Shown here: one piece after another, positions 1 to 35,877 of the stretch | Layout of the letters: every line of letters starts with the position of its first letter | How positions within the stretch are numbered: position 1 is the first letter of the stretch | Origin: a virus | IMG/VR virus record: IMGVR_UViG_3300049893_001114 | Location: 1 to 35,877 of that record | Length of the DNA stretch: 35,877 nucleotides | Reading direction: 5' to 3' (one strand) | Program-made: the position numbers and the translations under genes | The notes under the pieces: model-generated | The model's input: the letters and a program-made list of their open reading frames with translations, nothing else | Told to the model about the DNA's origin: nothing | Database searches by the model: none

Positions 1-156
1 TCTATAAGCGTCCCATTTGGGCATTCAAACCCTAATTGATTGATCGCCCAGCTAGCATTGACAGAGGTAAACATCACACCAGTCCCCGTGTAAATCAATG
101 CCGAATAAAACGAGTTTTTGGACGTTATGTAAACGCCATTTTGCACAATGAACCGC
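1..156. repeat. terminal overlap, left copy (circular genome)
   Basis: Matches the last 156 bases of the window base for base except at three sites within the first 30 bases. It lies inside one gene, and joining the two ends keeps that gene open. The plain reading is assembly overlap of a circular or circularly permuted, headful-packaged genome rather than true direct terminal repeats, in line with the P22-type packaging genes. The three differences all fall on third codon positions and are silent. Confidence 0.93.
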
Positions 157-404
157 TTACCCGTAATGACCTGTTTTTTTATGATGTAGGTTTTGCCAGT
201 CTCGAGCGTGATTGTAGTTGCGTCCTGAACTGGGAAGTCAGCCTCTTTTGTGATGCTTATGTGGTTTGTGTTTTCGTCATTATCAATAAAGTGTTCGGAT
301 GATCGCTGAATGCTAAGCATCCATGATCTCATGCGCTGTTCTGCGAACCCGTTAGAATCCGCTATAGGTGCTACGCTGTCGGGTAATACGGGTTTACTGA
401 GCAT
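1..404 (-). CDS. virion/tail protein, N-terminal part (continues at the right end of the window)
   Basis: This is the first part of a 427-aa protein that crosses the contig join; the rest lies at 34842-35877. The ATG at 404-402 overlaps the end of the gp10-like gene by 11 bases. The N-terminus (MLSKPVLPDSVAP, then QRMRSWMLSIQ) resembles the short virion-attachment leaders of podovirus tail proteins. After about residue 60 the protein is a run of short beta strands rich in Gly, Asn, Ser and Thr, as in beta-helix or fibre proteins. Its place, just after gp10 and before the ejection genes, is where P22 has its tail needle gene 26, but I see no long coiled coil, so needle function is not supported. 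A structural tail or fibre role is inferred from position and composition. Confidence 0.85.
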   Translation of the reverse strand, partial: MLSKPVLPDSVAPIADSNGFAEQRMRSWMLSIQRSSEHFIDNDENTNHISITKEADFPVQDATTITLETGKTYIIKKQVITGKRFIVQNGVYITSKNSFYSALIYTGTGVMFTSVNASWAINQLGFECPNGTLI

Positions 405-1842
405 TTGCCATCAACTTGTTAAATGAGCATTTATTCGCGCCAGTGTATCTAAACCATAGCGTGCGGGTTTTTGGAAATGAACCAAGCCGATTAAAAATAA
501 CTCTTCGACCAAAATCTCCAGCATCGCCTAGGCTTTTAGAAATGAAATCAGACCAATTAAAACCGCCATCGTCAGACCACCGCATTTCCAAATTATCATC
601 GACGTTATAGCCAACATCCACAAACGGTTCGATTGACCATACTTTCATATTTACGCCAAAATTCGTAAACGGCTGCAAAATAACATCGCGGTAAATTGCT
701 GTCCCGTACTCGGTGTAGGTCTCATCGTCAATAACACCTACGAGACCGCTATTTTTATCGGTCACAAAAATAGAGTTATAGGCTTGAGTGATTGACTGCA
801 CCCGCCAAGGCGCATCTATGTAGCCTCCAGCCCCTAATATTCTAGACCTTCTCTCGTGCCATTTGCCCGTCACTAAATCGTAAACGAAACACCAATCGCC
901 AACATGAATAACAACGAACTCGCCACCATTTTGGGAATGACGCATAACCGAAGCCGATGCTAAATCCTCTGGCGTTTGGCTTTGCAAAATAAAATCAATC
1001 GTTTCGTTTGAAATCCGTTGCGGTTGAGAACTCGAAAACAAATAAACAACCGTTTCAGCGTTTTTACTCTTTCCTAAAAACACAAAAGAACCGCGAAATG
1101 GCGTCTTTGCGTATGGGCCGCTCATGCCGTAATCCATTGCCGAGCTGGGAATGGGTCTAAATGCAAACTCAAGCTCCCCAGCGTCATAAAATGGAACCGT
1201 TAAATAATCGCCAATGACGTAAATATTATTTTGGAATGCAACTAATCCGCGAATGTAATCTAACTGCGTCACTTGATAATAATTAAGCGCGTCATACACA
1301 AGGCCATTATTAATATCTGAGTGAAATATAATTTTAGAATTTGATTGAGCAAAAACAAAATAGGAATCAACCGCGACAACATCAACGGCTGGAGCTAGAA
1401 AGTTCGTAGCGGTATCAATACGGGTTAAAATCCCAGTTGACTGAGTAAAACAATAACATTCGCCATCGGGAACCAGAATAACCATCTCAAGATGAGTCGA
1501 AGCGAAAATAACTTTTTCACTGCCCAATATAAGGCCAATAGCAAAAGATCGATAAGATGAACTACCATCATAGTTAATAATTCGATCAATGCTATAAAGG
1601 TATGAACCAACAACAACGTACAAAACCCCGTTAAACTCGTATGAGCCACGACCTAAGCCGCTTATCTCATCGACTACAGCTTTCAATCCTGGCGTTTGGT
1701 ATAAATTTTCTTGACTAAGCGCGTCACTCGTTGACGTGTTCGGATACCAATTAATGCACCGCTGGGCGCTTAAAGGTTTTGAACGGCTCAAATAAAAACC
1801 GCTCGTAAAAGGTAGCTCAATTCGTCCCGTTCTTTGCGCCAT
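394..1842 (-). CDS. P22 gp10-like packaged-DNA stabilization protein (tail hub)
   Basis: 482 aa, close to the 472 aa of P22 gp10, the hub factor that closes the portal channel after packaging and carries the needle and tailspikes. The N-terminal region (LSAQRCINWYPN, then LYQTPGLK) matches the conserved start of that family. The rest is repeated short beta strands with aromatic-Gly motifs, as expected for its propeller-like fold. It starts two bases after the stop of the gp4-like gene and overlaps the next gene by 11 bases. Gene order coat, gp4, gp10 is the same as in P22. Identification rests on sequence resemblance, length and order. Confidence 0.9.
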   Translation of the reverse strand: MAQRTGRIELPFTSGFYLSRSKPLSAQRCINWYPNTSTSDALSQENLYQTPGLKAVVDEISGLGRGSYEFNGVLYVVVGSYLYSIDRIINYDGSSSYRSFAIGLILGSEKVIFASTHLEMVILVPDGECYCFTQSTGILTRIDTATNFLAPAVDVVAVDSYFVFAQSNSKIIFHSDINNGLVYDALNYYQVTQLDYIRGLVAFQNNIYVIGDYLTVPFYDAGELEFAFRPIPSSAMDYGMSGPYAKTPFRGSFVFLGKSKNAETVVYLFSSSQPQRISNETIDFILQSQTPEDLASASVMRHSQNGGEFVVIHVGDWCFVYDLVTGKWHERRSRILGAGGYIDAPWRVQSITQAYNSIFVTDKNSGLVGVIDDETYTEYGTAIYRDVILQPFTNFGVNMKVWSIEPFVDVGYNVDDNLEMRWSDDGGFNWSDFISKSLGDAGDFGRRVIFNRLGSFPKTRTLWFRYTGANKCSFNKLMANAQ

Positions 1843-1844
1843 GA

Positions 1845-2300
1845 CTATTCCACTGTTATATAGTTGCCGGTCTCGGTTTGAATTATATCAGCGTCAATTT
1901 CTGGATAAAATTTAGCGCTGTTTTGCGACTCATTGCCCGAACCAACTGGCGTATTTGAATCATAAGTGCAAGCAATATCTAATTCGATGTAACCCATCAT
2001 TGCATTGCGCGCATTTCGCTCATCGTCTTTTAAAAGTGCAATTTGATCATATGGGCCAAACTGATTGGCAAGGCGAACCGCGAGCGCTTTAACGGCCCAC
2101 TCTTCCGCATAAGTTGGAATTGTGACCGTATCAGATAATGAATCTAAAATCGTGAAGCCAAGACCTAAATTAGCGTTATTTGCAAAGAGGCGGTTAGCAT
2201 ATCGAATGCCTGTAGCAGCCTCGCCAGCATCGAGCGCGCCCATTGCCGATGCTTGACCAATCTCTAATAGCGCATCACGTATTAGGTCTTCTGCTTTCAT
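1845..2300 (-). CDS. P22 gp4-like tail accessory factor (head-to-tail adaptor)
   Basis: 151 aa; P22 gp4 is 166 aa. In P22, gp4 is the first factor to bind the portal ring after packaging. The protein is helical at the start (MKAEDLIRDALLEIGQAS) and has the family's C-terminal signature: a PVGSGNE stretch followed by an aromatic-Pro pair (KFYPEIDADI) matching PTGSGN...YFPGEQNAD in P22. Its ATG overlaps the stop of the small upstream gene by four bases (ATGA), suggesting translational coupling. P22 gp4 has been described with muralytic activity; I cannot judge that here. Confidence 0.88.
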   Translation of the reverse strand: MKAEDLIRDALLEIGQASAMGALDAGEAATGIRYANRLFANNANLGLGFTILDSLSDTVTIPTYAEEWAVKALAVRLANQFGPYDQIALLKDDERNARNAMMGYIELDIACTYDSNTPVGSGNESQNSAKFYPEIDADIIQTETGNYITVE

Positions 2301-2443
2301 TTTTCAGCCTTTTTAGGTTTGTCTTTTTCAGCTTCTTCGTGTGTTAAATGATAACCCATTGATAGAAACTTTTCTTTGTTTTCTTCGTGAATCATTGCAG
2401 GCAAAACTTCGCCTTTGTGCTTAATAAAAACAGTAATAATCAT
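2297..2443 (-). CDS. small conserved-position protein between coat and gp4
   Basis: 48 aa, starting MIITVFIKHKGEV and ending in a Lys/Glu-rich tail (EKDKPKKAEK). A longer reading from 2494 would overlap the coat gene; the ATG at 2443 is preferred because a GAGG ribosome site sits about six bases before it. The stop overlaps the gp4-like start by four bases. I do not recognise a family. The start reads like a beta hairpin with a Gly turn. Many P22-like phages have one or two tiny genes at this spot, so a minor virion or assembly role is possible but not shown. Confidence 0.7.
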   Translation of the reverse strand: MIITVFIKHKGEVLPAMIHEENKEKFLSMGYHLTHEEAEKDKPKKAEK

Positions 2444-2484
2444 AGTAACCTCAGAATGAGAAAGGGGGCCGAAGCCCCCGACTG

Positions 2485-3774
2485 TTAGCCCCATGAACGC
2501 GCTGAGCGCATTGGGTTGAAGCAGATAAACGCAGGTAGCATATCAACACGCATAAGCTGTTTGTTGCCACGGAAGTCAACACCGCGAGAAACGCGCATAC
2601 TAATGCCTTGCTCGGTGCGAATAACAGTATCAGTTGAGTTGAGCTTAGGTAAGTCAACAAATCCGATACCAAATGAACCGCTCGCAAACGCAATGTTAGG
2701 TTTGTAAGTGGTATTCAATGCACCAAGAATGGTGAACGCATCGCCAGAAGTTAAAGCCGCGCTAATGTTATTGTATTGGCCGTTTGATTCGTAAATCGCT
2801 GGGGTAGATACAGTAACAGTAACGTTACCAGAGGCGTCAGTGTTCCCGCCAGTCAACACGGTTGCGCGCCACTTTAACGGAGCGCCAGAGGCATCGTAGA
2901 ACGGCTGCCTAGTAACACCGTTAACATAGCTGCGAGCGTTCGAGCCAGTGCCGGTAAATTCAAGAACATCACCCGCGCGCACTGCGTTAGTAACCGAAGC
3001 GGTTAAACCAGTAAGCGATAAAGTTTGAGTCATTGAATCTTTTACGCTGGCATAGGTAGCGGTTGGGGTGGCCGCCAACGTACCAGAGCGCGCAGTAGTC
3101 GCACCAGATTGATAGTTGCTGAGCATGTCAGAACTCATCACAGAAACGCCAGCTACACGGCTTGGAATTTGTGCATCTTCCCACGCTGAGCGAACGTTGT
3201 TTGAAGACATGTTGGATACGCCTTGCTGCAATGAAGCGAGTTTGCCCATTGAGTAATCATTAATAACGTTTTTGATTTCACCCTTAACGCCCATTGAACG
3301 AAAGAATGCTTTTGTAGCCATGACGTCATCCCATGAGTCTACGAAAGTACCTACTGTACCAATGGTTAAGCCTGAGTTGTTAATCATAAACGTTGAGAAG
3401 TTTTGCTCAACTTTCGCCAGCATATATTGACCAATGCCGTTTAAATGGCGATCTAATTGGCGCGCGCGAATGGCTTGATCTACTGCGTTGTAGTCCAATT
3501 CGACTGTGACAACGTTTTGAACTGTGCCCGTTGATTTACCATAGACAATATCGTTTTTGGTTTGCGCAGAAACGTCACCGTCTGCTGTTTCTACAGTGCG
3601 CCATTGCATTGGGCGTGGAAACGAAATCGAGCCGCCATATTCTGGCTGATCAATGCCGCCTTCGTTCAAGAGTTGAGTATCAACCTCTTTAACTAAGACT
3701 GCGTTGCCTTCGAAGTCGTCCATGATCTTATCGGCGACTTTCTGAGTTTGTGCGGATGTATAGCTGTTAGCCAT
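2485..3774 (-). CDS. P22 gp5-like major capsid (coat) protein
   Basis: 429 aa, essentially the length of P22 coat (430 aa). It forms the T=7 shell around the scaffold. It has a helical N-arm, a region corresponding to the HK97-fold spine helix (roughly residues 95-135), and an inserted beta-rich region around residues 225-345 that could match the P22 I-domain. It starts seven bases after the scaffold stop, and a good AGGT site precedes the ATG. The position after the scaffold and the length match P22 gene 5. Family assignment comes from pattern and order rather than alignment. Confidence 0.88.
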   Translation of the reverse strand: MANSYTSAQTQKVADKIMDDFEGNAVLVKEVDTQLLNEGGIDQPEYGGSISFPRPMQWRTVETADGDVSAQTKNDIVYGKSTGTVQNVVTVELDYNAVDQAIRARQLDRHLNGIGQYMLAKVEQNFSTFMINNSGLTIGTVGTFVDSWDDVMATKAFFRSMGVKGEIKNVINDYSMGKLASLQQGVSNMSSNNVRSAWEDAQIPSRVAGVSVMSSDMLSNYQSGATTARSGTLAATPTATYASVKDSMTQTLSLTGLTASVTNAVRAGDVLEFTGTGSNARSYVNGVTRQPFYDASGAPLKWRATVLTGGNTDASGNVTVTVSTPAIYESNGQYNNISAALTSGDAFTILGALNTTYKPNIAFASGSFGIGFVDLPKLNSTDTVIRTEQGISMRVSRGVDFRGNKQLMRVDMLPAFICFNPMRSARSWG

Positions 3775-3780
3775 AATAAA

Positions 3781-4584
3781 TTACCTGTAAGTGCGACCTT
3801 TTGCGTGGTCAGTTGTCAAACGTGAGCCCGACACCTTCGTTGGTGGAGGCGGGGCAGAAGTGGTCTTTTTCTGAACGGCTTTTGGTTTTACGACTTCGAG
3901 CAAATGCGCGACCGCCATCGCTGGGGGCATCATAGTCATCTCATGTATAACGTCAAAATTGTTGCCCAAATAGTTCAACATTTCTGCGCCATTCGGATGA
4001 TCTAAAATAATCCCGCCAATGTGTGCGCCTAGCCCTGAATCCTCAACCGCCTTCGCTGCGTACTGCAATGCCTGATCGTTTATACCCGCCTCTTTCGCAC
4101 GGCCGCGAAACGAGTTTAAGCGCTCTTGCTCTTGCTGTTGACGTAGGCTGTCGGCCTGTTCTTTTTGAGCTTTTTCCTGAATTTCGCGCTGATGCTTTTC
4201 TAACAGATAGGCATTGTATTCAGCATTTTGACGGTTGAACTCGACTGGATTGTCTAATGCTAGATCGGCATCCGGCATCGTGACTTCTTTAATCGGTTTT
4301 ACTGCCTCTTGCTGTTTGCGCAGGCTTTCAAGTTCTTGCTCTAGTTTTTCAGCCTTCATGCTCTTACGATACAGCTCATTTATGCGCTGCTTGACTGCGT
4401 CTTTCTGCTCATCGAGCGATTTATCGTAGTCAATGTAATTACTTTTCGGCTTTTCTTCTGTCCCCTCGGACTCGGCAGGTAAATTTTCCGGTTTTTCTTT
4501 GGTTTCAATCACGTCCGATTGTTCGCCATCGTCAAAACCTTGAATCTCTGCGAAATCGTCTTGGTCGCTTACTTGGTCTAACAT
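3781..4584 (-). CDS. scaffolding protein (P22 gp8-like role)
   Basis: 267 aa, highly charged and Gln/Glu/Lys-rich, with a long predicted coiled coil at about residues 60-150 (repeated EKLEQELESLRKQQE-type heptads). The acidic N-terminus and basic C-terminal tail after a Pro run (SAPPPPTKV, then HAKGRTYR) fit scaffolds that bind coat through a basic C-terminal helix. P22 gp8 is 303 aa. The AGGGG site lies six bases before the ATG. A 67-base gap separates it from the portal gene, one of the larger gaps in the structural block. Confidence 0.85.
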   Translation of the reverse strand: MLDQVSDQDDFAEIQGFDDGEQSDVIETKEKPENLPAESEGTEEKPKSNYIDYDKSLDEQKDAVKQRINELYRKSMKAEKLEQELESLRKQQEAVKPIKEVTMPDADLALDNPVEFNRQNAEYNAYLLEKHQREIQEKAQKEQADSLRQQQEQERLNSFRGRAKEAGINDQALQYAAKAVEDSGLGAHIGGIILDHPNGAEMLNYLGNNFDVIHEMTMMPPAMAVAHLLEVVKPKAVQKKTTSAPPPPTKVSGSRLTTDHAKGRTYR

Positions 4585-4651
4585 GCTTAACCCCTTTTAA
4601 GGTCTCTGTTGAATCTATAATTTACACCAATTTGCATAACTTTACAAAATT

Positions 4652-6745
4652 TTACGTTTTATCCGCTAGACTTTGCGCTGTTTCTGTGTATGCCTCTGCT
4701 GCGGCTGGACTAACGATAGCATCTGCGCCCATTGATGCCGATATTTTATTGAGCGTACCAGCCATAGTGTTCAGCATTTGCACCATTTGCGATTGCTGCT
4801 CATATTGCGAGTCTATCCGCCTGTTCTGCAATTCTATTTGCTGCATGGTTTGTTCAAAGTCCAGCTTTTGCTGGGCCTGCTCGGCTTTTATTAGTGCGAC
4901 TTGTGTATCTGCCTGAACTTTCTGAGTTTGGGCTTGGGCCTTCTCGGTTTCAGCTTGTGCGATTAATGCCGCTGGGTCTGGCTGTTGCGGTTGTGATGCT
5001 GCCGCCTCGACCATTTTCTTTTCTTCATCGGTTAGCTGCGACTCTGGAATTTGCCCCGAATTGACCTTTTTAATGCGTATCCGCTCGGCCAGTTTATCCA
5101 TTCCTGGGGCGTCGATGGCGCCCACAAAAATATCTTTGCCTTCTTCGATTATTGAAGGGTCAATAGCTCCGAGCGACTCAATCTTACGAACCGTCTCTTC
5201 GCGTTTGCTTCTAAACGCTACGCCAATATCGCAATAAACATCATAGCTGCCTTCGGTTAAATCATTGACTTTAACAGGGCCGTTTTCAGTCTGGATAACC
5301 TCGTATAAAACTGCGTTTTCGTAGCTGCCATCCTCGCCAATCGTGCGAACTTCTTTTTCTGTGTCGTGCAGTCGTGGGTAGGCCCTGATACAGATTTTTG
5401 CTAGCTGAAGAATAAATCGCTTAGTCGCATTGAAAAACTCTAATTGTCCAACGTCACCTTTGTGCTGAATCATTTCAATCGCTTCGGCAGATTGACGAGC
5501 AAACTGCTTACCATCGGCAGGGCCAAACATGCCGCTAGAATCATCTAGGCCGCCACGGGCCAATTCAATGACGTTTAATAGCGCTGGGTTTACCGCTGGA
5601 GCATCCATAACGAAAGGAGGCGCAACACCGTCAACGTGATCATAAAATTGTACGGGGTCATTGTTTTTATTGATTGTTTTTAGCTTGTCGGTGTAGTTTT
5701 TAAAGTGGTCCTTAACGGCAAATATTTTGCCTTTTGGAGCTAGAGCTGTATCACTTACATAACGACTAGCCGAATAATTTAATACGCGCTGCTCGTCAAC
5801 CATATCAACCAGCATACCGTGACTAGTTGGCTTGTTATTGATAATTTCGAAATAGGGCAACAACGGCACAACGGGCAACAAATCAAAGACCGTTTCTTCC
5901 TCTTCGTTTAGCCAGTTTTCTGAGTCATAAAAACGAGAGCATATTTTGTATGAGCGTTTTACTCTTGACTTTACGCCAGATAAATCAGCGCCCGCCTTTT
6001 CAAGCTCTTTGTAGTCCTCTTCGCCAATTACATCACCACCAGGTAACTGATAGATTTTTTTATTGCCCCACTTTTTATAAAACAGTTGCGAAACAATAGT
6101 CCCGCTACGGTTGTGACAAAATGAGTTATTGCGAGAGTGATCTGATAATGATTTCGCAGCCTTGGCTTTATCTTCACCAAATAGCTCCTCTAGCTCATCA
6201 TCGGATAGGTGGTGATCTACCGTTACAGCCTCAGCATCTTCGGCCACGTTCGACTGCCAATTGCCGAAAAACCATACTCGGTTTATGGCGTCTGGTACTG
6301 ATCGAATAAATAGCGTTTGATCGAATGAGTCTGGGTCGCAGTATTCCTGCTCAATCATCGCGCAGTCAAAACCACAGACCATACCACGCCTGGCTGCTTT
6401 GGCGTAAATGTCTTGGGCGCGTGAATCGTACTCAGTAGCACGGAATAGTCCAGCTAAGATAGCGGCCGTCTTTTCTTCACCGTCACCGCTGGCGGGCTTT
6501 ACGTTAACCTGAACATCTTGCGAAGCCAGCTCGCCCCACGCTTTATTTAGCTTGCCCTTTGCCTTGTTAAAGCTGAATCGCGGACGGTTGTAGGTTTCAA
6601 AATCCTCATAGACTGTATCTTCCCAAAATCCATCTTTTTTTGCATCCATAATAATCAGATCGCGCATTTCATCGCGCAAATCCGATTCCACTTCTTGAGC
6701 TAGTTCGCGCTCTTTTATGACTTTTCTGTGATCGTCCCACTTCAT
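4652..6745 (-). CDS. P22 gp1-like portal protein
   Basis: 697 aa; P22 portal is 725 aa. It forms the dodecameric ring at one vertex through which DNA is packaged and ejected. The N-terminal third has the family's signature stretch (YNRPRFSFNKAKGKLNKAWG) and Trp/Pro-rich core strands. The last 110 residues are Gln/Ala-rich and helical (SQPQQPDPAALIAQAE onward), like the long C-terminal barrel of P22 portal. It begins ten bases after the terminase stop and follows both terminase genes, as in P22. Confidence 0.93.
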   Translation of the reverse strand: MKWDDHRKVIKERELAQEVESDLRDEMRDLIIMDAKKDGFWEDTVYEDFETYNRPRFSFNKAKGKLNKAWGELASQDVQVNVKPASGDGEEKTAAILAGLFRATEYDSRAQDIYAKAARRGMVCGFDCAMIEQEYCDPDSFDQTLFIRSVPDAINRVWFFGNWQSNVAEDAEAVTVDHHLSDDELEELFGEDKAKAAKSLSDHSRNNSFCHNRSGTIVSQLFYKKWGNKKIYQLPGGDVIGEEDYKELEKAGADLSGVKSRVKRSYKICSRFYDSENWLNEEEETVFDLLPVVPLLPYFEIINNKPTSHGMLVDMVDEQRVLNYSASRYVSDTALAPKGKIFAVKDHFKNYTDKLKTINKNNDPVQFYDHVDGVAPPFVMDAPAVNPALLNVIELARGGLDDSSGMFGPADGKQFARQSAEAIEMIQHKGDVGQLEFFNATKRFILQLAKICIRAYPRLHDTEKEVRTIGEDGSYENAVLYEVIQTENGPVKVNDLTEGSYDVYCDIGVAFRSKREETVRKIESLGAIDPSIIEEGKDIFVGAIDAPGMDKLAERIRIKKVNSGQIPESQLTDEEKKMVEAAASQPQQPDPAALIAQAETEKAQAQTQKVQADTQVALIKAEQAQQKLDFEQTMQQIELQNRRIDSQYEQQSQMVQMLNTMAGTLNKISASMGADAIVSPAAAEAYTETAQSLADKT

Positions 6746-6755
6746 ATTTATGGCC

Positions 6756-8225
6756 TCAGTCGAAATCTATGTGTAACGGTTCGTTGTCTACTTTAATCTG
6801 CCGCTGCATCATCATAACAACGTCAGCGCGGTTAGGGCTGTCAATGCCTAGCTTTTTCATCTCGGGCTTAGAGAGTATTTGAATGCGGCCACCCTCTTTT
6901 AGCGGTATCCTACAAATCTCCGCTTTTAAGCCGTTTATATCCTCAATGTCACTGCTAAAGGATAGCAAATCATCGGGATTATATACCACCTTACCCGATT
7001 TTACCGCAATGTATGTCCTAAGCATACGATCTGCCAATCGGGTATAGTATTGCGCGCGGCAATTTACAAAAGTCTCTTTATTTGACTTCTGCTTTTCGAT
7101 GTCGATCTCTGTGACTTTTTGATATTTTGAATCGGGATTATCAGCCGCCAACGAGCCTTTGAACTGAGCCACGGTTATTTTTTTACCCTTGAACCCCTGC
7201 TCAACTTGGTATGTTGCCCCAGCCCCTAGGCCGTCACAGTCCCACGTAAACGCGTCTGGCTTAACGCCCACGGTCAATGATATGGCTGTGCCTGTCTTGC
7301 TTACGATATTGCCGCCAGTGATTTCTTTGACCATTTTAACGACTGATCCGTGTTGGTAGCCCCATGCGCCAGGGTCATCTCCTTGGTCTGCTGGGTCATA
7401 CGCACAAATTTCTTGCCCTAACGCATCAAACCCTAGTTTGATATGAGCATCGACACAAGCATCGAACCACTCTGGTTGAATGATCGCGTTATCTATCGTC
7501 TCTAGATAGTCGCCTAGCCATTTGTGACGGTACTGCGCGGGCGTCATGTTGGCCTCATCGCTGGCCCTTTCCGCTTCCAGACCTGAGGCAATAAACCAAC
7601 TGCGCGGCATGTCAGGGTAATTTGCTTGAACGATTAAAAGCGCGTCATCTTCGTAGTATTTACCGCTTGCCAGTGTTGACTCTGCGCGCTCTAGCCATTT
7701 TTTGGCTATCGGGTCATTGCGTGAGCCTCGGTTCATCGACACCCATATTTCAGGTGTTGGCATATTCTCAATATCTATGCCCTGTTCGAGCATTAGCTGC
7801 ACGTCTTTTGCGCTGTTTCTGAGTGATGCTGTTAAAACTCGTAGCGTGTTTTCTGAGGCGCTTTCGCCCTCCTCAATCCACAAACCTTTAACGCCTGATA
7901 ACTGGCCTTTAATGCTTGTGATATTGCGAGCGATACCGATGAAGAAAGCATAGCCGCCTGAAACGTGGCTGATCGTTGTAGCTGTGGCAGTGAACCCCGC
8001 CATGCCGTGGCGCTCTATCTCATCGAGAAGCGTTCGATATACCGACTCATTGATTGAGTTTTGAAACTCACGAGCGCAGCACCAGATATTACCTTGGCTT
8101 ATGCTTGATAGCACATAGTCAGCAATGAACGTGGTCTTAGTCGAACCACGCCCACCGACTGCAATTTTAACCCGCTTTTTTTTCGTTATTAGCGGGCCGA
8201 ATTTGTCTATGCACTTAATCTGAAT
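6756..8225 (-). CDS. terminase large subunit with non-standard start codon
   Basis: The packaging motor ATPase and nuclease. The first GTG in frame (8114) would cut off the ATPase P-loop, which is encoded just upstream (VGGRGSTKT, about residues 23-31 of the longer reading). The frame is open up to a TGA at 8231-8229, and the only start-like codons before the P-loop are ATT at 8225 or 8219. An ATT start at 8225 gives MQIKCIDKFGPL and 489 aa (P22 gp2 is 499 aa), with a GGGGTG ribosome site seven bases before it. Walker B is WIEEGE (about 116-121). The nuclease Asp cluster is YDPADQGDD (about 276-284), with a final SPNRADVV near 463. It overlaps the small terminase gene by 11 bases. The start is inferred; a sequencing or strain variant of a normal start codon is the alternative. 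Confidence 0.9.
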   Translation of the reverse strand: MQIKCIDKFGPLITKKKRVKIAVGGRGSTKTTFIADYVLSSISQGNIWCCAREFQNSINESVYRTLLDEIERHGMAGFTATATTISHVSGGYAFFIGIARNITSIKGQLSGVKGLWIEEGESASENTLRVLTASLRNSAKDVQLMLEQGIDIENMPTPEIWVSMNRGSRNDPIAKKWLERAESTLASGKYYEDDALLIVQANYPDMPRSWFIASGLEAERASDEANMTPAQYRHKWLGDYLETIDNAIIQPEWFDACVDAHIKLGFDALGQEICAYDPADQGDDPGAWGYQHGSVVKMVKEITGGNIVSKTGTAISLTVGVKPDAFTWDCDGLGAGATYQVEQGFKGKKITVAQFKGSLAADNPDSKYQKVTEIDIEKQKSNKETFVNCRAQYYTRLADRMLRTYIAVKSGKVVYNPDDLLSFSSDIEDINGLKAEICRIPLKEGGRIQILSKPEMKKLGIDSPNRADVVMMMQRQIKVDNEPLHIDFD

Positions 8226-8592
8226 CTTTGTTCACCCCAACAAATGTAATCGGCTCGACTTGAATGGGGCCACCCTTGGCGCCTGTAAGCTGCGTTTCTG
8301 CTTTGTCGCTGTAGCCATGGTTATGCAAAATTAGCTTGCTTATAGTGGGGTTTAAATCGCCCGTAAGCGATCCATTTAGCGTTTTCTGCTCTTGCTTTGT
8401 CGCAATTAAATCAAGCGCGTCCGAAAACATAGGATAATCAGCCGCCCATAGATAGATTGACGACTTCGCAACTTTGATAAAACAGGCAAACCCAGCAACA
8501 CTCGGAACAGCATCGCCAAGGCTCTCGTATGTATCTAGATACTCACTTACAGCATCTACAAAAGACTCTTTGTATTCAGTTGGTCTTGCCAT
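8215..8592 (-). CDS. terminase small subunit (DNA-packaging gp3-like)
   Basis: 125 aa. The protein recognises viral DNA at the pac site and loads the large subunit. The N-terminus (MARPTEYKESFVDAV) and a helix-turn-helix around residues 25-55 (IKVAKSSIYLWAADYPMF) match the DNA-packaging gp3-type family. The C-terminal tail (LILHNHGYSDKAE, then TGAKGGPIQVEP) is the usual end of such proteins. A GAGAG site precedes the ATG. Its last 11 bases overlap the reading frame of the large subunit. In P22-type phages the pac site often lies inside this gene, which fits the circular permutation implied by the contig ends. Confidence 0.88.
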   Translation of the reverse strand: MARPTEYKESFVDAVSEYLDTYESLGDAVPSVAGFACFIKVAKSSIYLWAADYPMFSDALDLIATKQEQKTLNGSLTGDLNPTISKLILHNHGYSDKAETQLTGAKGGPIQVEPITFVGVNKDSD

Positions 8593-8632
8593 TTGTCTCT
8601 CGCTTAACGCGCTAGGCGTCTCTAATAAAACA

Positions 8633-8855
8633 TTAATCTAATTGGATTGTAACGGGGCTTGCTGTCGATGGCTTAACTACGCGATAAATGCCTGAACCTG
8701 TCACGGACGTTTTGAAATGCAAATCCGCACTTAACTTGTAGGTTGACAACCTCGGAGCCTGATACCCCAGAGCATTTTAGCCCTAATGATTTCGAGCCGT
8801 CCGTGATGCACTCTGATGACGTTTCTGCCGCTGTTACGTTGTTAAAAAGTATCAT
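8633..8855 (-). pseudogene. small virion-type protein gene broken by one extra base
   Basis: From the ATG at 8855, with a good AGAGGAAT site, the frame is plausible for about 42 codons (MILFNNVTAAE... EVVNLQV) and then runs into unrelated residues, ending at 60 aa. Skipping one A at about 8731-8732 gives a clean continuation, SADLHFKTSVTGSGIYRVVK and on to a stop at 8633, for 73 aa. The joined protein looks like the small beta-sandwich virion proteins found near packaging genes in other phages (a pattern of GSG-YRV-KP followed by a short V-T-I strand). The break could be a real frameshift, a programmed +1 shift at GTT AAG, or an assembly error. Confidence 0.65.
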
Positions 8856-8896
8856 GGTTATTCCTCTTTTGTTTTAACCATACTAACACAGATTGA

Positions 8897-10048
8897 TTAT
8901 TGAACGCCTGATGAAGTTAGGCCGTATGATGCCAGACCGTAGTTTGTTACTGATGCCGAAGCCAAGCCGCTAATTACGTTAGTTATAGAACCGTCAACGA
9001 TCGTTATTTCGTAGTAGTACATTTTACCGGCAGTAGGGCCGCTCGACGGTCTTAACCATCCCGTAACTGTTCCCGCTGCTGTTACTGTTATTTTACCGTC
9101 TACGGCGATATTTAAATCACTGTATTGGACGTAGTAAAAGTCAGCCGCGTTTACTGTGTGGCCGTCATCCGCAAAGGCTTTACTTATGTAGGTTGCGTCA
9201 GTGGTGTTGGGTGATGAAAACGTTACTTTTGTTTCACCCGTTTTATATGTGACGTTTTGAGAGCCTTGGGCGCTTTCAGAGCCGTTTGTAAATGTAAACA
9301 AAACGCTTGACGGTAGCGCTGGGTATTGTCCAGCCTCTACTCTATCCGATATATCAAACGTCATGTTTGTTGCAGTTCCGCCATAGTTTGAAGCTGTTAC
9401 ACCTGCCGCGTTTGTTGTTATTGTTGGCCGTGCTGTAAACCCAGTTAGAACCGCTGGGGTGCTGGTTTTGCCTGCTGGTATAGACGAACCACCATTGATA
9501 GACGTTACACCCTGAGCCGCTGGCAAGTCCTCAGTTATAGCATATACACCCCACGAGCTATTGCTGGTCGAGGTGTTTACCGAAAATGTTGCCGGAAGGG
9601 TTGAGCCGTTGGATGTGTGATTATTCCTCTGGCTACCAGTTAAAGTTCTAATGCCGACCTTAAAGCCTGAGCTAGTCGAGGCTGATGGAGGTGCCAGACC
9701 TATACCTATGCGCTTTCCAGCGTGAGCGCTAATGTCAATTGCCAAGCCAGTCGCTTTAACGTGTACATCAACACCCCCAGCCGTCAACGTTGCTCCATTG
9801 TATGCAATGTTTTGAGCTGATCCGCTGATCAGCGTATCGGTATCTAAATCATAAAGCCCAACCTGAACCGAACCGCTTGCCGTCCCATTGGATGCCGCGA
9901 TAGTCCACAGCACCCCATATTCCGTTATTTTTTGATTAGCGGGCAGTGTTACTTGGTGGATGCCACCCTCGAACTGTTTAACAGTGGTCAGATTGAATGC
10001 GGTACTGGTAAAGCCGCTAGTAGTGTTATCGCCAATGATTGTAGTCAT
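8897..10048 (-). CDS. beta-rich putative virion surface protein
   Basis: 383 aa, Ser/Thr/Gly/Ala-rich, almost no Cys, made of short beta strands, as in phage decoration or fibre proteins. Two parts can be seen: an N-terminal sandwich-like domain (residues 1-165) and a second part with Ig-like strands (about 175-360) ending with a flexible GLASYGLTSSG tail. The start codon overlaps the stop of the esterase gene by one base, so the two are probably translated together. Possible roles are receptor binding, decoration or a partner of the esterase. I do not recognise a family. Confidence 0.72.
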   Translation of the reverse strand: MTTIIGDNTTSGFTSTAFNLTTVKQFEGGIHQVTLPANQKITEYGVLWTIAASNGTASGSVQVGLYDLDTDTLISGSAQNIAYNGATLTAGGVDVHVKATGLAIDISAHAGKRIGIGLAPPSASTSSGFKVGIRTLTGSQRNNHTSNGSTLPATFSVNTSTSNSSWGVYAITEDLPAAQGVTSINGGSSIPAGKTSTPAVLTGFTARPTITTNAAGVTASNYGGTATNMTFDISDRVEAGQYPALPSSVLFTFTNGSESAQGSQNVTYKTGETKVTFSSPNTTDATYISKAFADDGHTVNAADFYYVQYSDLNIAVDGKITVTAAGTVTGWLRPSSGPTAGKMYYYEITIVDGSITNVISGLASASVTNYGLASYGLTSSGVQ

Positions 10049-10836
10049 TAAATCATACTCAAGTAAGCTGATGCGAAGCGTTGACCTATTGTAGCCAAGC
10101 TGGATGCATCGTAGTGATCAGAGTCGAACCATGATAAATCACGCAAATCGACACACTTCATTCCTGCATTAGCCGCATCTAACGCAAATAGAGCATCATT
10201 GATTGTTGTAGCGTTGGCCTTGTCTGGCTTTATCGTCCCCATTATCCACGGGGTTGTAGATGATATGCCAACAACACCAGAAAGATAGTCATTGTATGCC
10301 GTCTGGTAGCGAGACTGAAATAAGCTGGCTGGCGATGCTCCAGCGTCAGCGTCTGATTCGCCCAGAATAGATAAAACACCGCAAAGACGGTTATAACCAC
10401 CTGGAAGGGCTAATGCACTTGCAAACCGAGCCCGAGCGCTAGTATCTAGTGAGTTTCCAGTATTCCAATATCCACCGTTAAAACTAGTACCACCTTGCGC
10501 ACAAGGCACTAACAGAATTTTACGATTTCCAGTTAACCTTGGTACAAGCGCTTTTACAAACTCAAGCCAAAACCCCATTTGACCAGCGTTTTCGTTAACG
10601 TGATCCAGTGGGTTTGTTGCTGCGCTAACTGTTTGAGAGCTATAGCCAAACTGAAACACCTTGCCGCTGATTGCAGAATAATCATCATCTATCCCAGTGC
10701 GGATATTTGCGCGGCCTATTGTGTTTGATTGCGCTTTTGTCATCCAAAAAATATCGTAACCTTCGTTTGCATCAAAACCGCTTACCAGTTTTCCTATGCT
10801 CGGGTCGCGCTGTAAAGTTATCGTTTTTGCTGTCAT
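10048..10836 (-). CDS. SASA-type carbohydrate esterase (sialate/acetyl-xylan esterase-like)
   Basis: 262 aa with the block motifs of the SGNH/SASA family: nucleophile AQSN (Ser37, usually GQSN), CAQGGTS (112-118), GESD (159-162) and the Asp-x-x-His pair in DSDH (Asp238, His241). These hydrolases remove acetyl groups from sugars. In a phage this points to deacetylation of host surface polysaccharide or O-antigen. No signal peptide is seen, so it is probably a virion part or released at lysis. It sits between the lysis and packaging genes, one base overlapping the beta-rich protein. The Gly-to-Ala change in the first motif is mild. Confidence 0.85.
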   Translation of the reverse strand: MTAKTITLQRDPSIGKLVSGFDANEGYDIFWMTKAQSNTIGRANIRTGIDDDYSAISGKVFQFGYSSQTVSAATNPLDHVNENAGQMGFWLEFVKALVPRLTGNRKILLVPCAQGGTSFNGGYWNTGNSLDTSARARFASALALPGGYNRLCGVLSILGESDADAGASPASLFQSRYQTAYNDYLSGVVGISSTTPWIMGTIKPDKANATTINDALFALDAANAGMKCVDLRDLSWFDSDHYDASSLATIGQRFASAYLSMI

Positions 10837-10837
10837 T

Positions 10838-11263
10838 TTACACCAATGCGATTAGGATTTTTTTTGCTACTGCTTTCAGTATGTCGCCCGCTGGGAATCC
10901 TGCTACCATCGCCAAAATTATGACGCCTGATGCCAGCATGTAATATTTCTGCGCTTTCTGTTTTCCGCTTTCGTATGCGTCCAAGTATTTGATTAGGCGC
11001 TTTTGCTCTTCGGGAGTTATTGCTGAATCTTCTAAGTGTTTCAAAACTCGGTCGACGTTTTCAGTGAGTAAAAAGCCATCACCCTCTAGTTTTAAAATCT
11101 TTTCTCCATGCTCTGATAATGTTGAGGCATGTCTGGCCATTTCGTGGCGCAGGTCGTTATTGTCGATCGCTGTTTTAAGCAATTCGCGCATGGTATCTAC
11201 GAACTCCTGCTGTCTGTCTGGACAGCTATTCGCGACTGATTTTACGCCTGCATTGTCCTGCAT
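10838..11263 (-). CDS. coiled-coil protein with C-terminal membrane anchor
   Basis: 141 aa. Residues 15-95 are charged and helical (heptads around TLSEHGEKILKLEGD), followed by a hydrophobic stretch at about 108-128 (YYMLASGVIILAMVAG) and a basic amphipathic end. The ATG has a GGGA site five bases away. The protein lies between the lysis genes and the esterase. It might be a holin partner or superinfection-exclusion factor; neither is shown by the sequence. Confidence 0.7.
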   Translation of the reverse strand: MQDNAGVKSVANSCPDRQQEFVDTMRELLKTAIDNNDLRHEMARHASTLSEHGEKILKLEGDGFLLTENVDRVLKHLEDSAITPEEQKRLIKYLDAYESGKQKAQKYYMLASGVIILAMVAGFPAGDILKAVAKKILIALV

Positions 11264-11513
11264 AAGTTCCCACTCGAATTAAAGGCTTAAACGGTTCGAC
11301 TTCTTTATTGTTGGCCGATTTTACAGCATAAATAAGGCCATTTACAGCCGCACTTATCATATCAGACTTGACTTGCGATTTATCCCTTTCAAGTCTTGTC
11401 AGGTAATTACCTATTTGATGAAGCCTAGCCGTTTCGTTCATATATTTTACATCATAATCAGGTATTTTGCTGCTAAAGCCGTTAAACATACCGCTATCGT
11501 AGCTAGGTTCCAT
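11226..11513 (-). CDS. small hypothetical protein in the lysis region
   Basis: 95 aa from the ATG at 11513, overlapping both neighbours: 67 bases with the upstream three-span membrane protein and 38 with the downstream gene. No good ribosome site is visible. An internal ATG at 11441, just after the upstream stop, would give 71 aa beginning MNETARLHQIG and remove most of the overlap. The middle is helical and charged; no membrane span. Family not recognised. Confidence 0.5.
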   Translation of the reverse strand: MEPSYDSGMFNGFSSKIPDYDVKYMNETARLHQIGNYLTRLERDKSQVKSDMISAAVNGLIYAVKSANNKEVEPFKPLIRVGTYAGQCRRKISRE

Positions 11514-11782
11514 AGGATACGCTGCTCGCTCATAAATTGAACATTACTATCATTTAGGGGCATTGAAGGATTGGCCATGAATAAAATCACGCGCACCCCC
11601 AAAAATAGGCCCATAGACTCGCCAAACCCTAAAAACTGGTCTGTTGCCAGCTTTACGCTAAGGTCAATCGCTACGGCTGCCGTGGATGCTGCAATCATCA
11701 TTCCGACAAATAGCATAATTTTTGCCGTTGCAAAATCCCACGCCATATCAACGGCCTCTTTCATTGTGTTAGGCGCTTTCAT
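11447..11782 (-). CDS. three-span membrane protein, possible holin
   Basis: 111 aa with three hydrophobic segments at about residues 20-40 (IMLFVGMMIAASTAAVAIDL), 50-70 (MGLFLGVRVILFMAN) and 88-110. The N-terminus carries a mix of charges. Size, three spans and position next to the spanins fit a class I holin or an accessory holin. A second holin candidate lies upstream of the endolysin. It begins just after the Rz gene stop. Confidence 0.62.
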   Translation of the reverse strand: MKAPNTMKEAVDMAWDFATAKIMLFVGMMIAASTAAVAIDLSVKLATDQFLGFGESMGLFLGVRVILFMANPSMPLNDSNVQFMSEQRILWNLATIAVCLTALAAKYLIMM

Positions 11783-11790
11783 CTATCCCT

Positions 11791-12219
11791 CTACTGTTTG
11801 AGTGTTTTTACGCATAAATCGAGAGCCGATTCTAGTTCAATGATTCCGGCTCGGAGACTAAAATAATCCTGTCTAGCGTCTTGATCAAGCTCTGGCGCTC
11901 TTTCGTTAGTTCGGGCGGTATCGGCAGCTTGGGGCAAGCTTGGACAATGGGCCTTTGGGCGCAGCTTGACAGCGCCAGAGTCAACCCGATTGCGTAAAAT
12001 GCTAATTTCATGTTGGGCCTCGTCAATTCGATTTAAGTATTCATTTTGCAGGTTTGTATAAGCTTCGATCTTTCGATTTAGCTCTTTTTCTGTTGCTGTT
12101 TTTACCGCGATTATCTGCTGTTGCTGTTCGACAATGTCATTTAGCTGGTTCCAGCGCATGATGACTAACCACACGACACCCAAAACTAAAGCGATCAATA
12201 AAATCCTAAACTGGAGCAT
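11791..12219 (-). CDS. Rz: Rz-like inner-membrane spanin
   Basis: 142 aa from the ATG at 12219 (MLQFRILLIALVLG); a TTG 15 bases upstream is less likely. There is one N-terminal membrane anchor (residues 3-22), then a long coiled coil (about 25-85), and the typical late segment ARQDYFSLRAGI. In lambda the Rz/Rz1 pair bridges the periplasm and disrupts the outer membrane in the last step of lysis, which implies a Gram-negative host. The Rz1 gene is embedded inside this gene in another frame, and the endolysin gene overlaps its start by 14 bases. Confidence 0.88.
   Translation of the reverse strand: MLQFRILLIALVLGVVWLVIMRWNQLNDIVEQQQQIIAVKTATEKELNRKIEAYTNLQNEYLNRIDEAQHEISILRNRVDSGAVKLRPKAHCPSLPQAADTARTNERAPELDQDARQDYFSLRAGIIELESALDLCVKTLKQ
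11832..12011 (-). CDS. Rz1: Rz1-like outer-membrane spanin lipoprotein, nested in Rz
   Basis: 59 aa starting MKLAFYAIGLTLALSSC: a signal peptide ending in a lipobox (LSSC), so the Cys would be lipidated. The short mature part is Pro-containing (PKLPIPPEL), as in lambda Rz1. It lies entirely inside the Rz gene in a different frame, the classic embedded arrangement. The ATG at 12011 is chosen over an upstream start because it sets the right signal-peptide length. Confidence 0.87.
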   Translation of the reverse strand: MKLAFYAIGLTLALSSCAQRPIVQACPKLPIPPELTKERQSLIKTLDRIILVSEPESLN

Positions 12220-12613
12220 ATTTTTTACCGTCAAATGTTAGGTTTTGCTGCCGTGGAATTTCAGCTAAGCCAATGTGAATCCATGAAGGCTCAAGGATTA
12301 GCTGATCGTAAACAATGCCCGATTTTCTGATAGTCGAAAAAATATCGCCTAAATCCATATCACCGACAATGAAATCAGCCGCCAACCCATGAAGGTGCGC
12401 GCTTGTTTTCGAGCCTTTGACTTTTTCGTTTACTTCTTTTGACCGATAGCCGCTCAAAATGCGGATAGGTTTATCGTGACAGGCCGTGCGGACTAATTCT
12501 AACGCCTCGGCCAGCGTGTAAAGGTTTGATTTTGCGTAGTCTGGAGGCGTGTTATCCAACCCTGTTTTGGTAGTTGTAAGCTCTTCTAGCGTAAAGTGTT
12601 CACTTAGATTCAT
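12206..12613 (-). CDS. endolysin, M15-type peptidoglycan peptidase
   Basis: 135 aa, a single-domain D-Ala-D-Ala peptidase of the M15_3 type. Zinc and active-site residues are visible: SAHLHGLAAD (His73, Asp80), Glu108 in ILEPS and His113 in WIHIGL; the substrate loop SGYRS is at 54-58. It cleaves peptidoglycan cross-links from the inside once a holin opens the membrane. No signal peptide is present, so it depends on a holin. It overlaps the holin gene by 14 bases and the Rz gene by 14 bases. Confidence 0.93.
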   Translation of the reverse strand: MNLSEHFTLEELTTTKTGLDNTPPDYAKSNLYTLAEALELVRTACHDKPIRILSGYRSKEVNEKVKGSKTSAHLHGLAADFIVGDMDLGDIFSTIRKSGIVYDQLILEPSWIHIGLAEIPRQQNLTFDGKKYAPV

Positions 12614-12887
12614 TAGTGCGCCCCAGATGCTTGTCTATCGTGTAAGTTCCGCCCACCGTTGCGAGTAGAGCTGTAGAAATCCACTCCATGGAGCTAGCAG
12701 CGATTCTAACCATTTCGATCTGGTTGTCATCGTGAGCGTCTAAAATTGCAAGGGCTATAGCACTCCCAAAACCGAACAAAACACCCGTTAACACTGTTAC
12801 AACGAGAGCGAGGCCATAGCGTTTTACACTGGGTTTATCGGTCTTTGAGTCTTGAACAAATTGAGCTAACCACGCTAGTAAATTCAT
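12600..12887 (-). CDS. putative holin, two membrane spans
   Basis: 95 aa, with spans at about residues 24-48 (YGLALVVTVLTGVLFGFGSA) and 66-84 (MEWISTALLATVGGTYTI), both termini polar. The layout, small size and place directly in front of the endolysin support holin function, setting the time of lysis. A GGGG-type ribosome site precedes the ATG. It is the first gene after the terminator at 12934-12960, so its expression would need read-through or antitermination. Confidence 0.78.
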   Translation of the reverse strand: MNLLAWLAQFVQDSKTDKPSVKRYGLALVVTVLTGVLFGFGSAIALAILDAHDDNQIEMVRIAASSMEWISTALLATVGGTYTIDKHLGRTNESK

Positions 12888-12933
12888 ACTTGCCCCATTT
12901 AAGTTTTATCAATTTTATGATATTTGAGCGCAT

Positions 12934-12960
12934 AAAAAAAGCCCGCCTTTTGAGCGAGCT
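12934..12960 (-). terminator. rho-independent terminator before the lysis cassette
   Basis: On the minus strand AGCTCGC pairs with GCGGGCT (one G-U pair) around a seven-base loop, followed by seven T. It stands 47 bases before the holin start with no promoter evident between them. This is the arrangement of lambda tR', where late transcription passes only after antitermination by Q. No Q homologue is recognised here. Confidence 0.82.
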
Positions 12961-13113
12961 GTTTTACCGCATTTTAACGAGTGCGGACTCGACCTAAGAT
13001 GGTGCCCTACTGTGTACGCCTTTCGCGGTGAGCATCGCGGGCAGTGGTCAGATAACCTGAACGGGTCTAACGTACCTATTTGCGAATCTGCATCACCCGC
13101 GGCCACAGATTAA

Positions 13114-13142
13114 AAGCCGCTTTTGTTCGCCCTATTACGGGC
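13114..13142 (-). repeat. hairpin plus AAAAGCGGCTT motif, copy 2
   Basis: Minus strand reads GCCC-gtaata-GGGC, then GAAC, then AAAAGCGGCTT. A second unit with the same order, a different hairpin loop but the same 11-base tail, lies 167 bases upstream at 13281-13315. Confidence 0.7.
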
Positions 13143-13280
13143 CAATGTGGGGCGCTCACACAAAAGAGGGTTGATTATTACAGTATTTGATAATCTCGGT
13201 TCTATGCCCGCTGGCTTTAATCAACTAGAAACGGCCTGCACGTTGATAATATCCTCGGACGATAATTTCAAGAGCATTGC

Positions 13281-13315
13281 AAGCCGCTTTTAGTTGCCCA
13301 CTCGTGAGAATGGGC
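13281..13315 (-). repeat. hairpin plus AAAAGCGGCTT motif, copy 1
   Basis: Minus strand reads a hairpin GCCCATTC-TCAC-GAGTGGGC (one T-G pair), then AACT, then AAAAGCGGCTT. The hairpin differs in sequence from copy 2 but the order hairpin, (G)AAC, 11-base motif is kept, which suggests a structural RNA or protein-binding unit. Confidence 0.7.
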
Positions 13316-13346
13316 GGGTCTACTGTCAACACGCACTAGCGTCCTG

Positions 13347-13445
13347 CTAGCCGTCTAATTCTACACCATTTGCACACGCAAAACAAAACCATAGCGCACT
13401 CATCCATATAACAGCCAATCCGTAAACAGTTATGATTGACAACAT
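13347..13445 (-). CDS. 32-aa single-span membrane peptide
   Basis: MLSIITVYGLAVIWMSALWF followed by a Cys pair and a short polar tail. A very strong ribosome site (GGAGGG) lies five bases before the ATG, which is why I accept so short a gene. It follows the 57-aa gene by 12 bases. One membrane span with Trp and Phe at the end; function unknown. Confidence 0.6.
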   Translation of the reverse strand: MLSIITVYGLAVIWMSALWFCFACANGVELDG

Positions 13446-13457
13446 AATCCCTCCATA

Positions 13458-13631
13458 TCATTTTCGTGGCGTCACGGAAATGATACCCGCAAACGCTTTT
13501 AGTTTTTCCGCCATTTCTGGAGTTACATAAAACTCCACCTTTACAAGTCCGGCCGCTTTTTGTCTTTCTCGTTGCGCAGCCTTTCTTTGCGCTGGTGTTT
13601 GGGGCGCTTTCGCGCCCTTGTCGTTAGTCAT
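13458..13631 (-). CDS. small basic, possible ribbon-helix-helix DNA-binding protein
   Basis: 57 aa. A basic helical N-terminus (PAQRKAAQRERQKAAGLV) leads into a beta-like stretch KVEFYVTPEMAEKLKAFAG. This 'AGLVKVE-YV-PE--EKLKAFA' shape is common in small phage proteins with a ribbon-helix-helix look. The start overlaps the stop of the previous gene by four bases (ATGA). It could be a late-region regulator; that is inference from fold shape and position between NinG and lysis. Confidence 0.68.
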   Translation of the reverse strand: MTNDKGAKAPQTPAQRKAAQRERQKAAGLVKVEFYVTPEMAEKLKAFAGIISVTPRK

Positions 13632-13861
13632 TGCTGTTCTCTCATTTTTGGTGGGAGAGTTAGCAGAATTTCTTTAAGTTCTGGGTTTATACGATCATCA
13701 ACACACACGGGGGATCCATCAGCATCTACCACTACCGCGCTGTCGAATGAATAAGCGCTTTTATTTATATTTTTTGTAACGCCATAAACACCGTGTTCGG
13801 AAATTTCAAACCAAAATACTTCAATTCCTTGATTTGTGTCTTTGCTTAAAAATTCGACCAT
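13628..13861 (-). CDS. small hypothetical protein downstream of NinG
   Basis: 77 aa from the ATG at 13861, which has AGGTG six bases upstream; a GTG nine bases earlier would place the ribosome site inside the gene. The protein is acidic with a beta-rich centre (IEVFWFEISEHGVYGV) and no recognised family. It is the first gene after a 75-base gap holding two inverted repeats, and its stop is coupled to the 57-aa gene. The position matches where lambdoid phages carry Q, but I see no similarity to a Q protein. Confidence 0.68.
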   Translation of the reverse strand: MVEFLSKDTNQGIEVFWFEISEHGVYGVTKNINKSAYSFDSAVVVDADGSPVCVDDRINPELKEILLTLPPKMREQQ

Positions 13862-13903
13862 TTCATTCACCTATTTGTTTTTCTGTCGCGCCATTCGCTT
13901 CAG

Positions 13904-13935
13904 TGAGATCATCATCTCAAATAGTGACACGTCAC
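13904..13935. promoter_or_regulatory. pair of inverted repeats after NinG
   Basis: TGAGAT-catc-ATCTCA (13904-13919) and GTGAC-ac-GTCAC (13924-13935) stand four bases apart in the short gap between NinG and the next gene. No T-run follows on either strand, so they look more like protein-binding sites or an RNA processing structure than terminators. Confidence 0.45.
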
Positions 13936-13942
13936 GCAATCA

Positions 13943-13963
13943 TCTTTACACTTCTTTACACTT
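13943..13963 (-). repeat. dispersed 21-base repeat, copy 1
   Basis: Minus-strand AAGTGTAAAGAAGTGTAAAGA spans the stop codon of NinG. A copy differing at one base lies at 20324-20344 and a weaker one at 17504-17524. All three lie at or over gene ends in the same orientation. Confidence 0.55.
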
Positions 13964-14500
13964 CAGCTCCTTAATCTTGCTCTGATAATGTTTTGCTATC
14001 TCTGCGTAATCCGCTGCACTTCGCTTAACTACGGTTGACAGTTCAAGCGCCTCAACTCGCTCAATTCCTATTTTTGCGATAAGTCCAGCGCGGTACATTA
14101 CTAGGTTTCCGCTTAGGTAGTTATTACAGGCTACGCACTGCTTATGGCAGTTGTCTTCGTTAAATCTTAAATCAGCTCTGGCCCCTACTGTTTTGTAGTG
14201 CCCTGCGTGCCATTGGCCGCCCCAGTCTTTTGGCTTATCGCAACTAATACACCCTAAATCCCTGTCGCGTAACCGTATAAACTCGTTAAAAGCCTTCTGC
14301 GCCTTCGATTTTTGGAAGCTGGCGTCATTGGATAGCATCTCATCCTTTCTGGCCTTGTGCGCACGTTTAGCAAGTTTTTCAGACTGTTTAACCGCTAATG
14401 CAATGGCGCAACTTGGCGAGCAAGCCTTTTGTAAAATCCTAACCGGTGTAAATTCCTTTTTGCACTCCCTGCATTTTTTTAATTTTACTGCTCTTTGCAT
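13946..14500 (-). CDS. ninG: NinG-like recombination protein
   Basis: 184 aa. The Cys arrangement at the start (CREC at 10-13 and CSPSC at 27-31) and the HNH-like second half (CISCDKP, WHAGHY, then CHKQCVACN) are those of lambda NinG/Rap, a nuclease that cuts recombination intermediates. A charged linker rich in Lys, Ala and Arg separates them. An AAGG site lies before the ATG at 14500. It follows cassette array 1 in the operon and is downstream of NinB, as in lambda except for the inserted cassettes. Confidence 0.9.
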   Translation of the reverse strand: MQRAVKLKKCRECKKEFTPVRILQKACSPSCAIALAVKQSEKLAKRAHKARKDEMLSNDASFQKSKAQKAFNEFIRLRDRDLGCISCDKPKDWGGQWHAGHYKTVGARADLRFNEDNCHKQCVACNNYLSGNLVMYRAGLIAKIGIERVEALELSTVVKRSAADYAEIAKHYQSKIKELKCKEV

Positions 14501-14539
14501 ACTAGCCTTAAATAAAAAGTTAAGTTATTGATTTTGTTA

Positions 14540-14602
14540 GAAACACGAAAAAATAAAAACCGGAAATATACGGTCTTCACTGTATATTCCTCTGTTATAT
14601 TT
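14540..14602 (-). terminator. 63-bp array-end element E1 (terminator-like hairpin)
   Basis: Read on the minus strand, GGAATATAC pairs with GTATATTTCC (one bulge), followed by GGTTTTTATTTTTT, a good intrinsic terminator. The element is shared with 22775-22837: both are exactly 63 bp, with 22 of 23 bases matching at the left, 23 of 23 at the right, and a divergent 17-base centre that still pairs with the conserved right arm. It begins at the stop codon of the last cassette gene of array 1. Read on the plus strand it also looks like an imperfect attC ending in GTTATAT. Confidence 0.8.
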
Positions 14603-14789
14603 GTTTTCTCAAGAAGTGGTCATCCTGAATAATTTCAAATATTTCATGGCTCTCCGCACCATGCTTTTTTGCTAAAGTGATTAACTTCCTGCACATATCA
14701 TTAAGTGCGAAGTTGGTAGCGGTTTTACTTTCTAAATCTTTCCTAAGCCCCACTATCACAGCTTTGTCTCTAGCAATTTTGTCTTTCAT
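14595..14789 (-). CDS. 64-aa helical cassette protein (array 1, third cassette)
   Basis: MKDKIARDKAVIVGLRKDLE and on to a C-terminal EIIQDDHFLRKQI: charged and helical with a possible coiled coil. The ATG at 14789 has GGGGTGG about eight bases upstream; a longer reading from 14894 would translate the attC and is rejected. The TAA stop lies inside ATATAAC, an R''-like core. The family is not recognised. A possible toxin, antitoxin or small regulator is only a guess from size and context. Confidence 0.72.
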   Translation of the reverse strand: MKDKIARDKAVIVGLRKDLESKTATNFALNDMCRKLITLAKKHGAESHEIFEIIQDDHFLRKQI

Positions 14790-14808
14790 TTTTAAAACCA
14801 CCCCAAAA

Positions 14809-14886
14809 ATATAACAAATCGTTGCAGCATCACTCCGCTGCGCTACGTTGGATGGGCTGCGCCCACCGCTGAACTCGGCGTTATGC
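14809..14886 (-). other. attC site 3 (family III)
   Basis: 78 bp. Minus strand: R'' GCATAAC, spacer GCCGA, L'' GTTCAGC, long loop, L' GCTGCAAC (extra C unpaired), spacer GATTT, R' GTTATAT. The L arms pair fully apart from the single extrahelical base, and the R cores TAAC/GTTA pair. The exonuclease stop codon TAA is in R''. Clearly related to site 4. Confidence 0.9.
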
Positions 14887-15324
14887 GGTCGCAATTGTGT
14901 AGCTTTTTGCTATCGCCTTTGCATCGAGCAAAGCATTGTGTGGAACTGAAGATTCTTTTGAAGTTATACCCCAATGCAAGTAAAAAGTTATATTTTGCAT
15001 TGCTGGGCATTCACCGCCACCAACTTCTATTAAGTCACAAAAATGCTTTATATCGGTAGGCCAATCTGCAATAACAGTTATATGCTCAAACATGGAAAAA
15101 ATTTCAGCAATTCTATTTGCTACTACTTTTTTATCTACATACACAAAAGGCGCACTGCAATGATGAAGCACAGGAATAACATTTTTAGCTACCCAGTCAT
15201 CTTGTGCGCAATCTTTAAAAATGGCGTAAATTTCTGGCGCAAGCCCTTCTACTTGAGGCACCATTGCAAAACTAATAAGCTCACCTTTAAAGCCGTCAAA
15301 CTCGCAATCTATAAAAAATTTCAT
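14881..15324 (-). CDS. DEDD-type 3'-5' exonuclease in a gene cassette
   Basis: 147 aa from the ATG at 15324; an upstream ATG lies too close to attC. The exonuclease residues are visible: Asp6 and Glu8 in FIDCEFDG, an Asp in VIADWPTD (about 90-97), and HNALLD (His129, Asp134), the DEDDh pattern. The short single-domain form resembles Rv2179c-type exoribonucleases. Likely substrates are RNA 3' ends or short oligonucleotides. It starts 12 bases after attC site 2 and ends in attC site 3, the normal compact cassette layout. A role in counter-defence or RNA turnover is inference. Confidence 0.82.
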   Translation of the reverse strand: MKFFIDCEFDGFKGELISFAMVPQVEGLAPEIYAIFKDCAQDDWVAKNVIPVLHHCSAPFVYVDKKVVANRIAEIFSMFEHITVIADWPTDIKHFCDLIEVGGGECPAMQNITFYLHWGITSKESSVPHNALLDAKAIAKSYTIATA

Positions 15325-15335
15325 GCTTAAACCTC

Positions 15336-15420
15336 GCATAACAAAGTTATCAAGCGGACGCTATCTAAGTCCGCGTATTTATCATTTGTGAAACGTGCGC
15401 CGCTTATAACGGCGTTATGA
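15336..15420 (-). other. attC site 2 (family II)
   Basis: 85 bp. Minus strand: R'' TCATAAC, spacer GCC, L'' GTTATAAGCGG, loop, L' CCGCTTGATAAC (one extra G), spacer TTT, R' GTTATGC. The L arms pair over 11 bp with a single extrahelical base and the GCC/TTT spacer is unpaired, the hallmarks of an IntI substrate. Site 6 has the same length and design. Confidence 0.93.
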
Positions 15421-15660
15421 CTTGGCGGTTGAATTAAATACTGCGCAAGCCCAAACAGCATAAGCTCCGTAAGCAATAAATAAGATTCCAAAAATCGGGT
15501 CGAGCCAATGCTCAAACCGTTCGCCAAAAATCAATTTTTCAACACTTGCCTCAATAATGTTAAAAAACACAAAAAATAAAATCACTACAAGAGTGCTTGT
15601 TACTGGATTACCTTTGCATGATGCAGCCAATGTCATTACTGAATTTTGCAGTTGTTCCAT
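15415..15660 (-). CDS. two-span membrane protein in a gene cassette
   Basis: 81 aa with hydrophobic stretches at about residues 20-40 (STLVVILFFVFFNIIEASVE) and 54-74 (PIFGILFIAYGAYAVWACAV), linked by a charged loop. A short N-terminal polar region carries a Cys. The ATG lies 26 bases after the R' core of attC site 1, and the stop TAA is inside the R'' core of site 2. The family is not recognised. Small membrane proteins are common integron cargo. Confidence 0.75.
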   Translation of the reverse strand: MEQLQNSVMTLAASCKGNPVTSTLVVILFFVFFNIIEASVEKLIFGERFEHWLDPIFGILFIAYGAYAVWACAVFNSTAKS

Positions 15661-15686
15661 AATTAGTTCTCGCTTCGTTTAATTGG

Positions 15687-15768
15687 TCATAACAAGGCGT
15701 AGCAGCATCACTACGCCTTCGGCTTCGTTCGACGCTATAGCGGGCGCGGCTGTACATTGGCGTTAAAC
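15687..15768 (-). other. attC site 1 (family I)
   Basis: 82 bp. Minus strand: R'' GTTTAAC, spacer GCCAAT, L'' GTACAGC, a loop with its own small hairpins, L' GCTGCTAC (extra C), spacer GCCTT, R' GTTATGA. The stop codon of the upstream phage gene lies in R''. Site 5 shares its arms and spacers. Confidence 0.9.
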
Positions 15769-16236
15769 CCCAACAATAACCGCCTCAAACTCACAATGAC
15801 TATACCGCCCTTTGTTTTTGTGGCCTTCCGGGATCGCGTCATTGCATTTTAAACACTCTCTAAGCTCGGACTCCATTGCGTCATTTAGTATTTGTGACTT
15901 TTTACCCTGTAGTGCGCACGTAAAAGTAAACTCAATCTCATCGACTTTTAAACCTCGCTTTTCAGTTTCGAAAACGACTCGCAGCGTTACTATATATGTA
16001 AACTCAGCGTTCATAATCCATTCGCTTGATGATGCCCATAGGTTTTGCACAATTATCCTCTGTGTCGGATTTTTGTGCGTAACATTTCCCGCGATTATTT
16101 CCGCATTGTTTTCAAACGGATTTTTATCAGTCCATGTAAGCGTTAGCCCTTTCAGTCCGCGTCTTGCGCGCTCCATGTAGGACGCAATTTTCTTTTTATG
16201 CCCGCTTCGCTGCCTGGGTTTTCGTAGTGCTGTCAT
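15763..16236 (-). CDS. hypothetical phage protein at the left border of array 1
   Basis: 157 aa, basic N-terminus (LRKPRQRSGHKKKIASYMER) then a mixed alpha/beta body with a CLKC pair near residue 126. The ATG overlaps the NinB stop by four bases and has a strong GGGAGG site, so it belongs to the phage operon rather than to a cassette. Its TAA stop is supplied by the R'' core of attC site 1, so the cassette insertion may have replaced or trimmed its true end. Function unknown. Confidence 0.72.
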   Translation of the reverse strand: MTALRKPRQRSGHKKKIASYMERARRGLKGLTLTWTDKNPFENNAEIIAGNVTHKNPTQRIIVQNLWASSSEWIMNAEFTYIVTLRVVFETEKRGLKVDEIEFTFTCALQGKKSQILNDAMESELRECLKCNDAIPEGHKNKGRYSHCEFEAVIVGV

Positions 16237-16742
16237 TGTGCCTCCCTGTAGCTCTCATACTCTTTAATCGCTGGCTCACTCCATTTCGTGCTCATCATTG
16301 CACCAGTGGAGTAAAGGAATTCAACAAAATCACGAGCTACCTTTTTACCCCATTCTTTAGTGCTTGGCCGAATGCTTATATTCTGCCCTGTGATTGGGTC
16401 TAGAAAATTACTAGGCGCTTTCGGTAGCTTCTCGCCAAGCTGCGCGTATTCGTTTGCGAACCACATTACAAGTAATGCTTTGCATTGCTCTGCGTCATAG
16501 TCTTTCATGGCTATGCGCCTGCCTGGCAGCGTTAAAACTCCAGTTTTGTTTATGTCGCCAATCATCGCATGAAACTTCTCGCGCTGGCCTTCGCTTTTAG
16601 GCTCTTCTTTTTGCGGCTCCTTTCCAGCGTTATCAACCGTAACGCGAACCGGCCCCGATTCTAACAGCTTGCATATTTGCCCATCGAGCGCATTAAAAGC
16701 GCGATTGATCTGCTCCTTCTGAGTTATTGTTAGGCTAGGCAT
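16233..16742 (-). CDS. ninB: NinB-like recombination protein
   Basis: 169 aa from the ATG at 16742 (MPSLTITQKEQINRAF), which matches the start of lambda NinB; an ATG 18 bases earlier is possible. Lambda NinB (Orf) binds single-stranded DNA and works with the annealing protein. Conserved features seen are a QREKFHAMIGDI helix, LPGRRIAMKDYDAE and the ending region SGAMMSTKWSEPAIKEYES. A longer mid-region than in lambda. It pairs functionally with the Rad52-like protein on the plus strand. Confidence 0.82.
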   Translation of the reverse strand: MPSLTITQKEQINRAFNALDGQICKLLESGPVRVTVDNAGKEPQKEEPKSEGQREKFHAMIGDINKTGVLTLPGRRIAMKDYDAEQCKALLVMWFANEYAQLGEKLPKAPSNFLDPITGQNISIRPSTKEWGKKVARDFVEFLYSTGAMMSTKWSEPAIKEYESYREAQ

Positions 16743-17047
16743 ATCCCGTTTTCCCTGCAAAATTCATCACGATATTTTACCACGTTGGCAAGTAACTTGC
16801 CGCTTTTGGTGTATCGGATATTTTTTAATTTGATCTCACATTTAAACCCAACTCCTACGCTTTTTGGAGTGATGTATTTGTATTTTTCCTTGTTAGTTTT
16901 GTGCTCTTCAATGTCTTTTTGAAACTGCACTTCATCTTGATACATTGAGTAAGGGTCGCGTGATATTTTCGGTGGATTTACAATTAATCCGCTGGCCTTT
17001 TTGTCTGCTTCTTTGGCTTTGGCTACTTTGATTCGCTTTTCAGCCAT
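16730..17047 (-). CDS. hypothetical basic protein
   Basis: 105 aa, Lys/Glu-rich start (KRIKVAKAKEADKKASG) and a basic beta-like second half (FKCEIKLKNIRYTKSGK). It overlaps the NinB start by 13 bases and begins two bases after the previous stop. No clear ribosome site. Not recognised; possibly nucleic-acid binding from charge alone. Confidence 0.62.
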   Translation of the reverse strand: MAEKRIKVAKAKEADKKASGLIVNPPKISRDPYSMYQDEVQFQKDIEEHKTNKEKYKYITPKSVGVGFKCEIKLKNIRYTKSGKLLANVVKYRDEFCRENGICLA

Positions 17048-17049
17048 TG

Positions 17050-17217
17050 CTACGCGAATCCCGATTCACATTCACCACTCTTACCAATTGGCACAACCTC
17101 TATGCGGCCCCCGCTGCGCTCAAACGCTTTAGTCTGGCGATCAATCTCGGCAGATAAATTAACACGCAACGATAAACTAGGATTTTCCCGCATCGGCTTT
17201 CTTTCTTCTATTAGCAT
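17050..17217 (-). CDS. 55-aa hypothetical protein
   Basis: Starts MLIEERKPMRENPSL. An excellent GAGGGG ribosome site lies six bases before the ATG. The middle (LSLRVNLSAEIDRQTKAFER) has a short strand followed by a helix, a shape seen in small ribbon-helix-helix proteins. It overlaps the upstream gene by seven bases. Confidence 0.62.
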   Translation of the reverse strand: MLIEERKPMRENPSLSLRVNLSAEIDRQTKAFERSGGRIEVVPIGKSGECESGFA

Positions 17218-17381
17218 TTTTTCCCCTCAAAATATTTGAACGTGTACCAAGCGCCTTCGATATGATCATCATCGTAGCCGCCTCGAACGTTGCGCAATGT
17301 ACGAACCATTTGCCGCGCCTCTTTTTTCGACTCAGTGTAGAGAAACTGGGCGCAGTACCATATTTCAAACTTCTGGCGCAC
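17211..17381 (-). CDS. 56-aa hypothetical protein, GTG start
   Basis: Starts with GTG directly after the previous stop (TAAGTG), with GGAG six bases upstream. The protein is aromatic-rich (FEIWYCAQFLY) with a helical basic centre and an acidic DDD-H-E patch before WYTFKYFEG. The reading in another frame over this stretch is less likely because it has no ribosome site. Family not recognised. Confidence 0.6.
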   Translation of the reverse strand: MRQKFEIWYCAQFLYTESKKEARQMVRTLRNVRGGYDDDHIEGAWYTFKYFEGKKC

Positions 17382-17474
17382 TTAAAACTCCAGTCGGTTA
17401 AACCGATTTAACTTACAACCTAACCACTCGTGGCGCTCTACATAAAAGCTCCACTTTCCGTTTAGTATTGGCAT
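17382..17474 (-). CDS. 30-aa peptide
   Basis: MPILNGKWSFYVERHEWLGC and ten more residues. AGGTG lies six bases before the ATG, and the stop abuts the next start. Short Trp-rich peptide; accepted because of the tight packing and good ribosome site. Confidence 0.48.
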   Translation of the reverse strand: MPILNGKWSFYVERHEWLGCKLNRFNRLEF

Positions 17475-17478
17475 TATT

Positions 17479-17799
17479 TCACCTTTTTGTACTTTCGGTT
17501 GAATCTTTGCACTTCTTTACATATAGATTGTATGCCTCAATTGGACTATCAGCTTTGCAAAACTCGATAAGAGAATAACCAGTAAAATAACCATCAGATG
17601 CAAAGCCAAGTTTTCCACAAAGCCATTTTTTTGCATTTTTGCTGTAGCAAATGTGAATTTTTGCACTTGGAGCATACTTTAAAAATCTAAATCTTCCAGA
17701 CCTTACGGCATAGCTATCAGCTAAATGTGTATAAATTTCTTCACTACCCGCAACTCTTTTACGGCTAAAAAATTCTGGTAAAAATGCCATTTTAATCAC
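17479..17799 (-). CDS. hypothetical protein, aromatic and Cys-containing
   Basis: 106 aa from a GTG that overlaps the preceding stop by four bases (GTGA); an ATG three codons later has an AGGGTG site eight bases away and is equally likely. Contains a basic start, then FRFLKYAPSAKIHICYSKN and a KKWLCGKLG strand. No domain recognised. Confidence 0.62.
   Translation of the reverse strand: MIKMAFLPEFFSRKRVAGSEEIYTHLADSYAVRSGRFRFLKYAPSAKIHICYSKNAKKWLCGKLGFASDGYFTGYSLIEFCKADSPIEAYNLYVKKCKDSTESTKR
17504..17524 (-). repeat. dispersed 21-base repeat, weaker copy
   Basis: Minus-strand match of 17 of 21 bases to the copy at 13943-13963. It lies inside the last codons of the 106-aa gene. Confidence 0.35.
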
Positions 17800-17969
17800 C
17801 CTATTGGCTTTCTAATCAACTGCCAGCCCTTGCACGTTAGGCAGTGTATTAAACCTACTGATTGAAAAAATACGCCCGTACCTGTTAAAGAGTGGGCGCA
17901 GTCGCATTTAATCGGTGGCAACGTGCTAAACGCCTTCACCCTTCGCCCAATCTCGGCTTGTGTCGTCAT
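17796..17969 (-). CDS. 57-aa zinc-ribbon-like protein
   Basis: Cys pairs CDC (about 22-24) and CLTC (43-46) could bind one zinc. The start MTTQAEIGRRVKAF is basic. GGGG lies about eight bases before the ATG, and the stop overlaps the next start (GTGA). It overlaps the upstream 34-aa frame by 44 bases, so one of the two may not be real; this one has the better composition. Confidence 0.58.
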   Translation of the reverse strand: MTTQAEIGRRVKAFSTLPPIKCDCAHSLTGTGVFFQSVGLIHCLTCKGWQLIRKPIG

Positions 17970-18030
17970 ACTCATAACCCCGATATAGTTTTATGCCTAG
18001 TTTGTCGATCTTTGCTAAAAGCCAAATCAT
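17926..18030 (-). CDS. 34-aa peptide after the PAPS-reductase-like gene
   Basis: MIWLLAKIDKLGIKLYRGYE and an acidic end. Its ATG overlaps the stop of the upstream gene by four bases (ATGA), which supports translation by coupling. It overlaps the 57-aa gene. Confidence 0.45.
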   Translation of the reverse strand: MIWLLAKIDKLGIKLYRGYEYDDTSRDWAKGEGV

Positions 18031-19232
18031 ATTATTCCAGCCTCTTTGCGCTGCTCTGATTTTTGCTTCATATATTTTTCATACGCTGCGCTTTTTGTTG
18101 GGCTGAACCCAAGACCTTTACACCAAAAATCATTGCGTAGTATTGTTTTGCATACCTTTCGCCAAGATGGAACTTTCCCTTTGTTTTCTAGCTTTACTTC
18201 AACCTTATCAGGGATACCGTTTTCATATCCTCTCGTTGACCACCAACGCAAATAAACAAAGATTTTATTCTTGTAATGCTCTGCTGTTCTTTTTGGCATT
18301 GTTTCAAGCAAATGCTTGGCGAATGACTCAAATGTATGCCCCTCTGGAATTGATATAGAGTAGTTACCCATTACCGCACCCTTCTCATTTGCGTATAGCG
18401 CTCCAGTGTTTGCACCTGCAACCCTAAGCGCCAACTTAGCCCACATTTCAGGCTCGCAAACTTGATAAAGCCACAATCCCTTTCTAGCTTCATCGCCAAA
18501 AGGCTCGCAAATTCGCATTTGAGATAGCTTCATACCTGACTGAAGCATTAGGTCATATAGCTTGTTGTATTCAAGATCATTTTTCCCAAGATAAACCCAA
18601 ATATCTTTTGTTTTCCAGTCATAAATAGGATACACATTCCACGCATTTTCTATTACATTTGTTGTCCATGGCTTTCCATCAAACATGGGTTTGTTTCTGG
18701 CTATAGTCCTAAACCGATTTAACGATTCATCCGCACGTATTCCTACAAACTGAGCCAATGGCTTACCTTGTGCGTACCATTTAGCAAAACATGGAACAAA
18801 CTCCTCAAAAGGCATTCCATAAAAGTAAAAGTCAAAAAACGACTGATCTGTTATCGACCATTTTGATGGTTTGCGAACCCACAAATCCTTTTTGTTTTCA
18901 TCCCATGCCGTCCATTCTGGCTCAAATTGACTTGTTGCATTCCATGTCTTCATTGGCAATGAAACCCAAAATGGCTCAATATAGTCAGAATACTTTTCAA
19001 ACATTGCCTCAACAAACGAAATTGTTGAGCGCATTTGACATTCCCAATCTATAAACAAGCATCCAACTTTTACCTTACGCTTCATTGCCTCTTGCATAAC
19101 CAGATGAAGCATAACTGTAGAATCTTTTCCGCCAGAAAATGATATGCAAATTCGCTCAAAGTTATCGAACACATATTCAATTCGCTCTTTTGCTGCCGAA
19201 AGAACATCAATACCAATATAATTTTTAGGCAT
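18027..19232 (-). CDS. IbrA/YbdN-like PAPS-reductase-family (PP-loop) protein
   Basis: 401 aa, the size of E. coli YbdN/IbrA. The PP-loop SGGKDS is at 33-38, so it probably activates a substrate with ATP. The C-terminal half carries the family hallmark MRICEPFGDEARKGLWLYQV. Family members are paired with a ParB-like partner (IbrB/YbdM), as here. IbrA/IbrB are known as regulators of immunoglobulin-binding proteins in E. coli ECOR-9; the chemistry is unknown. The same fold occurs in DndC, which acts in DNA phosphorothioation, so a sulfur-related DNA or RNA modification is possible but unproven. A GGAG site precedes the ATG. Confidence 0.85.
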   Translation of the reverse strand: MPKNYIGIDVLSAAKERIEYVFDNFERICISFSGGKDSTVMLHLVMQEAMKRKVKVGCLFIDWECQMRSTISFVEAMFEKYSDYIEPFWVSLPMKTWNATSQFEPEWTAWDENKKDLWVRKPSKWSITDQSFFDFYFYGMPFEEFVPCFAKWYAQGKPLAQFVGIRADESLNRFRTIARNKPMFDGKPWTTNVIENAWNVYPIYDWKTKDIWVYLGKNDLEYNKLYDLMLQSGMKLSQMRICEPFGDEARKGLWLYQVCEPEMWAKLALRVAGANTGALYANEKGAVMGNYSISIPEGHTFESFAKHLLETMPKRTAEHYKNKIFVYLRWWSTRGYENGIPDKVEVKLENKGKVPSWRKVCKTILRNDFWCKGLGFSPTKSAAYEKYMKQKSEQRKEAGII

Positions 19233-19611
19233 GAATTTTCTCCAAATAATTTTCCTTCCATTGCTTTATATGCTTTTTTGCTGCCGCATTAGCTTTATCT
19301 TTTATGGAGTCCGGCAAATACCCCCAAGACTCCTTTGTAATATCTTCGGGGCATTCAATACCTATTGCTGCCGCTGCCTGTCCAAGCCATGCAACCTGGT
19401 TTACACCTGAATTTGTCAGATTAGCTTCGCACGATATTGGCCACTCGGTGACAACACGCATCATGCAAGCCTCAAATAAATCGGTATCGCTCATAAAAGC
19501 TACGCATTGGCTTATTTTTTCTTTCTTATCGATTCCTAGTGATGTTTGCCACATTACGCTTTTAAACTCTTCGCACTTTGAAAAGTGATGATACTTCCGC
19601 TTAATTCTCAC
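19225..19611 (-). CDS. hypothetical protein between the IbrB- and IbrA-like genes
   Basis: 128 aa with repeated Trp and the segment EWPISCEANLTNSGVNQVAW, then GYLPDSIKDKANAAAKKHI. It resembles small phage proteins that travel with PAPS-reductase and ParB-like genes, but the family has no known function to me. Overlaps both neighbours by 11 and 8 bases, so the three are one translation unit. Confidence 0.72.
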   Translation of the reverse strand: MRIKRKYHHFSKCEEFKSVMWQTSLGIDKKEKISQCVAFMSDTDLFEACMMRVVTEWPISCEANLTNSGVNQVAWLGQAAAAIGIECPEDITKESWGYLPDSIKDKANAAAKKHIKQWKENYLEKIHA

Positions 19612-20272
19612 TTATTTCCTCTCCCTCAAATTCTTCTTGCCCAATATCATCAAAACTCTTTGCTTCCCACGCCTCACTATAGTCTGCGTCTTTGAAAGCA
19701 AATGCCAACCCTTTAACCTGCTGCAATCTTAGAACCTCATCCGGCTCCATTCCAAGCTCACTAGCAATTCTCTCGTCACTCCAAAAGCGTCTTTTTAACT
19801 CGACAACAATGTCGCTCATTGATGAAACACTGTGCTTTCCTCTTGCTCTATTGTGTCGAATCGTTGCGGCCATCCTGTCGTTTCTGTCGTGACGATCATC
19901 AGAAAGCTCAACAATTGGTAAGTAGCCCATAATCATTTGGCTAACCTGCTCTGACTCTTTTCCAACGCGGTGACGATGAAATCCATCAACAACTTCATGA
20001 CCATTGTTTGGCCAAGTGACAATTGGCTGAGTGTACCCATCAGAAATTATTGAGTGCTCAAGCAGTTTCATTTCTGGTGGAGCCACGCTGTTCGGGTTGT
20101 AGTCATTTGCATGAACCAAATCCGATTTTACCCACTTAACAAAATCAACGGGACTTTGTTTGAATGGGCTTATATTGTGTATTGCTTGGCGTATTTCGTT
20201 TATAGCTGATACTTTTTCATCCGTATCAAGCTTTTCAAGATCTTTAATCAACTGCTTTATTTGTTCAATCAT
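19601..20272 (-). CDS. IbrB/YbdM-like ParB-domain protein
   Basis: 223 aa. A helical N-terminus of about 55 residues is followed by a ParB/sulfiredoxin-type nucleotide-binding core: ANDYNPNSVAP, SDGYTQPIVT and VDGFHRHRVGK, then a helix-turn-helix-like region (SDERIASELGMEPDEVLRL). ParB-fold proteins bind CTP or ATP and DNA. Paired with the IbrA-like gene, as in E. coli ibrB-ibrA. The acidic tail is unusual. Partition is unlikely, as there is no ParA. Confidence 0.84.
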   Translation of the reverse strand: MIEQIKQLIKDLEKLDTDEKVSAINEIRQAIHNISPFKQSPVDFVKWVKSDLVHANDYNPNSVAPPEMKLLEHSIISDGYTQPIVTWPNNGHEVVDGFHRHRVGKESEQVSQMIMGYLPIVELSDDRHDRNDRMAATIRHNRARGKHSVSSMSDIVVELKRRFWSDERIASELGMEPDEVLRLQQVKGLAFAFKDADYSEAWEAKSFDDIGQEEFEGEEISEN

Positions 20273-20323
20273 GCTTTTCTCCTAAAATTAGAATTTTAAA
20301 GTTTTCCATTGGTTTTTGTACCT

Positions 20324-20344
20324 TCTTTACATTTCTTTACACTT
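20324..20344 (-). repeat. dispersed 21-base repeat, copy 2
   Basis: Differs at one base from the copy at 13943-13963 and, like it, covers the stop codon of a gene (the 59-aa gene). Confidence 0.55.
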
Positions 20345-20516
20345 TGGATAAATGTTGATCGCGGAGTAAAATTCCATCAGCCAAACTTGTTACAGTCCCC
20401 AAGTATTTATTTTTTACGATAACCTGGAATCGCTCAGCGCTTTCCCGTGCGAATATGCACTTGTATTTAGCTCGGTTTGATTCGTACTCTTCCATTTCTC
20501 GATCAAATTCTTTCAT
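20337..20516 (-). CDS. 59-aa hypothetical protein
   Basis: MKEFDREMEEYESNRAKYKC, then ERFQVIVKNKYLGTVTSLAD. An acidic helix is followed by a small beta unit. GGAGAG lies eight bases before the ATG. Overlaps the P-like gene by 14 bases. About 60 bases separate it from the IbrB-like gene. Confidence 0.6.
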   Translation of the reverse strand: MKEFDREMEEYESNRAKYKCIFARESAERFQVIVKNKYLGTVTSLADGILLRDQHLSKV

Positions 20517-21057
20517 TTTTTATTCTCTCCAGTCGTTCTAAATCAGCCTTTTCGGCATCGGTTAAAGGTTTTGGCTCTGGCTTATCGTCTAGCATGGCTA
20601 AAAGCTCTTGGCAGCGCTCTGAGCCTGTTTTATATCGTTGTTGCTTGTGCTCCATTGGTTCGGGTAGTCCTAGGGGTTTAAAGTGATTGTATGCGCCTGC
20701 CTGAACGCCTTCTTGAATTACCGCCTCGGCAGTTCCGTCAATCACCCCGATTACCTTGGGAATAGTTAAAAATCTGTAATCAGCATGGTTAGCGGCCATG
20801 AGCTTGCGAAGCTTTTCAAATCCTTGGTCAACTTGCTCCTTGGTGAAGTGGCGTAGCTTGTTGGCGTAGTCGCGCTTGGTTATCGACTCGGTGCGCTCGT
20901 CTGGCATGGCTTGAGCGTAAAAGCGCTGATCACTAAGCTTTAGCTTTGCGAAGAAGTACGCAATAACGTTGCGCTCGTTTTCATCAAGTGGAAGCATTGG
21001 CTTTGCTGGTTCGCGTTGATTGGTGTAACCAATTAAGCCTTTTTCGTAATCGCTCAT
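20503..21057 (-). CDS. lambda P-like replication protein (helicase loader)
   Basis: 184 aa. Lambda P brings the host DnaB helicase to O at the origin. Similar features here are an N-terminal helical region with YFFAKLKLSDQRF, then FTKEQVDQGFEKLRKLMAAN, and a hydrophobic strand RFLTIPKVIGV, which line up with the central part of lambda P. The protein is shorter than lambda P (233 aa), and the end is acidic and Lys-rich. Order directly after the O-like gene supports the call; the one-base overlap indicates coupling. Confidence 0.68.
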   Translation of the reverse strand: MSDYEKGLIGYTNQREPAKPMLPLDENERNVIAYFFAKLKLSDQRFYAQAMPDERTESITKRDYANKLRHFTKEQVDQGFEKLRKLMAANHADYRFLTIPKVIGVIDGTAEAVIQEGVQAGAYNHFKPLGLPEPMEHKQQRYKTGSERCQELLAMLDDKPEPKPLTDAEKADLERLERIKNERI

Positions 21058-21809
21058 CAGAAGTTCCTCGCGCGTTCTAGGTCAAAAGTGTAGGCGTTGC
21101 GTTCGGCTTGTTTCTCTGCTGCTGTTTTGTATTGGCCCTGTGCAGAGTTTTGCATCCATTGAACCTCAAAACCTCGCCATCCACGGGTAACGCATTCAGC
21201 TATGCATTGGTCAACTGAGTAGCCAAAGGTTGCCGCCTTGCGTAGCTCAACAGCAAAGCGGTTGATAACAGTTTGGCTAACATTGGCTTTGAGCCTTTTG
21301 CGCATAGATAGCCAGTCTGCCATAGTCTGATCGCTTGGCATTGAAGGCCAGCAAGAGTAATCGAGTTGAACTTTTTTAGGCGCAGCCGTTTGAGCCGTAG
21401 GCGATAATGATTCTATGACGGTTCTATTTGACGGTTCTATGACGGTTCTGGGTGCAGCTCCTGCACTGGGGGGGTGCAGCTCCTGCACTGGGGGGGGTGC
21501 AGCTCCTGCACTACCTAGTGAATCTCCTGCACTACCTACCAACATATTTTTATTGATTTTGTACATGTTTGAAGTTTGTTCGCCAGCCTTGAATCTGCTT
21601 TCAACTGAAAGAAATCCGCTATCAACTAACGCGCCAATATGATTGATTACGCTTCTACGAGACATTTCACACTGTGATGCGATAGTTGCAAATGAAGGCC
21701 AGCACTCCCCATCATCGTTTGCGTTGTCGCATAGCTTCAAAAGGACTAGCTTTCTAAGTGGGTTATTTACCCTTGCATCAAATGCAAAAGTTAGGTATTT
21801 GATGCTCAT
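21057..21809 (-). CDS. lambda O-like replication initiator containing the origin
   Basis: 250 aa. The N-terminal winged helix-turn-helix (DGECWPSFATIASQCEMSRR, residues 33-52) binds origin DNA. A low-complexity linker (about 93-140, rich in Ala, Gly and Pro) covers the iterons at 21451-21536. The C-terminal domain would bind the P-like loader. As in lambda, the origin is inside the initiator gene. The start overlaps the stop of the HNH-like gene by four bases (ATGA). Confidence 0.83.
   Translation of the reverse strand: MSIKYLTFAFDARVNNPLRKLVLLKLCDNANDDGECWPSFATIASQCEMSRRSVINHIGALVDSGFLSVESRFKAGEQTSNMYKINKNMLVGSAGDSLGSAGAAPPPVQELHPPSAGAAPRTVIEPSNRTVIESLSPTAQTAAPKKVQLDYSCWPSMPSDQTMADWLSMRKRLKANVSQTVINRFAVELRKAATFGYSVDQCIAECVTRGWRGFEVQWMQNSAQGQYKTAAEKQAERNAYTFDLERARNF
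21451..21536. other. replication origin: iterons inside the O-like gene
   Basis: Three perfect 17-base repeats GGTGCAGCTCCTGCACT begin at 21451, 21473 and 21496, with a fourth half-copy at 21524-21536. The period of 22-23 bases places them on one face of the helix. Each holds the palindrome GTGCAG-ctc-CTGCAC. Because the period is not a multiple of three, the repeats encode different residues in each copy, so the conservation is at DNA level. A GACGGTTCT direct repeat (three copies) follows at about 21418-21449. Confidence 0.88.
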
Positions 21810-22426
21810 TGTTGTTTATCCACTGACAAGGTAAATTTTTCTGCTATTCTTCTAAGCGCTTCTGAAACACGGCTATTATTTTCTTCGATTGAAAGCTGTA
21901 TTGAAATTTCTGCTTTTCTCTTTTTCCATGCATTCGCAGCATCAGAAACACAACTAAAAACACCTAAATGCTCTTGTTTCTTTGAAAAAGGATTTCTACA
22001 TCTTGCTATTAGAACTCCCTTACTTTTATGAAACATAACACCTATTGGATATTTACCCCTTTTCGAACCGCAATCAGTTAAAAAGCTATTGACTCTATGA
22101 GAAACAAAGCAGCACTTTTCAGGGGAATAAATATTATTACCATTATCAATAATATCCTTATCGAGCTGCTTTCCTTGCCAATCTTGAGATTCCATCCATT
22201 TTTTAAAATTGGAAAAAGTTAGCCAATCATGGCATACAATGCAGTCACTATATGTAGGATTTTTTTTATGAAAATTTGATGAATAACACCTCTGAAGCAT
22301 GTTCACCCATGTTCTGTAATATGGGCAAACCCATAACCTTATTTTTTTATTATTTTTTTGCTCTGTTATTGATGTTTTATAATTTGAATCGTTAATTCCG
22401 ATCCCATACACATTTTTTTTATGCAT
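21806..22426 (-). CDS. homing-endonuclease-like (HNH/AP2-type) protein
   Basis: 206 aa. The pattern CPYYRTWVNMLQRCYS, CIVCHDWLTFSNFKKWM and LDKDIIDNGNNIYSPEKCCF is that of a family common in phages, often described as HNH or AP2-linked homing-type nucleases. A C-terminal helix carries basic residues. The gene is visibly richer in A and T than its neighbours, which suggests recent arrival. Its start lies right at the end of a long hairpin with a T-run, so its translation is likely tied to that structure. Nuclease activity is not shown. Confidence 0.6.
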   Translation of the reverse strand: MHKKNVYGIGINDSNYKTSITEQKNNKKIRLWVCPYYRTWVNMLQRCYSSNFHKKNPTYSDCIVCHDWLTFSNFKKWMESQDWQGKQLDKDIIDNGNNIYSPEKCCFVSHRVNSFLTDCGSKRGKYPIGVMFHKSKGVLIARCRNPFSKKQEHLGVFSCVSDAANAWKKRKAEISIQLSIEENNSRVSEALRRIAEKFTLSVDKQQ

Positions 22427-22531
22427 AAAAAAACGCCTTTAGAGTAGCCCTTGGAGACAGATACCGTGACCAGGTACTGGCAAAAAGGATTAGCCATTGT
22501 TTACGGTAAACAAGAGCCACTCTAAAAGCGT
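22427..22531 (-). terminator. long hairpin with T-run directly before the HNH-like gene
   Basis: On the minus strand the arm at 22531-22511 pairs with the arm at 22453-22433 over 21 bp with three G-U pairs and no bulge, closing a branched loop, and is followed by seven T up to the ATG at 22426. It therefore acts as a possible terminator or attenuator. The likely ribosome site (AAAGG) is in the 3' arm, so folding would also hide the start of translation. Confidence 0.75.
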
Positions 22532-22614
22532 CTAAAGTCTACCTAGTTCTTTTCCCGCCCTCTGTCACAAAGGCACCTTTCGGCTAAGGGTAGCGCGTTC
22601 GTTTCCTACTAGCG
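22427..22614 (-). ncRNA. leader RNA of the replication operon or small phage RNA
   Basis: About 190 nt from the promoter at 22622-22649 to the T-run. Inside are further hairpins: GTTTA-ccg-TAAAC, CAGTACC with GGTATCTG, AAAGG-tg-CCTTT, and a GCGC pair near the 5' end. There is no ORF of note. It could be a terminated small RNA or a switch controlling the HNH, O and P genes. It matches no riboswitch class I can recall. Confidence 0.6.
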
Positions 22615-22621
22615 CACATTA

Positions 22622-22649
22622 ATTATACCATCATGTTCAAAAAACTCAA
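22622..22649 (-). promoter_or_regulatory. sigma-70-type promoter for the leader RNA / replication operon
   Basis: -35 TTGAGT (22649-22644), 16-base spacer, perfect -10 TATAAT (22627-22622). Transcription would start near 22615 and run into the structured leader. Confidence 0.72.
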
Positions 22650-22654
22650 TTATA

Positions 22655-22735
22655 TGTACACAAACCAACCATATGTACATTTGACAAAATGGCGTTTATA
22701 TGGCCTAAGCGTCCTTAGTCCTTGGACTGTGTACA
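22655..22735. promoter_or_regulatory. TGTACA sites upstream of the promoter
   Basis: The palindromic hexamer TGTACA occurs at 22655-22660, 22674-22679 (19 bases apart, same face of the helix) and 22730-22735. The first lies just upstream of the -35 box. A further palindrome AGTCC-tt-GGACT is at 22717-22728. They look like sites for a phage or host regulator. The rest of the stretch 22650-22775 holds no gene. Confidence 0.5.
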
Positions 22736-22774
22736 TGTTTTCATAAATAAAAACCTAAGTGGTTGATATTTAAG

Positions 22775-22837
22775 GAAACGCGAAAAAATAAAAACCGTGA
22801 TATGACAGCGTGCGCTGTATATTCCTCTGTTATATTT
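22775..22837 (-). terminator. 63-bp array-end element E2 (terminator-like hairpin)
   Basis: Second copy of the element at 14540-14602. On the minus strand ATAT-ACAGCG pairs with CGCTGT-c-ATAT, then CACGGTTTTTATTTTTT follows. Flanks are shared with E1; the centre differs but keeps a stem with the conserved arm. Starts at the stop codon of the last cassette gene of array 2. Confidence 0.8.
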
Positions 22838-23018
22838 CAAATACCTTGAAGCATTTACTACATCGGTAAACATGAAAATGCGATGGAATTCCGTCACCGC
22901 CCTTACTGCTATGGTAATCATGAACATCAAAGAACTTATCGCTAAACCAGCAAATTGATCCATCTTTTACATGACCAAACCCAAATAAACATTTAATTGC
23001 CCACCATGCTTTTTTCAT
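22830..23018 (-). CDS. 62-aa Cys-containing cassette protein (array 2, third cassette)
   Basis: MKKAWWAIKCLFGFGHVKDG, ending HVYRCSKCFKVFEI. A CxxC pair near the end, another Cys pair earlier and several His could hold zinc. The ATG at 23018 lies 13 bases after the R' core of attC site 6; a longer reading would translate the attC. The stop TAA is in an ATATAAC core, as in the last cassette of array 1. Confidence 0.7.
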   Translation of the reverse strand: MKKAWWAIKCLFGFGHVKDGSICWFSDKFFDVHDYHSSKGGDGIPSHFHVYRCSKCFKVFEI

Positions 23019-23030
23019 ATCAAAATCCAA

Positions 23031-23115
23031 ATATAACAATGTTATGAAACGGATGCGGCATAACACCGTGTTTTAAATTACTACCTACTGCGCACCGTTT
23101 ATAACGGCGTTAGCT
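23031..23115 (-). other. attC site 6 (family II)
   Basis: 85 bp. Minus strand: R'' AGCTAAC, spacer GCC, L'' GTTATAAACGG, loop, L' CCGTTTCATAAC (extra C), spacer ATT, R' GTTATAT. L arms pair over 11 bp with one extrahelical base. Same length and design as site 2, with compensating changes in the L arms (AAGCGG/CCGCTT there, AAACGG/CCGTTT here). Confidence 0.93.
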
Positions 23116-23310
23116 GTTGTCGCATTTACAAGAAGTAACTGTGACTTGCCAGCACCCTTCAAATTTAGGCTGAATGGTGCATCCGTCCGCAATCCATTGG
23201 CCTAGAATTTTTCCAGCTTCTTTTCGCTCAGTATTTTGGTAATCCATTGCCCCAACAATCAAACCGCATTGGCAGATTGCAATAAAGCCTTTAGGTTGTA
23301 ATTTTGCCAT
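23110..23310 (-). CDS. 66-aa Cys-rich cassette protein (array 2, second cassette)
   Basis: MAKLQPKGFIAICQCGLIVG, then a helix ERKEAGKILGQWIADGCTI and an ending SCKCDNS. The CxC pairs at both ends suggest one zinc site. The ATG at 23310 is chosen with GGAG upstream; a GTG four codons earlier is possible. The stop TAA is in the R'' core of attC site 6. It resembles short proteins found in phages and plasmids, function unknown. Confidence 0.72.
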   Translation of the reverse strand: MAKLQPKGFIAICQCGLIVGAMDYQNTERKEAGKILGQWIADGCTIQPKFEGCWQVTVTSCKCDNS

Positions 23311-23335
23311 TTTGTTTTTCACTCCGTTAAGTTTC

Positions 23336-23391
23336 AGCTAACAAGGCGTACCATCCGACAGCTACGCTGCGGCTGTACATTGGCGTTACAT
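23336..23391 (-). other. attC site 5 (family I)
   Basis: 56 bp, the shortest site. Minus strand: R'' ATGTAAC, spacer GCCAAT, arm GTACAGCCG, inner hairpin CAGC-gta-GCTG, arm CGGATGGTAC (one extra G), spacer GCCTT, R' GTTAGCT. Nearly the whole site pairs, as in short attC sites of classical resistance cassettes. Confidence 0.9.
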
Positions 23392-23586
23392 TCACTCGCT
23401 AGGTATGTTTTCTTTAGTCAAAGAAACAAACTTCTTATTTGCAATCCACTCATCTTGAGTAAATCCGCACTTAGTACATTCTCTTCGCTGCATAACTTTT
23501 TCTTGCTTACACGGAATAGAGTAAAAATAACTCAAGCTAGTTGTTTCGTATCTCTCCCATTTGCTCCACTTATGAAAAAAGCACAT
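23392..23586 (-). CDS. 64-aa zinc-ribbon-like cassette protein (array 2, first cassette)
   Basis: MCFFHKWSKWERYETTSLSY, then RRECTKCGFTQDEW. The CxxC pair with an earlier Cys and His suggests a small zinc ribbon. GAGGA lies eight bases before the ATG at 23586. Its stop TGA is the only one in the arrays that falls just outside the attC core. The HKW-KW start is frequent in short phage and cassette proteins of unknown role. Confidence 0.74.
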   Translation of the reverse strand: MCFFHKWSKWERYETTSLSYFYSIPCKQEKVMQRRECTKCGFTQDEWIANKKFVSLTKENIPSE

Positions 23587-23609
23587 TTTTAAATCCTCAT
23601 ATTTTGTAA

Positions 23610-23684
23610 ATGTAACGAGTCGTTGCAGCACACTACGCTGCGCTTCGCTGGATGCTTTCGGCACCGCTGAACTAGGCGTTATGC
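23610..23684 (-). other. attC site 4 (family III)
   Basis: 75 bp. Minus strand: R'' GCATAAC, spacer GCCTA, L'' GTTCAGC, loop, L' GCTGCAAC (extra C), spacer GACTC, R' GTTACAT. Same arms as site 3. The stop codon of the phage gene at 23679 lies in R''. Confidence 0.9.
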
Positions 23685-23921
23685 CGTCATTTCTTCGTAA
23701 TACTTCCGCACAATTCTGCACTCGATATGGTCTTGATTAGACTGCGTATCTAGCCAGTATTTCACATCATCCAGGCTATTTTTTCGCCACCACGGTTCAG
23801 AGTAAATTCGCTGCCGAGCCCGAACCATAGTCACAAAAACTGCCAGATCATCCTCGCTGCAGTCGTCTAAAAAATCATTCGCAGCGCTCCAAAACTTCGA
23901 CCGATCCGTTTTCTTTTTCAT
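23679..23921 (-). CDS. 80-aa phage protein at the border of array 2
   Basis: MKKKTDRSKFWSAANDFLDD and an acidic, aromatic, helical body with no recognised domain. It overlaps the upstream gene by 47 bases, so it belongs to the phage operon. Its stop TAA is part of attC site 4, suggesting that insertion of the cassettes changed its end. Confidence 0.68.
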   Translation of the reverse strand: MKKKTDRSKFWSAANDFLDDCSEDDLAVFVTMVRARQRIYSEPWWRKNSLDDVKYWLDTQSNQDHIECRIVRKYYEEMTA

Positions 23922-24063
23922 TCTCGTTTTCCAAGTGGGTTAAAAGGTTTTCAATCATCAATGCCAGGCTTTCACGATTGTAAGAGGCTATTTTGAAAGT
24001 CTCGCTTTCTTTATCGCCAAGCCATACGTTTTCGTCTAGCCATTTAAGTGCTTTTTCTTTCAT
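23875..24063 (-). CDS. 62-aa acidic early protein
   Basis: MKEKALKWLDENVWLGDKES, helical and acidic, with many Glu and Asn near the end. Starts with a four-base ATGA overlap with the upstream gene. Not recognised. Confidence 0.65.
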   Translation of the reverse strand: MKEKALKWLDENVWLGDKESETFKIASYNRESLALMIENLLTHLENENEKENGSVEVLERCE

Positions 24064-24314
24064 TCTTTATCCACCGGTACATAGTCATAAACCAGTACGC
24101 ACTCACGATTTCTCGGTAGGTCTTTCTCGCATTCGTGCTTGATTGCTGTTAGGTTTTCGGCAGTGTTGCCGACTAGTTTTTCCATTGTTAGGCCGTTTTT
24201 TTCAATCTCAACTCTTGCGCTTAGGTCGCCAGCAAAACCGCTAGCAGCAACCATTAATGAAATCAGCACAAGAAGGATTAATGCGTCTCCGTGGTCATTA
24301 AAAAAATCTTTCAT
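24060..24314 (-). CDS. single-span membrane protein, early operon
   Basis: 84 aa; membrane segment at about residues 11-31 (ALILLVLISLMVAASGFAGD), then a charged soluble part with one Cys pair (HECEKDLPRNRECV) that could form a disulfide if outside the membrane. Overlaps both neighbours by four bases. Function unknown; exclusion or host takeover are possible roles for such early membrane proteins. Confidence 0.66.
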   Translation of the reverse strand: MKDFFNDHGDALILLVLISLMVAASGFAGDLSARVEIEKNGLTMEKLVGNTAENLTAIKHECEKDLPRNRECVLVYDYVPVDKE

Positions 24315-24538
24315 TTCATCACCTTATTATTAAACTCAATCGCCAAAAATATCCCCGCAAAAAAAGCTAACAACTTTAATAATTCAGCAGAAAATCCGAA
24401 TAAGGAACTAATCCAAATTAATAAAAACAATGTAACAGACCAAGCAAAAACCAATATAATTTGCTTGATTATTTTTTCCCTTTTCTGTGATTCCGTTTCT
24501 TTATCCACACTCACCTTAATGTATACTTTTGGGATCAT
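24311..24538 (-). CDS. two-span membrane protein, early operon
   Basis: 75 aa; a charged N-terminus of about 25 residues, then spans at about 26-46 (IILVFAWSVTLFLLIWISSL) and 50-68 (ELLKLLAFFAGIFLAIEF). Four-base overlaps with both neighbours. Not recognised. Confidence 0.66.
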   Translation of the reverse strand: MIPKVYIKVSVDKETESQKREKIIKQIILVFAWSVTLFLLIWISSLFGFSAELLKLLAFFAGIFLAIEFNNKVMK

Positions 24539-24702
24539 TTCATCACCTTTGGGTCAAAATTCATCATGGCAGCTTCCCAAACTTGCATCATAGATACTTT
24601 AGTTTGGCCTTTTTTGCTGCGTTGCGCGTTGATTTTCTCGGTCTGCATTTTGCAGATATTTAGAGCCATTAGAGAGACTCTCACGGTTGTTGCTTCGGTC
24701 AT
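24535..24702 (-). CDS. 55-aa early protein
   Basis: MTEATTVRVSLMALNICKMQ, Met-rich, helical and basic in the middle. The start has a purine-rich GGGGGTG site, and the ATG overlaps the preceding stop by four bases. Accepted for tight coupling on both sides. Confidence 0.58.
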   Translation of the reverse strand: MTEATTVRVSLMALNICKMQTEKINAQRSKKGQTKVSMMQVWEAAMMNFDPKVMK

Positions 24703-24806
24703 TCCGCACCCCCTTTTGTAACTGCGCGGTACAATCTAACTCGCCAGGTTTGCGCCCCGTACTTGCTTTTTAAATTGCGGTAAAATTCTTTGTTAAACTT
24801 AAACAT
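24699..24806 (-). CDS. 35-aa basic peptide, first gene of the leftward early operon
   Basis: MFKFNKEFYRNLKSKYGAQT and a basic end, first gene behind the divergent promoter region. GAGGTG lies four to five bases before the ATG. The stop is coupled to the next gene. May be a small regulator or leader peptide. Confidence 0.6.
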   Translation of the reverse strand: MFKFNKEFYRNLKSKYGAQTWRVRLYRAVTKGGAE

Positions 24807-24810
24807 AAAC

Positions 24811-24934
24811 ACCTCTTTTTAGTTGGTTTCTAAACAATATCACACTTTTTTAATTAATCAATAATTAATTTTCAGTTGCATTAAAAAATAACCGTGTTAC
24901 TATTACCAAAACCCAAACGAACCTAGGAAAATCT
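24811..24934. promoter_or_regulatory. divergent early promoter/operator region
   Basis: A-T-rich gap between the two diverging operons. Leftward: TTGATT, 16 bases, TATTGT, ahead of the 35-aa gene. Rightward: TTGCAT, 16 bases, TACTAT, ahead of the gene at 24935. Between the two, AATTAAT-caata-ATTAATT (24852-24870) is a perfect 7-bp inverted repeat that overlaps the leftward -35, a good operator candidate. The rightward boxes are weak matches. No repressor gene is recognised. Confidence 0.55.
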
Positions 24935-25258
24935 ATGAAAGAACGACTAATATCTGAAAAAATGGCCGCTACCGTTACCGATGCCTGGCTTGCTGGCGAA
25001 GTTGGCCTAGCCTTTCAGCGCCCACAAAGCGAGGCATTCAAGGCGATAAGTTCGCACCTCTATGAAGAGGGCGCATTCGATAAAATGGCGCTAGCCTGCT
25101 TTGAATCTAAGCCTTTCCCATTCCGCAATATTGTAGAACTCGCAAAGGAGGCGCTTTTTTACCACTATAAAGATCAAATTTTACGAGAATACGACTGGCG
25201 CTTTGACTGGCCGACCTATGAATACGTTTCAAATTTCGATAACTATGACGAGGAATAA
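24935..25258 (+). CDS. hypothetical protein, first gene of the recombination operon
   Basis: 107 aa, helical, acidic and aromatic at the end (WRFDWPTYEYVSNFDNYDEE). AGGA lies seven bases before the ATG. It ends three bases before the annealing-protein gene. Phage recombination operons often begin with small helpers or nuclease inhibitors (Gam-type), but I see no sequence support for that. Confidence 0.7.
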   Translation: MKERLISEKMAATVTDAWLAGEVGLAFQRPQSEAFKAISSHLYEEGAFDKMALACFESKPFPFRNIVELAKEALFYHYKDQILREYDWRFDWPTYEYVSNFDNYDEE

Positions 25259-25261
25259 CAA

Positions 25262-25921
25262 ATGGAAAAAACACTAGAAGAGAAATTCAAGGAGCTTCGC
25301 GCTCCATTCCCAGATAACCTGGTTGGATGGCTGCCAAAACCAATGTTAAAGCGCGAAGATATGGACAAAATACCCAAGCACAACTGCCAATTGTGCGGCC
25401 AATACCACGCAAGGGACAAGGTTATGCACCTTTCCTATGTTGGGCATGCTGCACTAACCGATAGGCTTTTAGATGTCGATCCAGCTTGGACGTGGGAGCC
25501 GCTTTCGGTCGGTCAAGATGGCTACCCAATAGTTGACCGAGATGGCGGTATGTGGATTAAGCTAACGGTCTTAGGCGTTACTAAAATAGGTTATGGCGAG
25601 GCCGCTGCTGCAAATGGAAAGACTGGCGGAAATGCAACCAAGGAACGAATTGGTGACGCGCTTAGAAACGCTGCTATGCGGTTTGGCTGCGCGCTTGAAA
25701 TGTGGCATAAGGGCGACTTAAACGCGCATAAAATAAATGAATTTGTGCCAGAAAAAGAACCCGAAGAGAAGGAAATAAAAAAACAGCCAATAAGCGAAGA
25801 TCGACTAGCTGTCGCAATTGCAAAAATAAAGGCTGGAGAATTTTCTAGGGATCGACTTGATATGCTTTTTGAGCTAACTGCAGAACAATTAATAACTTTA
25901 GAAATGGAGCTAGGGCAATGA
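25262..25921 (+). CDS. Rad52-like single-strand annealing protein
   Basis: 219 aa. The core follows the Rad52/Rad22 phage family: LPKPMLKREDM at the start, HLSYVGHAALTDRLLDVDPA, WIKLTVLGVTKIGYGEA and RIGDALRNAAMRFGCALEMW. A CxxC pair (CQLC) sits at about 43-46. The C-terminal quarter is charged. It anneals complementary single strands, together with the exonuclease encoded next, as in lambda Red. The last four bases overlap the exonuclease start. Confidence 0.87.
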   Translation: MEKTLEEKFKELRAPFPDNLVGWLPKPMLKREDMDKIPKHNCQLCGQYHARDKVMHLSYVGHAALTDRLLDVDPAWTWEPLSVGQDGYPIVDRDGGMWIKLTVLGVTKIGYGEAAAANGKTGGNATKERIGDALRNAAMRFGCALEMWHKGDLNAHKINEFVPEKEPEEKEIKKQPISEDRLAVAIAKIKAGEFSRDRLDMLFELTAEQLITLEMELGQ

Positions 25922-26571
25922 TTAGATGCTCATCAATCGCTGATATTATGACTGAGCCGCGCACAAAAAGCGCGGAATGGTCTGACACGGCAAAAAGCGC
26001 CATGCTTGAGATCGTTCGTGAGTCTCTTTTTGGGGTGCGTAAATCGCTGGACGATATGCGCTATATCCAAAAGGGTAAGCAATGCGAGGATGAAGGCATA
26101 GAGCTTTATAACAACGTTTTTTTGTACAATCTTGAGAAAGTGCCTAGCACTGGCCGAAGGAATAACGGAATAATCACGGGCGAGCCTGATCTTGTTGCGT
26201 CATCGTCACAAAAAGGCGTTGATATTAAAGTCGCTTGGTCGCTTCTTACGTTCCCGCTAACAGCCGAGCAAGCAGACAAAAAAGGCTACGAATGGCAAGC
26301 TCGCGGTTATATGTGCCTATTTGACCTTCCAGTTTGGGAAATAGCCTACTGCGCCATAGATACCCCTGAAGAGCTTTTAAAGCCTTGGGATGAGCCGGAG
26401 GCGCATAGAATTGATTCGTCAATCCCTTTGCACCACCGCATAACCATTGCACGTTATGAGCGTGATTTAGATAAAGAGAAGTCCATGCTCGAAAAGTGCG
26501 CCAAGGCTAACGAGTGGATAGAACAAGCCATTAAAAACTATGCAATAGAACACGACCAATACATTAAATAA
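25918..26571 (+). CDS. YqaJ-type PD-(D/E)XK exonuclease
   Basis: 217 aa. Active-site residues are visible: Glu89 and Asp91 in TGEPDLV, and Asp102-Ile-Lys104 (GVDIKVAW), followed by the helix with Gln127 and Tyr131 (YEWQARGYM). These are the lambda-exonuclease/YqaJ hallmarks; the enzyme resects double-stranded ends to feed the annealing protein. ATGA overlap with the upstream gene. Confidence 0.87.
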   Translation: MIRCSSIADIMTEPRTKSAEWSDTAKSAMLEIVRESLFGVRKSLDDMRYIQKGKQCEDEGIELYNNVFLYNLEKVPSTGRRNNGIITGEPDLVASSSQKGVDIKVAWSLLTFPLTAEQADKKGYEWQARGYMCLFDLPVWEIAYCAIDTPEELLKPWDEPEAHRIDSSIPLHHRITIARYERDLDKEKSMLEKCAKANEWIEQAIKNYAIEHDQYIK

Positions 26572-26580
26572 GGATTTATC

Positions 26581-27018
26581 ATGAGCTTAGTAATCCCATT
26601 CGAACTCAAAACACCCGCTTACGAAATTGTAACCGGCAGGGGTAATGCCGGTTTTATTATTGAGTGTACAGTTCGCAGCCGCCACCCATACGAAGATCAC
26701 GCGGTTTGGCAAAAATACAAAACAATCGTTTACTCTGAAAACTCACAGGACGCGGATTTTTTACGAGAGGCGCTTGTGCCTGGTACGCTTGCACTAGTTA
26801 CAGCCCCTAATGCCTGCGTGGTGATGAATGACTTTGGCGAACCCGTTATTCATCTGCAATTTGCAAAATTGAATAAGCCGTATTTTTTAAACGAGCGCCA
26901 GCAATCAAGGCCAGTGCATGAGATTAAAAACAAGCCACGCACCGAAGTGATTTACTCATCAAAGGAGCGCGAACGGCAAATTCAACACGGAAGAAAACAG
27001 AATGATCGAAATTATTAA
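26581..27018 (+). CDS. putative single-stranded-DNA-binding protein
   Basis: 145 aa; residues 1-100 look like an OB-type barrel (FIIECTVRSRHPYEDHAVW, then LVPGTLALVTAPNACVVM and HLQFAKLNKPYF), followed by a basic, disordered tail. Position behind the annealing protein and nuclease fits an SSB, but the usual SSB C-terminal acidic tip is missing. AGGA precedes the ATG. Confidence 0.6.
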   Translation: MSLVIPFELKTPAYEIVTGRGNAGFIIECTVRSRHPYEDHAVWQKYKTIVYSENSQDADFLREALVPGTLALVTAPNACVVMNDFGEPVIHLQFAKLNKPYFLNERQQSRPVHEIKNKPRTEVIYSSKERERQIQHGRKQNDRNY

Positions 27019-27094
27019 CGAGTGCTTTTCGGGGCTTTTAACTGTGTTGATTTTTTTATCTATGTGTTATGCGTGTAAAAAAAGGGGCGATTAA
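27002..27094 (+). CDS. 30-aa membrane peptide ending in the terminator
   Basis: MIEIINECFSGLLTVLIFLS with a short CysLys-rich end. One membrane span. GGAAG lies nine bases before the ATG, which overlaps the previous gene by 17 bases. Its stop codon lies in the loop of the terminator hairpin. Plausible but small. Confidence 0.45.
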   Translation: MIEIINECFSGLLTVLIFLSMCYACKKRGD

Positions 27095-27104
27095 GCCCCT
27101 AATT
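27077..27104. terminator. bidirectional terminator between recombination operon and tailspike
   Basis: AGGGGC-gattaa-GCCCCT hairpin at 27083-27100. On the minus strand it is followed by seven T (27082-27076), a strong end for the late transcript; on the plus strand AATTTT follows, a weaker one. It separates the converging operons. Confidence 0.85.
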
Positions 27105-29423
27105 TTAGATCAGGTATGTTGCAGTGAAACAAATAAGCGCAGTGGATGACAAGTTAGACATTTGCACCGATGTATTACCCGTTGCAGCCGCTGTATTACC
27201 TGTCAAAGTGACATAGCTTTGGCCTTGGTTTACGAGGCCAACAATTGACACATAACTTGTAGCAAATCCGCTATATTGAATAGCGAAAGTACCGAACAAG
27301 TCGGAAGTATTCCTAGATGCAAATGGTAGCCCTGTTATCCTTACCTGGCCAGTTCCGCTTATTGCAGATAATTGCAATCTTCCAGTTATAGTAACTTTTA
27401 ACCCTTCACGAACCCAGTCGAATGAATTTTTTGAAAACGACTGACTACCTGATGTAGTTGCCCCAATCAAATCAAGCGTTATCGAACCTGAATCGTAATA
27501 TTCACTCGATGAAGACAGAATATTAAATTTTCCTGATGTGTTTCCAGTCAAAATATTTGAACGTCCGTATATCATCCCTGTTAAAGATGATGACTGCTCT
27601 CTAAATCCGTATTGACTATTGTTTATGAAAATATTCCCATCAGCAACAGTTCCTGAAGCATTGTAAGTGGCATCTTGATATAAATTATAAAGACCTGAGC
27701 TTCCATTGTTGCGGCCTTGGTTATTTGTAATTGTGCAGTTTTTGCCACCATTCTCTATAGCGTCACCATACATCCCAGAAATAATATTACCAGATATGAC
27801 AGTGTTTTTAGACCAGTTTTCTATACCGCATGGATAGAACCCGTCACGGTCTGGAGCCTGATTAGAGTCTTTTATTATGTTTCCGATGGCCTCATTGTCG
27901 TGACAGCTCCCATCTACAACAAAATCTATACCTGAACTAAACCCCCACCCAGAGATGGTATTAAAGTTAACTTTAATATTTGAACCATTAACACCGATGT
28001 CGCACCGCGTTAGTGTGTTAAACATTACATCGCCATTATAGTTTTCACTACCAACACCCCCAGGCAGTGATATTCCGTAGTTCATAACGCTGGCCAATAC
28101 ACCAGTTCTTGTAACTACGTTGTGATTTATTTTGTAATCATGACAAATATTTGCAACGATTGCCGCTGTATAAAATCCAACAAATTCGCAATTAGTAATC
28201 TCAAAAAATGAGCAATTTAATGTATAAATCAATGGCAATAAATTAGGGTAGCTACCTCCTCCTGCCGCTGTTAATTTTGCGTTTGCGTCGAATGTAATAC
28301 CAGAAATGAAAAAATTGCTTTTTGCTGAAAATTTAATAAAATCTAATGTTGGGATTGCTGATGCGGTTATTTTTGTAATACCAACACCACAACCAGCCCA
28401 CGATTGGTTTGAAACACCAGTTAAACCAGCCGCACCAATCAGATAATTACCAGCTGGAAAATGAATACATTTTGCGCCAGAGTTAATAGCTAACTGCACT
28501 GCTGCCGTATCATCATTTACGCCATCACCTATCGCACCCCAAAACTGAGCTAAAGGAGTTTCGTAGCCGATTCGAACCCACCTGCGACCACTCGTAACAG
28601 TGTTATTTATTGTTAGGCCACCATCGTTTGTAGCAGTCCCAGAAACGTCTTGAAAATACCCACCACCAACCATTCCGCTAGTATGCTGCTTTAAATAAAC
28701 AACCATTCCCGCCACTGTAGCGGCAGTAGTAGCAAGTTCTGAAAATGTGTTAACGGTTAAAGCTGTTTTTGTTTTTAGCAATAAGTCTGCATTTGCAGGG
28801 GTCAAAGACTTATCTGATACAGTTGAGTCTAGCGTCTCTGAGCTTGATGCAAATTCGACCACACCTTTATAGCTTTCTGTAGCATTCTGCTTCACTTGGT
28901 CAAAAAACGGTTGAGCCTGTAACATTGAAACGCTGTTATCTGTATTTTTTACAAAAAATTCTTTGTTAGAACTGCTAGGAATTGAAACAAGCGCCTCACC
29001 TATATCGGTAATTACTGGGCCTTCTTCTAATTCCGCTCCGTCCGTTGTTTTAAATAGCGCAATAGATCGAGCGGTAGAAGAATCTGGGCCGATAACGAAC
29101 CCAATATCTCGGTACTCAACTTGAAATGTAGCTGTAGCTCCGTTATTTAGAGTAATGTCATCGACACCAGCCGCAGCGTTTGTGATTTTGTATAACCGAT
29201 ATTCTGTCTCTTCGCAGCGAACATAAATAGGTCGATCATTGTCAATTTCCAAATCTGCCGCCTGCAATAGCGCGATAGTTTTATAGATAAATGTAGGAAC
29301 AATTTCATCACGGGCCTGCGCCAAAAAGTCATCTACTTTTATTGCTTTGTTTTCTTGACCAAATGCGGGGATATAATCACCACCGCCAAGCGTTTCAACT
29401 TTGGTAAATTGCGATTGTTTCAT
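27105..29423 (-). CDS. tailspike with pectate-lyase-type beta helix (depolymerase)
   Basis: 772 aa. The N-terminal 200 residues carry attachment strands and a tail-fibre-repeat-like motif (TVSDKSLTPANADLLL). The sequence AIGDGVNDDTAAVQLAINSG with HFPAGNYLIG marks the start of a right-handed beta helix (roughly residues 290-610), with repeated Asn ladders such as NTVISGNIISG. The C-terminal 150 residues look like a beta-sandwich cap. Such proteins bind and cut capsule or O-antigen. It is the last late gene and ends at the shared terminator. Confidence 0.9.
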   Translation of the reverse strand: MKQSQFTKVETLGGGDYIPAFGQENKAIKVDDFLAQARDEIVPTFIYKTIALLQAADLEIDNDRPIYVRCEETEYRLYKITNAAAGVDDITLNNGATATFQVEYRDIGFVIGPDSSTARSIALFKTTDGAELEEGPVITDIGEALVSIPSSSNKEFFVKNTDNSVSMLQAQPFFDQVKQNATESYKGVVEFASSSETLDSTVSDKSLTPANADLLLKTKTALTVNTFSELATTAATVAGMVVYLKQHTSGMVGGGYFQDVSGTATNDGGLTINNTVTSGRRWVRIGYETPLAQFWGAIGDGVNDDTAAVQLAINSGAKCIHFPAGNYLIGAAGLTGVSNQSWAGCGVGITKITASAIPTLDFIKFSAKSNFFISGITFDANAKLTAAGGGSYPNLLPLIYTLNCSFFEITNCEFVGFYTAAIVANICHDYKINHNVVTRTGVLASVMNYGISLPGGVGSENYNGDVMFNTLTRCDIGVNGSNIKVNFNTISGWGFSSGIDFVVDGSCHDNEAIGNIIKDSNQAPDRDGFYPCGIENWSKNTVISGNIISGMYGDAIENGGKNCTITNNQGRNNGSSGLYNLYQDATYNASGTVADGNIFINNSQYGFREQSSSLTGMIYGRSNILTGNTSGKFNILSSSSEYYDSGSITLDLIGATTSGSQSFSKNSFDWVREGLKVTITGRLQLSAISGTGQVRITGLPFASRNTSDLFGTFAIQYSGFATSYVSIVGLVNQGQSYVTLTGNTAAATGNTSVQMSNLSSTALICFTATYLI

Positions 29424-30481
29424 TAGAGTGTACCCACCTTAATAGCAGTCATTGAGCCACGTTGAAGGCTTGTTGTCGTTGCGCTTGAAACGCCTTGGGC
29501 GGCCATTAGATAAATCTCTGATCCAGAATCTAACCTAACTAGCGCATTGAATTTAATCACGCAGCTAGAGCTTGATACGGGCGCCTGAAATGTTACTGTC
29601 GAATTCGGGTTCTGTTCAACCGCAGTATTTGCCGCGCTTCCAACGTTTTCCCAAACATAGTTAGCAACCGTCACGGATGGAGGTGCATTTAACGATAACT
29701 TAATTTTATTCGCAGCCCCACCCCCATTATCGTTCCATTGCAAAATCCCCGTAACTTGATACCAGCCAGTAGTTAGACCGCTAATTGTTAGCGATGTGTC
29801 TTGAGCCAGTGTTGTAGCGCTTACAATTGACCATGATGTCTTTCTAACAGCCTGGCCGCGATCTGTTGCGGTTATTTTCCCGTTTACTGTTAAATCACTA
29901 TCAACCGTCCCGTTAAACGTTAGCGCATTCCAGTAGGTTAAATTCGTTGGTATGAAAGTGTTATCATCACCCTTTGAGCTGTAAATTTTACCAGCGTAAA
30001 TTGTAATTTCACCCGCTGAGTAACCGCCAGATTTTGAAGCATTCCAATAGTCAAAAAACGCAATTTGACTCCACCATTCAGAATCAAGCGCTGGCAAATT
30101 ACCTTTGTTTTGATTTTTGTCGCTTTTGTAAAAATTGCCACCATACTCAACTATTGAGTTGAGATTATAATTCTGTGCCGAACTCCACTCTCCGTATTGG
30201 CTAATGTCTGCCGAGAAGTTCACGTCATCTCTTCGCCATTGCTCAACACCTGCCGAGTCTTTCAAAACTACAGTATAAATGCCATCACCATAAATCTCTG
30301 GCACGCGCCCTTCACCCGATAAAGGCACTGGGTTTACGCTCTCATCTGCGCCTTGGCTATCTATGTAAATCGCTTTTTTTGTTGTGGTCGTTCCGTTTTC
30401 GTAAAAATATAACTTACCCGATGAGCATAGATCACCGTTTAGCTTCATAAATTGCGGCACTGGGTTTATAAAACGTTTCAT
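29423..30481 (-). CDS. tail adaptor with P22-type head-binding domain and CBM-like repeats
   Basis: 352 aa. Residues 1-95 match the P22 tailspike head-binding domain type (NPVPQFMKLNGDL, GKLYFYENGTTTTKKAIY, VVLKDSAGVEQW). Then come two tandem modules of the CBM5/12 style: residues about 99-138 (NSIVEYGGNFYKS with an EWW end) and 146-187 (EITIYAGKIYSSK). The C-terminal part is beta-rich. It likely links the tailspike to the virion and grips surface sugar or chitin-like polymer. Neighbours overlap by one and four bases. Confidence 0.82.
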   Translation of the reverse strand: MKRFINPVPQFMKLNGDLCSSGKLYFYENGTTTTKKAIYIDSQGADESVNPVPLSGEGRVPEIYGDGIYTVVLKDSAGVEQWRRDDVNFSADISQYGEWSSAQNYNLNSIVEYGGNFYKSDKNQNKGNLPALDSEWWSQIAFFDYWNASKSGGYSAGEITIYAGKIYSSKGDDNTFIPTNLTYWNALTFNGTVDSDLTVNGKITATDRGQAVRKTSWSIVSATTLAQDTSLTISGLTTGWYQVTGILQWNDNGGGAANKIKLSLNAPPSVTVANYVWENVGSAANTAVEQNPNSTVTFQAPVSSSSCVIKFNALVRLDSGSEIYLMAAQGVSSATTTSLQRGSMTAIKVGTL

Positions 30482-32253
30482 TGATTAGAGCCTCTCGTTA
30501 ATTCTCTAAGCGCTCGGTACTTCTCTGCGCGTTGCTCGGATGGCGTTTTCTTTGACACTTTTTCAGCTACTTTTTTAATGCCCTCTTTGCCCAATCCTAC
30601 CACGTCACCCGTGGCGGCAGATAGGGCCAGGTCTACAGGCTTTCCGACTTCGCTTTGCAAAGACCGTGAAGCATGAGCGCCAAAATATTTATCTAATTCA
30701 TTCGCGTATACTGCTTGCGCAATTAGGTCATCATCAAAGGTTTTGCCATACTGCCTAGTTGTGCTTTCAACTGTCTCAAGCGCCTTAATTAAACTATCTC
30801 TTGATTGAGCATTAGATAAAACTCTACGAGACACTCGACCTAATGACTTGTCGGCATTCTTGCTTAATAGATCGACCGAATTACCCGAAGCCGTTTGAAG
30901 CTCTTCGAGTGATTTCATTGTTGCCGAGTATTTCTTATTTGCCGCTCCATATTCTGGGATATTTTCAGCTAGGATATTATTCAAATCACCGCGTAACCCT
31001 TTAATAATCGACTCGCCAGTGCTTGTAACTTTGCCCATCGGCTGAGTGCCATACTCTACCTCGGTATCTATCAATTTTTTTAGGTCGTGCGCAGTGTAGG
31101 CGTCAACGTTTCCAGACTCTCGCATACGCTTTGTAATGTTATTAATTAATCGCTTATCGCCCGATGAAAACTCAATTCTAGATCCTTTAAATTGCGGGAT
31201 ATTGTTATCATCTAGCGTTACGCCAACCTCTCCAAGTGCATCAGTGAAGTTTTTAACCGCTGGGCTAAAGTCTAATTGCTCGCCTTTTAGATTTTGAATT
31301 GCGGTATCAAGCTCTTGGCCTGCCTCTTTTTTAATTGCCAGAACATTCTCTAGCCTATCCTGTAAAGACTTTCCGACAACATTTTCTGGCCTGTTTAATG
31401 CGCCATATTCCAATTCGTCTTTTGCCCTCTGAGAAATGTCGGTCATTTCAGAAAGGCGCTTTTTTGTTTCCGAATTGGCCGTCTGAATCAACCTAACTAA
31501 AGACTGATCGAATCCTTGCTTTTCTGCCGCTATAGCCGCCTTATCAGCGACCGCTTTAAACGGCACCACTTCGCTTCCAGTTGGCTCTAACTTATATCGT
31601 GATAGCTCTGGGGCCTTGTTGTTTTCTGCTAGCTTAGATATGCGCTCAAGTTCTTTGCCTCGAAATGGAAGTGAAGCAAGTTCAGCCCCTTGCGCTACCT
31701 CTTTAGCAATTGGCGCAGCCTTCCCCGCTAATTGAGCTGTAGCCGCTGGGATTGCACCAGCTCTGGCGCCCACGCCAACCGCTCCGGCCGCTGGGTCAAG
31801 AGCGCCTAATACGTCAGCCGCTTGGCCGATGTATTGTTGTGCTAACGGGTCGTTAGTTGAGAATGGCGATAACGCCTGCGCGCCCTTTAATGCCATATCC
31901 TCGGTTCTGGCTGCATCTTTGCCAAATCCACCCGTAGCGAGACCGTATAACGTGCCGCCAACCTGCCCAATAGTTGCGGGCATGGCATTGCCAAGCATTA
32001 CACCGCCTGCCTTTGCGCCTGCCGCCAGCTTGTCCAACATGCTAGGCTCTGGTTGCATTCTTTCCGTCATGGCTTGTCGCTGTTCTGCGTAGCCTTGCAT
32101 TTCAGGGGTCAGAGGTACGTCAGTATTTCGAGCCGCCTCAATGCCTTGGAAGTTGCTTTGTGCATACGCCAATATCTCTTCTTGGGTAGCATTATCGGGC
32201 GCGTTTATCTCGTAACGCTTACCGCTTGGCGAAGTTATTTCGTATCTAGCCAT
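30478..32253 (-). CDS. ejection protein, P22 gp16-like
   Basis: 591 aa (P22 gp16 is 609 aa). The first 35 residues (YEITSPSGKRYEINAP, then QEEILAYAQ) form the small N-terminal motif shared by many phage internal virion proteins. A Gly/Ala-rich, partly hydrophobic region (about 80-175) could insert into membrane; the rest is long helices. The protein would be ejected with DNA and help cross the inner membrane. Order gp7-like, gp20-like, gp16-like matches P22. Confidence 0.82.
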   Translation of the reverse strand: MARYEITSPSGKRYEINAPDNATQEEILAYAQSNFQGIEAARNTDVPLTPEMQGYAEQRQAMTERMQPEPSMLDKLAAGAKAGGVMLGNAMPATIGQVGGTLYGLATGGFGKDAARTEDMALKGAQALSPFSTNDPLAQQYIGQAADVLGALDPAAGAVGVGARAGAIPAATAQLAGKAAPIAKEVAQGAELASLPFRGKELERISKLAENNKAPELSRYKLEPTGSEVVPFKAVADKAAIAAEKQGFDQSLVRLIQTANSETKKRLSEMTDISQRAKDELEYGALNRPENVVGKSLQDRLENVLAIKKEAGQELDTAIQNLKGEQLDFSPAVKNFTDALGEVGVTLDDNNIPQFKGSRIEFSSGDKRLINNITKRMRESGNVDAYTAHDLKKLIDTEVEYGTQPMGKVTSTGESIIKGLRGDLNNILAENIPEYGAANKKYSATMKSLEELQTASGNSVDLLSKNADKSLGRVSRRVLSNAQSRDSLIKALETVESTTRQYGKTFDDDLIAQAVYANELDKYFGAHASRSLQSEVGKPVDLALSAATGDVVGLGKEGIKKVAEKVSKKTPSEQRAEKYRALRELTRGSNQ

Positions 32254-32256
32254 TAC

Positions 32257-33405
32257 CTACTCCAGTGGTTTAATTGACCAGCCGCCTTGCGTTGGCGCTG
32301 TTGTAGTTGGTTGGCCGCCTGTAAATTGCTTGCCTGCGTTTTTGTAGATAATCCCCATAGCCGAGTCCAATGCCTTTCTAGCCTCTTCTGGGCTTATGTT
32401 TGGATTTCCGAGTATGGTTGCAGCCTCTTTAACCGCTAAGGCTTCTGAGTCGGTAATAGTACCTTGCCCCTGCAGCTCTTTACGCGCAGCTAATCCAAGC
32501 ATTCCGACTAACTGATTTCGATGAGCGATTAAATCAATGCCTTTTTGGCTTCGGAAAAAGTCAGGATACCAAGCCTCACCGCGACCATAAATTAAATCTA
32601 AATCAGATTTTGATAGCGTATTGTAAAGCCTATCAGCATCACCGAGTTTATTTAACTGGCCTTGCTGTGATATTTGTTTTGCTGCTTCAGCTTGCGCTGT
32701 CTCACGGGCTGTAACGATAGCTTTTTCCATTTCTGGGGCCAGCTTGGTTTTGGTCGTGATCTCTGCGCCTGTTTTTGCCGCTGTTGTAGCTGCTTCGATG
32801 CTCGGTCTCATTCCAGCTTCAACGCCTAGCTCTGCCTGTTTGCGAGTGCCGCTCTTTTGTCCGGCAATCTTAATGCCGTACTCTTGAGCCGACTTTATAG
32901 CCTCGCGCGCTGCATTGCCTTGTAGCGGGTTCCCGTTGGGGTCTTTAACGCTAATGGCGCCATCACTCATCACCTGAATGCTAGTTCCATCATCTAGAAT
33001 CTGGCTTGATTGAACTCGCTTCTGATCGCCAGCCTGAGCTATTACCGCCCCAGTCTGCGAAATAAGATTGTCAAGCGAGGCATCGTCTAGCGGGGCGTTT
33101 TTAATTTCATCCAGACTAATGCCTACACCCTTGAGCATGTCCATATTCAGGCTGTTGACGTAGGCTTGGCGCTGATCTGCTCCAAGTGATTTAACATCGG
33201 TAGCCATGCGATTAATGACTTTTAGTTTACGCAGTGCGGTTAAATAGTCTTGTTCACTAACATTCTGCGCTTGCTGCTGCGCTTGAATATCCATGTTTTG
33301 CTTTTGGGCTGATTGGTTTTGCGCAAAAGCCATGGAGTTTAGAAAGTCTTTCCCTGCTTCGGGCGACTGAATACCAGCGACAATTGAGTTAAGTGGTGAA
33401 ACCAT
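32257..33405 (-). CDS. ejection protein, P22 gp20-like
   Basis: 382 aa, mostly helical, Gln/Ala/Lys-rich N-terminus (AQNQSAQKQNMDIQAQQQAQ) and a conserved-looking C-terminal domain with AWYPDFFRSQKGIDLIAHRN. P22 gp20 is 471 aa. The assignment is from order and composition. Confidence 0.76.
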   Translation of the reverse strand: MVSPLNSIVAGIQSPEAGKDFLNSMAFAQNQSAQKQNMDIQAQQQAQNVSEQDYLTALRKLKVINRMATDVKSLGADQRQAYVNSLNMDMLKGVGISLDEIKNAPLDDASLDNLISQTGAVIAQAGDQKRVQSSQILDDGTSIQVMSDGAISVKDPNGNPLQGNAAREAIKSAQEYGIKIAGQKSGTRKQAELGVEAGMRPSIEAATTAAKTGAEITTKTKLAPEMEKAIVTARETAQAEAAKQISQQGQLNKLGDADRLYNTLSKSDLDLIYGRGEAWYPDFFRSQKGIDLIAHRNQLVGMLGLAARKELQGQGTITDSEALAVKEAATILGNPNISPEEARKALDSAMGIIYKNAGKQFTGGQPTTTAPTQGGWSIKPLE

Positions 33406-33407
33406 TT

Positions 33408-34403
33408 TTATGCCCTTTGATTAGCTGCCCAATTTTTAAAAGCAGAGCTTGAATAATCGCCTGCATTGCTTCCAGCGCCACCCTTGAATAGCCCGCCCAA
33501 TGCTGAACCAACTGAAGAAAGGCCGCCGGCCCCAGTAAATGCACTCAACCCCTGCGCTAGCGGGCTGGCGTTCTGCGCTTGGTAGGCATAACCGCCAGCC
33601 TTAGCCGTTCCAAGGTTTTGAGCTAGTTGGGACTGTTCAGAGCCTGCACCCATATAAGCGTTGCCTTTTGCTGTGCTTTCCCCAGTGTACAGATTGGATA
33701 GGTCCTGGCCTTGGCCCAAAGTCATACCGCTAAGCATACTTGCGAGGTTTTGAGATAAGCCAGATTTAGCTGTACCCAAACTGGCGCGAAGGCCAGAAAT
33801 AGAGCTGGCCGCGTTGTAGCCACGGTCAGTTATTCCAGCTAGTCGACTGAAAGCGTTGCTAAAATCCTGCTGGGCCAATCCCGCTGCGTTTTCCTGTAGT
33901 CGCTGCATCACACCAGATTGATTACCAAGCCCGCCACCTAAAGCAGCCGCATGACGGAGTATGGCCTGCTCTTGACGATCTCTTAGCCATGATTGACCTG
34001 GTGAGTCATTGAATTGCGCATAGGCTTGTTTTTGAGCGTCCGCACCTAATGCGCCAGATAAAGCCGCTTGTAAATTGCCTGCCGCCTCGCCTTGCTGAGC
34101 ATAAGGGCTTAAAGAGCTTTCAGCGCCTTGAAAGCCACTCGCAAGCTGGCTGAATGCGTCACCGTAATTACTCGTTACATCACCGCGAGCGTTGCCGTAT
34201 GCGCCTGTTATTGCGTCTCTAGCTGATTGATAGCCAGCACCCAAACCAGTGACCGCTTTTTCAGTGTTAGCGGCCTGAATGGCTTGAGCTGCTTGAACTC
34301 CCTTGGCTTGCTGTTTTGCTGCGTCTTTTGCTGCTTTTTGTTGTTGGTTTGCGCTGTATAGCCCGAGGCCGCCAGCAACGAGAGCTGTAGATAATGCCGC
34401 CAT
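33408..34403 (-). CDS. ejection protein, P22 gp7-like
   Basis: 331 aa from the ATG at 34403 (MAALSTALVAGGLGLYSANQ), which has AAAGG nine bases upstream, inside the end of the GNAT gene; a longer reading is less likely. Short hydrophobic start, then Ala/Gly/Gln-rich helices including QRLQENAAGLAQQDFSNAF, similar to the core of P22 gp7-type pilot proteins. Ends in a Gly/Ser-rich tail. Confidence 0.8.
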   Translation of the reverse strand: MAALSTALVAGGLGLYSANQQQKAAKDAAKQQAKGVQAAQAIQAANTEKAVTGLGAGYQSARDAITGAYGNARGDVTSNYGDAFSQLASGFQGAESSLSPYAQQGEAAGNLQAALSGALGADAQKQAYAQFNDSPGQSWLRDRQEQAILRHAAALGGGLGNQSGVMQRLQENAAGLAQQDFSNAFSRLAGITDRGYNAASSISGLRASLGTAKSGLSQNLASMLSGMTLGQGQDLSNLYTGESTAKGNAYMGAGSEQSQLAQNLGTAKAGGYAYQAQNASPLAQGLSAFTGAGGLSSVGSALGGLFKGGAGSNAGDYSSSAFKNWAANQRA

Positions 34404-34404
34404 T

Positions 34405-34845
34405 TTAAAATACCTTTGTATAGCAAATTTCAGATTTTGAGTAGCCCAGCTTTTCATACATCGAACATACCTTTTCAGGCATACTCGATTGCATGGCTAC
34501 CATAGTCCAATACTTAACGCCTTTTTCCTGCGCCAACTGCTCCATAAACTTGAGCAGCGCTATACCGTTTCGGCCTTTTCTAAAATCAGGCTCAACCCAC
34601 CACGCTAATTCAGTTGCGATAACTGCCAGTGGTGTGCCGATAGATGGCGATAGTATAGCAGCCGAAAAGCCTACGATTCTATTATCGATTTCGATAACTG
34701 CGCAAAATTCGTTATCTATTGTGTGATCAATGGCGATTAAGCAGTGATCAGGGTCGAAAGGCTCACTAAATAGCGTCTCTAACCAAAATTTGCTAGCCAA
34801 ATCAACTATCTGTAGCCGATCTTCTGCCGTTGCTAGTCTAATCAT
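34405..34845 (-). CDS. GNAT-family N-acetyltransferase
   Basis: 146 aa with the acetyl-CoA fold: strands IDNRIVGFSAAIL and TELAWWVEPDFRKGRNGIAL (motif A, with R-x-G-x-x-G spacing kept as RKGRNG), and the end MYEKLGYSKSE. GNAT genes occur at this place, among the tail and ejection genes, in many podoviruses; their target is unknown. Overlaps the upstream tail gene by four bases. Confidence 0.87.
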   Translation of the reverse strand: MIRLATAEDRLQIVDLASKFWLETLFSEPFDPDHCLIAIDHTIDNEFCAVIEIDNRIVGFSAAILSPSIGTPLAVIATELAWWVEPDFRKGRNGIALLKFMEQLAQEKGVKYWTMVAMQSSMPEKVCSMYEKLGYSKSEICYTKVF

Positions 34846-35877
34846 CGAATGCGCCTTATGCCGTTGGTCACTAGGACTGCTGTTGAGTTTGTGTTGTTTT
34901 CGATATACGCCTGAGTGTAGTCATTGACGTTTAAATTTAACTGCCACGGAATAACGAATCGTGACGGGCTTACGTTGCTAATCTGCGCGGTTACTTTTGT
35001 GCTAGGCAAAATAGTGCCGGTTAAAGCTAGATAAACCGATACAGTTACAGGCGTTCCCGTAGTTGCTTGCACATAAAAAACATCATCAGTCGGGAATGTA
35101 ATTCGCTTCTCGCTGAGGCTTGTTAGTTTTCCGCTGCCGTTTGTGCTGAATTTAGATAGCCGCTCGGTGGCCCATGTTGAACTATTGATTAGTGTCGGAG
35201 TATTGACCGCGCTAAATGTCGTATTTGTTGCATTACCGTTGAAATATATCAGCGCATCCGAAATCGTATCTTCTAAGCCGCCATTGTCAGAAGCCTCTAC
35301 GCGAATATCCGATATAGTAATTCCACCGGCTAGCGGGGCCATTGCTGAGGCGCCAAGGCCACATGACTCAATAGTTAAAATGTTATTCGCTGAAATGTTG
35401 GCGCTGTTTGCCAATGCGTAAAGAAATGATGAACCGCTGGGCCCGCTGGGCTCAATGTCTCGAAATTCCCCACCGCTTACAACCGCATTTGAAATATCGA
35501 ATAGTTTATGAGTAACCGAAGTCGCAACCGTGAAAACTTTTGTGGCCGAAAGGATACGAATATCGTTATTAAATACGAACCCCTGCCCCGTTATCGAAGC
35601 GATTAGGACGTTACTCCAGTTAAAGTTCGTGAAGTTGGTGCCAGTCCCTGTAAACGAACCCAAATGCTTAACCGCGTATATAGATGAATCTTGAACGACA
35701 CTAATACCAGCACCAGAGAAGTCTATAAGCGTTCCATTGGGGCATTCAAAACCTAATTGATTGATCGCCCAGCTAGCATTGACAGAGGTAAACATCACAC
35801 CAGTCCCCGTGTAAATCAATGCCGAATAAAACGAGTTTTTGGACGTTATGTAAACGCCATTTTGCACAATGAACCGC
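34842..35877 (-). CDS. virion/tail protein, C-terminal part (continues at the left end of the window)
   Basis: Remaining residues of the 427-aa protein whose start is at 404. With the 156-base overlap removed, 248 bases at the left end plus 1036 here give exactly 428 codons, so the join keeps the frame. This part is a long series of beta strands (for example TNFTNFNWSNVLIASITGQG), Asn/Thr/Ser-rich, which suggests a solenoid or fibre, and ends basic (NGIRRIR). Reading from the internal GTG at 35867 would be an artefact of the contig edge. Confidence 0.85.
   Translation of the reverse strand, partial: RFIVQNGVYITSKNSFYSALIYTGTGVMFTSVNASWAINQLGFECPNGTLIDFSGAGISVVQDSSIYAVKHLGSFTGTGTNFTNFNWSNVLIASITGQGFVFNNDIRILSATKVFTVATSVTHKLFDISNAVVSGGEFRDIEPSGPSGSSFLYALANSANISANNILTIESCGLGASAMAPLAGGITISDIRVEASDNGGLEDTISDALIYFNGNATNTTFSAVNTPTLINSSTWATERLSKFSTNGSGKLTSLSEKRITFPTDDVFYVQATTGTPVTVSVYLALTGTILPSTKVTAQISNVSPSRFVIPWQLNLNVNDYTQAYIENNTNSTAVLVTNGIRRIR
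35722..35877. repeat. terminal overlap, right copy
   Basis: Matches 1-156 with three differences, each silent in the tail gene (Gly, Pro and Gly codons). Subtracting it gives a circle of 35,721 bp. Confidence 0.93.

Follow-up and report, generated by a model that had tools for sequence, protein, structure and literature searches.

Phage arrays of inverted cassettes with attI-like sites, and a candidate role for the host integron integrase

Integron-type arrays in phages

Integrons are usually regarded as bacterial devices, and phage examples as captured fragments. Clusters of attC sites lacking an integron integrase (CALINs) have been described in phages by Qi et al. (2023), who searched 10,705 genomes and found 17 phage CALINs (PMC9892861), in agreement with the remark of a sequence-only reading of the present DNA that such arrays have rarely been described in lytic phages. 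In that study, five of six tested phage CALIN attC sites recombine with attI1 through IntI1, and the CALINs of the virulent phages TJE1, PH101 and P12002L are, like the arrays analysed here, attC clusters with no integrase; the text considered reports no attI for them, whereas our arrays have attI-like sites of their own (PMC9892861). In TJE1, which we examined, the gene points forward with respect to attC, as opposed to the inverted genes here, a feature shared by many phages. Another example is the Shewanella prophage M16-3, in which a complete integron and a CALIN are both accompanied by an attI of Shewanella type (PMC9892861). This is like our case in that a phage-borne CALIN is preceded by a host-type attI, but M16-3 is a cryptic prophage with a full integron as well, whereas the present record has neither intI nor any tyrosine recombinase. 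Our own finder gave no attC in Pseudoalteromonas phage H6/1 or in the parts of H101 scanned, and the published H101 sites may lie outside the scanned part or below the finder threshold. Phage CALINs are already known; an attI-bearing, inverted-cassette system common to phages was not found described in a literature search that covered mostly open-access journal papers.

The DNA analysed here, referred to as the window, is the entire IMG/VR virus record IMGVR_UViG_3300049893_001114 (35,877 bp). The record is classed as linear and has end repeats of 156 bp, 98% alike, at 1-156 and 35722-35877; it probably represents a complete or circularly permuted genome. Families matched in the window include portal, major head protein, terminase, head closure, tailspike-like and ParB-like proteins, together with a single-strand annealing protein (SSAP) and an exonuclease at 25262-26571, and a run of genes on the - strand extends from about 24.7 kb leftward to the left end. 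There was no Rfam match in the window, the portal protein as an IMG/VR query returned no relatives, and INPHARED had no match either to the window by megablast or to the arrays by blastn, i.e. no phage isolate with the same architecture. A predicted gene contains, at 21450-21538, short direct repeats in tandem, each of about 22 nt (GTGCAGCTCCTGCACT...).

Searching IMG/VR for attC- or attI-type patterns returned some thirty more viral contigs with attC arrays, mostly IMG/VR assemblies of uncertain completeness, three of which (G001, G006 and G004) have structural genes in common with the window. Contigs found via the ParB-like gene have mostly that module in common and almost no attC in the stretches compared; on three of them (L004, L007 and L008) arrays or attI were found later, elsewhere on the contig. 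That related phages have the same system with different cassettes had been overlooked by the sequence-only reading.

attC arrays and attI-like sites

Six non-overlapping attC sites lie on the + strand of the window, three in an array at 14.8-15.8 kb and three in another at 23.0-23.7 kb. For attC and attI alike, detection relied on self-built finders and one gapless PWM, where the attC finder is a simple pattern of R''/R' boxes and L''/L' pairing with one bulge, and a covariance model of our own, R1, built from bacterial attC arms alone, was used in place of IntegronFinder/HattCI. In dinucleotide-shuffled windows the finder gave a mean of 0.26 hits and at most 3 (200 shuffles), as opposed to 6 in the window. 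The first array comprises sites at 14809-14887 (TAAC..GTTA 14812-14883; R1 41.8 bits, E 4e-6), with the extrahelical base (EHB) in the R''-L'' arm, at 15336-15421 (15339-15417; 47.6 bits, E 2e-7) and at 15687-15769 (15690-15765), where the R1 E-value stays above 0.01. The second comprises 23031-23116 (finder 23034-23112; R1 35.6 bits), a short site of 50 nt at 23336-23392 (23339-23388; 32.4 bits) and 23610-23685 (23613-23681; 34.7 bits). R1 finds five of the six, all on the + strand, with 32-48 bits and E-values of 2e-7 to 5e-4; its scores were lower with filters off. The three sites of the first array, which had been proposed from sequence together with a covariance-model check, are confirmed by the finder and two of them by R1; the second array had been missed.

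The same reading described complete attC hairpins, which is upheld by arm pairing and covariation, but unconstrained MFE folding misses the full hairpin at some sites. Over 111 phage attC sites the L-helix arms are paired at 94%, and arm covariation, in an alignment fitted to the model, is 0.410 as opposed to 0.138 when shuffled and 0.04-0.09 when slid, which argues that the phage sites are maintained. With six sites in two clusters, and with R''/L''/L'/R' arms and an EHB on the R''-L'' arm, the window contains more than the at least two clustered attC sites that define a CALIN. The hairpins sit between co-directional genes, as would transcription terminators or RNA-processing elements between the genes of an operon. 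However, a terminator-like match is present at 0 of the 6 sites, a scan of the region gives 12 matches as opposed to 11.8 in shuffles, and both the arm covariation and the exchange breakpoints described below, which are signatures of DNA recombination, contradict this account; it was rejected for the attC hairpins and its probability is close to nil.

Each array opens, on the attC top strand, with one copy of a 94-nt element (repeat D2; 14509-14602 and 22744-22837, 78% identity) that ends in ...TATTCCTCTG^TTA. The attI-like sites (+ strand) occupy 14540-14602, with the crossover G^TTA at 14594/14595, and 22775-22837, with the crossover G^TTA at 22829/22830; the left boundary of 14594 given earlier for the array is the crossover G of the first, whose attI-like nature the sequence-only reading had missed. 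With a PWM trained without window sequences, the two sites score 29.0 and 24.9, whereas the best score across 300 shuffled windows is 18.7. Many further phage contigs have the same element, with a consensus of about GGCCGTATATTCCGCTG^TTA, just ahead of their first cassette; the PWM recovers held-out attI in G001, G014, G019, G008, G017 and G007, each followed by attC on the same strand, and has matches in contigs gathered later (two in L184, and L185, L186, L190 and L192). When IMG/VR was scanned with the attI 18-mer alone, attC arrays were found behind it in five of the six contigs returned, and the sixth (L129/G398) has one attC under the working threshold. Judged by sequence resemblance, a putative attI adjoins the first cassette of each array. 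The 94-nt repeat was also considered as a mere terminator, which was rejected because the part conserved across phages is proximal to G^TTA and is not the T-run.

An inverted repeat, GGAxATATAC...GTATATTCC, occurs within attI (14560-14590 in the window, and in phage attI generally), and extra CCGTATATTTCC copies are seen near attI in phages and bacteria; these are possibly accessory IntI-binding repeats, by analogy with DR1/DR2 of attI1. A gene for a NinG/Rap Holliday-junction endonuclease lies directly beyond the first attI-like site (13946-14500).

Inverted cassette genes and their exchange

The cassettes, read on the attC top strand from TTA to G, each carry one gene on the - strand. In the first array, the cassette at 14595-14880 encodes 64 aa with no assigned function (14595-14789), the stop codon being the crossover TTA; the second (14881-15414) encodes an RNase H family protein of 147 aa (14881-15324; phrog_2259, E 7e-25); and the third (15415-15762) encodes 81 aa (15415-15660) with hydrophobic segments by inspection and no family match. 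The second array consists of cassettes at 22830-23109, 23110-23385 and 23386-23678, whose genes encode 63 aa (22830-23021) and 66 aa (23110-23310), both with no assigned function, and 64 aa (23392-23586) with a weak match to phrog_21493, of unknown function. Upstream of the arrays, in the direction of transcription, lie - strand genes at 15763-16236, with homologs in other phage contigs, and at 23679-23921; the stop TAA of the former coincides with the TTA that follows the last attC, and that of the latter is at the last G^TTA. Across the phage contigs, genes upstream of arrays often have their stop at G^TTA too.

The EHB by definition sits on the R''-L'' arm of attC (PMC2727003), so the + strand is the top strand at all attC sites of the window, in keeping with R1 hits on that strand only. 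On both grounds, every cassette gene of the window is antisense to its attC, and these are therefore not canonical gene-then-attC cassettes. Single small co-oriented genes between the sites had been correctly noted before, but their reversal relative to the attC top strand had been overlooked. A total of 106 cassettes could be delimited in 23 of 25 contigs, all of which start with TTA (median 348 bp per whole cassette, as opposed to cassette gaps of 374-1435 bp in bacterial integrons). In 95 of these 106 the longest ORF is reversed, as it is in 35 of 38 phage cassettes gathered after the rule was formed, as opposed to 2 of 38 in bacterial control arrays with similar attC (Fisher p 4e-24 for all phage versus bacterial cassettes, which are only partly independent of one another); in about 10% of phage cassettes a forward ORF is the longer one. 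The reversed gene ends exactly at the crossover TTA in 54 of the 106 and in 24 of the 38 later ones. In a complete integron, cassette genes are co-directional with attC and read from Pc, an arrangement from which all window cassettes and most phage cassettes depart. The reversed genes of the window are co-directional with the phage transcription unit, which fits transcription together with the phage's own genes, and promoter-like matches in the array region show no excess.

These observations bear on whether the arrays are ordinary CALINs, in which bacterial cassettes, taken up by chance through transduction or illegitimate recombination, now decay in the phage. Such phage CALINs are known (PMC9892861), the canonical forward gene between attC sites in TJE1 is of this kind, and the attC flavour of the phages is akin to that of bacterial arrays. 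Against this stand the attI-like site on each of two arrays, the like architecture of some thirty contigs, the reversal of genes that is rare in bacterial arrays with similar attC, the arm covariation of maintained sites, and recent exact exchange between phages; chance capture followed by decay is a very improbable account.

Exchange is best seen in a 450-bp cassette that is identical at 437 of 450 positions in two contigs, being located at attI in G001 and internally, behind an attC, in G019, where identity of the flanks drops to about 0.45 on both sides exactly at G^TT. More shared cassettes or genes link G013/G019, G012/G014, G009/G012 and G020/G399, and genes also recur in the later contig set, so that in the related phages cassettes move as units with G^TT boundaries. 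A link of the hairpins to gene boundaries is found in the related phages as well, and hairpins lacking it, which the sequence-only reading had named as evidence against an integron origin, did not occur. In G020 and G399 (13617 and 28976; L154, L164) the same cassette gene is followed by two different complete attC sites, and identity ends at the R'' box (GTAAC^AA), as though attC had been swapped at R''; simple R' recombination does not explain this break.

The arrays could also be shuffled by the phage's own homologous recombination, with SSAP and exonuclease acting on attC repeats as short homologies and no integron integrase taking part. Such families are encoded in the window, phages are mosaic, and breaks at the R'' box are seen in G020/G399 and in the G012 pairs. 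By contrast, the G001/G019 and G013/G019 copies stand at attI in one phage and behind an attC in the other, with no flank homology and a left break exactly at G^TT, and a conserved attI and EHB asymmetry would serve no purpose in this process, which is a quite improbable driver of the arrays.

Cargo sampled from the phage cassettes includes a DNA methylase, a Lar-type restriction-alleviation protein, a nucleotidase, a PAPS-reductase-like protein and a 3'-5' exoribonuclease, the type of genes that phages deploy against hosts. Fused cassettes at G019 25105 and G012 658 (L153, L119) hold two genes with the intervening attC collapsed or lost; in G019 it is reduced to TAACAAGGCGTTA and the hairpin is gone. 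Some phages (L128 and L130, from G397 and G399, and L194) have a long attC of bacterial type (about 127 bp), hinting at occasional exchange between bacteria and phages.

Likely source of the recombinase and proposed mechanism

No tyrosine recombinase (PF00589) was found in the window record or in any of 21 attC-bearing records (positive controls 14 of 14), a result that is firm for near-complete contigs only, as contig completeness is uncertain. The window record has the integrase-free composition of a CALIN and lacks the intI of a complete integron; together with the attC sites, this supports the earlier claim of an array without integrase inside a phage.

Three bacterial integrons (L135, L136 and L137), found via the attC pattern, are sedentary chromosomal integrons of Cellvibrionaceae type, the phage landing sites thus resembling those of certain marine bacteria, one of the genomes belonging to the same GTDB family sample as Gilvimarinus (Cellvibrionaceae). 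They are like the phage arrays in attI core, attC type and G^TTA junctions, and unlike them in having intI and forward genes. Their sites next to intI, such as GGAAATATACAGCCTTCACTTTTGAATAAACTG^TTA, resemble GGAAATATACGGTCTTCACTGTATATTCCTCTG^TTA of the window, and the phage PWM scores the bacterial attI at 17.5, 13.7 and 13.8, in the right place and on the right strand (shuffle frequency 0.0005-0.006); this likeness is moderate, with scores of 14-18 as opposed to 25-48 within phages. The core TTGAATAAACTG^TTA occurs in 6 of 81 sampled Cellvibrionaceae genomes, several with adjacent intI or attC, and also in some phage attI, whereas most phage attI have a distinct variant, TATATTCCGCTG^TTA. When 369 genomes of the class were searched for the exact phage attI 18-mer, there was a single match, with one mismatch and no attC, which argues against the phage variant being just a common bacterial attI. 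The phage attC flavour had three one-mismatch matches in the 81 family genomes, one of them on a stretch with a recognisable attC. LexA-box-like sequences, read by eye, stand ahead of intI in L137 and L139.

From the resemblance of both attI and attC to those of Cellvibrionaceae-type chromosomal integrons, we infer a host of this type, and the same evidence makes its chromosomal IntI the likeliest recombinase. It is unlikely that a recombinase from other phages, plasmids or prophages of the same host drives the arrays instead: most phage attI do differ from the bacterial core and the phage cassette pool looks distinct from the bacterial one, but none of the 21 attC-bearing records encodes a tyrosine recombinase, and the bacterial core is present in some phage attI. 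It had been suggested that phages could pick up cassettes from a host integron. This is partly supported: the exact exchange observed is between phages, and the phage attI resembles a host-type attI. The majority of phage cassettes, however, are inverted and differ from those in the bacterial arrays examined, and the bulk of the traffic therefore appears confined to a phage pool.

On this sequence evidence, it is probable that the window carries two integrase-less phage integrons, served in trans by host IntI and fed by a phage-adapted pool of inverted cassettes. In the proposed mechanism, during infection IntI of the host chromosomal integron (in Cellvibrionaceae-type gammaproteobacteria) would act on the attI and attC of the phage, perhaps assisted by SOS induction and single-stranded phage DNA. 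A new cassette would insert at attI, which lies farthest along the phage operon, and would supply its own stop codon through the crossover TTA, leaving the stop of the upstream gene intact. Because IntI fixes the orientation of attC, only cassettes with inverted genes would be readable from the phage operon, and selection under this limit is proposed to have built the phage-specific inverted pool, which would serve as a store of exchangeable accessory and host-takeover genes.

The integron parts of these phages are under selection, as seen in covarying arms, a conserved attI and a stop codon at the crossover, and they are visibly used. It seems fairly likely that this reflects a widespread form of gene exchange, in which phages carry a copy of the host attI and a dedicated inverted pool, parasitise the host integrase in trans and shuffle small accessory and anti-host genes. 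If true, this would be a host-powered, site-specific route of phage evolution apart from the bacterial cassette pool. It suggests a way for phages to build up regions of accessory genes and a testable reason why cassettes are inverted, with the prediction that phage evolution is fed by the activity of host integrases. One genome of the Cellvibrionaceae family, G418 (L174, L179 and L180), has the attI core three times on three contigs, once by an intI-like gene.

Follow-up and report, generated by a model that had tools for sequence, protein, structure and literature searches.

Two short arrays of attC sites lie in a phage genome, each with one site of the same three families, and they raise the question of how the arrays arose and by which recombination their genes are exchanged. 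In this study, we analyzed IMG/VR virus record IMGVR_UViG_3300049893_001114, positions 1–35,877 (a virus; 35,877 bases, hereafter the window). The window has an Sf6/HK620-like terminase and encodes NinB, NinG, an O-like replication protein, an SSAP, and an exonuclease. Its ends carry a terminal direct repeat (positions 1–156 versus 35722–35877, 98% identical), and the record is therefore probably near complete. Array 1 is on the minus strand at 14.5–16.2 kb, flanked by NinB-g0 and NinG, and array 2 is on the minus strand at 22.7–23.9 kb.

Several other segments of the window attracted attention. Four tandem copies of a unit of approximately 22 nt around GTGCAGCTCCTGCACT (21450–21538) lie within the O-like replication gene and are possibly iteron-like; similar copies are present in L002. 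The segment 22412–22601, just past the end of array 2, is mostly without a listed ORF of at least 70 aa, is conserved in L001 (75%) and L005 (83%), and may be a structured RNA or an origin; tRNA and Rfam searches of the window found nothing. Consecutive PAPS reductase-like, small, and ParB-like genes (18027–20272; 69–86% identity to G009) possibly form a DNA-modification or host-takeover set.

Trained on 133 attC sites of viruses, the covariance model R1 identified exactly six sites in the window, every one on the minus strand. Because the training set of R1 contains these six sites, the result is a matter of consistency and not independent proof. The features of the two arrays are as follows, in gene direction, all on the minus strand; T1 and T2 are attI-like elements described below.

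15763 to 16236, minus: g0, phage gene of native origin (157 aa), immediately downstream of NinB, the anchor of array 1
15687 to 15767, minus: attC site 1, family I (R1, 35.8 bits)
15415 to 15660, minus: g1, cassette gene (ORF, 81 aa), stop codon within R'' of the family II site
15336 to 15419, minus: attC site 2, family II (R1, 70.5 bits)
14881 to 15339, minus: g2, cassette gene, RNase H/3'-5' exonuclease-like (phrog_2259 RNase H, E 7e-25), start codon uncertain
14809 to 14885, minus: attC site 3, family III (R1, 51.2 bits)
14595 to 14789, minus: g3, final cassette gene of array 1 (ORF, 64 aa), stop TAA within the TAAC of T1
14549 to 14601, minus: T1, attI-like, closing array 1 immediately ahead of NinG (T profile, E 1.4e-12; T1 is a seed)
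23679 to 23921, minus: g0', start of array 2 (ORF, 80 aa), stop codon coinciding with R'' of the family III site
23610 to 23683, minus: attC site 4, family III (R1, 45.2 bits)
23392 to 23586, minus: g1', cassette gene (64 aa; phrog_21493, unknown function, E 1.2e-4)
23336 to 23390, minus: attC site 5, family I, short (R1, 31.1 bits)
23110 to 23322, minus: g2', cassette gene (ORF, about 70 aa)
23031 to 23114, minus: attC site 6, family II (R1, 61.8 bits)
22830 to 23018, minus: g3', final cassette gene of array 2 (62 aa, from the sequence), stop codon within the TAAC of T2
22784 to 22836, minus: T2, attI-like, end of array 2 (T profile, E 1.8e-11; T2 is a seed)

The arrays have the make-up of CALINs, with 3 + 3 attC sites, spacers of 219–450 nt, and no PF00589 in the window. 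The sites also have the structural hallmarks of attC, namely R''/R' boxes with G|TT, a paired stem, and two extrahelical bases on one side. TAAC/GTTA is invariant in all 133 virus sites, 90.9% of the stem cells are paired (72.3% after shuffling), and the covariation score of the stem is 0.499, compared with 0.164 after shuffling and no more than 0.103 after sliding. An extrahelical T falls in one column of R1 on the gene-sense strand in 133/133 sites, and among the 112 sites lacking a long insert, 59 have T-N6-G or T-N6-C. In the part of PMC3053210 that concerns these motifs, T-N6-G on the bottom strand defines the class excised best by IntI1, and the gene-sense strand of the phage sites matches its description of attC bottom strands. 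In site 1, the strand in gene sense is the counterpart of the canonical attC bottom strand. Judged by their sequences, the six sites in the window are real attC sites.

Integron arrays have a canonical direction relative to intI. In 16 bacterial integrons, R1 placed 97/97 sites on the intI strand, and the cassette ORFs were antisense to R1 in 58/75 segments, which agrees with canonical integrons; the 17 segments with a longer ORF in the R1 sense count against the explanation proposed below. In the phage arrays, the longer ORF was in the R1 sense in 140 of 148 segments. Phage ORFs thus run with R1 and bacterial ORFs against it, so that, from these orientations, the phage cassettes are inverted relative to both attC and attI: the attC precedes its gene, and the genes face attI. 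The ordinary cassette, in which the gene is on the attC top strand with attC downstream, was not the arrangement found in the phages. A turn of a whole array has consequences in Vibrio cholerae, where, according to the relevant part of PMC11023631, placing the attC bottom strands on the lagging-strand template led to more excision.

The inversion affects the crossover point, because the G|TTA of the attC strand becomes TAA|C when read along the gene strand. The TAA of R'' is a stop codon at 126/205 sites, including 33 of 42 first sites, and the predicted crossover therefore usually lies within a stop codon. In the window, the stop TAA of g0 (15763–15765) is the R'' TAA|C of site 1. Homologs of g0 in G016, G009, and G011 (50%, 42%, and 30% identical, respectively) end at the same codon and are directly followed by another gene, with neither an attC nor an array; such empty sites count in favor of the integron reading proposed below. 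The g1' gene does not terminate in TAA|C, which counts against the explanation proposed below. Placement of the crossover in the GTTA box beside the gene start was also considered, and it was dropped because shared units end at TAAC.

Both arrays of the window end in a 94-nt repeat (14509–14602 and 22744–22837, 78% identical), the core of which (T) consists of TAACAG followed by an imperfect inverted repeat. Among 44 arrays with at least 500 nt available past the last site, 14 of which supplied the seeds of the T profile, a T-like element (E ≤ 0.01) closes 36, compared with 0/44 control stretches; 22 of the 30 non-seed arrays have it, and at E 0.01 it was not found in 8/44 tails. A scan using the T pattern only yielded three new contigs in which the upstream side is visible, each with 2–4 attC sites, and a fourth that breaks exactly at T, where the upstream side is out of view. 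Contig 3300020151_001762 starts at one T (L068 position 1) and ends exactly at another (L150 position 14132), as if the genes adjoining T were too variable to assemble.

T-like elements also occur beside bacterial integrases. Matches (E < 0.01) were present in 6 of 31 IntI loci, 160–310 nt 5' of intI and on the intI strand, and nowhere else in these loci. In L151 (MAG F1-60-MAGs008), the element lies 5' of intI with an E of 3e-5, and the IntI proteins of the two best T-bearing loci (L151 and L201) are 84% alike. These intI-side homologs were found in Cellvibrionaceae-related gammaproteobacteria. T thus agrees with attI both in position and in its match to cognate attI, and it is best read, from its sequence and position, as a stand-alone attI. 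Two other readings of T were discarded. One was a simple transcription terminator, in view of the T-run with which T1 and T2 end; the copies in L137, L136, and L147 lack this run, and T recurs at attI positions. The idea of a dead attC was dropped once bacterial attI sites matched T.

Sites of the same families are carried by SSAP relatives of the window. Two pattern scans found 22 and 21 virus contig stretches, and R1 detected 2 to 11 sites each in 33 of 40 virus records; the seven records without R1 sites include the close SSAP relatives L002, L003, and L005. Over the loci examined, 208 attC sites fall in 49 clusters, a count that takes in a few contigs binned with bacterial MAGs, among them L131, which is plainly phage. 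A Blast search of the family II site or T against 50,697 phage records gave no match covering most of the query.

This distribution bears on the original prediction, in which the sites formed three pairs, one of each per array in cyclic order, reflecting either shared donors or a duplication followed by gene exchange. The pairing by stem arms holds: arm identity is 0.87, 0.79, and 0.93 for families I, II, and III, compared with 0.37–0.59 across families, and pairs with at least this similarity make up only 4.4%, 8.5%, and 3.2%, respectively, of all pairs in the 133-site set. The spacers, also claimed to be shared, are alike in family III and differ in family I (81 versus 55 nt). The two family II sites are equal in length as stated, at 84 positions each under R1 instead of 85 bp, and their stem differences do compensate (A-U/G-C and C-G/U-A); selection on the stem gains support from the strong covariation across the 133 sites. 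The order was read correctly as I-II-III in array 1 and III-I-II in array 2, but given two arrays with an identical set of three families, a cyclic order has a probability of 1/2. Holding the same three is mildly unusual: under the two clustering thresholds that separate I, II, and III, it occurs in 0.2–0.5% of random draws and, among 6220 pairs of real triples, in 13 to 34, figures that depend on the threshold and concern a pattern noticed after the fact. With thresholds that keep the three apart, the 133-site set has 11 to 18 arm families, and families I–III are three of at least 11 that recur across more than 30 virus contigs. Because they are drawn from so wide a pool, the one-of-each, cyclic pattern is a minor detail. 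Shared donors are favored by the presence of the same families in dozens of other virus contigs. The original prediction did not include the attI-like repeat at the array ends, the inversion of the genes relative to attC, or the coincidence of stop codon and crossover.

The second origin that had been suggested, duplication of an ancestral array within the phage with subsequent swapping of genes between the copies, would account for the identical set of three families and for the 78% identity of the T1 and T2 repeats. In a full-length comparison with the 207 other sites, however, the window partner was never the nearest relative (ranks 124 and 9 for I, 39 and 35 for II, 3 and 2 for III), T is general and not private to this phage, and no homology was detected between the cassette genes of array 1 and array 2. 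Duplication inside the phage is therefore not supported, and we regard it as extremely unlikely.

Traces of exchange were sought among the cassette genes. A homolog in another array was found for 30 of 206 cassette ORFs, in 14 clusters, from which the pairs of shared genes were taken for comparison. The clearest shared units span from the TAAC of the 5' attC to the TAAC of the next site (L120/L142, 97%; L116/L141, 88%), and in seven of eight internal pairs the similarity is greater at the 5' attC than at the 3' attC, with the reverse in one. Several homologous pairs have neither attC in common, which suggests that other exchange routes also act or that attC sites diverge fast. When phage cassettes were searched for in bacterial integrons (97 bacterial loci), the only matches were the same-MAG loci L091, the contig from which L132 came, and L097, which is the phage contig of L131 again.

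The cargo is mostly without known function. For 144 of 157 cassette proteins found, Pfam gave few matches: two Lar, one Tad2-like, one Acb2/Tad1, one N6/N4 methylase, one TET-associated glycosyltransferase, one PAPS reductase, one RNA ligase, and others; PHROGs added DNA methyltransferases and a glucosyltransferase. Individual motif-bearing ORFs are L131:15508-15768 (Tad2-like), L128:15460-15642 (Lar-like), and L036:1058-1768 (DNA methyltransferase), the first two recognized by the motifs of Tad2 and Lar; these families are also present in the Pfam results. In the window, g2 is RNase H-like and the remaining cassette genes have no known function; g1 has no PHROG or Pfam family and no homolog among relatives, and g0', the ORF of which overlaps the phage ORF upstream, likewise has no homolog among relatives. 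The Lar, Tad2, Acb2/Tad1-like, methyltransferase, and glycosyltransferase genes in relatives give some of the cargo the appearance of counter-defence.

The phages have no recognized integron integrase to move these cassettes. TIGR02249 (integron integrase) gave no match over the cut-off in 35 virus records and two sub-threshold matches, and PF00589, absent from the window, was present in 2 of 26 relative records. The intI of a complete integron is thus missing, and recombination would have to use IntI from elsewhere, most simply from the host.

We propose that the arrays are integrase-less, inverted phage integrons that use host IntI in trans, a reading to which we assign a probability of roughly 0.75. 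Each array would be an integron without an integrase gene, borne by a phage and arranged back to front, with T as its attI. Host IntI would insert circular cassettes at T by the usual reaction between the attC bottom strand and attI. The phage cassette unit would be C..attC..GTTA-gene-TAA, with the gene inverted relative to attC, so that the genes face attI and the phage operon, entering from g0 at the far end, reads them. Each insertion would rebuild the stop codon of the gene adjoining attI, and the newest cassette would lie beside T and the oldest beside g0. We infer that host IntI does the work and that the arrays are still turning over.

Two further explanations dispense with present integrase activity. 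The sites may be conserved structured linkers between which the phage SSAP and exonuclease swap genes by short-homology recombination, IntI being now uninvolved. The window does encode both proteins, the phages are without an integron integrase, and the shared genes that keep neither flanking attC, with similarity confined between GTTA and TAAC, would fit such exchange. Annealing anchors, however, need neither a hairpin nor an attI, and the covariation of the stem, the canonical extrahelical base, the recognition of bacterial integron attC sites by R1, and the match of T to attI beside intI all count against it; we consider the linker explanation unlikely. Alternatively, the phages may have captured chunks of ordinary host integrons that have since become frozen as non-mobile CALINs. 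Precedents exist in the phage CALINs already described in the relevant part of PMC9892861, and a source exists in host-type integrons with a T-like attI. Against this origin, which we consider very unlikely, stand the inversion of genes relative to attC in phages and not in bacteria, the presence of more than one array per genome with a separate T for each, and the small proportion of cassette ORFs with a homolog in another array.

More widely, the phage group may keep a dedicated swapping system, in which each genome has several attI sites that stand alone, the inverted cassettes form a private pool with stop codons as the crossover point, and IntI is borrowed from the host, by which co-infecting phages trade genes that are mostly of unknown function and partly counter-defence; we lean slightly toward this wider view. 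It would explain how phages exchange small genes, among them host-defence inhibitors, precisely and one at a time, and it makes the use of host integron integrases by phages directly testable. Native phage genes that end exactly in the crossover also bear on how genes become joined to attC. Phage CALINs had been known as scattered cases; the present arrays point to an organized phage form of the integron, reversed in polarity and equipped with attI sites and a cassette pool of its own. In the open-access literature (PMC), we found neither attI sites without an integrase nor inverted cassettes described for phages.

The closest known systems are the 17 CALINs in phages reported by Qi et al. 2023 (PMC9892861), in which, as far as the pertinent sections go, IntI1 recombined five of six tested phage attC sites with attI1. 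The virulent-phage CALINs described there (for example, those of TJE1, P12002L, and Pseudoalteromonas phage H101/PH101) have the same one-small-gene cassettes, no intI, and methyltransferase cargo. In contrast, the present arrays belong to a large uncultured phage group and have a common attC pool, an attI-like element at their ends, and crossovers that fall in stop codons; a search of TJE1, P12002L, and H101 found no T-like element at E < 4. In H101 (L212:26529-27986), R1 detected three sites, of which two are almost the same, and all lie on the strand that carries the annotated genes, so the inversion may be shared there; the same sections of PMC9892861 contain no mention of it. Chromosomal integrons of Cellvibrionaceae-related bacteria (L151 and L201) have the same T-type attI 5' of intI and attC sites recognized by R1. 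They differ in that intI is present, the attC is approximately 130 nt in L201, and the genes are canonical and point away from attI. The lambdoid nin region is a swap-prone context, and array 1 likewise sits between NinB-g0 and NinG. While nin-region mosaics have plain gene boundaries, the phage arrays have putative attC/attI crossovers as their borders.

Follow-up and report, generated by a model that had tools for sequence, protein, structure and literature searches.

Integron cassette arrays at an attI-like head site and at operon-end stop codons in a phage genome

Arrays of integron cassettes that lack an integrase were probably captured by the phage described here at an attI-like site that it carries itself and that abuts the stop codon at the end of an operon, the reversed cassettes presumably being read with that operon. 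Until now, attC arrays in phages have counted as strays from the integrons of bacteria. The DNA analysed, referred to below as the window, is the whole of a virus record (IMG/VR IMGVR_UViG_3300049893_001114; 35877 bases). It encodes a portal, a major head protein, NinB, NinG and an O-like replication protein, and contains two cassette arrays, at 14595–15762 and 22830–23678 (Table 1). The array junctions, the site shared between arrays, the orientation of the cassettes and the intact C-terminus of the gene at 15763–16236 are shown here.

Two further features of the window are recorded here. Its ends (1–156 and 35722–35877) form a 156-nt direct repeat, 98% identical, which is either a terminal repeat or the sign that a circular genome was sequenced beyond its starting point. 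A unit of about 21 nt with GTGCAGCTCCTGCACT, present in four tandem copies within the O-like replication gene (21450–21538), possibly represents origin iterons.

Table 1. Features of the two cassette arrays of the window and of the adjoining genes (a slash marks the crossover).
Feature	Position	Strand	Remarks
NinG/Rap-like gene, downstream of array 1	13946–14500	−	Directly follows the 15763–16236 homologue in array-free L009
attI-like head site (repeat copy 1), ending ...CTGTATATTCCTCTG	14509–14594	+	Crossover 14594/14595; repeat, motif in eight arrays, junction
Cassette 1a	14595–14880	−	ORF 14595–14789 (64 aa, no family); TAA stop at crossover
attC of cassette 1a, AACAAATCG...CTCGGCG/TTA	14809–14886	+	Canonical direction +
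Cassette 1b	14881–15414	−	ORF 14881–15324, RNase H/exonuclease-like (phrog_2259); TAA stop at crossover
attC of cassette 1b	15336–15420	+	Canonical direction +
Cassette 1c	15415–15762	−	ORF 15415–15660 (81 aa); TAA stop at crossover
attC closing array 1	15687–15768	+	Crossover 15762/15763
Phage operon gene bordering array 1	15763–16236	−	Native C-terminus (homologues); TAA is right half of crossover box
NinB/Orf-like gene, upstream in operon of 15763–16236	16233–16760	−	phrog_72
attI-like head site (repeat copy 2)	22744–22829	+	Crossover 22829/22830
Cassette 2a	22830–23109	−	ORF 22830–23018; TAA stop at crossover
attC of cassette 2a	23031–23115	+	Canonical direction +
Cassette 2b	23110–23385	−	ORF 23110–23322; TAA stop at crossover
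Short attC of cassette 2b	23336–23391	+	Canonical direction +
Cassette 2c	23386–23678	−	ORF 23392–23586; TGA stop 6 nt before core TAA (exception)
attC closing array 2	23610–23684	+	Crossover 23678/23679
Phage operon gene bordering array 2	23679–23921	−	TAA stop at crossover; without findable homologue

Array junctions and the ends of the bordering genes

Each window array comprises three attC sites in one direction, with cores, L boxes and G/TTA junctions, as a CALIN does. The direction was judged by chromosomal arrays and by Shewanella phage M16-3, in which it is fixed by intI and attI and an attC of the form TAACAAG...GCG/TTA follows each ORF. By this standard the canonical attC (AACAA...GCG/TTA) lies on the + strand of the window and all of the window cassette ORFs lie on the − strand; therefore, their terminal TAA is the crossover box read from the other strand. 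The first-pass annotation had named this core R''; set against M16-3 and the chromosomal arrays, the TAA instead complements the R' crossover box. In five of the six window attC sites an extra base, as judged by eye, is present in the box beside AACAA (L'' in attC nomenclature). Minimum-energy folds close the R and L boxes in one or two of the six sites, and their single-strand folds are mostly no better than those of shuffled sequences (z from −0.3 to −1.9).

The TAA of an NNTAAC pattern ends seven of the eight genes that lie at attC cores or array ends, as had been noted earlier. The − strand TAA stops fall inside NNTAAC at 14595, 14881, 15415, 15763, 22830, 23110 and 23679, and the eighth gene (23392–23586) stops at TGA, TGTAAC following 6 nt later. 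If the reading frame were random (1/3), at least seven of eight stops would fall in the core TAA with a probability of about 0.003. The earlier statement that these stops are embedded in attC cores needs amending for those at 14595 and 22830, which lie at the junction with the head site TAACAGAGGAATATACAG, and stands for the others.

Both bordering genes belong to the phage operon, as proposed, by overlap with their upstream neighbours (15763–16236 with 16233–16760, and 23679–23921 with 23875–24063). They do mark the insertion points: both right junctions read GGCG/TTA, whose TTA complements the stop codon of the gene (GGCG/TTAAACC at 15762/15763 and GGCG/TTATGCC at 23678/23679). Wherever an array adjoins a phage operon gene, in this and other phages (6/6), the TAA of that gene lies at the cut.

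The suggestion that the bordering genes may be missing their original ends is not supported for 15763–16236 when its C-terminus is compared with array-free homologues. The homologue in contig L009 (G148), which was reached through a NinG query of viral contigs, supplies the very case named beforehand as refuting that suggestion: its identity is 49% as far as residue 157 and it terminates in ...VVGV-TAA (...VIVGV-TAA in the window); in L009 a NinB-like gene, this homologue and then NinG follow directly, with no array. Further homologues were found in G146, G145 and G147 (33, 29 and 22% identity), with the stop codons TGA, TAA and TAG, respectively; the 30 nt displayed at their ends contain no attC core. 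All four end within one residue of the window protein, at the same stop position. Because array-free homologues end at the same place, the stop position of 15763–16236 is native; to judge by this alignment, its C-terminus is intact and not visibly truncated. For 23679–23921, searches of viral contigs, phages, the other phage records and 143 genomes gave no homologue, and searches of phages and viral contigs with the two bordering proteins, one cassette protein and the head site brought up no close relative.

The view first taken, that the bordering genes are captured cassettes or truncated genes with a stop borrowed from an attC, is very improbable on these data. The TAA of the bordering gene does sit in the core, and the outermost unit of one array in another phage (L031b) is indeed a further cassette, with a decayed attC, but the operon overlap of the bordering genes and the four array-free homologues of 15763–16236 with the same end speak against it.

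The head site shared among phages

Both window arrays begin at one 94-bp repeat that ends in CTGTATATTCCTCTG/TT, its copies being 78% identical over 94 nt. Read on the − strand, the copy at 14509–14594 is a hairpin plus a T run. The same kind of attI-like head site opens eight arrays in five phages. An attC-class pattern matched two viral contigs, L031 and L032, and a single place in genome contigs, where a Cellvibrionaceae MAG has a prophage-like stretch (L043); the arrays of all three start with such a head site. Judging from its translations, the L043 stretch may be P2-like. A motif scan returned 28 viral stretches, three of which have an attC array directly downstream, namely L031, L032 and the newly found L066. 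L031 holds two arrays. A second array is also present in the record of L066 (G147), where a further head site, together with a cassette and an attC of its own, lies near the end of the record (L130, near base 425) and the array runs off it. Six arrays have a phage operon gene as their right border.

Immediately ahead of the cut, the arrays align as ATATT-(2–4 nt)-CTG/TTA behind a dyad, and the sequences upstream of the head site are unrelated among arrays, except between the two window copies. Of nine dyad positions, nine pair in L031 and L066, eight in L043 and six in L032; the 25 viral motif matches without arrays pair at four to six, and no empty head site was found among them. When the dyad is slid out of register the pairings fall from 85% to 29–47%, and its covariation is not significant against column shuffles (94 of 500). 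The head site may also resemble dif.

Outside the viral stretches, the motif occurred in two of 144 genomes of L043's family, two of 390 of its order and one of 369 of its class, these samples overlapping; the matches were the L043 prophage itself each time, plus two chance hits without attC. At the chromosomal integrons sampled the head site was absent.

These observations bear on two other accounts of the arrays. They might be pieces of chromosomal integrons that entered through illegitimate or homologous recombination, the phage having no site dedicated to their capture. The available text of Qi et al. (2023; PMC9892861) explains phage arrays in this way, citing GTTRRRY-like repeats at the borders, and the 94-bp repeat could serve homologous recombination between two loci of the window phage. 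We nevertheless consider this unlikely, given the precise G/TT ends at a stop codon in 6/6 arrays, the one head site in five phages, an ORF orientation opposite to that of chromosomal arrays, the lack of any cassette in common with the chromosomal arrays fetched and the confinement of the attC pattern in genome contigs to one prophage-like place. Slightly less likely still is chance insertion at generic attG-type targets, in which the survivors would be those at TAA/C and the motif an incidental terminator-like hairpin. Insertion of this type into genomes is established (Loot et al., 2024, as presented in PMC11023631 and PMC12901181), G/TT at gene ends would be tolerated as the place where insertion does least harm, and downstream of the stop the motif can fold into a hairpin, which a T run accompanies in the window copies. 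However, a fixed sequence is not expected of a generic target, the motif extends to the cut (CTG/TTA) in all eight arrays while the flanks are unrelated, and most head-site copies outside the window have no T run. Capture at a dedicated, phage-borne site is the reading that we retain.

PAPS reductase-like proteins are encoded by the window operon gene 18027–19232 and by the first array cassette of L032 (4191–4949; phrog_424). A non-coding stretch beside array 2 (22423–22535) resembles, by eye, positions 1–110 of the related phage L031, which lie beside L031 array 1, and reads ACGCCTTT...GACAGATACCGT...CTGGCAAAAAGGA...GCCATTGTTT.ACGGTAAA...AAGCGTC; Rfam gave no match for window 22300–22900, and the stretch, which looks conserved, is a possible structured RNA.

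Reversed cassettes and the source of the recombinase

All 25 cassette ORFs of the eight arrays lie on the strand opposite to their attC, which is not the ORF direction of a complete integron. The cassette TAA is exactly at the cut in 19 of the 25 (P of about 2e-5 for a random frame), and the other six stop 6–34 nt before it. A length rule applied to the 25 phage cassettes, with attC sites located by hand-set patterns and hand-set junctions, classed 19 as inverted, none as forward and six as unclear, three of the last because the R'' finder clipped the ORF. Automated calling on five phage sequences gave 14 intervals (eight inverted, five unclear and one forward, which was outside any array). 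The automated rule gave 113 forward, nine inverted and 15 unclear among 137 intervals of the chromosomal controls, and 12, two and one among 15 intervals of M16-3. The excess of inversion in phage over chromosomal cassettes (Fisher, 4e-17) is descriptive, as cassettes within an array are not independent; counted per array it is 8/8. Intended as a second orientation control, Pseudoalteromonas phage H101 (PH101 of Qi et al.) yielded no array with the detector used and was left out of the comparison.

At the limits used, no cassette was common to different phages or to phages and the chromosomal arrays fetched. GGAGT occurs up to 25 nt before the start codon in nine of the 25 phage cassettes, frequently in the form ACGGAGTRA, a hint that the cassettes have a leader in common. 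One L031 cassette gene matched a Vibrio phage.

The window, the one record searched in this respect (0/1), has no integron integrase TIGR02249, as in a CALIN and unlike a complete integron, and PF00589 recombinases were absent from four of the five phage records searched, the window among them. Since both are missing from the window, and PF00589 from four of five records, the recombinase is probably the host's. Integron integrases occur in 117 of 144 genomes of L043's family, the Cellvibrionaceae, which is the known host family for prophage L043 only. That this family's IntI recognizes the head site is a guess, because the site differs from the chromosomal attI: in 20 intI upstream regions fetched from the family, most attI end like TAATAATATTG/TT. 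A chromosomal attI transplanted into the phage was rejected as its origin, the head site differing from attI in the 20 regions fetched. A motif-like CTGTATATGCAAACAG near intI in L072 and L073 was set aside because it looks like a LexA box.

Alternatively, the arrays could be made by a recombinase of the phages' own that PF00589 missed. The head site is indeed not a chromosomal attI and was unseen at chromosomal integrons, but no window protein matched all of the other array-bearing phages, matches to window proteins being few in G147 and lacking in L043; this alternative is improbable.

A model of capture and its relation to known systems

Under the capture model preferred here, a phage operon would carry an attI-like site at its end, where the site overlaps the final gene's stop codon. 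The + strand of the empty site would consist of a dyad (ATATAC.G...CTGTATATT) followed by CCTCTG/TTA, the TTA complementing that gene's TAA; from the gene side, without an array, it would read gene-TAACAG(N)GGAATATACAG. Integron-type recombination, most likely by a host integron integrase acting in trans, would cut G/TT and insert cassettes, placing the array antisense to the phage gene. Because the cut lies just beyond the stop, the gene would remain whole and its stop native after insertion. The cassettes retained would be those with the ORF inverted relative to their own attC, so that they can be expressed as additional members of the phage operon, every ORF ending in a TAA made by the next G/TTA box. 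We infer recombination by IntI, the order in which these steps took place, cassette expression with the phage operon and any benefit to the phage.

More tentatively, and with about as much reason for doubt as for belief or a little more, unrelated tailed phages may share a dedicated cassette port that uses the host integrase and loads a phage-specific pool of reverse-facing cassettes, the port being attI-like, distinct from the chromosomal attI seen and located on operon-end stop codons. If true, phages would be regular users of the integron system with a cassette pool of their own, and would possess a gene-swapping platform needing no gene of its own. The head site is a concrete and testable candidate capture site, and its position on a stop codon would explain how a tightly packed operon takes up cassettes without damage to its genes.

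No other work on phage attC arrays of this form was found in the open-access full-text literature. The nearest is that of Qi et al. (2023; PMC9892861), the available text of which reports CALINs, that is attC arrays without an integrase, in phage genomes, including those of virulent phages, recombination of some phage attC sites with attI1 under IntI1 and attC sites in divergent directions in P12002L. The window arrays resemble these CALINs in being integrase-less attC arrays in a phage; in contrast, that text describes no head site common to phages, no systematic inversion of ORFs with respect to attC and no overlap of crossovers with phage stop codons. Shewanella phage M16-3 (MZ568829), like the window, carries attI-headed integron arrays, and a CALIN too, in a phage genome, but its attI is of the Shewanella type, an integrase is present and the ORFs follow attC. 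The chromosomal integrons of L043's family share with the window the attC form AACAA...GCG/TTA, the G/TT junctions and a dyad upstream of the cut, whereas their attI end in TAATAATATTG/TT or similar, intI is adjacent and the ORFs follow attC. Finally, the attG secondary sites (Loot et al., 2024), as far as the accounts available describe them, likewise receive cassettes away from attI, whereas the arrays analysed here use one conserved target sequence in several phages.

Follow-up and report, generated by a model that had tools for sequence, protein, structure and literature searches.

What is the structured segment that separates a promoter from the first replication-associated gene of this virus, and does it control the genes behind it? 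The window, by which we mean the whole analysed stretch of 35,877 nucleotides (IMG/VR virus record IMGVR_UViG_3300049893_001114), had been annotated in a first pass from its letters only. A consensus -10 promoter was proposed to start an RNA of about 190 nt that ends in a long stem with a T-run at the ATG of the next gene, with no strand given. This arrangement is indeed present, and all parts of the leader sit on the minus strand of the 35.9-kb record (Table 1), with a predicted RNA start at about position 22614 and a predicted length of about 187 nt through the end of the T-run. The proposed 21-bp stem (S) exists as well, its length being 20 bp without a bulge, or 23 bp with the AGA/UUU extension included, and it encloses a 57-nt loop. 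The ribosome site was rightly placed inside this stem: the AAAGG motif in the 3' arm lies 9 nt from the ATG and is the sole ribosome site in reach of the HNH gene, whose start codon is spaced 7 nt from the stem. As for the genes behind the leader, the HNH-like and O-like assignments were borne out by family matches, while the gene called P occupies the corresponding position without a family match. Further downstream are ParB-like, PAPS-reductase-like, NinB, NinG, and P22-type terminase and portal genes. The order of the genes is lambda-like, and the searched subset of the ORFs of this virus contained no recognisable repressor, integrase, N, or Q.

Table 1. Features of the leader and of the genes behind it, in window coordinates; names of the leader parts are used throughout the text.
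Feature	Position	Strand	Details
Promoter	22622-22649	-	-35 TTGAGT 22644-22649, 16-nt spacer, -10 TATAAT 22622-22627; sequence and consensus match
Variable 5' hairpin GCGC..GCGC	22593-22615	-	fold and alignments
Hairpin H	22557-22574	-	hexaloop a = GUGACA at 22563-22568
b (CUAGGUA)	22540-22546	-	partner b' in the terminator loop; by-eye reading, family-wide statistics
S5, 5' arm of stem S	22511-22530	-	20-bp terminator stem
I5 (ACCGU)	22503-22507	-	partner I3; alignment count
b' (UACCUGG)	22470-22476	-	family-level b/b' statistics
I3 (ACGGU)	22463-22467	-	partner I5; alignment count
a' (UGUCUC)	22454-22459	-	partner hexaloop a, 5/6 in the window; immediately adjoins S3
S3, 3' arm of stem S	22434-22453	-	Shine-Dalgarno AAAGG inside, 22436-22440
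T7 run	22427-22433	-	putative terminator (intrinsic-terminator-like hairpin); abuts ATG 22424-22426
First gene, HNH endonuclease-like	21806-22426	-	phrog_953, E 7e-84
Second gene, replication initiation O-like	21057-21809	-	phrog_678, E 1e-33
Third gene, in P position	20503-21057	-	no family match

TGTACAT-type motifs recur around the promoter (window 22653-22740) and look like candidate repressor operators, and a perfect 20-nt palindrome, TTTTTTTATGCATAAAAAAA (window 22414-22433), extends across the T-run and into the opening codons of the HNH gene. TTGTTTACCGTAAACAA was also considered as a DNA operator and was rejected, its arm length varying in step between copies. Three imperfect inverted repeats of the form TAAC...GGCGTTA (window 23034-23112, 23339-23388, and 23613-23681) are spaced by about 275 nt, and the intervals hold tiny minus-strand ORFs; this arrangement resembles integron attC sites with gene cassettes, but the predicted hairpins are weak.

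Taken alone, the fold of the window copy would not have been convincing, since it is only moderately better than that of shuffled sequences (z -2.36 on the minus strand, 1/200 shuffles; z -1.85 on the plus strand). This modest value of about -2.4 would fit an ordinary terminator hairpin with a remainder formed by chance, whereas relatives with the same stem reached z-scores of -5.5, -2.8, -4.1, -6.3, and -4.3. The chance explanation is practically negligible in view of two further results that are described below, namely compensatory changes throughout the RNA and a structure scan that returned 12 members of the family compared with a single match in resampled sequence.

The relatives were collected by several routes. 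A blastn search with the RNA against phage and plasmid collections gave nothing informative. Loci were fetched via the neighbouring O, exonuclease, and ParB-like genes and then searched with nhmmer, which yielded two clear copies (L045 and L058), and DNA patterns derived from the conserved loop added L140, L142, L143, L152, and L163. A scan that required only a long stem with a T-run and a start codon recovered L054, L056, and L060, which the sequence search had missed, and with a hexaloop match added it recovered L035, L059, L077, and Chlorobiaceae phage CV-1-33 (MT192033.1). The copy in this phage, situated 28 nt upstream of an O-like gene, is the weakest member, with only 5 pairs in b/b'. 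A covariance model without pseudoknots (R1) found L187, a second copy in L059, L038/L039, and L201 and L231, which are two contigs of one gammaproteobacterial MAG. Altogether 20 copies were obtained from viral contigs, one named phage, and two MAG contigs by means of DNA patterns, the covariance model, and the architecture scan; a doubtful 21st (L043) fits only in part and was excluded from the counts. In 2.0 Mb the architecture scan gave 14 matches, 12 of them belonging to the leader family, compared with 1 in first-order Markov-resampled sequence. The minus-strand match in L045 only shadows the RNA and was rejected, and L088 was set aside as a probable chance match. The pattern match in L139 was likewise due to chance, and most matches of a second pattern scan (L144-L179) were unrelated, except L152 and L163. 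The HNH protein led to one weak locus, this gene being widespread (1,362 matching phage records). In the scan, the phages that are closest in portal protein (Pseudoalteromonas H6/1 and Vibrio 5P1a) yielded no copy, and the exact 3' pattern did not occur in the genome contigs. A different recurrent element, GAATTGTCGCCAAGGGCGACTTCGGAGTTTTTTATGAG, with its T-run against an ATG, was observed in L147 (1362-1390, minus strand) and also in L156, L157, L159, and L178.

As comparison of the copies shows, the predicted architecture consists of hairpin H, stem S, two pseudoknots docking onto the loop of S, and a gene start directly behind S. Along the RNA the order is a variable 5' hairpin, H with hexaloop a, b, S5, I5, b', I3, a', S3, the U-run, and the start codon; the GCGC..GCGC hairpin at the 5' end is missing from some relatives according to the alignments. 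In all relatives the hexaloop of the upstream hairpin (GUNRNN) pairs with the six bases adjoining S3, and in nearly all of them the pre-stem segment b forms a second helix with b' in the terminator loop. Both helices cross S without sharing bases with it. The leader with several hairpins proposed in the first-pass annotation is thus structured, yet the two pseudoknots that tie its upstream part to the terminator loop had been overlooked. In the window itself a/a' forms five of six pairs with one U-U, and b/b' (CUAGGUA/UACCUGG), a by-eye reading that includes one G-U, is not the longest Watson-Crick match of this copy, which is another pairing.

Covariation carries the structural claim. Its absence among relatives had been named beforehand as the observation that would speak against the proposal, and it is both present and strong in S, a/a', and b/b'. 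Across 18 copies, two-sided changes occur in 11 of the 12 innermost pairs of S and at four of the six positions of a/a'. The a/a' helix is Watson-Crick paired at 102 of 108 positions (106 of 108 when all standard pairs are counted), in a count for which S3 was placed partly via the a/a' match and L060 was given the neighbouring register. When partners were reassigned between copies, the mean was 69.8 and the maximum 88 Watson-Crick pairs in 20,000 reassignments. For b/b', the longest Watson-Crick match with the own partner averages 6.7 pairs compared with 5.1 for swapped partners (p<1/20,000, where the copies are related sequences and reassignment p-values are not strict probabilities). In an alignment of 10 sequences, 99% of a/a' together with the I helix is paired, and the covariation score reaches 0.38, compared with 0.17 for shuffled and at most 0.09 for slid sequences. 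L035, the first copy of L059 (L059a), L077, and CV-1-33 were recovered by requiring a/a' complementarity, the other copies not being selected on it; the cleanest test is given by the copies from the pseudoknot-free model, which show new matching a/a' sequences. Nine hexaloops, each matched by its own partner, were found (GUGACA, GUGGUG, GUGAGA, GUGGAA, GUAGCU, GUCAGA, GUCGAA, GUAGCA, and GUGGUA). On these comparative grounds the RNA is almost certainly structured and conserved.

Constant letters are almost absent between subtypes, the exceptions being the GU of the hexaloop, the AC that it pairs with, and the stem junction. This bears on the idea of a metabolite riboswitch, to which a complex leader with an expression platform made of a terminator and a masked ribosome site would be well suited. 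Since almost no nucleotide is conserved between subtypes, there is no constant ligand pocket, and the genes downstream are not metabolic; nor did any Rfam model match, so that a riboswitch appears very unlikely. The first-pass annotation had recognised no known class, which agrees with the covariance-model search of the window against Rfam 15 (4,227 families), in which no match was obtained, and with the interval 22400-22700, where none appeared up to E 5. At the gathering threshold, 11 loci gave no match either, and in four loci only chance-level snoRNA models were hit, elsewhere in those loci.

The genes behind the leader change from copy to copy and include, by sequence resemblance except where searched, HNH (at least two kinds), Rha-like, AntA-like, zinc-ribbon, helicase, and O-like genes. 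Despite this, the start codon lies 3-7 nt past S in most copies, S comprises 16-23 nearly perfect base pairs beside the start codon, and a purine-rich ribosome site falls within S3 in most copies. L035, L056, and L059a lack a ribosome site inside S; in L035 and L059a the start codon is about 20 nt past S, and in L054 and L056 a short reading frame overlapping the main start begins at the first ATG. The L077 copy (T-run at 5948, minus strand) is found upstream of a gene resembling an ERF-type recombination gene, and the 200 nt next to the RNA contain no start of an ORF of at least 70 aa. T-runs are 5-8 long except in L187, the second copy of L059 (L059b), and L038, where they are 3-4. These three retain S and the adjacent AUG, indicating that termination is not the sole conserved feature. 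In L059, two leader units stand in series: that at 83-210 has T8 and leads to a Rha-like gene, and that at 926-1064 has T3 and leads to an HNH gene. Upstream of the copies there is a promoter-like site, with modest enrichment (7/18 above the background 95th percentile). Because the first genes change and S and the start codon are retained, we read the conserved unit as promoter, knotted leader, and start codon, behind which the gene is exchangeable.

An alternative is that the leader is a stand-alone small RNA of the phage, which would have a promoter and terminator of its own and act on other targets, the next gene merely abutting it in a compact genome. A promoter-like site, a structured body, and a T-run in most copies are what such an RNA would display, and the genes behind it are unrelated. 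Its independence from these genes is nevertheless hard to reconcile with a start codon that keeps within 3-7 nt of the stem in most copies, and stays next to it even without a full T-run, and with the ribosome site that many copies carry in S3. Moreover, the interval between S and the gene leaves no room for another promoter, and the next gene has no second one. We consider a stand-alone RNA unlikely.

We favour, with a probability of roughly 0.55, a new family of pseudoknotted leader RNAs that gate early phage operons through termination and ribosome-site masking; a structured leader ending in a terminator-like hairpin upstream of the HNH and O genes, as first proposed, is supported by the comparisons. 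From this promoter the replication genes are reached only by transcripts that get past S, which would thus act as the gate. By default, many transcripts would stop at the T-run and yield the RNA of about 190 nt, and those that read through would be poorly translated, with S hiding the ribosome site. With a strong T-run the gate would thus control transcription, and in most copies the masked ribosome site would let it control translation. How well S terminates is uncertain, as intrinsic terminators do not typically combine a 20-bp stem with a 40-60-nt loop, and the three copies with short U-runs (3-4) would hardly terminate. Since a' and b' leave the polymerase before S3, docking would precede or accompany the closure of S, and both pseudoknots are placed to set the speed of that closure, on which the passage of polymerase and ribosome may depend. 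Since both helices cross S and take none of its bases, pre-folding could accelerate its closure; alternatively they could delay it, as a 20-bp stem would be hard to wind inside a loop that is closed beforehand, and the sign of the effect may be either. Candidate triggers are a host factor, a phage protein, polymerase speed, or a short RNA on sister transcripts. A more speculative extension, to which we give a low probability, is a new class of phage regulatory RNA: the self-matching hexaloop and the second pseudoknot would tie the nascent leader around its terminator, topology or the matching leaders of sister phages, not a ligand, would decide transcription and translation of the replication operon, and the changing loop code would serve as an RNA identity tag between phages.

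Long stems beside a ribosome site also have a processing precedent. The lambda N leader is an early phage leader in which a long RNase III stem stands beside the ribosome site of the first gene, as S adjoins that of the first gene here. Cleavage of S in the manner of this leader or of the T7 early message could free the ribosome site, and 16-23 nearly perfect base pairs adjoining the start codon are compatible with it. As the principal function, this seems improbable, since it leaves two pseudoknots and T-runs of 5-8 in most copies unexplained, and the present leader differs from that of lambda in having two covarying pseudoknots and no recognised nut site or N protein; RNase III cleavage could still act alongside the gating proposed above. 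Put RNA of phage HK022 is likewise a structured RNA directly behind an early promoter, and it consists of two simple stem-loops without a terminator of its own. A similar RNA that acts on the polymerase to pass later terminators would fit the position of the leader and the finding that no N or Q protein was recognised among the searched ORFs. By its description, however, put differs from a leader knotted to its own terminator stem, and we regard such a function as very improbable.

A circuit in trans is a more serious competitor, though still an improbable one. P1 c4 is a cleaved antisense RNA in which a pair of short complementary segments is followed by a ribosome site, ahead of antirepressor genes. 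The leader shares the two complementary segments and the downstream ribosome site, but c4 is cleaved and antisense and the leader has no Rfam match. In a circuit of the IsrK, P4 CI, or P1 c4 type, the short leader, terminated or processed, would act in trans on the leaders of sister transcripts via a/a' and b/b', the outcome would be immunity, copy sensing, or activation, and loop differences would define specificity types. All hexaloops begin with GUNR and are U-turn-like, as in antisense RNAs, where YUNR is the U-turn-like recognition loop (PMC4485353), the a/a' and b/b' sequences diverge freely and still match, and several of the first genes are antirepressor-like (Rha, AntA). In IsrK and P4, in addition, a short RNA that ends at a terminator exists alongside a readthrough mRNA (PMC4825925). 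On the other hand, the matching strands lie within one molecule and would pair in cis first, there is no known processing site, and no Rfam model matched in cmscan with all models, that of isrK included. For P1 c4 and P4 CI no catalogued match was obtained in the same search, whether or not the models include them.

Among described systems, IsrK of the Gifsy-1 prophage is a phage RNA with its own promoter and terminator, a readthrough mRNA with a masked ribosome site, and an antirepressor-type gene downstream (PMC4825925), all of which recall the leader. No pseudoknot is reported for it there, however, it shares no sequence or Rfam match with the leader, and its ribosome site serves an ORF that lies past the terminator, whereas that of the leader lies inside the terminator stem in most copies. 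The P4 leader and CI RNA provide a parallel, in that short upstream and downstream pairings steer premature termination within a leader that precedes replication genes (PMC4825925). CI RNA differs in being processed and trans-acting, while the matched strands of the present leader sit in one molecule and would knot its own terminator. Literature searches for the leader architecture returned no matching description among the papers covered. Our best reading of these analogies is that the leader resembles IsrK and the P4 leader in logic, not in structure; by logic it appears to belong with phage attenuator leaders and by structure to be a family of its own.

The leader thus represents a structured RNA family that is absent from Rfam, has covariation evidence, and is located where phages begin expressing their replication genes, and it is common to viruses whose first genes are unrelated. 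Packing a terminator and a masked start site together with two pseudoknots into about 190 nt would yield a compact control device, and viral annotation would gain a marker for the start of early operons.
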